Source of the DNA: Branchiostoma floridae
Lineage: Eukaryota; Chordata; Leptocardii; Amphioxiformes; Branchiostomatidae
Direction: 5' to 3'
Length of the DNA stretch: 64,000 nt
NCBI RefSeq assembly: GCF_000003815.2
Contig: NC_049979.1
Span: 14,679,459 to 14,743,458 of the forward strand
The notes under the pieces are model-generated. The model was not told where the DNA came from and did not search any database. It saw only the letters and a program-made list of their open reading frames with translations. Below are positions 1 through 64,000 of this stretch, piece after piece (positions within the stretch are counted from its first letter, which is position 1; the number at the start of each line of letters is the position of its first letter). The translations under genes and the position numbers were made by a program.

Positions 1-2632
1 CCAATATGCTGCCAAAAAATAAGCCCATGACAGTAGACTAACAAAATCAACATGCCAATAGGTATTCTGTTCTGTGATGCCTAATATCACTTTTCTATAG
101 AACAAGACATTAGTGCTATGACCTAGTTTAGGAGCGATCCCAAAAGCTCAGGTGATAGATCTCCTCATTTCAAAAGGGTCAGGAAAGAAGAATAACATCT
201 CCTCAGGTAAATGTAGACTATGCAGAATTGATTTCTTTTGTGCAGGTGAGATAACTTTCTGTTTTAGTGTATAAGAATAATTGATTTGCAAAACCAAACC
301 TAAGGAACAATCTTATGCTACAGCCTAGAGCCCACAAAATATATGTCTTCATATTGTCAGTGAAGTATCAAACAGCAGAGATGGTTGCCATATTGTTGGA
401 GGATGCTGTTTTGTGGGCCATTGAACCTTATAAAATGCATTACATTTGAACATCCCTTTGAAACATTTCTTAAGGTATAGCCTCGCAATAAGACATAATT
501 TGCATACCCCTGCAAAGTCTATTTCTAAGGCAAACAATTTACATGGGACCAGCACAACTAGCAATCAGCTTTTGTCCATGGGAACAGCATGGTTGAGTAC
601 CAGGCCGATCGTTGTAATATTGGCAAAGTTTCCCATTCCTCTAATACGATTCCAGGGTAATTGTCCATGGCCTGGCATACAGCCAGACAATATTATTCTT
701 CCAGTCCCCTCTATTTTCCACAAGACTTCCTCAAAATAATGAGAGGTGGTATGCAGAATTGTCCATACTGCAAATTCTGATTCCCTGTGAAATAAAACCA
801 AACATTCAAATTTTGTGCGAGATTTAAGATTAATCCAGATCTCTTTTCTGCATGTTAGTGACCATCCTTAAAGGCAACATTAAGCCAACCAGCCCACATC
901 TACATGTAGGGGAGCCTAGAACCAGTGTTACAGAGTACATAAAGTTGTCTCCAGCCACATTGCATCATCAGCCATTAGTATAGAAGCATAGTGCTTACTT
1001 CCTCAGGTATCCTTTTCCCTGTGTACCATCAGTGTTATGGGTTCTGATATTTACAACATAGCCATCGTGTAAAAGAAATTCCTAAGGCTACACCAATTCA
1101 TTCCCTTGCTATTGTAACATGTCTAAGTGAAAGTAAAGCTAGAATACATTGTGAAAACAAACTAATCATGAGGCCCTTGAGGGAAAACTTGAATCTGACT
1201 CTATCTACTCCCTGAAACTGTGTTGACCAGGACACGGGCTTTTACTTTAAAAGTCTTGTCATGCATATCTTCCAGTCCAGCATTGTGCTTTTGAATCCTT
1301 TGGTGTTTTTAACCTACAATTTGGCTGTTTTTTATCATAGGCAGACAACAAAATGCAGCCTAAAATCAAACAACTGGTTTAATAGAACTACATATAATCT
1401 GTGCTTCAAGCAGATCAACAGGATTGTATTGATAAACACTTGGGTAAACCCCATGATGGGATGACATCAGGGCAATCCCATCTGACACTGTCTGCAATCA
1501 ATACAACAGATGAAGCTTGGAGGTCCTAAAATAGCATAAGCTGAAGTGAAATTGACCGGTGTATTGGTAAATCCATGGCTAGCCGACTTGATATGCATCA
1601 GCAATATACCGAGTAAGGAAAGGAGGACAGGCAATGTTAGATAAGAGGTTGGGTGGATAAATTATTCTGTAGTATTGATCTTTGGGCTGCAGATGACCTG
1701 AACATGCATGGAAAACCTAGGCTGGGGCGTCCTTTACCTTTGACGCACAATCTACCTCATAATATTTCTACATGATATAAATACATTATTTTAGAATTTG
1801 CAGAAAAGATGTTGTATCAATGTAAGATATAATGAGGGGATGTGCAATCATACAATATGGACAGGAAGATGACACAGAGGGCTCCTTTTTGTCTATGAAG
1901 CACTATTTGAGACTTTAAGGATATTGACATTACTACCAAGTCAGAAAATCATTACATCATTGATAGAGAAAGGGGAGGCAAGAAAAGCTTCTGATCTAGA
2001 TGGCAGTCAAAATCAGATAAAAGTCAGAAAGTGGAAGGATTCTGTAGTATTGATCTTGGAGTTGCAGATGAGCTCAAGCAGTGTGGAAATTAATGTTGAA
2101 AAGCAGCAGCAGAGTTCTGTTACAGTCCCTTAGAGGAGTTGGGTTTAATCAATAAGTGCAAATATCTGCAATGTGCACTGGTAGAAAAAAATGTGATTTG
2201 CATCTTATTCTTAGGGACTATATGGCCAGGCAGTCAACACAAATTCCGAAGCAGAACCTTAACCACAATAAATGCATTTTACATCCCTGCCACCAGATGT
2301 CTCTTAAAAATGCAGAGTTAGGCATTTTCAAGACAGAAAATGAAGCATGCACATTTGACAAGACTTGACTTCCAAGACTTGATGGGAGGGTAACTAGTTG
2401 AAACCACTAACAGGAACAATCAAATGGGAACTTGACAGAATTGATGAGATCTTTATGACAGACTTTTTGTGTAAAATATCTTAATATATTTCCCATCTGC
2501 AACAAACTTATTCAATAGACCATTTGGTGGGAAAGGATGCATAATTGCATTTAATTCTCTCTGGATACTGTGTAGAAAATCAGTGTCTTATTGGTATCAT
2601 AGATGGACAAAGAATGAGATTTAATGTTTTAC
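1..2632. other. XPO5 intron or 3' continuation, no exon recognised
   Basis: I find no coding exon here on either strand. XPO5 should continue on the minus strand towards lower coordinates, so this stretch is most likely a long intron. The open frames present do not resemble exportin-5 or any family I recognise. A pair of related 37-bp segments, 1664-1700 and 2039-2075, both begin ATTCTGTAGTATTGATC and may be a diverged repeat. Confidence 0.5.
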
Positions 2633-5600
2633 CTGTTGCCTGTCCCTCTGAGCTGGGTCATTCTGGCCAGTGGGACATGCTGGTTTATCCATGCCCACAG
2701 AGGAGATGAATAGTGCTGGTGATGACACAACCCTGCAGAAACAGGTACCGGTTACCATCATCATTCTGTAGTCAGCACAGCAATGCCATCTATCTACATT
2801 ACCTGAAATTGCACTTCAATTTTCTCTTCATCTATTTCCTCTGTAAAAGATGATTTCATTCTTTTTGATTTCTGTGCCTATACAGCCTGTATAACCAATC
2901 TTTGCAATCAAATGGCACAGTAGTAGCTGGTTATGTTACACTGCATTACCAGTCACACCTAACATTTGCACATCTAGCTGTAAGCATTGTTCAAAGCTAC
3001 CTAATGAGAATGCTACTTGTTAATAACAATCACTACTCTACAAAGCTGTACATAGTTCCATTTTTAAATCAATCATTGCAGATAAAATAATTACATTATC
3101 CATTTATTCATCTTAATCATTATATGCTCTAAATATCAGTAAGGTATCATTACCTGACATATTAAGTGGAGAATATGTCTATAGTCTACATAAAAAAATT
3201 ATGCTATTTGATAACTCTGGTACCTTAATATACTGTTAATGACATTTATGTCCTTACTGTTTCATGGTGGGTGAAAGCCAGACTGCACTGACAGGTGAAA
3301 CCATCTCCTGTATGAAAGCTGACTGTCGGTCAAAGTTCTTGAACTGGTTACTGATAAGCATGAGGGACTCCGACAGTGTGGTTTTCTCCATCTGTGTCAG
3401 CGAAGGCTCCTCTGCCAGCAGCTTCTTCACATAGCCGTACAGAAGGTCAAACGATGCCTGTGGAACAACAGAAAAAGTACACTCAGCCTGACATTCACCA
3501 TAACCACAAGTTTCAGTGTTATCAACAAGAATCAAGGTGTTCAAAATACCATCTCCTCAGAACTAGTAGTAAGGCCACATCAAATGATTTGTTGCATATT
3601 TTATATGTTATGTTATGTTAAAATGCTGTAATGGAAGATCAATATGAAAACAGAGTTAGAGGCAAATTTCTCCACAGTTTTCACGCAATCAGGCAGTGGA
3701 TACAGTCAGATTCAAGTTTTCCCTCTGGAGCCTTTGTAGTCATCTTGCAATTGGTTTCTTGCAAAATATTCCATTCAGAATGTTCAATAATCAATGGAAA
3801 ATTTAATGTGTGTAGTAATACATTGCTAGACATACTGACCAGAAGTATGTCTGGACTGTCCCTGCATATCCTAAGGAGGGCTGAGCAGGCATGGCGACGC
3901 ACGTTTTGAACTCCTCGGCTGCGCATGGTGGCCTGTAGGACAACAGCAGCAATCGCAATAACAAGTACAACACCAACCACATCATGAATCCAACACAAAA
4001 CCATTCTACATTTGCCAACAACAACAAATACAGACTACAGGAATAGGAACCCATGTTTTGTGCAATGTATGTTGTAGAAACAACAATCTACAAGTATATA
4101 CATGTATAAATGGTTCACAAGCATTAGATACATGGAAGAATAGAAAACTTACATTGGTCTGATCTGGAAGGGAAAACACCACTGCAGCAAATATCTGTAA
4201 CACAGAAGATCACAGAGTCATAAGTTTGTAAACCAATAAACCATGATAATAAAACTGAAAGTTGAACATAACTCCCTGGTATGTAATGTAATTATAAACC
4301 CACCTTCTGCAGTACTGGGGGCAGGATGGTGTCAATGGTTTCCAGTCCAAATGGGAACAGCGTGGAGACACAAGTCAGCACACAAGACAGGATAAGAGGG
4401 TCCTGTACAAAACAGAGAAACAAGTGAATGTTAATAGGAAAGTATGTATTTCCAGTTAAGTAATGTGGTGTCCACCAGGCAGGCTGGTGGGTTAAAGATG
4501 CATGCAGTCATTATGTGAGAAATAATCTTGGCAGTTAATTTTCCTTTGCCTCAACATCAACTCTTTGTTCTGGCATATTTACGAACACTAGATTGCTTTC
4601 CAAAATCACTGGAAGATCTTTTGCTGTTGCATGTACTGAAAGATTGGTTGCTATCTTGAAAAAATGACAAAGTGGCTCCAAAAGTTTTAAAGATTTACTC
4701 TTTATATACACATACCTTAGGACTGTACATTAAGACATCTTCCAAGAGGGACACTCCTTCAGGAATGACAAGCTGCACAAAGCAAGGAAAAGACAAAGAA
4801 TCATCTTCTGTGTCAACATACAGCCTGTGAATCTAAATGTATTGCATAACACTATACCATATAGTACAAAACAACAAGGAGGTATGATTTGGAAAGTCAC
4901 AAATCCCAATATCAGGGGCACAATGTTAGAAGTGCTACATCTCAATATATCACTGGATGCAGTTAAATGCCACACTGATTTCTATTGAAAGCTATAGCAT
5001 AAATCTAAAACTAAACAATTGAACAAGTCAACCTGAACAGCTTCCAGCTTTACTATCTTGTTGACGACGGTTTCCATGTAACAGGTCAGACCGTCCCATC
5101 TCACAAACGAGGGGGAGGTCAGGTTGCAGTATCCCTGGCCAGGTGCCGTGGCATCACCAGGGTCAATGGGGGAGGCCATGAGTTGGCGGATCCACTGGTC
5201 GGTATAATGGAATGCCACCTTTGGCATGAGGCCTGTACACAACCGCACGGTCTCCACGATTTGGGCACGGAATGCTATAGTTATGGAATAAAGAAATATG
5301 ATTGTAGGGCGCATAAAAATGAAAGCTACTTCCCAATTTACTTCAAAATATTGATGGAGGAAGAATATTTTACAGCAATGTCCAGGGCAAATCAAAGTTG
5401 CCACTAACCTGCAAAGAATGAGTTGAACTCATCATCGCTGTCAAAGTCGACCTGGGAGAAGGTACAGCTGGGGGAATCAGAACAGGAGGGGAGGCCGGTC
5501 TGGAAATACATGTACTATGATGTAGAAGTCACACACAAAACTGTAAATCAGCACATAGCTAGGCAGTAGACATGTAAGACATATTTCATATATTTTCATA

Positions 5601-8600
5601 TTATGAATCATATACTGTAAATGCATTAAAGTTCGCGGGGATTTAATTTCGCGGTTGCGGGAAAATGGACTTTTCGCGGTGGATTTAATTTCGCGGTAGC
5701 GCCATGCACGGTATTCTCTTACTGTTATGGAAAAATGTTCGCGGTGGTTTTAAATTCGCGGGGAAGCGGCCGCCGCGAAAACCGCGAACATTAATCCACC
5801 GCGAAATTTTCTGCATTTACAGTATATGATATTCAACAATGAGACCATTTTTTCTGGAATGCACCATGTATTATGAAAATGCTGAGAAAACTGCAAACTT
5901 ATGTACATTTGTATATCCGTGTAGTGCAACTTCGGTCAATTTCATTATAGTACATGTACATGCCAAAACATACCAAAATGGATCATTGCATACATTCTGG
6001 GGAAAACTTCTGCTGATTACAACATTGTGAATTTCGTACCTTTACAACATTAATGGTTGCCTGTTGAAGGACTTTAGGGACAAACTCGAGAAAGATGGAG
6101 TCCTTGGAGATGTGCTCGTGTCTGAGGAATGCTGCCCACAGCCCCTGGGTCAGAGAGGACAGGCTCTGGGGAACAGAAAAAGCCTTTTCAGTGCTCTGTT
6201 CAAACAAGTTTTGACTTGTGTATTGGGTCTTTTTCTTAATAAAAGGTGTGGAGTGTTTGGAGAGGAACCGTCTGGTAGAGATTCTGCTTAGACAAACTTA
6301 TGGTATTAGATATGTAAGCATCTTTATCCTTAAGTACATTCATAACACATTCCAAACACTATACTCCATACATTTTGTATGTTTGTGAAGCTGATAATAA
6401 CACCAAAGGACCTGTTGAACAACACGTTCTAGCTATTGAATGATACAGCGATACAGTCACATAATACAGACTTATCAATACTATATCAAGATTTTGTTCT
6501 TCTACAGAGCTACCGGTACAATACATTTTTGTGTCATACATCTATTTCATTTACAATCACTAGTTCTCCAGTCCTAAAGTTCTCAACACTCCACTCTAGA
6601 CCTACCTGGCTGCTGTGAGCTGTGAAGGACAGAATGGCTGATAGGTATTTGCTGAAGTTTGACGGACAGCCCACTCCCAAGCCAGTCGGACCCTGTACAT
6701 GATCACATATCAGAAGTTATAATCTAAAAATTGCGTCAAGTTACAATCACAAACACTATTAGATTAAATCAACACTGGTTGTTTAAACTGTAGAAGATTC
6801 CAAGTGTCTTACGTCATTGACTAGTACTGAATGAATGTTACTGACCCAGAGAGTCCCTAGTTGCTGCCCCAGGCCGACCAGCAGCTGACACAGGCGCTTC
6901 AGGAACAGGTAATGCTGCTCATTCTGCAGGGCTTCTCTGTCTGCAGAGCTGTAAGGGGCAAACACAGATTGGGCCACATGGCTTACATTTTTCTGAAATA
7001 TGGCATAGTAGTAGTCTATAGTAGAGACTAAATAATGCTACTTAATAGATCAACTTGCCATTTGTAGCAACCACTAGCTTGTTACCTTGCAGCTGATAGA
7101 ATAGTGTCCATGGCTCCATCATTAAACAAGAGTAACAGAGGTTTTCTTTCTTCAGTTCGACCCTGAAAATACATGTAGGGTGTTAGTGAACTTAAGGTCA
7201 AATTAATAGACAACAAACCAGCAAAATACAGTAAGACAAAATTGCTCCATTTTAAGAAGATAAGAAAAGGTACAAACAGACCCTTCTGTTGACCAGGAGA
7301 AGTAAACATTCGGCAGCGTGCAGCTGGAAGTCCTGTTGTCCCAGTAACAAGCAGAGCGACTCCACCAGCTTCCCGTCGTTAGCAAACACGTGGGAGACTG
7401 ACACCCACTCTACATACCCACACAGTGTCTTCAGAACAGCCTGGGCCACACGGCAGTGGCACTGGGCCTAACAGTGCAGAATAACAGGGGAAAATGTTAC
7501 CCAATATAATAACTCAGAAATAATTCAGTATACATGGGTAACAAATCTGCAATGAAGTTTATCAATCCCCAGATTGTCAAGGCAAATGTAATAAGTAGCC
7601 CTACATTGGGTTTTATCAATAGGAATTTCACTATAACTCACTTTTTTTACTTTGTAAATTTCATATCAGCTTTTATAGAATATTTTATATATGACACAAA
7701 TGATTATCAAACACAGGCAATATTTGAAAATAATGTTACCTTGATTTTCTCTGCTTCCCCTGGACTGTGAGCCTGTAAAAGAAAAACTCAGTAAGTATAG
7801 CTGCTTGAGCCTACAGGGCAATGACCCTAATTGACGGCTGCGCAGAAGGTCCCCGGTGAGTCCCCACAGGATTGATTTTTAAAAGTATCAGAAGATGTGT
7901 TTTTCTTTGGAAATGTTGGCATCTTGGAGCTGTATTCTACAGGTAAGGGTTGTAGGTTTTTTATTATGTCGAAAAAACCAGACTTTCAAGCCTGTTTTGG
8001 GTGCCTGGACACTAGAAAGAAGTTTGTTATGTAGCTGTCATTGTAGTGCCAGATGGGGTCAAAGGTCACCGAGTTGCGTTTGGATGCAAATCACATGTGT
8101 TCCAGTGGTCAGAAAGTTCCGAAAAGTTGAGAATGGACATTTTAGAAGCCGGGCTACCCTCTCAATGTTAGTTTTTCGAGAACGAAACGTCAGGTAGGTG
8201 ACTTTTGACAGCTTCTATTTGCCATTAAATGCATTATAAGGATAGGGAAGACATGATTGGTGGTCACTGCTCTACAACAAAAGACACAGAAGACACCATA
8301 GATCACTTTACAGTGTCCCCTCTCACCAGTTGATGGTACTGCAAGGTGTGGGTCTGCAGAGTGGTGGTGAAGAAGGTGAACAGCTCCCCCATGTGGGCAG
8401 TCAGGCACTGCAGGATGTCCTTCCTGCGCTGAGATGGCAGATTCTGGAAAGCTACGATGTCCTCCACCAACCGCAGGAAGATCAGCAAAACCAACTCTGT
8501 CTGCGTCTCCTGTGAAGCCAAAGGAGGGAAAAGTTTACCTTCCACATTAAGTTAAGTTGATATGTCAAGCTGCTCCTGACATGTCATTCCAGTTCTGCAC

Positions 8601-11600
8601 TCAAAGTGAACACAAGTTATGTAAGCCCATTCAAATAATACCAGTAACTGTTTCATAGCAATACAGGAACTTGAAGTCTAGACTGTGCTTTTCTTCACTT
8701 CACAGATTGATTTGGGATCTTCAGAGGATGCCATCAATCAAGTCCAGTTTGTGAGGACTTACCCCCAGTGCTGCAACCCGGCTGAGCTCCTCCATCATAG
8801 TGGGCCAGTGCTGCGGCCATTCTCTCTTGATTAACTCTACAACGATCTTGGACAATGCATCCTTGATGTACGGCTGCTCAGTTAAGATATTGTCCACTCC
8901 CTGTGGTGATCATAATAGAGTAAATGTCAAAACCAATTTCAAGTCTCTTAAGTAAGGGACAAAGACCTCCTAACCTCATTCAAGAAAAGAAAACTTACTA
9001 TATGGTACAACCACTTGTCATGGTCAGTGGCACTAGCCAGAACTATTACGTATCACTCAGGGAAGAAGAAAGAGAGGTAGGCGACAAATGGAAGGATGAT
9101 ATCAGAGAATGGACAGGCATGGCACTAAGTGAAACACTAGAAAGGCAACATTTTCCAGAAAATGCAGGATGTTTCCCTTCCAGTGATTTTCCTTTTGCCA
9201 AGCTACTCACACATAATACTATGCCATAAGCATTACCCTGAACCTAAAAATTAAGATAATTTATGCAACTTGATTCATTCATTTAACAAACGCTTTTTGG
9301 AACCTTTTGGTATACAATGCAATGTGAGCAATTGTTCTTAAGAAAATCAGTTTCTTCTTGTGATTTTTTGTGATAAAAATGCAATATGGCCATTTTTTGA
9401 TATAAAGTTAGAATAACATTAACAAGTAAATGAACATAAACAGGTTGTTTCCATTGAACCTAAGTAATTGAAGCAGTTTGAACTTCATTAACATGCCATT
9501 CTTCTATACATCTATTCACTTTAGCTTCATCACAAAATAGACAGACACAACTTCTGTAAACCCTTATCTATACAAAACAAGGAGATGTATCTACTTCAAC
9601 TCAAAGGCCTAACTTTGGGTTTGTTTTAAAAAATCCCTGGGGCTAAATGCCAATTATTACCATAACCCTGCTGGCTTATATCACCCTAATGACGTCATTG
9701 ACGGTTCTTACCTCTGCCATCATTTTCAGCACAGTGTCCTTAAACTGAACCTTCTCTGAGGGTTGCCAGGAGTTCCAACGAAATCTGGAAAAAAATGTTT
9801 TGCTTGAGTTTATGGTTTGCTCAATTTCTTTCTGTAGTAACAATTCTAAAGACCTAAAACTGCTAAGTGACCTGCTAACTGTGCACCTTGCATGTGATGT
9901 CTTGTGTGGCATAATGTGGACATCATACAGATATTCTACCACATTTCAATTACTTGTTTAAGAAAAAGAGGATAAATACATTGCTGTATGAATATGTATC
10001 TGAGATCTTTTAGAATTAGATGGAAGAAAAGCATTGCATGAAATTTTAAGATCATGATCAATTTATTTCCTCCTGCTTGTTTTACCAGGTTTCTTGTTGA
10101 AAAATGAAAATCATCAATGACACACTGTATCTAGACAAAAGAAACATTGTGAATGCAAAATTTTAATCTATTGATAAGTTATCCAACCTGACTAGAAACC
10201 ACTTGTTTGCTTACCTAGCACAGTGTTCCAGTAGTTGAAGCCCAAAGTGTCTGATGACAGGATTGTTGTTTTTCTGTGCCAGCTGCAGACCGCATGCTGC
10301 ACAGTGCGGAGAGTGTTCCTTAAAGTTTTCACAGAGCTGGAACAGAATGATCACATATGTATGTTCACTTTGAACTGTTATTTCACTACATGTGTATAAA
10401 TATTGCTACCACAGTTAAATGATAAACTGGATAGTGAGTGTGTGTGTGTGTGTGTGAGTGTGAGAGTCTGCCATGCATTAGTGGTACGATGCTGTTAGCA
10501 GTAACTGCTACAAAATTATTAAATATATCTCCTGCTGGTGTAATCAATATATTGAAAATACAAAGATTCAAAATAATATACTGTGAGTGTGAGCCAGAAC
10601 TGACAATACACTCCAATTTCTTTCTGTAACTTTTGGCTTACATTTAGAGCTGAGTACCTAAATAGATTTTAGGTACAGGTACATGTACACGGGTTTAGGT
10701 ACAGGTCCGAACCTGTATCTGTACCTGGACTACTCGTTCAAATAACGGATGATCTTTTTCTTAGATGACGACAAAAGCATGTTTGAACTGACATATTGAT
10801 ACCTACAGTGTTTAGTTGCACTAGACACAAGCCTATTGCATAACAATGTACAGACAGTTTCTTTTTTCTTTCATGGGGACTTTACCTTTGATATACAAAT
10901 GCATTATCTATCTATCGCCGCACATACATTCTGATCTCTGTGAGAAGGCTTATGACATATATATGTATTAGAAGTTGTACTGCAAGGTCCATGTACCGAA
11001 GGGCCATGCTGTACTGCAAGGGACATATTTCCATTTCCCTCAATACCGAACAATACATTTATTAAAAGTAATTTGCGCTGATTGCCGACCAATTGGAAAA
11101 AAAGCAGCGTGAGTGAACACATGAGAAGGAAACATGTGGGAGAGAGAAATGACAGCACATCTGACCATCATCCAACGGATATAGAGACAACAACAACAAC
11201 AACAACAAAATAACCAAAATCATGTTATCTTTTTTATATGGTATATTGTCAAGATTTTACTAACACCATGGTTTCGAGTTCTTTAGTCTATTTGCGGTAA
11301 CAGTTGTGCAAGGTCTTTTATCATCAACCATTGTGAAACAACCAGAGGGGCGAGTAAGAACAGAAAGCCCACAGCGACTAACTCGTCAGTTTTCATCCAT
11401 GGTGTTGTGTACTGTTTACTCACCTCCACAATCACCACATGAAGATCTACTTGTTGAGCATCTGATCACAGCGGCGGACCAGCTTCGCACAACGTATCCT
11501 AACATCGGCTTTGCCTTTGTTGGAGACTTTAATCATGTCAATATTCATGACATTCTTTTAGATCGTGAATTCTCTCAAGTTGTCCACAACAATACCAGAG

Positions 11601-14600
11601 GCAACGCAATTCTCGATCTCATAATTACCAACATGAAGACGTGCTACAAGAAGCCAGAAATTCTTCCACCCTTGTCACTCAGTGACCACAACTGTGTGTT
11701 GTGGAAACCGCAGGTGAAGCTCAAACAAAACACAGGTACTAAGAAGACCATCAGACCAATCCGTGAACCCGGCCTGAGCGAATTTGGGAGATGGATCACC
11801 TCACACCCATGGGATGAAGTGTACGGTGCAACAACAGCAACTGACAAGACTAAAGCCTTCTACGAGACTCTTACTACTGCGATCGACAAGTTCTTTCCTG
11901 CAAGAACAATTAAACTTCATCCTAGAGACAAACCTTGGATAACCCCCCAAATCAAGTTCCTCATCAAACAGAGACAAGAGGCCTTCTCAAAAGGAACTTT
12001 TACACCCAATTCAAAGTACTACAAGTACAAGGTGCAGAAAGAGATTCGGAAAGCAAAGAATAACTTTTACAAGGTCAGGGTCGAGAGTAGTAAGACGGAA
12101 AACCCCAGATCATGGCACAAGAACATTAAGAACATGTGCAACATGAACAAGAAGATCAATCGCATCAATACTCCAGGTATAAGTCAAGATGACTCCACAG
12201 CGATTGCCAATGAAATTAACTCTAAATTCGCTGAAGTGTCTCAGTCCCTGCCGCCACTGGAGCCTGCATCGCTGCCAGCCTTCCTGCCGGACTTTCCACT
12301 CCCGACTGTACACGTCTGGGAAGTGTATGCCCACTTGCGTTCCACTAACCCCCATAAGAGTCCTGGACCTGACGGCGTGCCTGCCTCCATACTAAAGGAG
12401 TTTGCATGTGAAATCAGTGGCCCTCTATGTGACCTGATCAACACATCACTCAAGCAGGGAGTCGTCCCCCAGGAGTGGAGAGAGGCAAACGTTATTCCAC
12501 TGCCAAAGTCGTCACCACCACACATTGATGACCTGAGACCTATTTCTTTGACCCCGTTACTAGCCAAAGACTGCGAACGTTTCGTTGCAAACTGGATACT
12601 GGAAGACATTACTCCTAATCTTGACCCTCGCCAGTTTGGCTGCAGAAAGAAAAGGTCAACAACCCACGCTCTTGTGAGCCTCCTGGACTTCATGTACAAG
12701 TCAACGTCAACCCCACCTTCCTCATGCACCCTGGTAACAACCGACCTTTCTAAAGCCTTCGACAGAGTCGACCATGCCACCGCCGTTAGATGTCTGTTGG
12801 ATCTCGGTGTACGCCCTGCCCTAGTACCGTGGTTGTACAATTTTATGTCCAACAGAAGGCAAAGGGTAAACTACATGGGGGAAACATCTGACTGGATCTA
12901 CCTGACATGTGGTGTAGCCCAGGGTACGATCTTAGGTCCAATCATCTTCATGGCTTTGATCGACGGGGCACTTCGGGATGTACTTGATCGTTGGAAGTAC
13001 GTTGATGATATGAACCTTGCACAAATGTGGTCGATCCGTCAACCTTGCACTCTTCAACTGACTTTGAACGACCTGACCTACTGGGTTGACGAGCACTGCA
13101 TGAAACTAAACCCAAAGAAATGCAAAGTCCTACATGTTTGCTTTGCGAAGTCACCCCAACTACCGGAACCACTCACGCTGGAAGGTCAAGCTCTAGAAAC
13201 CGTGGTGTCCGTCAAGGTCGTCGGTGTGACGGTTCAAAACGACCTGAAGTGGAACATTCACGTCATCAACATGACCTCAAGTGCTAACAGGAAACTGTAT
13301 TTACTGCGCAGACTCAAACGTTTTGGTGTGTCGATCGCCGACCTCACAACAGTCTTCACAGCGTACATCCGTCCGGCACTTGAGTACGCGACTCCTGTAT
13401 GGCATTCTTCCCTCACTGTGAAACAAACCGCTAGCCTGGAACGCATCCAGAAGAGGGCTTGCAGGATCATACTTGGTCCCCGTTATCACAGCTACGAGTC
13501 AGCAATGCAGACTTTGAACCTCTCCACCTTGTTTGATCGACGGGTCGGCATTTGTCGCTCTTTCGCCAAGTCCCTGCTAAACTCCGAGTTCCGAAACTGG
13601 CTACCCCCCCTCCGGCAGGAGATTTCAGGACGCCAAACCCGCAACTCGCACAAGTTGGATACCCCATTGTGTCGCCGAACACGTTATATGAACTCACCAA
13701 TCCCATACATGGTTGGACTTTTAAACTCATAACGGTTCCTTGAAACCGATATTTCTAACCTGGTCTCCGCTCATTTGTTTCAGTGCATTTTGATATGTGT
13801 TCAGAGATTACTTGTAATTGTTTCAGTCAGTTTAATGTTTACACGTAACAGATAAAGAACACAGATGATCTGCCGTACCACGTAATTGATATTTAATGAA
13901 ATCAGTGTTCAAATATTTTAATGACCTATATTTTTATATGGATTGGTAACCTGTATTGTTTTTAATGCACTTCAGTGGAATTGTGATGTTCAGAGCAATT
14001 CAGGATGGACATCCTGCAAGTCTGAATTTGAATAAAACTTGAACTTGAAACTTGAAAAAAAAAAAAAAAAGAAACAACACCCCGACTCCCGGGATTCGAA
14101 CCCGCGCCGAACCCGGGCAGCCGGATCACAAATCGAACGTGCAAACCGTTCGGCCAAAGGGCTTAAGCCGTTAGGCGTCTTCGGTTTAGCAGTCCTTGAA
14201 CACCACTGTTACACTACTCCCCCTTTTCTTTTCAAGATTCGTCCTCGAATCCGTCCGAGATCGACATCCCTGTGTGGCACATACTAGCCTGTTAATCACA
14301 GGGCCGGCGTGGGAACCAGTGAAACAACCAGAGGGGCGAGTAAGAACAGAAAGAAACAACACCCCGACTCCCGGGATTCGAACCCGCGCCGAACCCGGGC
14401 AGCCGGATCACAAATCGAACGTGCAAACCGTTCGGCCAAAGGGCTTAAGCCGTTAGGCGTCTTCGGTTTAGCAGTCCTTGAACACCACTGTTACAATTGC
14501 ATCAAATGAAAATGGGTTGCACCATGGTGCACCATTTTTTAAATAAATTCAACAGTTAGCAAAAATATCACATTTTTTAACACTTACTTTATTTGGAAAA

Positions 14601-14821
14601 GATAGGTTAAAAAATTAAGTGTACATATTTCCTACATAACCGTTGATCTGTTTTAATTGCTCCCTTCACCTGAGATACATATGATGGAGGAGCATGGTAG
14701 GGAGGGAGGGAGACTTTACCTGATACGCTTCTTGCCGCTGTCGTGAACCAGACATGGGGCTCATGGCGACCTCTACGGCCCCTATAAGCTGCTGGACTAA
14801 TGGTGCGAGTTCTTGCTCCAT
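2633..14821 (-). CDS. XPO5: Exportin-5, N-terminal 718 residues (3' end outside window)
   Basis: Exportin-5 is the RanGTP-dependent karyopherin that carries pre-miRNA and other structured RNAs out of the nucleus. Coding exons, 5' to 3' on the minus strand: 14720-14821, 10215-10336, 9712-9784, 8763-8900, 8327-8509, 7740-7772, 7282-7467, 7086-7162, 6846-6948, 6606-6692, 6040-6165, 5409-5499, 5033-5274, 4716-4772, 4304-4402, 4153-4194, 3840-3932, 3258-3457, 2633-2732. They join in frame to 718 codons with GT-AG junctions; human XPO5 is about 1,200 residues, so roughly 60% is here. Telling segments are REWPQHWP, AAECLLLLVNRR, HYLFLKRLCQLL, NVRRHACSALLRICRD and LISNQFKNF, all exportin-5-like HEAT-repeat stretches. 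The start MEQELAPLVQQL aligns with the family N terminus. For exon 9 the acceptor at 6949-6950 was chosen because the upstream AG at 6993-6994 would bring an in-frame stop. Intron 1 holds the nested transposons; a MITE-like element sits in a later intron. Confidence 0.93.
5613..5824. mobile_element. MITE-like inverted-repeat element in an XPO5 intron
   Basis: A 212-bp element starts TACTGTAAATGCA and ends with its exact inverse TGCATTTACAGTA, with TA on both sides (5611-5612 and 5825-5826). The symmetry extends outward to 19 bp on each side (5607-5625 and 5812-5830). The interior is unlike the intron: it repeats TTCGCGG and its complement many times and can fold back on itself. It has no open frame, so it is non-autonomous. 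The TA flank suggests a Tc1/mariner-type integrator, but the extended flank symmetry leaves the exact ends uncertain. Confidence 0.75.
10437..10465. repeat. (TG)n microsatellite in XPO5 intron 1
   Basis: A run of GTGTGTGTG with occasional GAGTG interruptions. Simple sequence repeat only. Confidence 0.85.
10645..10740. repeat. GGTACAGGTAC-rich short inverted/direct repeat
   Basis: This stretch repeats TTAGGTACAGGTACATGTAC and related words, followed by their complement (CCTGTATCTGTACCTGG), so it can fold on itself. It looks like a fragment of a dispersed repeat. I cannot assign a family. Confidence 0.4.
11189..11208. repeat. (CAA)n microsatellite
   Basis: Seven consecutive ACA/CAA triplets just left of the nested transposons in XPO5 intron 1. 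Confidence 0.8.
11306..13732 (+). CDS. Retrotransposon endonuclease fragment and reverse transcriptase (pol)
   Basis: The open frame is 808 residues. The first 20 residues come from flanking DNA and the LTR, so the element's own part starts near residue 21; Met32 (11399) is the first internal Met. Residues about 30-135 are the C-terminal part of an AP-type endonuclease, with GDFNH at 73-77 and SDH at 126-128; the N-terminal catalytic part is missing. The reverse transcriptase follows, with KSPGPDG, DLSKAFD (about 480) holding the first catalytic Asp, GVAQGTILGP, and the YVDD box at 565-568. The C-terminal region, with IRPALEYATPVWHSSL and LERIQKRACRIILG, is typical of CR1/jockey-type elements. 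The reverse transcriptase looks catalytically complete, but without a whole endonuclease and a 5' promoter this copy is probably not self-mobile. Confidence 0.9.
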   Translation: MQGLLSSTIVKQPEGRVRTESPQRLTRQFSSMVLCTVYSPPQSPHEDLLVEHLITAADQLRTTYPNIGFAFVGDFNHVNIHDILLDREFSQVVHNNTRGNAILDLIITNMKTCYKKPEILPPLSLSDHNCVLWKPQVKLKQNTGTKKTIRPIREPGLSEFGRWITSHPWDEVYGATTATDKTKAFYETLTTAIDKFFPARTIKLHPRDKPWITPQIKFLIKQRQEAFSKGTFTPNSKYYKYKVQKEIRKAKNNFYKVRVESSKTENPRSWHKNIKNMCNMNKKINRINTPGISQDDSTAIANEINSKFAEVSQSLPPLEPASLPAFLPDFPLPTVHVWEVYAHLRSTNPHKSPGPDGVPASILKEFACEISGPLCDLINTSLKQGVVPQEWREANVIPLPKSSPPHIDDLRPISLTPLLAKDCERFVANWILEDITPNLDPRQFGCRKKRSTTHALVSLLDFMYKSTSTPPSSCTLVTTDLSKAFDRVDHATAVRCLLDLGVRPALVPWLYNFMSNRRQRVNYMGETSDWIYLTCGVAQGTILGPIIFMALIDGALRDVLDRWKYVDDMNLAQMWSIRQPCTLQLTLNDLTYWVDEHCMKLNPKKCKVLHVCFAKSPQLPEPLTLEGQALETVVSVKVVGVTVQNDLKWNIHVINMTSSANRKLYLLRRLKRFGVSIADLTTVFTAYIRPALEYATPVWHSSLTVKQTASLERIQKRACRIILGPRYHSYESAMQTLNLSTLFDRRVGICRSFAKSLLNSEFRNWLPPLRQEISGRQTRNSHKLDTPLCRRTRYMNSPIPYMVGLLNS
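11368..14070 (+). mobile_element. 5'-truncated non-LTR retrotransposon (CR1-like), intact RT, A-rich tail
   Basis: The element lies inside LTR B of the miniature LTR element and runs opposite to it and to XPO5. Its left end cuts into the endonuclease domain, the usual result of incomplete target-primed reverse transcription. At the right end a polyadenylation-type AATAAA (14031-14036) is followed by three near-copies of AAACTTG and a run of A. The LTR sequence resumes exactly where it stopped; a short AAAG target duplication is possible but cannot be separated from the A tail. The reverse transcriptase frame has no stop or frameshift, so the copy is young. Confidence 0.9.
14072..14213 (-). 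repeat. LTR B, 5' 142 bases (remainder at 11334-11367)
   Basis: Base-for-base identical to the first 142 bases of LTR A. The missing 34 bases are found 2.7 kb away at 11334-11367, on the other side of the non-LTR insertion. Together they rebuild a complete 176-bp LTR with no gain or loss. Confidence 0.88.
14320..14495 (-). repeat. LTR A of the TRIM-like element, with tRNA-like A and B boxes
   Basis: This is the intact 176-bp repeat. On the minus strand it holds TGGCCGAACGG, which fits a Ser/Leu-type tRNA A box, and about 43 bases later GGTTCGAATCC, an exact tRNA B box. These are the internal RNA polymerase III promoter elements. The surrounding sequence does not close a proper acceptor stem, so it is tRNA-like, not a tRNA gene. 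Confidence 0.85.
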
Positions 14822-15366
14822 GTTTTCTTCGCTATACGCCGCCGTAATAAGGCGAAAAAGTCCAGACTGTCATTGAATTTGAGATATGCTTCTCCATCGG
14901 CCACGCTCGCATCCTCCTCATGCGGGTCAAAGGTGAAAGTTTACGAACTTTGAGTGGATGTAAAAGCAGGAATGATTCAAAGGCGAACTGAAAATGAGTT
15001 GGTGAACTTTTGACTATTTTCCTCAAGAATTTTGTAAAATCTACCACACTGTATCAAAACAAACAATAATATTTATTTCACGTTGTCGCTGTTATTCATA
15101 TTTGTGATCCAAATGTTTTAGACTGATGATAATCCTTCCATCTGGATTCTGATTTTAGGTTATTTCATCTTTTAGTGGAATCCCGAGTCCATGACTTCAC
15201 CAAACATGGCGGGTGCTGACCGTGACGACGTTTTCTCTGCATTGACCGGTAGAATTATTCCCTTTTTCTTGACATTCGTGCAATAACCTTTCTTTGCATT
15301 TGTTTATGGGCACCTCTAGGCCATGTTGTGCAAATCTTTCGAAGAAAATAGTCGTGTAATTTCGGG
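14822..15366. promoter_or_regulatory. Divergent XPO5 / PI4KA promoter region
   Basis: Only 545 bp separate the start codon of XPO5 (minus) from that of PI4KA (plus), so the 5' UTRs and core promoters of both must lie here. I see no TATA box at a sensible position. Shared control is an inference from spacing alone. Confidence 0.6.
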
Positions 15367-18300
15367 ATGAGTGCGTCGACGTCCTCAACTGGCACACTCC
15401 CCCGCCCCCTCGCGGGTGGGGCCGAGGGCCAGGCTGTCCCCACCCCGGTACCGGCCGGCCCCGATGGCTTCTTCTCCGCCACGGTACTGAACCTGTCCCG
15501 GGCGCTAGCCGCCCTGACCCCCGCCCCTGCGGAGAAGGTGAAGCGGCTGATGCGGCTGTGTGGACAGGAGAACTCGCAGGGAGTGTACACTTTGGACCGG
15601 AGAGGCCGGGATGCGATCGTGGCACTGGGAGTCTTCATCATCGAGTCAGGACTTCAGCACAAGGTGTGTTAAAATGAATGATTATCTGTAGTCTTGGGGT
15701 TGGTCTGTATTGTGCATAACACAGGTGGACTTGTTGTGTTTTATCTTTTGTTGAATAATGATCTTGATTACGACTTTGTCTGCTGAGACAAAGACATTTG
15801 CATTTTCCTCTTCTAAAGTGCAATACATCTGGGGGTTAGGAATTTGTGATAAAAAAATTGGCAGCCAGTAATTCTACATACTGGAGAATGAAGGACATGT
15901 AATGTGATGATTGTACATTCAAGGGTACTTGTTTACAGGGCAAAATCAGCTTCGATGTGATGAATTAGGTGATCCTTTAACGTTGCTTTTTTTTCTCTAC
16001 TTTTTAATAATAATAATATTAATATCGGGTGTATTTGCAGCCAGTAGGTACCCAATGTTAGGATAATGAGGCTGATTAACATGGCCGAGGCGGCGCCTCG
16101 AGCATGTGACCCCTGTTTTACGTCCCATCCAAAAGACGATCAATGTTACCTTACTTAGCATTACACTAGCTGACCAGTAATTAAGTAAGACTAAGAGCAC
16201 CAAATTACATGTAGTACTGGAGATTAGTACAGTGTCTCTGTGGTAAATTATGACTCAGCATAGTATATTATTACAACCAAGGAGGTTAAAAAAAACAATT
16301 TTAACCTCCTTGTTACAACATAATGATAATGATTGGCCGGCTGATCTTTTTCCCAGGAAATCCATATTCTAGTAACCATCAGTTAGTGGTTGTTGTGTGC
16401 TTTCACCTAGTTCAATCTGGGGGGAGTATCGCATACATGGTCTGACAATAAGTCATTTTGAACAGACAAGCAGACAGTAGTTTCAGCAGTCATGGTACTG
16501 TTTGAAATGCAGAGACAGATATTTCCAACGACTCATTAACACTGTGGATTTCAGCTGGTGCTTACAAGGTTGCAGGTTGAGATGGTTCAAACAAAACAGG
16601 GTCACCAGGATTTTTAGTTGATTCCATGTTAGTTAGTTCAATGTAATCTTACACTTGCAGTTAGAATATAATTATAGCATAGTGTAGTTCTTTCTGGAAA
16701 GTCTCCCAGTATATTGAAAAAAGCAACCTATGGGACTTTCCACTTTTATGTTAGATTTCTATTCAACATGAGTTCTTTGACAAATCCAGTTCCTGTGCAT
16801 ATGCTTGGGGCAGTGCAGAGTTACTGAATATGTCAAGGCCCTGTCTTTAGATTTATCCCCAAACCCTGTCCACCTAGGCCAAAAATTAGAAATACAAAAA
16901 AAATTACAGCCAGTCTCTGATTTGTACAACTACTGGCTGTGATGTATTGTCAGCCCTAGTCTAACTTCTATGACCACCTTAGTTATATGGATCCTGGTAA
17001 ACAATGGAGATTTAATGCTGAACAGTCAGTCTACATCTCAGTGTGAGACTTATGACTGCAATTTTCGTCTCATTTTCAGGAGCTCCTAGTCCCCTACCTG
17101 ATCGAAATCCTTAGAAACCTCCCTGGTGCTCATTGGATCCCTTCCCCCACCACAAGTAAACAGGTGAGTGAAGCTCTACTGTGTTAACCAAAACAGAAGT
17201 AAGAGTAGAAAATCCTTTTAGACAGTTTGTTGAGACGTAACTCTTACAGAAGTCCTGGGCTCAAATCCCCTGATATGTCCGAAACTGTGCCTATGGGAAA
17301 GGAATTTCCCTACTTCAGATGGGTCAAAATGTGTACTTCAGTTAGGGATGAGACTTAAGATTGTGGTCTTGTGTTTAAGGAAAGCTGCACCTCCAGCACA
17401 TAAAAGAACCCACCACACTTATCGAAAAGAGTAGAGGTCCTTACAGTTGTGAGTTGATCAAATCTTACAATTGAGGTACCTTGCATATACTGCCATAATG
17501 ATCATCATAATGGGCACCAAAGGAAGAAACAGCACTCTACCCATTTGCAGGTTGTAACATTGTTTCTTCCCATAGAATGGCCTTCCTGAGAGTGAGCAGT
17601 TCAGCTTCTGCCTGGTGACTCTGTTGACAGACATAGCACACAGGGATCCATCCTTCCGTGGGGAGATCATCACAGCTCAGGTAGAAGTGCTGCAGGTCAG
17701 TAGGATCTTTAGGTTGCTGAAGCTATTTGTATCCCATCGCGTTCATGTAAACAAAATGGCACAGTCTAGATAGGTTAACTTCTGTTACATGATAGACCTG
17801 GATATAAATGCTCTCCATGTTCTCCACAGTCTTTAACTTAAAAGATAGAATAGGGAGAAATTGCCATGGTGCCATGTTGCCTGGACCTTCCCTTCATCTT
17901 ACTTAATTCTGGACTTAAGAAATTCCGAAGAGCTCCTTGTCCCCAAAAGCCTAGATAAAAAGAATTGCAACCTATATTTGACTTTGAGACATGGGCTATG
18001 AATCAACTATAGTATGAAGTAAAAGAGGCTATTGTCATCATCAAAGAAATAAAGAAGAATGAATTGTTTCATGTTTATCTTACAGACCCTTGCCACCTTG
18101 TGCCAGAGTGCTGACATCCCCAAAGTTGCCCTTTGCAGTATAGTTGTCCCCTCTCTGCTGGGAGTTGCTCGTGCGCTCGGTCGGTACAGCACCGGCGACA
18201 TCGGCCTAATCTCCCAGCTGTTTCCCCGTGAGACTTTCTGCTCCCCTGCATCCACTCGAGTTAGCACACCTGCCACACCAACCTTCCCTGTCCTGGGGCA

Positions 18301-21300
18301 CAGCCGTCCAGTCAGCGCCTGTCTACAACTTACACTCAACCTACAGGGACACTTTTTGCCCCCCTCTCCCAACCCCTCACCAACGCCCTCCCCACGAGGG
18401 TCAGAAGGTGCAGCCATCTTTGGCAGCTCTCTGCCTAACTCCCCCATCCATGGAGGTGTATATCAGGGGGTGATGTCTCCACTGGCTTCAGAAGATCTGT
18501 TGCAAACTGTTGGCACCAGCTTCCCCATGGCGGCCACGCTAGGAGGGACAAGGAGAGCCCCTTTACATCTCAATCCAGCCCAGTTACAGGATATCCTGTC
18601 CACCGCTAAATCTCTCCTTACCAAAGACATTCTCAAGAACTTGGATGCAAAAGCAACAGAGTGCTTCATGCCTGGGGGAGGCCCAAGCTACCCCTATCAT
18701 TCCTTCAGCGAGACTTTGACGGTTGTGTTGACCAATCTTCTTCACGATCTTCTCTATAATGTAAAGGATCTTTCTGCCTCGTTTACCAAGGAAGTCCATG
18801 ACTTCATCAAAGGTTTGTTCATTGCGGGACAAACGGAGGTCATGGAGAAACTAGCAGAAGCAAAACTTTCCTACAAGGCGTTCAACCCAGTGGTGCTGCA
18901 TGTTAGAGCCAACGCTGCCTGTGTGGACCTGCTGGTATGGGCAGAGCAGGAGGAGGCAGGGGTGGATGCCCTCTGTAGTCGTCTCCAGGAGAAACTTAAC
19001 ACAAGCACAAGCTCCAAGCTGGTGGTATTGCACATGCCACTGCTCCTGTGCTGCCTGCAGGGCCTCGGGTCCCTGGCAGAAAAGTTTCCCGGGAACACGT
19101 ACAACATTCTCAACATTCTCCGCGACTTCCTGATCAACCCTTCCCCCCTGGTGATGAAGCTTCACCGTCTGCAGGTCACCACTGCCACCAGGGGCAATGC
19201 ACACTCACTCAGTGGGCCTCCATCCATCCATGTTACCGGGACCAGTCCTGTTCACTCACAGAGTCAGTCTTCTACCGAGTACCACAGCCTGCGCGACTCA
19301 GCCATTACCAACATCTGCCGTGTCCTAAAGGCGGGGATAAAGGACGATCCAGACTGTGTTCATGCGTTTCTGGCATCCCTGTCTAACCGGCTGTATGCTG
19401 CCGAGATAAGTGACAGGGAATCAACTCTCATCTCCACCCACACTATTCACATCCTTGGTGCTATTGCAGTTACTTTCAAGGATGACCTCAAGACCATGCA
19501 GTCAGTCCTTCAGATCTTCCAGCAGCGGTTCTGTAGCCCTGCCTCTCCTCTAGATGTCCTTATTGTGGACCAGATGGCTCTCATGCTCCTAGCAGGAGAA
19601 CCTACCACGTACCAGGAGATCCTGAAGATGTTCATCACAATCACTGTGGAGGCAGGGTCTGCCACGTACTCACAGGACCTTCATGCTACCAACAACAAAG
19701 CCCATGGTTACAGGCATGTTTCACTGGCAGTCATCAATGCCCTGGGGGTTGTAGCTAGTAATTTACAGGGTGAGGAACAGCTTCAGCAACTTCTTGTCCG
19801 TTTGCTGGAGCTGTTTGTGCAGATGGGGCTTGAAGGTAAGCGAGCGAGTGAGAAGGCCAGCGAGAAGTCCTCCACAGCAATCAAGGCTTCCAGCAGTGCA
19901 GGAAACTTGGGCATCCTCATTCCGATCCTGGCTTTGTTGATGAAACGCTTGACCACAATCGTAGACCCCAATCCACGGCTGTACAAGCTGTTTCGTGACT
20001 TCTGGCTGTACTGTGTGGTCATGGGATTTGTCACAGAAGGTGCCGGCTTGTGGCCACCGGAATGGTATGATGGTGTTTGCGAGATCGCCACCAAGTCCCC
20101 TGTGTTGCTGTCTCCAGGCGGTGAGCACCTACGGTCAGAGCTCCAGTACAACTCAGCACTGAGGAATGATGCTGCAGGGCCAGCAGAGCTGTATGAACTG
20201 AGGGCCACAATCCTCAACCTCCTGGGACATCCAGCAGAGGTAGGGTCACTCATTAACAAGCTCAGCTTTGCCCAGTGCACCTACCTTCTCTCTGTGTTCA
20301 AGTTGGAAACTATGAGAGTCAAACACTCCACAGATATGAGTAGCTTTCACCTCGTCTTCCGCTACCTAGAGGACAAACAGGTGCAGAAGGACAAGGCAGG
20401 GATGCTGCAGTGTCTGCTTGCTGTTGCTGATCAGGCTTTCAAGATCTTCCTTGATGTCATGACCAACAAGCCACGGACAGATGTGTGGGAGAAAGAGCTT
20501 GTCAAGCATGCCCAGTTCCTACTTGTCAAGTTCAACCATCAGATGAAGCGCATCCGTCGTGTTGCAGACAAGTTTTTGTCAGGGCTTGTTGACCGGTTTC
20601 CACACCTACTGTGGAGCGGGGAGGTGATCTCTACCATGCTGGATATTCTACAGCTCCTGTCCAAGGGACTGCAGAGGGATTCAAAACTTGAGGCCATACA
20701 GGCAAAAGTTCCCAACACCTCCCATCAGCTAACTATTCCAGATACCATTGAGGCGAGGGAGAGTGTTGTGCAGGACTTTGCCGCTCGGTGTACAGGTATT
20801 TTGCAAGAGGCACTGAAGTGGGCACCTGCAGCCACCAAGTCTCACCTGGAGGAGTACTTGAGAAAAATCGAAAACACCTGCGACGGACTGACCAAACATG
20901 CGGGCATGGCCCTTGCAGCAGAAAGCATTTTGCAATACGCAGGTAACACGAAGGATGTGGCTACGTCAAAGATAGACAAGAGACCAAAGTGTGTGAACAA
21001 GGATCATTCCAGTTTTGTGGCTTCCACCAACATGAGGAGCTGCTTCATGGGTGAGGTGCAAGGCATGTTGAGTCTGTGTCAGGGCGATGAGAGGAGGCTG
21101 GCAAGGACCTTCCACCAACAGCTCACTGCATCCTCACAAGGCAGGGACTTCCAGCATTTCCGTAAGTCCCTCTTTAGAGTTACAGCTCTCCTCATCAACA
21201 GCAAGGGCTGCCACCGGCCTCTGCTGCACAGCCTATCCCAGGCACCCATACGCTATTTCACAGACAAGGCCATGGAAACCACCATCTGCTGTTGGCAGTG

Positions 21301-24300
21301 GTTGCTAGCGGCTAGAGCAGACTTGGAGCTTCCCTTCATGCTGGCCATGACAGCAGCCTGGAAGATGGGAGTGGACATGCGCCTCGGGCTGTTCATGCAC
21401 AACGTGGACGAGGTGGACGTGCTGGCTAGCTTTGGGGAGGAGGACTGTAAGTCAAAGGCGCCATATGTTGAGCCGCACAACATCTGGATCAACTTCCTGA
21501 TGGAGAGGTTTGAGGTGGTGAAGTACCGCAGCACCTCACAAGTGGAAATGTTTGCCGACCTGCTGCACTACTCCCTGCCGATGTTCGTGGGCGGAAAGGA
21601 CCCCATCATGAACCGACATGTTGTTGGGGTTGGTGCCAGATTCCGGCTTCTCACCCTTGGTCTCCTGCTCCTCCAAGGCGATGTCCTGCCCAGCTGCCCC
21701 AGCAAGAATGTGCTGCGGGAGAAAGTCTACACCACAGCATTTGACTACTTCACAGCCGTTCTACCCATTCCACTCAAGGACACCTTGACATTGAGGGAGG
21801 TTGTGGAGATGGTCATGAAGTTCTGGAAGTCACTTCATTCGGACAAGAAATACTTAAAGACAAGCCACGTGATTGGTTCTAGTTTCCCTGAACTTGACTC
21901 TGACACCATTAGTGTGCGTAGTGCCACTGCAACCATGACGTCCGTTCCTGCTGATCTGCGAGCAAGCTCAGACGTTGGCCCTCGTTCAACTCAAGGTTGG
22001 GTAAACACCATGCCAATGTCCTCCAACATGTCTGCCCTGTCCAGGCGGTCCACAGGAACCACCCGTAGCAAGAGCAGGGTGGGAGAGGTAAGGAAAAGTT
22101 TTTTTATTGTCATTGAATGATTGATGATACTGAGTAGAATACATTCAACAACGTTTGAGAAAAACAACTTAATTACATGGCTGCATGTAAAAATGTAAAG
22201 ATAAAGACATAACATATGCATAACGTGCACTTTGTTGAGTGTGTACGTAACATTTGGAACTTTGGACCCCACGACTTTTTGACAAGTAAAGGTGTTTGAT
22301 AAACAGAAGCATGTTGTGTCGAATGACACTTGAAACATAACTACTGAGTAGCAATGTATGATGTGTCTAGCTTCCTAAAGTGACTGGTGTTTTGTGATTG
22401 GGCCAGGTACTGGTGAAGGACTACATGCGGCGACGAGGGCTGCTGCTGTCCCTGGTGGGGAACGAGATCGAGCGGCTAACGACATGGTACAACCCGCTGG
22501 GTCTGTCAGAGCTAAGCTTCGTGGGGCAGGACACCATCACGGCGTGGCAGTCGCAGCCCATGTCAGACAGGGCCTGGAGGGACACGGTACAGATGGCGTG
22601 GGACATCTCCCCACGACTAGCACTGCAGCTCCCAGCCAGGTGGGGGAACCATTCCTTACTCAGTAGTCCCTAAACACTCGTCCCTTCATTGGTTAGGAAC
22701 ACATTTTCCACATTGCAGGTATACAAATGGAAGTAGTCATCTCCATGCTACATACAACTGACACTCCACTTCAGTAACACGTTTAGATGCAGTCTCCTTT
22801 TCTACAGTCTCAAGTGTATGACATTGTACCTAGAAAGGTGATACATACAGTTGTGCAATTGGCTAAAAGTTGTTCTCACGCTGCTTCTACAGGTTCCGTC
22901 AGACTGAAGCCATTTCCAGGGAGGTGACACGTCTAGTCAGGAATGACCCCCAAGCAGTTGTAGATGTCCCGAGAGCAATCCAGGTAAAACTCTGTCAAAT
23001 TAATTTTCAGTTCTGTGTATATAGAGTCTTTTTTTTTACCTGTATGTGTTTGCAAAGTTGAAAACAGGAAGCTCAAAAACAATGACAACATGAATGAACA
23101 GATCTATATTCAAATACAGATCAGGTATTTCCTCAAGGATTACTGACTGAGTATTGTGTAACAGGGTAAAATGCTGTCTTATTCTTGCAGTTCCTTTTGC
23201 CTGTGAGAGTTGAGGAAAAGTCACCTGACCAGAAAGTAGGCCTCACAATGGCAGCACAGCCTGTTATAGATTAACTTATTCTTCTACTCTATAAGTAAAA
23301 ATCTCAGCTTGGACCAGGAATGCTTATAACAGTTATAAAAGCAAGATGGGGCAAAATGCTGCATGGGTGGAGGTACATGTGTATGTGCTTTGAAAGTTGT
23401 TCTTCTAATCAGGGAAAATATATTGCAGGAGAGCACGCTATATCTCTTTCCTGTTTGCTGAAATACCTGGTTAACAAACACTGTGGAGGTGGGCCATTAC
23501 AAAATAAACAAAATGCTACATGGGCTGAGGTTAGCACTTGAGGTTAGCTCTTCCTAGTTCAAGCTTCAATGTACTGTTAAACATTTTCTACTACAGTACC
23601 TGGTCACAGAACACAGTGTTGAAGTGGATGCCCCAGAACTGAGCCACATCCTCACCTGGACAGGTGTAAACCCTGCTATGGCGCTATCGTACTTCTCGCG
23701 CCAGTTCCCACCACATCCATTCACCTCGCAACTTGGCGTGAAGGTCCTGCGCTCCCTCCCACCCGAGGTCACCCTGTTCTACGTGCCACAGCTGATCCAG
23801 GTGTGATGCCATGCAACACCATTAATTTTCATTGGTAAAAGGGACAGAGATACAAATGTCTGTAACAGAAGTAATCACTTCACCTGGAAAAAAATTAGGT
23901 GCTAATACAGATGTTTACACTAATAATCCAGCACTTTCATGACAGCTCTATGATTCAATCATATACAAACTATGATCATTTCTACAATTCCTGGGTCATC
24001 TATATATAGTATAGTACATGTCTACTTGCATATGCTAAAGTTATATTACCCAGTTTTTACATCGTACACTTAACAATTGTTGTGCAATGAGGTTTTTGTG
24101 TCTACAAATGTGACAGTCAGTTTCCATTTCTTTCCCCAGGCTCTGCGCTATGACACCATGGGGTATGTACAGGAGTATATCCAGTGGGCCAGTCGGCGCT
24201 CCCAGCTCCTGGCTCACCAGTTTGTCTGGAACATGAAGACCAACGCTTACACTGATGAGGATGGCACCATCAAGGACGCAGAGGTGTGTATTTGCTTCTG

Positions 24301-27193
24301 TATAAATCAGTATAGCAAGACACAATGGTTCACTACACTTAAGTTAAAACATCTTCTGACACCTAATCCCTCGATACCAAGAGTTATCAAAAGCTGTCCA
24401 TTGAAAAGGCCCCTGCCAGGCTATATGACAATGAGCCCCTTTTTACAGGTCGGAGATCGTTTTGAGGCCATGATCGAACTGATGACTCGGACATTGTCAG
24501 GGCCAGCCAAGGAATTCTATCAGCGGGAGTTTGACTTCTTTGGGAAGGTGACGGCCATCTCAGGGGAGATCAGGCCCTATCCAAAAGGTGCAGAGAGGAA
24601 GAAGGCCTGTCTCAAGGCCATGAAAAAAATTGCTGTGAGTACCCAAGATCTGTTTTGAGCATGACACTACATAAGGATTATCAATTATACTAAACTGAAA
24701 TATATGATTCACAAAATAGACCATGTTGCCCACATTTGCCAGTATGTGTACATACATGATTACCTAGTTTCAAGGTGGAATCAGGAAAGAGCAACCCTGT
24801 TATATGTTTGAACAATATGGTATGGTCTAACCCTTGCTCCTGGTGCAACTCAGGTCCAGCCTGGCTGTTACCTACCCAGTAACCCTGAGGCTGTTGTGTT
24901 GGGAATCGACTACAACTCAGGAACTCCCCTACAAAGTGCAGCAAAGGCACCTTTCCTAGCCAAGTTTAAGGTTTGTTTGTTTTTTTCCAACTTATTTGCT
25001 TTATGACTTATGACTCACTGAATTTTCTGATTTATCCTCTTCATTCCTGAAGAGACCATGGCTTTTTTTCTTCCATCTGGGTCATAGAAACCCCAGCCTA
25101 TAATGTCATTGGGTCTTGGCTGTTGGCACACTCTCTACCTTTACATAAAAGGGTTGCTGTCCTTTAGACAGACACATGAGTAACTTCTTAGTTATGTCAC
25201 AATAAACATACAAGTTATTGACAGATAAGCATTGTTAGCTCAGGAATGTTTTGCCCAGTTGCAGACAAACTTCTGTCTGAATAGTCTTGATGTGAAACCT
25301 GAGACTGTACCTCCCTGCAGGTTAGAAAGTGTGGGATCAATGATCTGGAGAACCTTGGCCTGGAGGGAGGGGACACAACAGATGGAACAGCAGAGGAGGT
25401 CTGGCAGGCAGCCATCTTTAAAGTGGGAGATGATGTGCGGCAGGACATGCTTGCATTGCAGGTATGTTGTATTGACAGATTGGGTTGGTATGGAGGTTTA
25501 CTTCTTAGTACAAGCAAAAGATATCCAAGATCTGTACTGTAGTGCAAGTATTGGCTTATGCAATGAATGATGCCCACAGTTCTAGGGTGGCAGCCATTTC
25601 ATGGTGATTAGTTGTGAATTTCATATCAAGCACAATTTCCCAGACTAATAATTGCTTGTGTTGTATGTACCAACTACATGTTCATCTTTGTACAGCCTGT
25701 GGGAGAATAGCTTAAAAAGCTCAATATGTCCACAACCTTTCCTTAAGGTTAAACTGAATGGAGACAATCTTCCTCTACAGGTGATGACGCTGTTTAAGAA
25801 CATATTCCGGCAGGCGGGTCTGGACCTGTTCCTGTACCCGTACCGGGTCATCGCCACCGCGCCGGGCTGTGGGGTCATCGAGTGCATCCCCGACACCAAG
25901 TCTCGCGACCAGCTGGGACGACAGACCGACATTGGCCTTTACGAGTACTTCCTGCAGAAGTATGGGGATGAGATGACCCTCATGTTTCAGAATGCCCGCC
26001 GGAACTTCATTGAATCCATGGCGGCTTACAGCGTTATCGGGTTCCTGCTACAGATCAAAGACAGGCATAACGGAAACATCATGCTGGACTCACAGGTAGG
26101 GAAGCCAGTTAAGGAGAGAAAGGGGATTGCTTTGTGCAAATGCATGCAAGTCAGTCATTTTTCAGTCTCACTTTTTAAATAACTTTTTCAAGTTATTATT
26201 TGATAAATGAAATTGAAAATGTTGCAATTAGAAACCCAACTTGTTGTTCAAGTGAGTGCCTTTAAATGGGATGATATCATCTCTGGTCTGCTGCTCCTTG
26301 CCTTGATTTCAGATAGCAGAGTTATCAAAGCTGTATAAACTGTACATTTCATCTGTCCTTGATTGAACCAGTGAGAGTGAGGCTTCCTGTATACTTCAAC
26401 TTTCATTTTGTTGCTGCTACTCAGGGCCACATCATGCACATCGACTTTGGCTTCATGTTTGAGAGCTCCCCGGGTGGAAACCTGGGCTGGGAGCCAGACA
26501 TCAAACTGACCGATGAGATGGTGATGATCATGGGTGGGAAGATGGATGCCCCGCCATTCCGGCGCTTCATGGAGCTGTGTATACAGGTAATTCATGTGGG
26601 CTACATTATCTGCATATGGAAATATGGAGGCAGTCAATAACAATTAGATTGATGACAAGAAAATTGACTACATCTTACTGCTGGTGTACTGAACCCAAAT
26701 TTGTGTGCTATCAATATGGGATGCTTATGTAAGGTATGCTGAGCTGTTTGTGCAATGTTTAAGGATAGTCCCCTTTTCAAAGTGCAACCAAGAACCACCA
26801 TTGACAAGAATATGGATATTTCCTTGTGGGTGATGGCCACTCACATATTTGTTCAAAATTTTAGAAATGGCAAGTTAGCTTGTTAGATTTTTCTCGTCAG
26901 CTGGGCCAATTTCAATGGGATAAAAGCAACTATTTACCACTTGTTTCTAGGGCTACCTTGCTGTGCGCCCCTACCAGGAGGCCATTGTGTCACTGGTTGC
27001 ATTAATGTTGGACACGGCACTGCCATGCTTTCGAGGCCAGACCATCAAACTGCTTCGCCAGCGCTTCGCTCCCCTGCAGAACGAGAGGGACGCGGCCAAC
27101 TACATGCAGAAGGTCATCAAGGACTCCTTCCTCAACTACAGGAGTATCACCTACGACATGCTGCAGTACTACCAAAACCAGATCCCCTACTAG
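15367..27193 (+). CDS. PI4KA: Phosphatidylinositol 4-kinase alpha (type III), complete
   Basis: The enzyme makes PI4P from phosphatidylinositol at the plasma membrane, in a complex with TTC7 and FAM126 (family knowledge). Coding exons: 15367-15663, 17080-17163, 17576-17695, 18086-22087, 22407-22639, 22893-22983, 23597-23800, 24140-24283, 24449-24634, 24854-24970, 25321-25461, 25781-26095, 26425-26586, 26951-27193. They join to 2,112 residues; human PI4KA is about 2,100. The large N-terminal alpha-solenoid is followed by the PIK accessory region ([13 protein letters not shown]) and the kinase domain. In it I place the ATP-binding lysine at K1860 (AAIFKVGDD), the catalytic loop DRHNGN from D1967 and the DFG motif at 1985-1987. 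The C terminus QYYQNQIPY matches the family. The first exon is GC-rich and encodes a low-complexity, family-variable start. All junctions are GT-AG. The 4,002-bp exon 4 is unusual. Confidence 0.96.
16003..16215 (-). mobile_element. SINE-like repeat in PI4KA intron 1
   Basis: On the minus strand the segment contains GTCTTTTGGATGGGACGTAA, a word I associate with the 3' half of tRNA-derived SINEs of invertebrate deuterostomes. It ends in an ATT-repeat tail (about 16006-16022 on the plus strand), as such SINEs do. I could not place a clear B box at the 5' end, so the start is approximate. Confidence 0.5.
16278..16312. mobile_element. 35-bp perfect palindromic micro-element with 7-bp TSD
   Basis: The 35 bases start CAAGGAGGTTAAAA and end with the inverse TTTTAACCTCCTTG, with a 7-base loop. 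Immediately outside are two exact copies of TTACAAC (16271-16277 and 16313-16319), the mark of an insertion. A sister copy lies at 44625-44649. The element is far too small to encode anything. Confidence 0.7.
17215..17470 (+). mobile_element. SINE-like repeat in PI4KA intron 2
   Basis: The segment begins near a B-box-like GGCTCAAATCC (17249 region) and runs into GAACCCACCACACTT (17406-17420). That 15-base word recurs in inverse at 31420-31434. The order, tRNA-like head followed by a conserved body, fits a tRNA-derived SINE. Ends are approximate. Confidence 0.5.
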
Positions 27194-29678
27194 AGGGCAT
27201 CTTATCACCAAGAACATGCTTCTGTACTGCCCAAACCATACTTCTTTCAACAGGATTTTGCTATCCCAAAACTGCTGTAGCTTGCTTCCAACTACATGTA
27301 ATGTGTAATACATTCAGACTGTTTCATACTAGAAGTTTTACTGTTGAAAACCAAACTACAAGTCAAATGTACATGTATCATGTATGAAAGTACATTCTAT
27401 TTAGAATGCCCTTATGAGGATGATAATGCACTGTTTTGTGTATTTTGTGAAGAACTGATAAAAATGCAGTAAGTAGAGATCTGTAACATGTATTGACTAA
27501 ATGTAAAAAGACCAGAGATATAGTGTATATGATACTGTACCTACAATGGCTACATGGTACATATTAGTGCTTTTTGCTACATATAACACTTTTGAAGTTG
27601 TTTCAAGATGTAGAGTTTGCCTCATTGTTTAATTGAGCACATTCTCTTCTGTGTTATCATGTCCGTTTTTGCCATATATTTTACAGTTATTGAGTGACTT
27701 TGAGAATTGATTAGGTTTTTCATATTTTCAGTGTTTTTTTAGATTTGAAAAACCGTGTTTCACAAACTTCTCAGAACAGTGCAAATTTCTGTAGAGAACT
27801 AGAGCTCTTTATAGCCTGCTACAAGGATATTGCTATTTTTTGTGCCGTTGTTTAAACGTGTTACAGTATGTAGGGGCGTAGTTTCAGCTCTTGTATACAT
27901 AACGTTCCATATGCAACTTAAATGCAATATCGTGTTTTGAGTGTGCATTGTTGGTGTATCATTTCCTTTTGAACTGCACAATGTGATTTATCATTGTATA
28001 TACATGTATGTGTGCTCTAGTCAAGTTGTATTTTTGAACATTGTAAGTACATGTAGTGAGAGAAAGAGTTAGTATAGCCAAACGTTATTGCAGTATAAGA
28101 GTGTAATGATCATAACGCTGTGTGCGAAATGAAACTGAAGTGCAATATTGAAATGGAGATTACCAATATTACTTTATGGGATGTAAGGAAATTTTGAAAT
28201 GTGAATATTGCCAGTAATAGATTCTTCTGTTAGATTTTAAATTCTTTTCAAAGATTTCTTCCAAATTACGTATTGACAATATGAATGTGTATCAGCTTAA
28301 ACCATGAAAAATTAAAATTGAAACCCTCAAAATCTGCTCCCCCCCCCCTGGAACTATTAAAGGTATACAGATAAATTTGAAACAGATATGTACATACAAA
28401 TAAATTTGAAACTACTACCCTGATCAGATCTATTGGACAACATGACAATGTGGTCATTTCTGTTTATTAGGAAGGATGACTGTACAAAGTAGTCAGGGGA
28501 AGGCTAGGAGAAGGCTTTGTTATATGTGGGCCTGAATGTTTATTTGTGTATGAAGACTTTCAGGAACAAAGGAGAAAATGTGGCAAGTCAGTAATATGAC
28601 TGATTCTACTGTTTGTTTATTTGTATACTACCATTGCTTCAACTTGTTTTTTGTATTGGTCTTGCGTCCATTTGTAATGAATCTTTAGGCATACTTGGTT
28701 GTACATTCATGTACTTTTTCACCACTGTAAAACCGTATTGCATGGTTTCAGAGAACACCATTGGTTTGGACATTCATTTGTCACTTTGTTATGGTTACTT
28801 TGAACACCTGTAATTGACCTTCCTTGTTAGATTATGTCCAATTTTAGCTGTGGATGTCTGCATGTAGACAAAGTGAGAACTCCCAAGATGGACAACAGTA
28901 CTGTCTTGTACTTTGTGCACTTAGTGGAATGAATGCTATTGCTTTTTAGACTTGGACAAAGCAGTTAAGACAAGCTGGACATTTTCATGTAGAGCAAATA
29001 GATCCGTTTGTCTGGTTATAACCAAATTAGGTCTCATGTCATTATTGCTGATACCCCAGGAGGTATGAAAGGTACAACTAGTATCCTCTTCAAATTCTTG
29101 TAATGATACCACATAGACACCTCCACCCACGTAATATCTTTTGTAGAAAAAAAAACATCATAGAAAATGTAACATCCTTCACAAAAGAAACAGAAAGTCT
29201 TTAATACCAGTAAGTTTAGAATCAAGTGAAGTGTCTCAATCCCTATATGCAGTTCCATATGAAACTTGCAAATGGCCTGAATCTCAGTTATTCATTTTTA
29301 TGTACTCCATCAATTCTCAATTCCATTAAGATTATATATGCTTGTCACTGCTTAAACTTGAATTACTCCATCAAAATACTCCAAACACAACATGACAAAC
29401 TGTAGCAGTGACACTGATGAATTTACTGTACTAGCTAAATCTGTTCCAAATAATTGCAAATGTTTAAACAAAAATCTAAAAAAGATTCAATTATACTGCT
29501 AAATATCAGTCAATCACAAGACTGCAGTCACTGCTGACCCCAACTTGTTAGCACTTGTCAACTTCAATCTCAAACACCCTGCAATATTTGGAATTAATAC
29601 TTCTAACTTTGCAGGAAATATGTTGAATCTAATAAAAATGTATCCAACATACTAGACTATATAAGTAAGCACTGTTAC
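27194..29678. other. Convergent 3' UTR / intergenic region, PI4KA and DNAAF2
   Basis: AT-rich sequence with no coding exon that I can support, holding the 3' UTRs of two genes that end towards each other. A possible PI4KA polyadenylation signal AATAAA lies near 28,400, and candidate signals for DNAAF2 on the minus strand lie near 28,549 and 28,617. A run of nine C is at about 28,340. Confidence 0.5.
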
Positions 29679-32600
29679 CTAATCCAACTCAAACATGACT
29701 TTGTTGGTGAACTGTACAGCACACTCAGCCCTGTGTTCAGTCACTACCTCCTCCTCACCAGTTTTGACATCCCTGATTGTTAATGCATCCACAGCTTGTG
29801 GTTTGGGTTTCTTCTTAGCAGGGTCAGATCCTTCCTTTTTAACATCACCGTCTCCAACTTCATCTTGACCTGCTAGTTTGTCTTCAGACTCTGACACAGA
29901 CATAGACTCTGTGTTGGACACACCCGTAACAGTGCCAGCTTCTGACACAATTGCTTCACCAAAATCAGCTGTGGTGGGTTCACCTTCTGTCTTTCCATGA
30001 CCATTTGCTACCTTCTGAGCATTCTGATTATCTTTCTTACTCTTTTGCTTCTTTTTGCTTTTTCCATTCTTTTCATCAAGTTTGTGGATTTCCACCTTGT
30101 CCGAAAAAGTGACACTTTTCTTCCCTGAGTTCTTCCTTTCCCTTCCTGTGTTGATGATGGTTTTGTCAAAACCAATTGTGTCTTGAGTAGATGCTCCTTT
30201 CTTACTCTGTGAAACATTTGTTGACTGATTGGAGATGGCAGGTTTGCTTGATGTGTCTGTCTTTCTTTCCTCTTCCTCCTTTACCTCCAAGAGTCCACCT
30301 TCCTCACCTGATGTCCCTGGTCCAGTCTTACCGCCAGCATTAGAGTCCTGACTTTGACCTTGAGTTTTCCCTTTCTTTTTCCTTCTCCTCCTTTTTGTCT
30401 TCCCTGTTGGCACATCTGTATCATTGTCCTTGAGTAAGACATTCTCACCATCTTGTACCGTCTCAGCAGGACTTTCAACACCGTTTCCAGAAACAGACTT
30501 CTCTGGCACAGCTTCTGTTCCCAGAGCATTGCCCGAATCATCATCATCATCACTATCCAACCCCTCTCCCTTCTTTCCTGCCTCAATCATTTCACTGACA
30601 CGCTCCTTAATAGAAGACTTCCCAGATGATGTTTGAGATGAGAGGTTGTCCTCATCTACCGTCACACCTGTGGGAGTGGGTTTTTCTCCCATCTCCTGCT
30701 TCTGCACACCCGTGGTCTTCTGTATTTAAAAAATGAAGATATGCAATATTGTAATGTTTACTCATTACGAATGACTACAGACATTACAATGGGAGCCTAT
30801 GCAGCATACATCATACCAACCAATCCTTGCTGTCCAGGATAAAAACTGTTTGGCCAATGATAGAGTGGCTACTTTTGGTTTTAGCTAGCCATAAATTCCA
30901 TTCACTAAGCTAACAGATACATTACATTGTCTTTTGTACTGTACAAAACTACTGAAGAATGAGTGATATGTTAAAGTCCCTGGCACCAATTCTATAATTC
31001 TTCATGAAAAGTCTTCTGATATACTCACAACATTCTTGGTATTCTACATAGTCTTAACCTAGACCATAGCACAGGAAGTGTTACAAGTCAAAAGCATCAA
31101 ACTAACCGTGAGTTCAATAGCCAGCTTGTCCTCCGATGCCTCTGTGACCTTGACACCGATCGTGTCAGCAGCCTCAGCCTGACCTTCACTGACCACTGCC
31201 TGGACAGCTGCCTCCACACTAGCTTCTGTCAGGAACTGTTTCTCCTGGAAGGACGCAGGGTGGACAATTAGCAGATATGACATTGAATACCTACAACCAT
31301 TCATATCTCAGTACAGAGTTGGCAAGAACATCCATATATCCATACATCTGCCCTATATGCTACCTTAGGGGTGCATAAAACCTACCTGATTTGAATCCTG
31401 GACTTCTACTATCACCCACAAGTGTGGTGGGTTCCTTAACGTGTTTGAGGTGTGGCCTCTCCCCTCACATCTTGCATTGCCCGCAGAATAAACCAATACC
31501 GCAACCAACATGCAAATCCAGTTTCAAAATATCAACTCTTAAGCTACAGATGTGATTACGAACATTAGACAACAGCATAACAGCTTTCAAGTACTTACCT
31601 CTAAGTTCATGATGTCCACCCCAGCCTTAAAGCTGGCCCACAATCCTTTGCAGCTGTCATCCTTGTGCAGAAGCAGCACGGCATTGTGGGGAGACACGTC
31701 CATGGAGGTCCGACCCCGTACCACAGTGTTACCGTCCAGCAGGACCACAAACAGCTGGTAGTACTGCAGCCCAGCGGTACCTGTAGGGATTGGAAATACA
31801 TGTATTTGTTAAATGCTAACTCATCACCTCTGCATAAAAGTCTTTAAGAATTAGAGCTTACTCTAAACATTAGGACAGCAGGAACAATATCATATCAGTG
31901 GCAATAAATGTACTAGTCTAGTATTACAGACATTGCATCACAGGAGGTACATACATTGTGTATATCAACATTAGAATGCATTCTAACAACTTCCTTTGCA
32001 CTCATGTGCACATAGTTGAACACAAAAGGACATATACTTAGCATGTTTAAATGTTGACAGAAATATTATGATCCTCTGTCACCATTATCTGTGGGTGTGA
32101 ATAGGTTATTGCAAGTCAGTAACATCAGTACCTGCTGCCTGGAACTGTACACTGATGATATAGCTGGATGTTGAGTAGGTTTTACTGATGCTCTTCTCAA
32201 TGATGTTAGGGACATGGATGACAATTGTCATACTGTCCTCATCCTGTCTGAAGGTGTAGTCAGGACAGGTGGGGGGAGCAGGTGTGGCTCTAACAGGTGC
32301 GGTGCTGACAGGTGTGGCTGAGTCAGGGGGCAGATCCAGGCTTGTGGAGCTGCTTTGAAGCTCATCCTCTTCCACGAAAATGTCCTTGTCTGATGTATTG
32401 GCAGTGTCTGTTGCAGTCTCCACTCCAACATCACTGGCTGGACCACTCCCTATCTCTTCTGTCTGAGCTGCTGCTGGGTTTCCACTCCTGCTGTCTGGCT
32501 CCACCTCTGACACTCCGGTTGGTATGATGTTCTCTCCATCCTGTATATGGTTCTCCTCTGCTTTCTCTCCCACCTGTACCTCTGTGACTTCCTCCACTAG

Positions 32601-34885
32601 CTGCTTGTCTTCTGTCCTCCCAGCCGTGAATGGAAGGTCAGCCTCTGGGGCTGGCTTCACCACCAATGTCACGGTCAACCGCCTCTTGCTCTTGTCAAAC
32701 TTTGCGCCTCCTTTGTTCTCATCTACAGGATAAGGCAGGCTGATGTCCAGCTTGTACGCAGGTTTCTTGGACTCCACCCTCAGCTGTTTCTCAAAGATGT
32801 CCAGCTCCAACTTAGCTGCTGACTTCAGCAGAGGAAAGTCAATGTCAACAACAAGTTCCTTAGGTCTTGTGGACGGAGCGGCATCAGGTGCTTCTCGGAA
32901 GTTCTGGATATCAAACTCTGATCGGTGCTTGATGGTGTACTTAGGCACTGTGAAATCTTGCTTCTTTTCTGGCTCTTTTTCTTCCTTAGATTTGGATGGG
33001 CTCTGTGTTTGTTTTGCCGTTTCTGTGTTTTCTGAAGAGGGACTATAAGGATAGGGAAACTTGATCGGATCATCGTCATTGTCAGGGGTAGCCTGGGGTC
33101 CATCAGATGACGGTTTCCTATAAAAGATAGATCAACAATCTGCACATAAATTTGTGCATAACTCAGCAAATTTACATGACAACTGGCTAAAGACCCATCC
33201 TACTAAGAATTATGATAGGTTCAGTTGTAGAGCACCTATACAATGTTCAGAAGTAAAACTGCACTTTTCCCTTCCATAAATTGCAAGAAACTAAAATACA
33301 CAAACTAATGGAAAAACAACAGAAAAACTAAAGCAACAACTGCAATTTAGGAAAAACAGCATCACTATATAATCTAAAGTCCCTCTCAACAAGTCTGCAC
33401 AAAAATTTTTCTCCAATTTTTCCCCACCTCATCACTGTAGCAGTAGGGTTCCCCTTGTACTTCATCTTGGGAATCTTGATGTTTGTTTTGTCCAGTTTTA
33501 CCTGGAACTGCCTCTCTAGAGCACTGAAGGCAATGTCATGCACCATCTGTTTGAACCTGCAAAATGGCAATAAGAGTAACATGTTTGTTCCTTTCTTTGT
33601 TTAAATCTTAGGTACTCAGTTTTTATTCAAATATCTGTAACGACACGGCATCTTTTTTACATGAAGAAGGCTTTTCTATTTAATGATATATTGTGTTACC
33701 TTTTATCAGCAGCGGCCTTTTGTAGCGTCTCCTGATGAAACACAACATCGTACACCATGCAGCGCTGCTTGTCCTTATCCAAGTCCTCCCGGCCTGGTGT
33801 CAGGCTGTGTGGAACAGACCAGGTCTGACCCATCCTCCTGCTGGGCCCCTCCCCCTGCACACAGGGCTGGCTGGTGGGTCTCTGGAACAGAAAAAACAAT
33901 TCATCATGCAGCAGAACTTGTAACAAGTCATCTACATTTTAATGGTACAAAGCCAATTAATGCGTCACTTCAAAATGCCCCTTGCCAGCACTATTGTTGT
34001 ATTCTGAGTCATTGCCTATCTACTAGAGGTCTATACTTAAGTTGCACAAGAGTTATCAGTTAACACATAGGGGAATAGATTGACTATCTGATACAAGTGA
34101 TAGGAATAGAAAATTTCAATATGGCATATTGCCACTTGACTTGATGCCTATAGATAAATGTGTGGGGAAACAGGTCTTTCCTCACCTCAATATGCTCATT
34201 AGCACAAATGTTGATAAAGCATTTCTTCTCCCCGTCCAGGGAAGTTTTGATAACATAGTGAGGTTCAGGGTTAATGAAGGTGACGTCAGTCCCCCGCTCC
34301 CTCTCCATGGCCGTGATCTCTGCCTCATATCTGGAACAGATAAGAAGTCCAGGCTAAACAAGATGACGAACAAGTTTGTAGATAAACTGATCATTTCAAA
34401 GAAGGAGGGAGAAGATGTCTACGAAGAGGGGAAACTAACCAGAGGTCAATTGCTTGGAAAATTGAATGAGGTTAAAATTCCATCCTCCATATGAAACATT
34501 TTTTTAAAAATGGACATTTATGGGAAAACAGATGTTGCACTTAAGAGCTAAACATTCCAACGTACTGCATGATTATAAGTTCCCATCGACAAATCTCTGG
34601 TAAGCAAGGATCTTATACCGTTACTTGTTGCAAGCAAATCGCTTGGCTGCTGACCAATTCGCCCCCCTCCCACTTCGTTTCATCTGAAGAACAAGATAAG
34701 ATAGGTTTATAATAATCGCATGGGTATCTGATCTTGTACCTTTTCCGGTTTTCTGGATCAGATATTTCCTCGGCGTACTCGGCGAACAGTTTCCTGAACT
34801 CCTCGCTCTTGAAAGCTTTCTCAAACCGCTGGAGTTCATCCTGTGTCATGTTCAGGTCTTCCAACTTCTCTCGACCCGACGCCAT
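29679..34885 (-). CDS. DNAAF2: Kintoun, dynein axonemal assembly factor 2, complete
   Basis: Kintoun works in the cytoplasm with HSP70/HSP90-type chaperones to preassemble ciliary dynein arms. Coding exons on the minus strand: 34740-34885, 34186-34330, 33700-33881, 33428-33556, 32132-33117, 31599-31780, 31107-31244, 29679-30719; together 982 residues (human about 840). The N terminus (LEDLNMTQDELQRF, then FAEYAEEISDPENRKRYEAE) matches the family. A PIH1 domain spans about residues 45-205, with PEPHYVIKTSLDG and MVYDVVFH. After a linker comes the CS-like domain with PKELVVDIDFPLLKSA and LDISLPYPVD. The C-terminal half, mostly one 1.04-kb exon, is acidic and lysine-rich (a KSKKKQKSKK cluster) and looks disordered. 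The end VMFELD resembles the human YDLD terminus. It is 140 residues longer than human, all in this low-complexity part. Confidence 0.93.
31390..31480 (-). repeat. SINE-like fragment in a DNAAF2 intron
   Basis: On the minus strand it contains the same GAACCCACCACACTT word as the plus-strand repeat at 17406-17420, and a B-box-like GGATTCAAATC lies at its far end. It is probably a second, shorter copy of the same SINE family. Confidence 0.45.
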
Positions 34886-37791
34886 CTTGGTTTCTGTTGT
34901 TATGGCAATTACAGGGACAAACCAGTATATTCAGAGTACAGTGCTACTGGTGCTAAATACTTCACAGAAATGCATTTTAAGAATAATCATCACAAAAATA
35001 AACAGACAGTATCATACTAACAGATGTATTGATTTTAATCAGTATGATATTATGGCATTTTGAGAATTTCAACAATGAAGATTATAAACAAACGGTTAAC
35101 CCCCTCAAGCCTGACGTGAATGCACTTTTATTACTGTACGCTAGAGGGAGCGTTGAGCGTTATATCACGTTGCCCCATCACCAGTCTTTGGCCATGTTGA
35201 TTTGATTATATGGATGACATCCACGCGCACATCAATTTTCGTCCGTTTCCGAATAAAAAAATATTCCGAATTTATGGTTCGACAAGCAATTTCAATTTGC
35301 TAGTATTTTATGAGGGTCTGCATGCTCTTTTTCGTAAGGCATAGGCAGCCTATTTTTATTTCGTAACTCGTAGGGAAAACCATCTTATCTACGTAATTCG
35401 TAGCGAGGCGACCAAATTTAGCGTAATTGCCTCCCTTGATTTAGCGTAGTACATAGGGGGTTCTTCTGAATTCAGCGTAAATCGTTGACGGGACCCCCAA
35501 GCAGACCCTCTTTTATGAGCAGGTCACATTAAGGTCAGTGACCGGTTTAAAAAAAAACAGCTAGTCAGGGCCACTTACCTGTCAGGCTCAGGGTAACTAG
35601 CCTGCTCAACACAACCTTAACTGCTGGGTCGTTTCTACTACTGACCAATAAACTGGTAAATTCCCCTCAATTCCGACCTATACTACTTCAGTATTGAAAG
35701 CAGCACTAAAGAGCATCCATGAATAGTTTCATCATGTAAGTATAGTTTTATCATGTTAGTAAATCCATCTCTGATGCCTTCAACAGGACAAAGTGAACTT
35801 GTCGTATTCTGACGTAATATCTACAAGGATAGAAGTTGTAAGTAGTTTTAATTTTCTTAGTGCATAGGTGGTTCTTGTATAAGTAAAATGTTTGTAGAAC
35901 TTATCTGTTAATTCAGGACGTTCAAATTGGTGAAGGCAAGGGGTCTCTTATGAAATCTTTTATCATATTTTGCGCATCATTTGCTCGTACTATATTACTA
36001 TGTATTTCTACTAGACACAAACAATAACGACTTGCATCTTCCCAGTCCAAATTTCATGTCACATTTATTGTCTTCGGTATCATTTTCATCCAAATCACAA
36101 GAAAGGACTGCCAATATAATCATCTTGCATCAAATTACTCTTTATTGTTGAACTTTATAAAAGCTGCTGTTCATGAATGTAACATCACTAAGAGAAAGTG
36201 ACGAAGCCAGGTTTTTAAGATTCTTGTATGGGACTATGCAAAAAGAACTATCCTACAATATTTACTGCATACAAATTAAGAAACATTGTCTAGTAAGTAT
36301 AGTGTATTTTGGACCTGCTGGAAAACTTATGTTGATGGCATTGCTGCCCCTACGGCCTGTGAGGCTATGGGACCGGTGAGGTGAAGTGAAACCTGGAAAG
36401 ATCAGACCTCCAAGTTTGCACATGAATGATGCATTTTCATGAGATTGTAACTATATGTACAGATTAAAATTTACCTGACAGCTTCCCATTTAACCCCCCA
36501 GCATGGTGGACAATGCTTATGTCATAGTAAAGTTAGTGCAAACATCTTACAGGTATCAGTCTCTACAGCAGGCATCCTAAAATCAACATTAACAACCATA
36601 TGTTCAATTAAAGATGGTCATTAACAAACACTGACAGGTTCTGTCAGAAGGCTGAAGCATTGGTGGAAAATTGGATGTTACCTGTTAGAAAGACAGGCCT
36701 TTCATGTAGCCAGGCTACTATTCCAAGGACAGAGGTATTGAGTGTTGATATTCATACCAGAGGTACAGTGTGTGATTTAGTGAGACACCAAAGACATCTT
36801 CAAATCTACACACTTGGCCTGAGTCGTGCTACATATCAAGGGCATAGAAGCTATTAGCGTACGAGGAATGACAACATGTTCTTAGAATTTTCATGTGGAC
36901 TAGGGGTCGGAAAAAGGGCCTGGTCCCTGTCAAAAAGGTATTGAAATTAACTCCAAAATAATAATTTGGAAAGCCTGTATACAAAGCTACCACACATGTA
37001 ATAACTTGCACAGCCTTTAAGACAGAACAGACAAAAGCTATGGGAGCAATGCTCACTTCATCTTATTGTACATCACCTATCAACATCTGACAATATTTTG
37101 TGCAACTCAATGTATTTATTTTCAAGTACAAGTCCTGTTAGCTCTTATAAACATATTCTTAAATTTGAGGCTAGATTCATACTGCAATCTAAAAGTACAA
37201 AGTACATGCATACAAACGTCCAACATGCACCTAATGAATAGTAGTACTTCTAACAAACATCCATGACAGCATTAAGGTTGGCACCATACTGTCTTCTTCT
37301 TTTCCAGACATGATAAATGAAATTTCAATATATTCATAACAAACAAATTTTAGTGCTCAATTGCTCTATGAATCAATTCTTTTGCTCTTACCAGAAGTAA
37401 AGTTATTTTTTTCTATTGACTTCATATCAATGTGGGCTCAATCTTTGACAGGCTACGAGAGCCCATATACATGTACCAGACAGGTTTGGGAACATTTAGA
37501 CACTTCCAGCAAATAAAACATTAAGTTACATCTATGTTCAACATCAATATTACATCTACAATGCACAGGTACCTACTCTTGGTTACTAAGGAAAAATTCA
37601 CTACAGTTTTTCTGAGTGGTAAACTGATGCCCAAGGACCTGCTCCACCACACTGATACTTGTGCAAAGACTGTGAGTTGCACAGAGTGGTTGACCCTGTC
37701 CTTGGTGACTAGCTGAAGGTTGTGACTGGCAGGTGGATCTGTAGGCCCCTTGGTGAGTCCTTTATGTTTCTGAGCAGTGCCTGAAGAAAGG
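34886..37791. other. Intergenic: DNAAF2 promoter side and STIP1 3' UTR
   Basis: No coding exon recognised. The right part should hold the STIP1 3' UTR; a minus-strand AATAAA is at 37115-37120. Around 35,100-35,530 the text changes character, repeating words such as CGTAACTCGTAG and CGTAATTCGTAG, and contains GGATGACATCCACGCGCA near 35,214, which recurs in inverse near 54,645. This part is probably a dispersed repeat of unknown family. Confidence 0.45.
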
Positions 37792-40700
37792 CTAACGGAT
37801 CTGGATTAACCCTGATTCCATGAGCTTCTGAATCTTGGCCCTAATTTCTGGGTTCTGCAAATGACTGTGAACAATAGGAATGTTTATGATGAGTACATGA
37901 ATATTATGTCAGAGGCATCAGCATAATTCCCTATAGAAGATTGCAGATTTGATACAAACAATGCTGCTACAGGTAAATGTATTGCTTGGCATGGTCAAGA
38001 CCTAGCCACACATAGGATAAAAGCATTTTTTGTTATTCTGTTTACAAGCAAAAAAAAACAAACAAGCAAACAAGCAAAGGTACATGAGCAAAAAAAAAAT
38101 ATCCTTAGGATATTTAATAGGAAAATTCCCCATTTAACTATGATCAATACTTACTCATTTAGAGCCCCAGGTTCATTCTGCATCTGATCTAGAATCACCC
38201 TCATTGCTGGATCACTCATGATCTGTTGGACCTCAGGATCCGCCATGGCACGTTTCTTGATTTCCTCTGGATCCTGGCTCATGGTCTGGAGACATTTCTT
38301 GTAGCCTTCATTTGCCTCCTGTGGGCACAGATGGGAAAAGGTATTACTCCATGTAATTTGTACTGGGCAGGAAGGGATCATGAAGGAATCAATTCTTCCC
38401 AGCCAGAGGTGCAACTTTCCTGGGAAATTGTTTTGCTAATTTAAAGTGAGGCTCCCACCTGTCCCCCCAACAATTCTTGGTACCATATCCTAAAACTGAG
38501 ATTGCTATGAAGCAACTTCTTCTGTCATTTGAGTTAGTTTGATAACATCAAAACATTACCCAAATTAGCTATGTGGCAAGGGAAAATCAAACTTACCGGG
38601 TTGTTTGGCTCAATATCTAGTGCCTTAGAGTAGACATCCTGTGCTCTCCCCCACTGCTTCATGGCCTGTAAGATTGCCCCTTTCCTGAGGTATCCCTTTA
38701 CTGGCACACACAGAAATACAGACAGTGAACGAGCAGGCCATAGGAACATGACTAAAAATTACATAGTACTCTAACAAAGCTGCTCTTGTCACAAACAAGC
38801 AAATCACAGACATGATTATACTGAAGTGGTATGAGACACCAAAATACAACATTTTCTTAGTATCTGTAACAAAAAGAGAATACTTCAATGAACATAAATA
38901 TCTACCCCAAATTTAAACTCTTCTGATATCATTGAACATCAAACCATCAAAAACCATACTTTCAGATGTTAATTCTTCCCACCAGATAATCAGAAGAATG
39001 TTCTTTGAGAGTTGCAGTGCAATGTTCCACACCAGCTGCCATGCTCATTGTGATGTAATAACTTCAAGAGTCACCATTTTACTTATTAGCTGGTACAAAG
39101 AATCAAGAACTGAAAGTAAAATTTTTCATGGTTCCATCAGTAACACCAGAAGAGCATCTTTGTGAAAATGTCTATGTTATTGAGCAATGATATGATGGTT
39201 CAATGCAAAAATGTCAAAAATGTTGGTGTCTTGGTGCCTAACACGCAAGATTACATGAAAACTCTACTCCAGCAATGCCATAAAAATTACTACATCTGAT
39301 CACACACTAACTGATGCAAGGACAAAAAGCCTACAAGTAAAGTGAAAAGTGTCTTTAACTTACAGAATTTTGGATCCAATCGTACACACTCATCACAGTC
39401 CTAAGAAAAAAGCAAATAGTTAATTTTCTTCATTTGCACCACCAAATCAGAGATATTACAGTCAGTGGCACATGCAGGAAATTAAAGAAGAATCACACAG
39501 CAAACTATCCACATTGATGCAGTCTCATGCTACAATGTATGCACTGGCAGCATAAAATGCAGAGCAAAATAAATTATGAGTTGGGTTAAAGAAGCTGTGC
39601 CCATCTCCGTCGGGGATGTTACAGTCAAAGTGGCGATACCTTAATACCAAGCTGCCACTCCGCCAGTTTTGTATAGCAGAACGCTCGGTTACTGAACAAC
39701 TTGGGATCCTCTGGGTTTCTCTTGATGGCCTCAGAGTAATGGTTCAAGGCATTAGGGTAGTCACCTGGCATGCAGCAAAGGGAGAAGGGAAGAATGCTTG
39801 ATCTCACTGCAGCTCACACAAAAACAAAGTTAAACCAGTAGAGAGGAAGACTCTACCTTTATGCCCAGCTCCCAAGCAGCCAGTTTGGTGTAACAGGCTG
39901 CCCGGTTACTGTACAGTTTAGCGTCGCCAGGATTTCTCCTGATCGCCTCCGAGTAGTGCTTGACAGCGTTAGGGAAGTCGCCTACCAAACAGGGAAACCA
40001 ACCTTCAATTATGGTACACAGATTCTGCTCAAGCCTCTTTCACAGTTTTTGGTAGGGCCACAACAGAAAAGGTAGTTGAGGGTTTGAATGAATGTGAAAA
40101 TTACGTAGTACTGTTCAAATACAAAATATGTTGTCACTACTACTTGAAGCCTGTTATGGGTAAGAAACTTGTATGAAGAATGTGAAGGGGCTTCACTGCA
40201 CATATGCTGTATACACTTTAAGGTGTAGCATGTGAATGATAACAAGTTTGATAAATCAGATTAATGACTGAAACTGAAAGAAAATTTACAGGGAGAGACT
40301 TGCTGTTTCATAAGAGGAAATAAAGAAGATACTACATATGACTGTATAATCTGTCAACAGTGTCAGCCACAAAATCACAAGACCCGTATTGACAAGATAA
40401 TGTTTATTGTTACATGCTGCTACAGTCTCAACCAGGGAGTAGTGGTAAAAGACTGTAAATTGCAAGTAAACGTCAGTTCTTAAGGTTGACTCTACTATGT
40501 GCATGTTTCAAGTTTCAGGTTAGGCACAGAGTAACCCAGAAATAAAAAAACATGCATCAAATGTCTTTGGTTTATGACCCTGTAACAATAAAACATAAAA
40601 ATTGATGAAAAGAACATCAACTATCATAGGATCTGGAGCTAGGCTCCAGTCACACCATTTGGCAAGATATCAATTCTATGACATCACCAGATACCCCATC

Positions 40701-43700
40701 AAGGCATTATATACATATTATATATATACCCCATTTATATATATATATATATGAATTTTATTCTATTTTTCTCATAGTATGAGAGTCTCTGTCATAAGAA
40801 CATACTTACCGTTTTTATGTAGTAGTATGTGTTCAAAATTTATACTGGACTCTGTCCTTTTCAACAGGGAGACACACATCTACATCTCTCAGAGATGTTT
40901 GCAACATATTCTTAGTCAATCTAAAACTCTTTGAACATGATTATTTTACATCCTTCAGGTTGGGCATGCAAATCTAAAAAGCTGCTCTTAAGCTGACCTC
41001 ATTGCTGAAAATTCTTCCCACATAATTTGCTAAGTTAAAAAAAATCATGTTCCTCAGTGATAAAAATGATGGGGAAAAGCCTATTGGCCATCAGATGTTT
41101 CTGCACCTTTCTGGAAGAGTTCATTGCCCAGTGCCTTTTCCTCTTCAGCCTTCTCTGGGTCGACATACGATTTTGCCTCGTATTCTTTCAGCAGCTTTTC
41201 AGCCTAAAAGATACCAATGTACAGCCTTTATAAAATTGAAGGTTCACAGTTTTTTCATTCTGTACCTAAAAGTTAATCATAAATAACATAAAAGACTGGA
41301 ATTTGTCTAATTTATACATGTGAATAAAGGAACACTAATTAAAACAATTTTTACATAATTGAAAGATGCATTGTGATACATAGTTGAAATGGTGATGAAA
41401 TGGAAGTTGATGAAATGAAATTTAATATAATAATGAACATAATAATGTTTGTTCTGATCTGTTTATATCAATACAGCATTTAAAGGAAAGACAGGGTGAG
41501 AAAAGAAAACAGTACAAAAGAAATGTAAGACAGATTAAGGATATCTACACTTATCATAAGTTACAAAGCTAGCCTGTATCAGCCTTTGCCTCACCTCCTG
41601 ACACTTCTTCAGGGCCTCTGGTGTACGGTGCTCTGTTAGGGACTTGTTGTAGTAGGTGATTGCATCTTTGTACTTGTCCTCCTTGAAGTAAGCTTGGCCG
41701 ATACGGAAGAACGCCCTGTTGTAGTTGAAAAATCAGAATTGACTTTTGATATAATATTTTACTCATATCAGCTTCGTTGAGACAGAAACCCCCACCACTT
41801 GTTATTTTTTCTCCCTTCGTCCTCCTGCACATGATTTCTGCAAGTGCCCTTACACAAGCTAATGACTGTAAAAACACAAGTGCTAATCACATCCAACACA
41901 TACAAATATGTTAACATACAATAATGCAACACAAAACGATGACATACATAACAGCTTTACTGTCACATCCAAGGTACAATGATGAAAACCCACTTTGCTA
42001 TCAGCTTGAAGTCTGACCGGACTTCTCGGCCCCTCTCAATGGCCTTCTGACTCTCCTTGATACAGTCTTCTAACCGGTCCATCTCATAGTACACAGCTGC
42101 AAGAATTATAACAAACTTTTCATACAATTCAATTGTCAATATTCTAGTTTAAAGAAATCAACACAGTTGCATTCAAGAAGAATGTAAATATGGACTTGTC
42201 ACATGTTTTCCACATTTTCCATATGTTTCTAAGATATGAACTACAAAGAAAACATCTGACCGGCTTTGTTAGTGAGGAAGGTGATGTCATCAGCGTCTAG
42301 TTCTATAGCCTTGTCGTAGTGCTGAAGAGCCGTCTCAAAGTCCTTCTTCTTGTAGGCCTCATTGCCCTTCTTTTTCTCCTCCTTTGCCTGAACAAGAAAT
42401 CATAAGTAACAGTTCAAATAGAACATGTGTGACACCTCCATAGACCAGCTTGACATCTGAATTCTTTACAGTCCTCCCAGAACTAATTAGAATAAGGTAT
42501 TTAGGGTTTGGTTTATTGAATTTTGCTGCCCACAGATCAAATGTTACATAAAAATAACTAGCCAACAACATCAACTAGTATTTTCTAATTTCTAGCCTGG
42601 TGTGTGTGGATGAATCAAAGTTAAGGATGCCCCACCTCCTTCTGTGCATCTGTCAGCTCTTCTTCCTCCTCCTCCATGGGTTCAGGCTCGTCTTTCGCAG
42701 GAGGAGATGATCTCTGGTCCATGTCTTCCTCCCTTGCCTGCTGAAGGTCCACTCCCAGAAGGACACTTAAGGTGGTCATGATGCGAGGGTCTTGAAGGTG
42801 GCTGGAACAAGACAATACACTTTTCATCAACTGTTTGTATCAGTATTCAGTATACTGGAGTTGTACGGATGAAAATCAGGTTCTTTATTTTGAAAGTTTC
42901 GTTAAGAACTTTTAAATACAACAAGGTGAATTTCATTGAAGTCTTAAAGATAAAATGCAGAAAAGCTACTCAAACTATCTACACAAGATTGATGTAGCTA
43001 CTGACAACATAACTTTCTTGGTGACGTTAATAATTATGCTTGAATAAATTGGACACTGACTTCCCGAGTGCCTGTGGGTTCTGCTGCAGCTGCTTGAGTT
43101 TGTCCATGTAGTCTGGCTGTGCCAGGAAGCCCTTGGTTCTGGGGTCCCTCTGGATCCGCTCCATTATTCCTGGGGCAGCAAAGGGGTTCCCACCAAGTGG
43201 CTGGCTGCCAGCAGGGCCTGTTGGATACAGAAGTTTCTCTTTTAACTTTTTCATGTGTTTCAAAGTCCTAATTTCCTCAAGATCAACAATTGGATAGCAG
43301 GAAAGATTGTGTTGGGTCGTATACATGCAACACTAGAGCATGATATTCTTTTTTGTCCTCTTTTTCATCCAACTTTCAAATATCCAAATACCTGTTAAGT
43401 GAGCTTGTGTATCCTTGACTCCATCCTTCAACTGTTGATTTTCTGGGTCCAGTTTGAGGCCTTCCTCGTATGCCATCTTGGCCTCCTCATATCGGCCCAG
43501 AAATGACAAGGCTGCACCCTTCCGAGAGTACCCCTGCAGGGATAGTATAGATTTGTCTTTAGTTCAGGGCTGTCTCCAGGACCCACCCCTCTGTCCTGAG
43601 ATGGAAATCTGCTTCTTGGGACAAAAATTTCACCCTGTCCGTGCCCAAAATCTGAATGTCGTTAACTGAATTTGATGAAGATGTCTTTTCATAAGCATAA

Positions 43701-46700
43701 AACAACTGATCTAACAACGAAAATGAACAGTGGGGAGGTAAAAAAGTTACAGCTCTGCTTTTGTTGATGCTCAAATTTCTCCACAATGACTTGTATTTTG
43801 GCTGCGATGGCAACAAAAATAGACAGAGTAAACCCTTTTGCTTAGAGTTCCTCTTCAACAATTGTAATTTTTGTAGGCAGTCAGTGAAAAGCCACACTAA
43901 GGCCACACCAATTTAATTTCTTGGTTCACAGATTTTTTCATAAAGAATATGGAGCGAGAGGGCGAAATTAAAATAAAAATAAAAATTGTAAAATGGTTGG
44001 GGTAAAGGTAACGGCTAATCCAAAACATAAAGAAAAAAAGCTTTCAGCTTGAAAAAAGTACAAAAACACTATTTTTGTACAGTAACAGCACCTGTACCCA
44101 CACTTTAAGGAGCTTATAATATAAAGGCCAATTTGCTACACCAGAAAGTTGGTGAATGGTTTTATCAATGGTGAAAATTTGCTGAGTGGTAATTTTTATT
44201 TTTATTTCTTTTTCAAAAAAATAGGAGCGAGCGAATCTGTGAACCATGAAATTAAATCGGTGTGGCCTAAGGAACACACTGGGGAATACTCAATACACTA
44301 AGGGACAACTGGAAGGGGTTTTGATCATGTTCAAAGAGCATTAACTTTTGATTAAGTACCCCGATGGGAGATAATATGTTCCTCCTACTACTACTCCTAG
44401 CAATGGGGATCAGGTCTTCTCAAATATGTGAGATTATCATTCTTTATGTGACTGAAAGTTCAGTTAATACTTAATGGCACATAACCATTTCCATATTCTG
44501 TACACATACTTGATTTTATATCCACTCAAAGAATGAGTCACTCATCTATAGACACATCTACCGGTAGCAAGCACTAATTTGACTAAATGCATCAGATACC
44601 GTGGTAAAAGGGTATCACTAGTACCAAGGAGGTTTCTTTAACCTCCTTGCTAGTACTAGTAGTAGTCCTCCTGATTTGCCAAATTCCTAATTGGAACTTT
44701 CTAGATTCGGCACATATTTGCATACTTGGATTTGGTTCAAAATAAAGACACATGAAACTTGTCTTCTTAAAGATCAAAGAAATTCCAAAAGAGACTAATC
44801 TTTACTTTACTACTAAGTTTACAGGTGTTTTAACTGACAGTCAATTCTTTTTCTTATATGATTCCTGTTTGTAAAATTACAACTAATAACAACACATGCA
44901 TGCATGAAAAATCACATCACAGCCATATTTTGTTTCCATCTACATCTACTTGTCTTATTTGTTTGTGGCCTTTCAAAATGACTGATTCACCACAAGGAAC
45001 ACACAAGATCACCAGTCTCCTTACCTTAACCCAGTCTGGCTTTAGCTCGACTGTTTTGTTAGCGTCCACCAAGGCCAGCTCATAGTTAGAGGCCTTGGCC
45101 AGTGCAGCAGAGCGGTTGCTATACAGGACATGGTTGTTGGGATCTATCTTGATGGCCTCCCCGTATAGTCTTATCGCCTCCTTAGTGTCCCCTGAAGTCA
45201 GAGCACGGTTTCCTTGGTCCTTCAGCTCTGCTACCTGAGGAAACAACATACAGACAAACTGTCATCAAAATGTAAAAAAAAGGTGGATCACATGGCGTTA
45301 GTCTTAAAGGCACTATGACTAAATTAAGTTAGGAGACACAATTAAGCCTATCTTCTAGTCCTCTATGAGCTAAAGATCAAGACAGTTCTTTTTCATCAGT
45401 AAACTGATTATGACCATTATTAACTTATGAGTACAAGACCCTCCAATTCTAGTTTGTTCACAGAATCATTACATCATTATGGCTGATTTTTTATGTTCTA
45501 GGAATTACAACGGCTTTGCAGATTATATTATTTTGCTGATATAACATGCATTGGCATAATACCGGTCATAAGCCTTATACCGGTCGATTAAAAATAGTGG
45601 AACTTAAAGAGATCTACACATGCTACAATAGTTATTTCTGAGGTATGCACACTTCAGACATCTAGGTGTCCAATACATAATTTACAAAGCATCGATAACA
45701 ATGCATTCGAAGACAACAAGGCCAAAAGTTTTCAGGTCATTTTCGGGGCAGGCGAGCTCGTCGTGGGACAAACACACTGTCACGTTCATCGCCAGATTTG
45801 CAGATAATAATCACATGTGCTCACGGCACAAGACGAGCATGATTCAACAGCAATCTTGAATTTAGTTTGGTGACCTACAACTCGTGTAAAAGTGTGAGGA
45901 ACCGTTGCATAATAGCCCGGATCTACGGCTGAATGGGTCAAATTGAACGTACGCCACCATTTTCCCGCCATTTTTAATGCTACGGCCAGCAGTAAAGTTT
46001 TACGTCATAGCGGTTGTGACGGACCAAAATTAAATGAAAATTCTTGTCAGTATACGCCCATTTTCTCATGACTTTTTGTATGCTCATGCAGATTTTTGTT
46101 TTGTGCAACTACTAACAGGAAAGAAAGGAACAACAGAGGATGAATAAAGGTACATAGCGGCAGTTAATTGTGCCGTGTTTCGTTCGACCGGTATAGTGCA
46201 CCCCCTTCCAACCACGCGCCCGTTCTCCGTGCAATTCCGCGGTGTGTTCCAATTACGATATTATGTTTTTAGCAGGACCAGAGAGACAAAATAATTTACA
46301 CAGAAGAAGTGGCAAAGGTAAGCTGTAACAGCAACATGTAACTGGAGAAAATGATGCGTTGATCATTTGCCAAATTAGCATTGCTTGAGAAATTGCAGTA
46401 AACCGACCGGTATTATGCCAATGGATGTTACAACCTGTTTTTGTTTTTTTACTCTCAAACATGTGCCTGGTGGTCCAGGAGAGCAAGGTGTTGTTATTGC
46501 TAACTTCTTCAAATAAAAAGCATTCTATCGTTTGGAGTGCGGAAGTTTCCTACAGTAAGTATGCAAAGTTGATTCGTGACAAAACAATTTCCTTGAACAG
46601 TAAACCATTCATGTCAGTATGCCTGCCATTCGGGAGTAGTCCCACACGCTAATGTAAATGTCACTAACGTTTCACACACGGCGAAAGTGAAACCAGTAAT

Positions 46701-47070
46701 TGAAATTATGAAAAGAACAAGCAAATCACCATTTCTTCTACCACTATCAAGTAAACTTCGTGTTGTTTACGATCCGATGAAATCTAAAACATATATATGC
46801 GTTGTTAAAGGCTGAAGCTGCTAGTAGCTTGACATGTTTCCAGAGATCGCTTGGCTCGTGGCTAGCATGGTCGCCCCCCTCCCCACTTCCCTGTTCAGAT
46901 CGAACGGAGCTGGACGGAGTGAAGTCTAAAATCACAAAACTGGCACAGCGGTAAAATTCTCACCGGCTTCCGACCAAATAAACTAGGAAAGCAGATCGTA
47001 CATTTGGGCCCCGTATCATTCACGATAAAACTAGTACTCTACCCACCTTCTTCTGCAAATCTTCCGCCAT
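37792..47070 (-). CDS. STIP1: Stress-induced phosphoprotein 1 (HSP70/HSP90 organising protein, HOP), complete
   Basis: HOP bridges HSP70 and HSP90 through TPR domains and hands client proteins across. Coding exons on the minus strand: 47047-47070, 45025-45234, 43392-43533, 43061-43217, 42636-42801, 42261-42387, 41994-42096, 41595-41715, 41107-41203, then 39857-39981 or 39640-39764, 39364-39400, 38597-38700, 38155-38318, 37792-37864. Using one of the alternatives gives 549 residues (human 543). TPR1 is mostly exon 2 ([22 protein letters not shown]). The first DP domain has [18 protein letters not shown], followed by an acidic MEEEEEE linker, TPR2A ([17 protein letters not shown]), TPR2B, and the DP2 domain [18 protein letters not shown]. 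The end GLIQIR matches the family. The start is fixed by MAEDLQKK in a 24-bp first coding exon. Introns carry two DNA-transposon-like elements and a micro-palindrome. Confidence 0.95.
39640..39764 (-). other. STIP1: STIP1 TPR2B exon, alternative B (tandem duplicate of A)
   Basis: It has the same 125-bp length and the same phases as alternative A, encoding [16 protein letters not shown] to [10 protein letters not shown]. Of 42 residues, 32 match A. Acceptor CATGCCAG and donor AAG|GTATCG are intact and there is no stop, so it is not a decayed copy. Using both exons would shift the frame, so they should be mutually exclusive. Confidence 0.88.
39857..39981 (-). other. STIP1: STIP1 TPR2B exon, alternative A
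   Basis: A 125-bp exon entered in phase 1 and left in phase 0. It encodes 42 residues from [16 protein letters not shown] to [10 protein letters not shown], the first TPR of TPR2B. Acceptor TTTGGTAG and donor AAG|GTAGAG are both usable. Only 92 bp separate it from alternative B. It is nearer to human at AACY and DAKLYSNR. Confidence 0.88.
40706..40752. repeat. (TA)n microsatellite in a STIP1 intron
   Basis: Runs of TATATATA broken by CCCCAT. Simple sequence only. Confidence 0.8.
43901..44267. mobile_element. MITE with TAA target duplication (PIF/Harbinger-like) in a STIP1 intron
   Basis: The 367-bp element starts GGCCACACCAATTTAATTTC and ends with the inverse of a near copy (37-base terminal repeats with a few mismatches). 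TAA flanks both ends (43898-43900 and 44268-44270). A 3-bp TAA duplication suits the PIF/Harbinger superfamily (TWA). The interior is AT-rich and non-coding, with a second inverted pair around GTACAAAAACAC. Confidence 0.75.
44625..44649. mobile_element. 25-bp perfect palindromic micro-element with 7-bp TSD
   Basis: It consists of CAAGGAGGTT, a 5-base loop TCTTT, and AACCTCCTTG. Exact CTAGTAC copies lie directly on each side (44618-44624 and 44650-44656). It shares its 10-base arms with the element at 16278-16312 but has different flanks, so this is an independent insertion. Confidence 0.7.
45544..46428. mobile_element. Non-autonomous DNA transposon, 885 bp, in STIP1 intron 1
   Basis: The terminal inverted repeats are 24 bp with one mismatch: 45544-45567 (ACATGCATTGGC...CCGGTC) and 46405-46428. 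TA flanks both sides (45542-45543 and 46429-46430), which suits Tc1/mariner-type integration. A second inverted pair built on TATACCGGTCGA sits inside (about 45578 and 46184). No transposase frame is visible. Confidence 0.75.
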
Positions 47071-47250
47071 GGTAGAAGGTTTGTGTGGACTCAATGTGTG
47101 GACATGAGAATCTCGAAGTTTCCACGGAAATTAGCATATTATAATTTATTTCTAATCTGAGCATTGCCATTGGCTGGTGCGTCATGACGCACGTGACCAC
47201 TTGCCTCGTGGCCAGAAACCCAGAAACAATGCCATAGAGATATTGGCTCA
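47071..47250 (-). promoter_or_regulatory. STIP1 proximal promoter
   Basis: Upstream of the start codon are a GAAGTTTC pair (47115-47122, a minimal heat-shock-element core GAAnnTTC), a CCAAT box on the minus strand (in GCCATTGGC near 47167), and a perfect 16-bp palindrome GTGCGTCATGACGCAC (47177-47192) overlapping a CACGTG E-box. Heat-shock control of STIP1 is known in vertebrates; the sites here are inferred from sequence only. Confidence 0.5.
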
Positions 47251-47528
47251 TCGGATGTGTATGTTACCCCAACATTTCGGGTTTCTTATGCAGTGGTAAC
47301 ATATGCATCGTGTTAAACGATTGCAGCAAACATCTGACCCTAACAGAATGTGAGTTATAGGATTGTCATGATTGACATGAGTCACATGACAGTCAGAGCA
47401 ACTGGTATTATAAACTGGTCACCTCCTTGGTCACAATATTCTAACACTAGTAACACTAACAGTATTCCCAAAACCTTAATTTCTCTTCCGGGCTGCACAA
47501 AGCTTCAGGCAGCCGTAAGGTAACCCAC

Positions 47529-47552
47529 CTTCTTCTGCAAACCTTCCGCCAT
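47529..47552 (-). pseudogene. Duplicate STIP1 first exon (alternative first exon or relic)
   Basis: About 90 bp including the first coding exon and its 5' flank (47041-47130) are repeated at 47523-47614. The copy keeps the start codon, encodes MAEGLQKK (Asp4 becomes Gly) and keeps a GTGGGT donor in the right phase. It could be spliced to exon 2 without harm. I cannot tell whether it is transcribed. Confidence 0.6.
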
Positions 47553-47614
47553 GGTAGAGAAGGTTTATGTCGACTCAATGTGTGGACATGAGAATCTCGA
47601 AGTTTCCACGAAAA

Positions 47615-50120
47615 ATCTGCCACTACTCTCCCATGACCAAAACCTCTGCTTTAAGTTGAATAGTGACTTAATAGTGTCTGCTTGTGGAAAAGTCAGTTCA
47701 GTTCGGCTGATATTCATTATGTCAAATCTGATTGACGTAAGTCAAAAATCCAAATAGTTTTATCCGTTTGGCCTCAAAATTCGACAGTAAACGGTTTGCA
47801 TTTTGCGTTCACGATGGCAAACCGTTTCAATTCGTTGAAAAAAGGCATGGTAATGCGCGGTAAATTCATCATAGCATCATTTGCATAATTTCGAGTACTA
47901 GTATCACCTACACTCCATATAACGTTAAGCCATATCACAGTCATTTCGGGTTAACTTGAAAACATAACAACAGCGTTCGTCGGTTAACAGGTGTAACGCT
48001 TAATATGGCCAGCCATAGTTAACGTTAACCTTATCATAAAGTTTCTGCAAACCAAGAAACCTCCTAGCTTGCCCAATCCACATCCATTATCCAACTCCTA
48101 CCTACCCCTGGTGAAAAATCACCCAGTGAGAAGCGCACAGGTCGGACAAGGGAACTTATGGAGTGCACTGAATGTTGCAATTGGCCGCGGCGGGCGACAC
48201 CGGGATAGTAAATAATACTATTAAAATGGGGCATTTTCAAGCTTGGCGCTTTTCACCAGCAAAATCATGACCATTTCCTTATATGTCGTTGGTGGGGTTG
48301 GTGGGAGGCTGATAGATAAATATGGCATAAGGAAAAGGTCACGATTTCCCCCCCACCAACCTCTGCTTGGCACCACCTGTCAGGGGCGCTGGCACCCCGG
48401 GAGGATAAGTCAGTGGCGAGTCCCGGTTATCTGAGTGCGGGATTTTCCACTTTTCTCGGTATTGTCTCATGGCCTGTCAGGAGAGAATTTGAACTTCTGT
48501 CAAAACTTTATCTATATGACTCATTTTGCTCTAATAAAAGTGAAGTTACTGAATGGAAAGGGGATCACTCCCTTAATACGATCTTCAAGCTAGCAGATGT
48601 ATGACTCTGCTTGCCTGTGAGGTTTAAACTTCGTCGATGTATACGTCTGGTTTTAGAAAGGCAGTTAATGTAAATAACACTGAAAATCGACGTACACGAC
48701 TGACTGAAGCCATACAATTGATTGGACAGTAGTATACAATACAATCAGGTAGGCATATAGTAAAGTCAAATTTAACTACCTTGCCTTTGAAGCCTTGCAC
48801 ATGTCTGAAGTTTTGGTTTCATCTTCTGATTTCGTGCTTAGCTACTTGGGACCTGTCCATGCACAATTTGTGGATGTGTGTGACTGTGCATTTGCCTGAT
48901 TGATCAGGAAAAATCACAGAATGACTCACTTTCCTAGCTCCTCATAGAGGTTCCGTACATAAAATGAAGGAATAGGAACTGTAGCAGCATCTGGAGTCGT
49001 TGTGGATTTTTCCATGCACAACTAAACGTCTAGTGTCCTTGTGACACAGTAGAAAACTGAACCTTCACTCCAACTATAGATGTGCTGGACTGCTGGTATT
49101 AAACAATACACATAGACATACTCAGCTTTATTTTTTTTAATTCCTTTTCAAAAAGGTAACAAATCATGGAAATACCAATGAAGTTGAATTCAAGACAGTC
49201 ACTGTACACTAAAAAATTCCAGTCAAGATATGCATTAAATACACCAAGAAGTTTCATCATAGATTCAACCAAATCCATCCTAAGTTTTGTAAGCTAATAC
49301 AGAGCAGAGTTTATCTTTCTAGTGATTCTCTGGCTATGTCTGATGATGATGTCTGGCTAAGTCATTCACCTAAAAATGGTATTTACATGTTTCAATGAAA
49401 ATTGTGAAGATACAATTGTAGAAAGAAAAGCAAGCAAGTCACCCAAAAAAAAAAACATTAACGTTACAGAAATTCTGATCAGACCATTATATTGTCATCA
49501 GTCATTCCTCTGTTTGTGACATTGACAGACTGAAACTTGTAATCATTAGAGATACTGATGTCTAACATTGGTACATGACAGGGTGCTTTTCAAGCTTCCC
49601 TTCTATAGCTATCATGTAAATACCTATGAACTTTTCTATCAAGTTGGCAGTATGCTAAGATGAATCTGATAACTCTTCCTCAGTTGGTGCACAGCCATCA
49701 CATTTCACCTGTCTTTCCAAGTGTAGTAAAAAGTTTCATTTGTATTATCACTATATATACAAAGAATAAAGTGACTGACTTGGTCCCATAAAGTACAGTA
49801 TGCTGGTTCAAATTTCATAATGAAGGACTGACTAGCCTCCCTTAGTCATATTCTGTACTGACTGCCTTATTTACACAGCTATGTATCCCTGGCGATAGTT
49901 CAAGGACTGAAGCTATTTAGTCAATCTCTCCCACAGACGTCTTTCATGTGCTGAGCATGTATTATAATGTTTCAAACACACCTACAAACATCTTTACACA
50001 GAATCACAGAACTAATTTTGCTCTGTACAAAATTCTCATTATATGAACTTGGTGAGTCTGGTACAACACATCCTAAATCAGTCTCTGTTTCTCATTTCAG
50101 AGCATCTAAGTTGAACATGT
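47615..50120. other. Intergenic: STIP1 upstream side and I-kappa-B 3' UTR
   Basis: No coding exon recognised. A GC-rich patch lies at about 48,185-48,430. The left half of this stretch shows no repeat that I can name. A minus-strand AATAAA at 49127-49132 is a candidate end for the I-kappa-B transcript, about 1 kb past its stop. Confidence 0.45.
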
Positions 50121-53100
50121 TCACATGTCCAAGTGGACAGGCTGTCCCCCAATCCTGATGTCATCATACAACATGGAGGCGATGTCATCATCTCCTGCAG
50201 CAAGGTCCTGTGGTGTGTCCTCCTCTGTGTTTGACAGGTTGGGGTTGGCGCCAGCCTATGTCATGGACAGAGTATGGGGTAAGAATGGATGTACAAATAT
50301 GGCATAAGAGATATTTTATGAAAACAGGTACTCCAACAGGTGTTGACCACCTGATTGATTGAAACAGCTATGGAAAGAACAAGTAAGAGATAAAACTGGG
50401 AAGTTGAGAATGGCATGCAATGTGTTAATAAATTTTGTCCCACACACCTGTATGAGGAAGGAGGTGATCTCCTGGTGCCTTCGCCCCACAGCCAGGTGCA
50501 GCGGAGTGCAGCTGTTGTACATTTGTGTGTCCACCTGCGCCCCGCATCCAAACAGCAGCGCCTTCACCATCTGTATGTCATTCCTCTCCACCGCATGGTG
50601 CAGGGCTGTGCGGCCGCTCTTACCATCCTGTCAACACAAAAAAAGGAAATACTGAGTACATAACAGAATTGCATAACAATTTCTATACTTCATACTATTT
50701 TGGATGGCAAAGTCCAGCAGAACTGAGAAAATGTACTGGGGACTTTTTTTACCCATACTGCTATATTGGGAAAGCACCCTCTGCATTAATCTCCAAGCAG
50801 ATCCTGCAATGGCATAAGATAGTACCAAACTGGCCAAAGAGTAGTCAGCCAAGAGGTCTCCATTTGCCATGTAGCGAAACACACTCCTAAACCGGCTTTA
50901 CTCCTCTGCCGGCTTTTGATATTATCTTATGCTATCGTAGGATCTGCTTGGAGATTACCTCTGCATATGTGAGTGACAAAACAGGAACTCAAGTGATGAT
51001 GGACAAACACCTCTGTCCAAACATGTAACTAGGACCATTGCATAGGGGAATACAAAAAGAGGAAGTGAGTCTAACCCCCTAATGGCAAAGTGGGGATGTC
51101 CCAGGAAAATGAATCCAATCTCTTCTATCTTTGGTGGGGATTCCCATAGTTTTGAAAGCTCAGCAGTTGTTGAGCAAACAAGGCAGAAGCAAGTCCAAAC
51201 TAGCCTGGACAAGTTCCACTTTCACAATATGGGGGAAGTCCCAGGGACTTCTTTAGTCCAGGGCAACCAGAAAAACATGCACAAGTATATCTATAAGTGT
51301 CGGTTATCTATTTTTTTTCAACTAATGTTCACTTCTAGGCAAATATCTGACTCACTGCAGGCATGACTCATTAAGCAATATCATGTCAGTACCAACAAAG
51401 GGAGGTGAAAGGTACTTACTTGTGAATTCACATCTGCACCAATAGAAACCAGGTACTGGACAATGTCGTAGTGTCTCTCAGAGGCAGCCAGATGCAGACA
51501 CGTGAAACCTACACAACAAAGAAAAAGAAGTTAAATTGAGATTGAGAAGTTAGTCACTAGCACTTTCAACACTTCTCTTTATCCCTTCATGAGTCAGCAT
51601 TCCAAAGTCTACAATTCAGCAAGATCAGGTGACATTAGGGGAATCCCCAGAGGTGAATACCCTCATTACAAGGTGCATTGCACTACCTATAATTTTTTCT
51701 TCCATGAAGAGGAAGTATTTTCACATCTCACTTTAGGGCATAAGACTAGCTGCAGATTTTAATCCATGACTTAAAAAACTCACCTTCATAGTCCCTCTGC
51801 TCCAGGTTCTGTGGTATCCTCTGAAGCTGGCCCAGGTGCCTGTGTTTCACCTCTGTGGAGCTGACTGGTGTGGTGAGTGCCTGTACCAGACTGCCATTGC
51901 CCCTCAGGCAGGCGTGGTGAAGGGGTGTGCGCCCATTCCTGTCAGGGATGTCAAGCGAGGCACCGTGCACCAGCAGTTGTCTGGCCACCTCAGGCTGGTC
52001 TGTCACTGTCGCCAGGGCCAATGGAGTCTGCTGAGAACAAGGCAGAGGTTAACTATGTTGCTGAAAGTTGCAACATTTACACAAAATAGTATCTACGATA
52101 CATTTTTGGAATGAAAAAATGTTTTGTGTAGTTAACTTTTTCTTAAATTCATTCTGGTAAGTACTTGTGGGTTTGCATTGGCCTCAGAAAACAGCTTCAA
52201 ATTTTGCAGCTTCTTTCAAACACCATAAGCATGAAAATCTTATGGAGGAAACTTTGATTTGGGGTGAATGTGTAAACTTACTACTACAATAATAGCTATT
52301 AACTTCGTAGGCTGGCGGGAAAGCAAGCCACTCCTGCTAAATAGCACAGACTGAATGGCTTTATTGTTTGCCAATCAGGTCACGTGACACAGACCAGGTT
52401 GCCTCACCTGTTGTAAGTGGTTTCTGATGTCCAGGTGGTCTGGGGAGGGCGCAAGTTCCAACATTCTGTCAACTACGTCTGGTCTGCTGTGGATCACCCC
52501 CATATGAAGCGTTCTGTAACAACATTTGTAAAAGACATTGAACATTTGCAAACAACAAGTGATCACGCAGGCAGCGCGTGATTCTTTTGAAGTGCGCAGG
52601 AAGAATTCTGGACTGTTGGGGTGAATAACCTGGGAAAGTCCCTGAGTAACGCTCTACCCCCTAGAGCGGACAGATAGTGCGCACCAAGAAATGAGTGCGA
52701 AAATGATTTTTTTGCCTTAGTGTTCTTCAAGTTGTCTAAGACACACGATAGATTTGAAAATAAGGACGTTGATTAAAACAAACGGGGGAAACGCGCTAGT
52801 ATTGCCTCCAGCAGTTCACCAATTATGAAAAATTGTGACGTGGGTAAAATTTGTTACATACGTGTCACCGTCTTGGTCCTGGCAGAAGGCTTCTCTCGCC
52901 AAATTCTCCCGTAGTTCCTCGTTGGGGTCCTCGTCTGGTTCGATACAGTCATCTTCTGTGTCTTCCTGGCACGATTTGCTGGTTTCTTCCTCACTCTGTG
53001 TCGGCTGCAACCTCTCCACCACTTCCTCTGGTCTTCCCACCAGGGCGGGCTGTGGACTTTGGTCCTCGGACGAGTGGAGCGAGCACTTCTGAAAGTCCTG

Positions 53101-53247
53101 TGAGAGACAATTGTCACCGACAGACTCATAAGCTGAATCAAATCTGTCCGTATCCACGGATAGGTTCATCAATTTCCTAGCTTCTGGTCTGATTTCGTCC
53201 AAGCCAGGCGCACTGTCAGTCTCCACGTCCCAATCCAACGTAGCCAT
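50121..53247 (-). CDS. I-kappa-B-like NF-kappa-B inhibitor with ankyrin repeats, complete
   Basis: I-kappa-B proteins hold Rel/NF-kappa-B dimers in the cytoplasm until kinase-triggered degradation. Coding exons on the minus strand: 52862-53247, 52408-52513, 51784-52027, 51420-51508, 50448-50627, 50121-50255; 379 residues. Residues 1-128 are an acidic regulatory region with a degron-like DRFDSAYES at about 34-42. Six ankyrin repeats follow (about 129-350), for example DTTLHMGVIH, TPLALATVTDQPEVARQLLVHGA, NGRTPLHHACLRG, FTCLHLAASERHYDIVQYLV, GRTALHHAVERND and CTPLHLAVGRRHQEI. The C terminus (EEDTPQDLAAGDDD) is acidic but has no long PEST stretch. EEDTPQDL recalls human I-kappa-B-epsilon, though the gene may be the common ancestor type of alpha and epsilon, so I give no symbol. 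The exon 3 acceptor is a NAGNAG pair (52028-52033), allowing an optional Gln. Confidence 0.9.
51093..51242. promoter_or_regulatory. Three kappa-B motifs in intron 4 of the I-kappa-B gene
   Basis: GGGATGTCCC (51093-51102), GGGGATTCCC (51136-51145) and GGGAAGTCCC (51233-51242) each fit GGGRNNYYCC on one strand or the other, within 150 bp. Confidence 0.55.
51638..51648. promoter_or_regulatory. Kappa-B motif in intron 3 of the I-kappa-B gene
   Basis: GGGGAATCCCC, an 11-base symmetrical kappa-B site identical in its core to the promoter motif at 53591-53602. Confidence 0.5.
52633..52642. promoter_or_regulatory. Kappa-B motif in intron 1 of the I-kappa-B gene
   Basis: GGAAAGTCCC, the inverse of GGGACTTTCC, the classical immunoglobulin kappa site. 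Confidence 0.5.
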
Positions 53248-53493
53248 GTTGAAACAAATTTCAGAGACGAAAATGGCAGACGGTCAACAACTGCTGGTTT
53301 TCTCGTACAAACGTCCAAAACTCGGCTCGAGTGTGACACAGTTGCGGTCAGAACGACTCTAGATAGTCTAAAGATACGACAAATGCGAGATCAAATGCGG
53401 CTGTGGTCTCTTCGTGCGAGAAAACGGTGAAAAACTAACATGCGCAACCGCCACGCAGTGAATTTTATGTGACCAGACTGGGAAAATTTTGGT

Positions 53494-53745
53494 GGGGGAT
53501 TCCCCTTCGCGTGTTCGACCAATAAACACGTGGAAGTATATCACATGACTCTTATGACCAATGATAAGGTGGGGTTTTGAATACATGATAGGGGGAATCC
53601 CCTTGTAGGTGGAGCCGTGAGTCATTTTCTGTCCCCACCTTCTGCCAACTACGCATTTGTCTTGTGCAAAACAACTCGAGCGCGAAACTGATTACCTGGA
53701 AACGCAAGTCATGACGGATGCAGGGTGAGACACCTGGAAAGTCCC
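53494..53745. promoter_or_regulatory. Three kappa-B motifs in the I-kappa-B promoter
   Basis: GGGGGATTCCCC (53494-53505), GGGGGAATCCCC (53591-53602) and GGAAAGTCCC (53736-53745) lie about 250, 345 and 490 bp upstream of the start codon. CCAAT boxes are near 53,519 and 53,559. In vertebrates and insects NF-kappa-B turns on its own inhibitor through such sites; here this is inferred from the motifs. Confidence 0.7.
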
Positions 53746-54068
53746 GCGTGATGGCGTGCTCAGCCTTGCGTACTAACTTTTACACGTACACGGCAAGCCA
53801 TTAACATGTTTATATAATAACGTTTAAAACGTTACATGACCTTACATGGCATTCAGAGCCACGACCTTGATTATAGAAGAATATAGTTAACATTAGATAT
53901 GTACCACGGCGGTATCTTGACGAAGAAACTATCTGTGGCGGCATTTATCAAACCCAAAAGTCATGAACCCACGAAATCATATAAAGTGGGATGTCCGTAG
54001 TCCTACATAGTCTATCCATTTCCCTCAAAATATCTGTTGTTGTTCGGTTTATAGGCCACACTGGCTTC

Positions 54069-54667
54069 ATTTTATGGATGACATCCTCTGGAGACCCCAA
54101 AACTATGCTTGAGGGCGAAAAAATAATGATAATAAATGCTGCTAAAGTTAAAACCGGTTAACCCCGGACCAAGGAGTTTTAAAAACCTCCTCGATAGGAC
54201 TAAACATCCAGTCCTTTCTTTCTCAGGCCTGGTTTGTCTAATCATCTGCACTCTCCTTCCATACAATAATGACAGGCGTGATAGGTATGGTAAAATGAGG
54301 GGCGTTTCTTCTATATACTAGTAAGTGAAATTTATTGCGGCGAATCCCCGATAATCAACGTGTCCTCACCCATCAAAGGAACTGGAGCGACTGATCTTCC
54401 ACTGGGCAAGGGTCGCTTTGACCTTTGCCAAAACCTCCCCTATATTGCATTTGATCTCCAGTAAAACTGTAAGAGACGCCATTTCAATGTTCTCTAATAC
54501 AATGTATTCTTGTACCCTGACCATGTGCCCCCTTACCCTGCAGAGCAGATTCCTTTAGCAAGTATAGAATTCTGATTCACCAGGGCTGCTATTGGCAGAC
54601 ATGTGTTTTTTCTTTCATTTTGAGAACAGGCGAAAATCAATGCGCGTGTGGATGTCATCCATAAAAT
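54069..54667. repeat. 599-bp segment bounded by 18-bp perfect inverted repeats
   Basis: ATTTTATGGATGACATCC at 54069-54086 is matched by its exact inverse at 54650-54667. The GGATGACATCC core is itself nearly palindromic, which weakens the case. A related stretch at about 35,210 shares the core and the following CACGCGCA word, so this is a dispersed sequence. No target duplication is clear. Confidence 0.45.
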
Positions 54668-55595
54668 TAACTCAATATTGCTAATAATTAACTCTATAAT
54701 AGACCAGTAGATCTACTATCCGCGCTATGGAGACACATTTACTGCGGCAGCCGCTTATGCAGAACCGTTATCCGAGGCGGTGCATGTAACCTTTATGTAT
54801 TGTCGTGCAACAACAACAAACGTCCTTGAGAAGAAAAAAACAACAACAAGCGTAACAGTTACAGTTTCTAACCTCCTGGGTCATTTCCGAAGACGTGCAT
54901 TCTTGATCAATCATGTCATGTGAGATTGGAAGAGACTGCGTCAGATGAGTTTGCCACAATAAAATGCAAATGTTGAACAAGCAATACAGTTGTGTCATCT
55001 ACGTCGTCAACTGTTGCAACGTTCGATAATACTTAAAAGACCAAGGGTACGGAATGCAAAGTTTGACAAACGTGGAGAAGCCCCACGATGGTCCGTTCAT
55101 ACATGTATAAATGAAGTGGAGAAATCCCCATCGTATATGGAAGCTACCAGAATGTAGCGCCATGCGCTTAAGCCACAGAAAACTGTATCTTGATAAAGGG
55201 AAACTTATGACGTTGATTATCTACTTTTTGATTTTTATTAGTCGCTTGCATGTGCAATAAAAAAATCCCAAAGCCAAGGGGATTCTTTAAAAAAATACAT
55301 TTTATGCGTTGCCAACTTTAATACCAATCACAATCTGTCGCACTTCGTTTCACAATACAATAGAATTGTTCGGCCACAGCAATAAGCTTTCATTGGTCGC
55401 AGCCAAGTTAGGTCTTTATCTAGCCTTCACCAGACCTTCCTGCGGGGGGTCGGCAAATGAAATCGGGAAATTGGCCAGGGGAGTCAGTCCACGCTAAGGT
55501 TAATGTCTCCCTCCTGGAAGCAAAACTTCCCTGGCAAATTATTCTCCCTATAATGGCCAGTGTAGTCAGTCTGGAAGAGAATAGTAGGTCTTCCC

Positions 55596-55761
55596 TAGCC
55601 TCTACCAGGCTCCGTGGATCGTTAGAATCATTATCCTCAAGGAAATCATTATCCTGAGGAAACGTACTCTTCTGGCCGGCTAACTCACCTAGCGTACTAT
55701 AGACTCTATTTGTCCAATTTCTACAATTAGACCACCGATCCACGAAGCCTGGTAGAGGCTA
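55596..55761. mobile_element. 166-bp MITE with 9-bp target duplication (Mutator-like)
   Basis: The 26-bp terminal inverted repeats (55596-55621 and 55736-55761) start TAGCCTCTACCAGGCT and differ at one base. GGTCTTCCC is duplicated exactly on both sides (55587-55595 and 55762-55770). Nine-base duplications are typical of Mutator-like elements. There is no open frame of note inside. Confidence 0.8.
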
Positions 55762-56736
55762 GGTCTTCCCACCGACCTTACATTAGCAGCACAGGAAGGT
55801 GTAATGCAGAGTGGCACCTCACTCCATGGCGCCTTCCTCGTCATTATTGCCCGCAGTGCTGATCAAGGTAAGCGGAAAGAACTACATAATACATTGGCTG
55901 TGGCCAATTGCTGCGCCCGAACAAATTCCGCGCTTGGCTGGAGGCTGACTCCCAGGGTAGATACAGCAAGCAGATTGATCATGGTATGACACACATGAAC
56001 CTTTCGTCAAAAGTTGTCCCATCCAAAATCAATTTCTCACTTTCAGAAGATTTACATCTAACGTTAGTGACAAACTCACCACATTACTGCCACTTCAATA
56101 AATACAAAAAACCTCCAGGTTATGGTAAAATACCCTTGCTTCATGAAGTTCATGCAATGTCAGCTTTATTGCTATTATTAAATGCAGTTACTGCGCACTC
56201 TCCAGGCTGAGGTTAGTCTAAAACACGTCAAAAAGCAGCCGGAGCTGAACCTCTGCTTGGAAGTTAGATACTGTAATGGAAGTGATGGAAGTCATGTAAC
56301 GTTAGTCGTTACACTGAAACTATTTTTCATGCACCGAAAGTTTTTGATGAACTTTCGGCTGACCGTTTCGGTCGTCGCGATTGAAACTTTGACCCTAGCC
56401 TCAGCTTCGGGTGAGCTGTTTGTGTTTCACATGTGAACAAGTAACAACAACAAACACACCTGCGTTACCACCACAGGTCATAGGTCACCACACATGCGTG
56501 CTGGCCGGTCGGTATGGAGACTTGGATTGCAGCCGCGCGACTCTTCATCTCACCCGTTTGAACCTTTGGCGTAAAATTCACCTGTTTAAAACGACTTGAC
56601 GCGTAGAACACACCATTTCTTTACCTGTCAAGCTACCTCGTGACACTCCTACCGCCATAGAGGCCTGCAGAAGGTTACATTCTGGTTAAGACATAAGAGA
56701 AAGCGAGCCTGTCTCGCACGTATAACAGGTGTCAGG

Positions 56737-58950
56737 ATGCCCGGCAACATGCTGCTCGGCTCCATCCAGATCTCAGGTGAACACCTGTCCACGGTGGAGG
56801 TCCGAGACATTTGCGACTCCTTAAAGAACAACTCCACACGCCTGCTCAGCCTTAGAGGGTGCAAGATCGACGACGAAGACTTCGGGCCGCTGGCCACGGC
56901 GATCGGGGAGAGCAAGTCCATCGTACAACTGAACTTGAACCTGGGCGTAGTCTCGGACAGCAGCCGAGCGAGACTTCTAGGAGAGGCGCTGACAAGGAAT
57001 AGATCACTAAATTCATTGTTGTAAGTCACGTTAGTTAATCATTTTTAGAAGTCATGTCCGGGGCAGATGATTTTTGATATGCTACATGAGTTGTTATTGT
57101 TATTGTATTAAATGTCACATTACACTGACAAGCTGTAACGTGTTATATGATCAGATCGCGTGTGTGTAACGCTACATGGCCTGGCGTTGTCGTTTTGTCG
57201 GCAGTTTCAGAGACTTCAATCGTGCCCAGCCATTTGTATTGCACTTGGTACATCTTGGTAAATTTTACTGCCATCACTTTCTTTGTGTAAAGTGTAAACT
57301 GTTACCTATTAGGTACAGATTTGGTAAAATGCATGTTAAATTGGTGGAATATCTATGAAAAAGAGCACGATAAAGTATGATGCATGGAGCCTTGTTATGT
57401 TGGCAATAATCTAACATTGATATCAGTCTTCAAATTTTTACTTAATTTTAGAATATATCTTTTAATGGGATTTGTTCTGCCCCTTGTAGCCTCCATGGTA
57501 GCCCCCTGGGTGATGAAGGCCTGACTGTGCTGATCCCATCACTGTCCACCCACCCCTTCCTGACCTCGCTGGACCTGGGGGACTGCCGGCTGGGGGATGG
57601 CTCCATCAAACTCATCAGCGCCTTGTTACCTCCTGATGGAGCTAGACAAGGTGAGAAGCACTTGCAAAGTCTGGTCTATAGCTGGAATGGGCATGTATCT
57701 GTTTTGTGTTTATCTAGGTGTCATGGTGTTGTTGTAACTTCTTTTTTTTTTAGTATATCAAAATTTCCTTTGACCCATTGAGTGTTCAAAAGCTGTACGC
57801 TTGTTTTCTTTAGACTTACTGGTGTAAGGTATTCCATTATTCCAAGAGTTGAACATTGCCTATTGAATGTAAGTGGAAAATGTTACATACGTTGTTTTTT
57901 AATGACATACATGTGATGATAACATTTCCCTTGCCAGGAATTCATGACCTAACCCTGAGTGCCAACCCAGCCATTACTGCACGAGGTTGGGCCCAACTGT
58001 CAGTGGCACTAGCTAGCAGTTCCACCATCAGAACTCTATGTGTGGACTATAACTCCATAGGAGACTATGGAGCTGGAATGCTGGCTGTGGTTGTGGCAGG
58101 CAGCAGGACATTAGAGGTGCTGGACATGGAGGGGACTGGGTTGACAGAGTTTGGAGGACAGGTAGGGATATAACAATCTAGATTTTATGTTTGCATTTAC
58201 ATTGGCTTGTCATTCATTTTGACAATTTTTGAATCCTAGCGATAATCTTTTTTGGTGAAACAGATTAGTTGAGAAGTTCATAAGGATTTTGCAGATGAAA
58301 TTTTGTTATAGGCTTGTTTTCTCATTTCACCTTCCACACAAAGGGCTATTCCATTTAAGCTAGTTTAGGAAAACTTGGACAATGAGCCTGAGCTCTGGTG
58401 TCAACGACAATTTAACTCGCAGATATTGTAATCAAGATGGAGGAGTCCATGACTGCTGAGAAAAAGATCAATAAACATTACTCTATGTCTCATCCTCAGG
58501 TGTTTCTGGACCTGGTGCAGAACTACCCTGTGACCCTGAAGCAGCTAGTTCTGTGTGAGAATGGTGTGAGTGAGGAAACACAGCAGCAGGTCAACAGCTG
58601 CCTGTCTGTCAACACAGAGGACACAGCTCAAGAGGAGGCTGGTAAGTATAATGGTGATTGTTTTTTTGGCAGAAGCCTCACATTATCAGGGAAATTTCCT
58701 GCTCATTTTCACAACTCTGCCATGGCTTATGTTCTTACAGCTTAAATGGATACCTGCCACAGTAACCATATGGGTAAATATTCCCTGGAGAGACAAAATT
58801 TGAAAAAGTTGAAATTATCAAAGTACTGGGAAATGTTGGAAATTCACCTTTGTTCAATTTCCAGCATCACCAGACCCCGGCCCCTCCACCAGCGTAACTC
58901 CCGGCAGGTCACATGACAGGGACACGGCAGCAGCTGCTGTGGAGGCTTAA
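56737..58950 (+). CDS. LRRC73: Leucine-rich repeat protein, LRRC73-like, complete
   Basis: Coding exons: 56737-57020, 57490-57650, 57938-58161, 58500-58641, 58865-58950; 298 residues, all phases consistent. The N terminus SIQISGEHLSTVEVRDICDS followed by LLSLRGCKIDDEDF and VQLNLNLGVVS is what I recall of vertebrate LRRC73. The body is a run of ribonuclease-inhibitor-type leucine-rich repeats (LTSLDLGDCRLGD, LTLSANPAITARGWAQL, LEVLDMEGTGLT, LKQLVLCENGVS). There is no signal peptide or membrane segment, so it should be intracellular. The last 40 residues are polar and low-complexity. The biochemical role of LRRC73 is not established. The gene faces away from the I-kappa-B gene. Confidence 0.88.
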
Positions 58951-60580
58951 AACAGTCACACAAGTGGTTAAAGCAATACGACCTAACTTTCAGCAATTTA
59001 AGTGTGCCATATAGCACCAGATTTGTACTAGTTTGCTAATATACAAATATTATCATATATGTACAAGCATGAAATGTCCAGTGTTGGTACATGACAACTA
59101 AAGGAAAAGTGTGATCCAATCTCATTCTTTTTACAGCAGCAGAGTAGAAAAGGATTACTTTGAGACTAACTATGAAGGAATTCTGTAAAAAGTGACCATA
59201 GTCCTTGTATGATAGCTTGTGATGCCGATGCTTTTTGAGTGCAAGTGGTATTATAGCCTAAAGTATGTTTTTACTTGTAGTTGTTGTACTCGTGTAGAAA
59301 GATGTTTTAGACCCAGTCTATTCTTATGTGATATCAATATCATTACATGACAGAATTGCCATGTTATATGGAAAGATGTAAAAACTTACAATGAGTCTTC
59401 AATCTGCTGTAAATGATTTTTGACAAAGAAAAACATCGTTTAGTCAACCTTTACTTGGGTTTGAAAGTACATGTATACTGAATGTAATGTAGACTGTAGA
59501 GTGCTGAGCAACATGTGTATCTACCTGAACTTTTACTTTGTTGTACCTGCTAATTGATAATATACTACTTTAAGGTTGCATTGTACTTAAGTGTCAGGAA
59601 AATAAAACTTAGCACAGAATGTATTCAATGCTTAGTTTCTTTATTTCTTCTTGCTATATTTAACAAGCATGTGAATAATATTGGTATAGCATGGTGTCAT
59701 GCTGACATAAAGCATATGCATAGGCTGCATTTGGACAACCACACATATAATTTACATATACATGTATTAAACACTAACAGTGAAACAGTTATCTCTTTTG
59801 TTAAATCATCTATCTATACTTTCTTTTTTAAGCAAATTTCTTCCAGTCAGACATCTAAGTGGTAAATAAAAAGATTATTTCCAACAACACATCATTAAAA
59901 AAGTTGTATTATAGCCAGTCATCTGCTACTTTACAAATAATAAAGGCACCACCCAACAGTTTTACTTATCCATTCAAATTCTAATAGAATTAAATCAATG
60001 CAATGAAAGGATGTTTAAGGCAGGGTGGTGACAAACTAATTTTTCGTATATTGAATTTAAGTTGTAACACATACTGAGGAGTGAGGAATTTCTAATTTAA
60101 AGTAGTAAGGATTTCAACTTTAAAATAGCCCAAAGTACAACCTGTATTCATTCTTTTTGGAATCTAGATACTGAGCAGATAAATACACATGTACTGATAC
60201 AACAAGACTCAAGAAATTGCTTCTTCATTCTTCGTCATTATTTCTTTGATTGGTCTCACACATATCTTCATGTTACACCTGTCATTATCAAGTACACCAT
60301 TGGATACATGTATAAACCATATGTGGTGAAATAGTGGTACATGGTACATTATTGGGAGCATCTTTGTTGAGGTACTACCAGCCATCACCTGTAGTTGATA
60401 GGGTGCTACTTTGAACCCTGTAGAGGGACTTTCATACTGTTGTCAATGTACTCACCATAGTAACATTTGACTTTTGGAGATTTTTGGTAAACATTTGTAT
60501 TATCGTTATAATTCTTTGTGTACATTTGTTAAATCACATATCCTTATACTCAGAGAATGATTTTACACATATTCTAATGC
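58951..60580. other. Convergent 3' UTRs of LRRC73-like and WARS1
   Basis: AT-rich, with no coding exon. A plus-strand AATAAA (59601-59606) suits the LRRC73-like transcript and a minus-strand AATAAA (59640-59645) suits WARS1. The two are only 34 bp apart, so the transcripts probably end next to each other or overlap. Confidence 0.55.
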
Positions 60581-63500
60581 TCAATAATTATATTTCAACT
60601 TCCTTGGTGTCATGAACTCCTTGACAGTTTCATCAGTGACCTTTTTTCTCCTCTCAATGTGCTCAGACACGACCTTCTGCAGGATTCCAATCAGTTCCTT
60701 CTTCAGCTCTCCTGTTAGCATTTTGCCACTGGAGTAATCCTAGAAAAAGGACAAGGAATTACACTTACATCTGTGATTGTTTTTGATAGGAAATATCCTC
60801 CTAAAACGTCCAATAAGGAGAAGTTTAATAATCTGATGATATCAAAATTGCAACTTGAAATGTCACAAGAATGTGAAAATATCTTAAGATATAATGGGAA
60901 AAGGAAGAAGCATCTAAGAGAAGCAGGTCACATATCATATCCACTTTCATTCTGTAACAAATTAACATGTTGGATTTGCAACATTTCCTGTTGTTGAATC
61001 TTGAACTTTCCAAGTATAATTGTAATGGATTTTTCATTTTGCAATAATGACAAGACAGAACTGAATTAAACCAATTTCACCTCTCTGATCTGCTGCAGTT
61101 TGTCATCATCCTCCATGAAGAAGGTGAGGTACATGTAGGACACATCCACATCTACGTTCCCTCCCAGTCTGCGGTGCTCCTCCACTGTTGCCTGCCCTCC
61201 GGAGAACGCATACTTGTTGATCTGTGCAAGACATAAAATTCTATTAGAGAAACCATTTATACAGTAAGGTTGCACTGATATGACTATGACTGAAGTACTG
61301 CTAGTCTGTGTAACACAAACTCTGCTGCCCGGGGCTGTAACTGGCCCCTCTAGGAGACCAGCGGACGTTGGGTGGGTTGCTATAAGCGAGACTTAATGAG
61401 GCTAAAGTACTGCCTGTAATGTTGGATTATCAAATTTGGAAGTTGCCAGGTAAAGTTGAAGTTGTATATGCAATAACAAAGTAACAGTTACAGTCACATT
61501 ATATATCATATAATGTATACACATGGAAATTCATAAATCTGACTCTTTCAGGTTCAACCAACCATCATGGTCATGTCGCAAACATCCTATGAAGTCTGAA
61601 AATGTAAGCATTTTTGTTGTATAACTACAAATGACTTTGATTATAAAAACTCCATACTGTCCAAGAGGAGGATTCATAGATCTGATATCAGTGAACAATA
61701 ATCTTTTCTCCAAGGAGAAGCCACACAGTTTACACATACAAACATGGTTTATGTCGTTGATTTCCATACCTTCTTCTTGATCTGTCCATTTGTATCTGTT
61801 AGGTAGAGAGAGGAGACAGCATCGCTAGCACTCATCTTGGTCATGGCCCCCTGCAGAGCAGGCAGGAAGGTGGTGTGGAGCAGAGCAGGCTTGGGGAAGC
61901 CCAGACGGGGAGCTACGTCACGCGTCATTCTGAAGTACGGGTCCTGAAGAAAAAAAAAAGTTTGCAAAGTTGCATAAGGCTCATGGCTGTATTTCATCTT
62001 TCATATAATGTATTCTACTATACTGTAAGATGATATCATTGCTATCACTTGCTTGTTAGCTTACTGATGTCAATTGCTGTCCTCGACCTACTACTACAAC
62101 CACCATGGCTCCCAAAAAGCACTGCGATTAGTAATTTATTACTATGAGTTACATTAGAAATAACAATTAAGCAAACATTCTATGATCACATGATTTTAAA
62201 ATTTTGACCTGTGTCAAACCATCCACTGTTGCACATTAGGGCAAAGTGCCTAAAGCTTGCTGGTTATGATCAACACCCATGCATAAAAATGAAGTCATAA
62301 AATATCTAAAGCTAGTTTTATGCTCCCTTATATCCTTACTGTGATGTCAACTAGAGCACCTGACATAGCAGATAAAAATCAACATTTCGGTATACATGTA
62401 GTTTATTTTCCCAGGACTCACCTGGTCAATGGCACACGGGATCAGACACTGGATATCTTTTCTACCCCCAAAGATCTGTGGGAAGGATGAGCTGAAGGAT
62501 GGGGCTGCCTGGATAGATGGAAAACTGATCTTTCCTGAAAACAAAAGAAACGTGTAGAATCTGTGACATCTTAAGTCAGGATAATGCACACAAAAAACAC
62601 AATTTCTGACAGGACCAATAGTATGATATTACGAAAGAAATACTAACCTATGCATGTACTGTCCCCAAAGCCAAAGATTCCCTTGACTTGGTTGAAGGTG
62701 ACACATTTTTGAATTTTCAGCATGGTGCGGTAGAAATCTGGTGAAGAGCTGGACAAATACAATGGTTAATGTCATACTTTGTCCAATAGGTATACACATA
62801 CAAACTATCTCAAGTACTTAAATTGATAAGTGAAATTTCAACACAAGCTGCTTTGCGGCATCACAACATAAAATGTTGCTTCAATCATCAAGATATACAG
62901 AACTGCAAAACTGAACCTGCTGTGGGATGGGCAAAGGTCAACAGTATCAAAACTTGTATAAACTGGACGTAGTTCTCATGGAGAGGTCAGAAATATTTTA
63001 GTTGTATAATTGCTGGCATAAAGTTAATCAAAAAGTAAATGTTCTGTCCTGTTGACTGAGAATGACAGATACAGAGAAACCTTGCCGTACAAGCTGCCTA
63101 GCAGTCCACATCTAACCCAATAGAGAACTTGTGTATGAATGCCATCTAACCCGATGTAGTCCATGTCTGAGAAAATGAAGGTCTTGTCGACGTCAAAGCC
63201 CAGGGCAATGATGTCTTTGGCATTCTCACTAGCCAGTCTTCTGGCCTCCTCTGCTGTCAGGTCCTTCCACAGAAACTTCTCATCATCAGTCAGCTGGATC
63301 ACCAAGGGAACGTCAAAAATGTCCTGTAACCACCTGAACAGAAATGTAAAAATGGAACAAAGTGCTGATGTGACTCAGGTATAAAATATTCATTCATAAC
63401 AGTATTTGCTGCAACCTTTAGAGGAAGATGATACAAATACACGTAGGATACAAATCTACATTAAAATAATCTGTAAATACCAAAACATCGGAAGTGTGTA

Positions 63501-63672
63501 CTATCTTGGTTGTGTTGGAAGAACTATATGGATACAATAAAATAATCCTTACTTGGTAATCATGAAGGGAATGAGATGTCCAACATGCATTGCTTCTGAT
63601 GATGGCCCTCTCCCTGTGTATAGGAAAAATGGCTTCCCTTTTTCGTAGGCATCTAGGATCAGGTTGACATCC
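60581..63672 (-). CDS. WARS1: Tryptophanyl-tRNA synthetase, cytosolic, C-terminal 330 residues (5' end outside window)
   Basis: This class Ic synthetase charges tRNA-Trp in the cytosol. Exons in view on the minus strand: 63553-63672, 63151-63333, 62648-62748, 62422-62534, 61770-61943, 61081-61221, 60581-60739 (991 bases including the stop). The first visible exon carries [19 protein letters not shown] with the HIGH-type HVGH motif. Next come [16 protein letters not shown], the [16 protein letters not shown] and [18 protein letters not shown] stretches that bind Trp, and the KMSAS signature ([14 protein letters not shown]), then the tRNA-binding C terminus ending TPRKLKYNY. The N-terminal extension, with the WHEP domain where present, lies past base 64,000. 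All active-site motifs that should be in this part are intact. Confidence 0.95.
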
Positions 63673-64000
63673 CTATATGAAGCAAGAGAATAAAAAAAAT
63701 CTGATAAGTGAAACAAAAATGAATTGCTCTTGAGACAAAAAAAAATAATGAGTAGCACAATCTAAATATAATAGACCACCTGACCATTATATCATGTCCT
63801 AATGTATGAACATCATTTCAACAATTATAACATATTCCCTTGCTATGCAGTAATTCAGGAAGGATGTCAGACGAGCTGCACTATTGTGAACTCAGACCAT
63901 GGCCAATCTGGCTGAGTTCAACACCAAGTCAAGTCCTAACTAACCCTAGCAATTTTCCAACTTGTTCAAACTTGCAGAAAAAAATCTGCACACAATTGCA
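63673..64000. other. WARS1 intron, no exon recognised
   Basis: The acceptor of the first visible WARS1 exon is at 63673-63674. Nothing upstream to the window edge resembles the preceding part of the protein. Confidence 0.6.

Follow-up and report, generated by a model that had tools for sequence, protein, structure and literature searches.

Is the 458-bp unit on the minus strand of this locus a genuine LTR retrotransposon that carries tRNA-like RNA polymerase III (Pol III) boxes inside its LTRs, and, if so, how might so short an element be copied? We examined this in a window of 64 kb of the Branchiostoma floridae genome (the whole stretch of DNA analyzed) and among matching sequences elsewhere in the same genome. 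The unit that a first-pass annotation had pointed out, including the tRNA-like boxes in its LTRs, is real. Two LTRs of 176 bp with TG...CA ends enclose an interior of 106 bp. The annotated span, 11334 to 14495, is correct as a span, but it contains a non-LTR insert. The features, in window coordinates, are as follows.

11330-11333, no strand: target-site duplication copy 1, ATTG, read in the sequence
11334-11367, minus: 3′ LTR, distal piece (LTR nt 143-176), 34/34 identical to the 5′ LTR
~11368-14070, plus: 5′-truncated non-LTR retrotransposon inside the 3′ LTR, with a reverse transcriptase frame and an A run; not part of the element proper
14071-14213, minus: 3′ LTR, proximal piece (LTR nt 1-143), A box 14146-14156, B box 14092-14102
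14214-14319, minus: interior, 106 bp, too short for a coding region, with matches elsewhere in the genome
14217-14232, minus: polypurine tract AAAAGAAAAGGGGGAG, ending 3 nt ahead of the 3′ LTR
14304-14318, minus: primer-binding site TGGTTCCCACGCCGG after a one-base spacer, C; 15-nt pairing with the 3′ end of tRNA-Glu(CUC), one G-U
14320-14495, minus: 5′ LTR, 176 bp, TG...CA, 40 genomic matches scored
14373-14438, minus: tRNA-Ser-like stretch of the 5′ LTR, A box 14428-14438, B box 14374-14384
14496-14499, no strand: target-site duplication copy 2, ATTG, read in the sequence

The LTRs had been called identical, and direct comparison of both 3′ LTR pieces with the 5′ LTR found zero mismatches. 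BLAST gives 98% identity over 154 nt between the LTRs, with three differences where the match enters the poly-A of the insert; at most 3 further nucleotides of the proximal piece are common to that poly-A. The one-base spacer with a TGG-type primer site, the polypurine tract, the 4-bp ATTG duplication, and the 106-bp interior are likewise all present as annotated. The reverse transcriptase of the insert lies in a frame at 11366-13732 (PF00078, E = 4.5e-27), and its A run occupies 14055-14070; its own duplication is at most AAAG, overlapping the poly-A.

Both LTRs carry an A box (TGGCCGAACGG, at LTR nt 58) and a B box (GGTTCGAATCC, at LTR nt 112) on the sense strand, as had been reported. The A-box motif alone is common (62 matches in 64 kb, both strands); the B-box motif occurs only twice in the window, once per LTR. 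In 20,000 dinucleotide-shuffled LTRs, the two boxes never appeared at a distance of 35 to 75 nt. Among 39 distinct host tRNA sequences compared, which bear 17 labels and include at least one changed primer copy (Gln, L127), tRNA-Ser(UGA) fits the middle of the LTR best, with a score of 50 that was reached by 0 of 1,000 and 0 of 300 shuffled LTRs. The LTR is no predicted working tRNA according to ARAGORN, which reported 0 tRNAs in the window, and Rfam, which gave 0 matches at gathering score; a T-arm-sized match to the tmRNA model scored 14 bits against a cutoff of 47. From the sequence, we infer that Pol III transcribes the element.

The alternative that survives best is an ordinary Pol II-transcribed miniature LTR element (TRIM) in which the tRNA-like stretch is a SINE relic in the LTR that is no longer relevant; we regard this as unlikely. 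AATAAA and ATTAAA are absent from all 70 LTRs examined, and one LTR has a TATA-like word, a pattern that argues against Pol II, as does the intactness of the A box in 66 and the B box in 68 of these LTRs. However, compared with random LTR blocks among young copies, conservation of the boxes was not significantly higher (0.35), which favors the Pol II reading, and we have set box conservation aside as evidence of function. Runs of at least four T tell in the same direction: of the 24 found in the 70 LTRs, 23 lie near the A box, where they could stop Pol III early. Against this, none of 35 elements has TTTT in its interior. The LTR and interior of the window copy also lack TTTT, which has a chance of 0.07 by shuffling and is suggestive only. 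The preferred reading remains a TRIM with a predicted Pol III promoter.

The tRNA that pairs with the primer-binding site was identified from the tRNA-Glu genes of the same genome. A pattern search found antisense copies of tRNA-Glu(CUC), with CCA, behind an LTR-type end in 32 places, and the backwards pattern gave 0; a U5 word used elsewhere in the analysis was a loose pattern picked after the sequences had been viewed. The tRNA copy is full length, at 75/75, in 7 of the 32, and a BLAST match to the window's LTR lies upstream in 28, the places without one being L099, L112, L121, and L124. Equivalent pattern searches returned 0 matches for tRNA-Leu(CAG) and 1 for tRNA-Glu(UUC), the latter known from the pattern alone. 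Of the 21 copies with a readable left end, 7 form structures completed by an LTR tail together with the element's own 4-bp duplication (10 rows had CA plus the left 4 bp; L115 and L117, which have no LTR tail, and L106, an artifact, were dropped). The antisense copies point to tRNA-Glu(CUC) as the primer, and the LTR-tRNA fusions, judged by their sequences, show copying beyond the usual stop in the tRNA.

It is very improbable that these places are instead elements inserted beside tRNA-Glu genes, even though published accounts describe some LTR elements elsewhere that target tRNA genes. In 32 of 32 cases, the complement of the tRNA begins where the primer site would lie (the pattern demands CA-N-TGG). 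In addition, 12 of the 20 tRNA-Glu matches read are intact-looking genes, all without CCA; because the antisense copies carry CCA and the intact genes do not, the copies derive from mature tRNA. At L104, a sense-strand tRNA-Glu runs into an LTR tail of the window-element type, the join lying at the B box. We rejected L104 as a tRNA-Glu-promoter family: its join is unique in the genome at ≤3 mismatches, and the preceding sequence differs from the start of the window LTR.

Candidates in the genome numbered 1,102 for the LTR and 434 for the interior, with 40 of each scored; the 40 scored matches to the 5′ LTR comprised 2 at 100% and 38 at 99%. We sorted 62 clusters into 56 sites, which are the best-scoring matches to the window copy rather than a random sample. 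Two L021 clusters were merged; L052, the second L072 cluster, L076, and the second L077 cluster (LTR start missing) and L057 (antisense) were left out, and a right end was accepted up to 19 nt past the match where the LTR match ended early. Rather than copies that never show the LTR-interior-LTR order with short duplications, or a satellite only, we found that order in 48 of the 56 sites, with an exact 4-bp duplication in 39 of the 48 and a 5-bp duplication in 0 of the 39. Near-complete interiors keep TGGTTCCCA and the purine tract in 56 of 56 cases, and GGGGAGTAG stands ahead of TGTAACAG in all 56; primer-site variants are present among them. Recent movement, as the first-pass annotation had proposed, is borne out by identical LTRs in 10 of 35 LTR-interior-LTR elements with a duplication and a median divergence of 0.6%. 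L151 holds a diverged array extending past the end of the examined stretch.

A dimeric tRNA-derived SINE, with two units 282 bp apart mobilized by a non-LTR retrotransposon, would explain why each unit has A and B boxes on its sense strand, but we consider it highly improbable, since the 4-bp duplications, TG...CA ends, purine tract, primer site, and antisense CCA-bearing tRNA are marks of LTR-type copying. Membership among tRNA-derived SINEs, which are single, target-primed units with no LTRs, was rejected on the LTR order, the CA end, and the 4-bp duplications. Chance resemblance of a 282-bp tandem satellite to an LTR element can be dismissed despite the array in L151 and the LTR-interior-LTR-interior-LTR arrays at 4 of 56 sites, since each of those 4 lies within one 4-bp duplication, 44 of 56 sites are single units, solo LTRs with duplications occur (L019, L029), and no tandem array was called in the window.

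Structure and boxes together support the annotated reading of a TRIM with tRNA-like Pol III boxes in an animal host. The argument that such a family would be new did not hold: Helenus was described in 2024 (Kojima) from six animal phyla, fungi, and one plant, in the published account (PMC10886601). Compared with that description, the element shows the structural features given there for animal Helenus/"TRIMp3", so its kind is already known. These are direct LTRs around a short noncoding interior of about 1 kb or less (here 458 bp, in order at 48/56 sites), a tRNA-derived stretch with A and B boxes in the LTR, a tRNA-complementary primer site just behind the 5′ LTR, a polypurine tract ahead of the 3′ LTR (56/56 near-complete interiors), 4-bp duplications (39/48; 5 bp in 0/39), and an LTR without a predicted working tRNA, as in most, though not all, published families. 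Thus the earlier interpretation stands for the TRIM, its tRNA-like boxes, its recent movement, and its animal host, and falls for novelty.

The description in PMC10886601 offers further likenesses: a TRIM size range of 311 to 1,263 bp, 4-bp duplications in animal Helenus with tandem arrays and solo LTRs in some families, and tRNA-Glu among the primers reported for bivalves. In contrast, the tRNA-Ser-like promoter sets the window family apart, and neither a cephalochordate (in its Table 1 or main text) nor whole primer-tRNA copies behind LTRs (in its description) appear in that account, which calls Pol III transcription of Helenus unproved. Cassandra of plants is also a miniature LTR element with Pol III-gene sequence in its LTR, but that sequence is derived from 5S rRNA (PMC10886601), and here none of the 10 matches obtained in region 14000-14560 with E ≤ 10 was 5S; we therefore rejected membership in Cassandra. 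Ajax of nemerteans is an animal miniature LTR element with a Pol III-gene promoter, yet, as described in PMC10886601, this promoter is 5S derived and the duplications are 5 bp. The passages of an amphioxus transposable element paper (PMC5802833) hold no TRIM content.

A Gypsy-type mobilizer has been inferred for animal Helenus (PMC10886601, as described). That a Ty3/Gypsy element would likewise move the window family is suggested by the 4-bp duplication and this published pattern; exact patterns found no Ty3-type partner sharing the primer site or purine tract in the same genome. The 18-nt tRNA-Glu(CUC) primer site plus a base other than T had one match, L153, which is a tRNA copy with changes, and the pattern joining purine tract and LTR start, with anything but A as the seventh LTR base, had 7, all in L147-L152 and bearing pieces like the window LTR or interior. 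A relaxed primer-site pattern gave 18 matches (backwards control, 1), and 10 of the 18 were examined. L154-L158 agree in their left flank across the ~19 nt that were compared and resemble a single larger repeat with an LTR and 58 nt of interior; L159, L160, L161, and L163 are related elements, and L162 matched nothing. No coding partner was found in ~700 bases downstream of the examined matches, with frames read in L154 only.

Taken as a whole, the observations are very probably best explained by a tRNA-promoter TRIM with a four-step cycle and read-through fusions. First, the A and B boxes in the 5′ LTR would position Pol III to start slightly ahead of the A box, and the transcript would cross the interior and the 3′ LTR. 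Second, tRNA-Glu(CUC) would anneal behind the 5′ LTR and prime the first DNA strand, a use indirectly shown because antisense CCA-bearing copies of this tRNA sit behind LTRs of the window-element type. Third, the purine tract, which is conserved, would prime the second strand, normally halting inside the primer tRNA before transfer. Fourth, integrase would insert the TG...CA DNA with the 4-bp duplication seen at the insertions. Where the stop in the tRNA failed, the second strand would continue at most to the 5′ end of the tRNA and then switch template; the product would still be insertable, leaving at least 32 LTR-tRNA fusions.

The HIV-1 "P1" product resembles these fusions in that second-strand synthesis continues beyond A58 and reaches the 5′ end of the primer tRNA; the passages of PMC13191261 report it with unmodified tRNA in vitro, and past-A58 extension in methyltransferase-mutant cells. 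It is described there as not usable, whereas here such products occur integrated in a natural genome. Titles and abstract openings, in a search light on subscription literature, yielded no account of entire primer tRNAs copied and integrated behind the LTRs of retrotransposons; the closest was a report of a self-primed tRNA-Gly copy at HIV proviruses (PMC12220202). We tentatively raise a broader possibility, which we hold to be less than probable: that the primer tRNA-Glu(CUC) often escapes the second-strand stop, so that whole tRNAs are copied, fused to LTRs, and inserted, seeding CCA-bearing copies genome-wide, and that template switching at the homology shared by B box and T arm may let the primer tRNA supply or renew the Pol III promoter of such LTRs, L104 being the one locus with a join of this sort. 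If true, promoter renewal by the primer tRNA would be a route to tRNA-promoter LTRs besides a SINE falling into an LTR.

These results add cephalochordates to the hosts of tRNA-promoter TRIMs, with recent insertions and an identified primer. The integrated primer copies are natural records of failed second-strand stops, and two questions can now be tested: does weak modification of A58 in tRNA-Glu account for the copies, and do copied primers inflate the number of tRNA genes counted in such genomes? An old idea traces the origin of tRNA-derived short elements to strong-stop DNA that became joined to a primer tRNA, and the primer copies bear on it.

The first-pass annotation had read a real, recently active miniature LTR element with tRNA-like boxes in its LTRs, and this reading proved correct. 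A non-LTR retrotransposon splits the 3' LTR at LTR nt 143, giving the following arrangement in the window.

11334-14495, minus strand: LTR element, consisting 5' to 3' of LTR (176 bp), interior (106 bp) and LTR (176 bp), with ATTG at both flanks.
11368-14070, plus strand: 5'-truncated non-LTR retrotransposon inside the 3' LTR, with a reverse transcriptase domain (PF00078, E 4.5e-27) and poly-A.

The insert aside, the two LTRs of the window copy have 0 mismatches. The insert ends in AATAAAACTTGAACTTGAAACTTGA followed by an A run, and its poly-A appears on the element's sense strand as a run of 16 T in the 3' LTR. No tRNA genes were called in the window, no Rfam family reached its gathering score there, and Tandem Repeats Finder reported no array at the element's place. 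Other window content includes pieces of host genes, namely PI4-kinase domains (PF19274, PF00613 and PF00454; 18053-26182, plus strand) and a PIH1 CS-like domain (32106-33131, minus strand).

We searched the genome containing the window (513,431,437 bases in 431 contigs) and took the best 40 of 1102 first-look candidates for the LTR and the best 40 of 434 for the interior. The resulting 77 loci with flanks, many of them overlapping, formed 62 match clusters; some clusters were merged and those whose LTR start was incomplete were dropped, which left 56 sites with distinct left flanks, a sample skewed to close relatives of the window copy. The order LTR-interior-LTR was found in 44 of the 56 sites and LTR-interior-LTR-interior-LTR in 4. 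An exact 4-bp duplication stands beside TG...CA in 39 of those 48 sites, and none of the 39 has a 5-bp duplication. The nine sites without a duplication by the rule of our script include the window copy, whose match the insert interrupts, and locus L028, which runs into N. Two solo LTRs (L019 and L029) also have duplications. Single LTR-interior-LTR elements with a duplication number 35; in 10 of them the LTRs are identical, and LTR divergence across the 35 has a median of 0.6% and a maximum of 5.1%. Remoter relatives include an LTR at 77% in L057 and interior matches of 72-91% in L147-L151, L159, L160 and L163; in some subfamilies the LTR start is retained while the LTR end is ...TTTCTACA, versus ...GTTGTTTCA. 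Five fetched loci (L154-L158) are apparently copies of a larger repeat that has a common left flank and contains an LTR with the first 58 nt from an interior.

All 56 near-complete interiors read open with N-TGGTTCCCA and end with a purine tract plus TAG before TGTAACAG. The primer site has the form CACGCC in 46 of them, CATGCC in 7 and CACACC in 3. We fetched 20 of the 59 tRNA-Glu-like matches in the genome, and 12 seem to be intact genes: the 3' end reads CCGGTGTGGGA in the six CUC genes and CCGGCATGGGA in 5 of the 6 UUC genes, and all 12 lack CCA. Given these 3' ends, CACACC suits the CUC form and CATGCC the UUC form; the majority site, CACGCC, forms 15 base pairs with tRNA-Glu(CUC), of which one is G-U.

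A single exact A-box motif lies at nt 58 of the window LTR and a single exact B-box motif at nt 112; 0 of 20,000 shuffled LTRs had such a pair. The LTR was compared with 39 distinct tRNA-called sequences from 60 stretches of the same genome, representing 17 isotype-anticodon labels. Among these fetched tRNAs, tRNA-Ser(UGA) scored best (50, a score that no shuffled LTR reached in sets of 1000 and 300), followed by Ser(AGA) with 46, Leu(CAG) with 45 and Ser(CGA) with 44. The alignment with tRNA-Ser spans the A box to the B box and is gapped in the variable arm; since it stops short of the acceptor stem, this stretch is a promoter-like relic rather than a tRNA gene. Intact A boxes are present in 66 of 70 LTRs and intact B boxes in 68, and across the 70 the boxes are not significantly better conserved than random LTR blocks (0.35). 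Similar LTR starts or tails adjoin differing tRNA-like middles at L105, L107, L111 and L125, at L108-L110, and at L116 and L118, a pattern that would fit an exchange of promoter modules.

Each window LTR also contains a 24-nt near-palindrome around CTTAAG (LTR nt 38-61; window 14435-14458 and 14153-14176; 83% self-complementary). It directly precedes the A box, in the region where Pol III would be expected to start, and could give the RNA a hairpin at its 5' end. Neither AATAAA nor ATTAAA occurs in the 70 LTRs, and a TATA-like word occurs in one. TTTT is absent from all 35 interiors, and the 70 LTRs hold 24 runs of at least four T, all but one of which (23) lie near the A box. Such a run could end a Pol III transcript if it lay in the 3' LTR, and Pol III would need to pass through one in the 5' LTR. 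In the window copy, the insert's 16 T would probably act as a strong Pol III stop in the 3' LTR.

Three of the 59 tRNA-Glu-like matches lie directly behind family LTRs, in antisense orientation and carrying CCA. A pattern consisting of CA-N-TGG and another 22 nt from the complement of tRNA-Glu(CUC) matched the genome 32 times, versus 0 for the backwards pattern, and all 32 loci were read.

L009, L021, L025 and L098-L126: primer copies, antisense tRNA-Glu(CUC) with CCA behind LTR ends.

On the same genome, a tRNA-Leu(CAG) version gave 0 matches and a shorter tRNA-Glu(UUC) pattern gave 1. Seven of the 32 copies reach tRNA nt 1 (75 of 75 identical), 21 end at nt 2-21 and the remaining 4 at nt 37-44. 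Upstream of the copy, 28 loci have a BLAST match to the window LTR. Looser LTR marks (U5 word at 27, TGTAACA start at 22, B box at 20) occur at 30 loci, with at least one each, and at neither L099 nor L112. Beyond the copy, the sequence continues as an LTR tail, as interior, as a complete LTR or as unrelated DNA. The left LTR end is readable at 21 loci. At 7 of these (L025, L100, L108, L113, L120, L125 and L126) the structure closes with an LTR tail and then the 4-bp duplication that belongs to the element; at L021, ATTT follows the array and closes the structure. Seven of the 20 fetched tRNA-Glu-like matches look like further, more diverged primer copies.

Two loci have unusual arrangements. 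At L115 the order is inverted: a full-length tRNA copy leads into the reverse complement of the LTR start (AACACCACTGTTACA). At L104 (G000:C6:16096248-16096925, in the genome containing the window), a sense-strand tRNA-Glu from nt 1 is joined at the B box to a family-type LTR tail, and an antisense tRNA-Glu fragment follows; this tRNA-LTR join is unique in the genome.

The plainest reading of the primer copies is second-strand synthesis running beyond its usual stop in the primer: the second strand would pass that stop in tRNA-Glu(CUC) and copy on into the tRNA. The portions of PMC13191261 consulted describe a second-strand stop at m1A58 in HIV-1, with unmodified tRNA copied to its 5' end, and low m1A58 in the tRNA-Glu(UUC) that SARS-CoV-2 particles package.

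The sole paper that we found combining Helenus, TRIM and retrotransposon (PMC10886601) defines Helenus, in the sections consulted, as TRIMs with tRNA-derived LTRs, and by its structure the window element is of this kind. Those sections also report 4-bp duplications in animal Helenus, tRNA-Glu primers for some bivalve Helenus, and tandem arrays and solo LTRs in some families. Their author found no complementarity between the tRNA-like LTR sequence and the primer site; likewise, LTR stretch and primer differ in the window family, the former fitting Ser best and the latter being Glu. Lancelets are absent from Table 1 and the main text of that paper, and an entry outside them is possible. The element is real and recently active but of a kind already known, and as far as the text of PMC10886601 shows, a TRIM with tRNA-like LTRs is new for cephalochordates. 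What would surprise a specialist is the copied primers.
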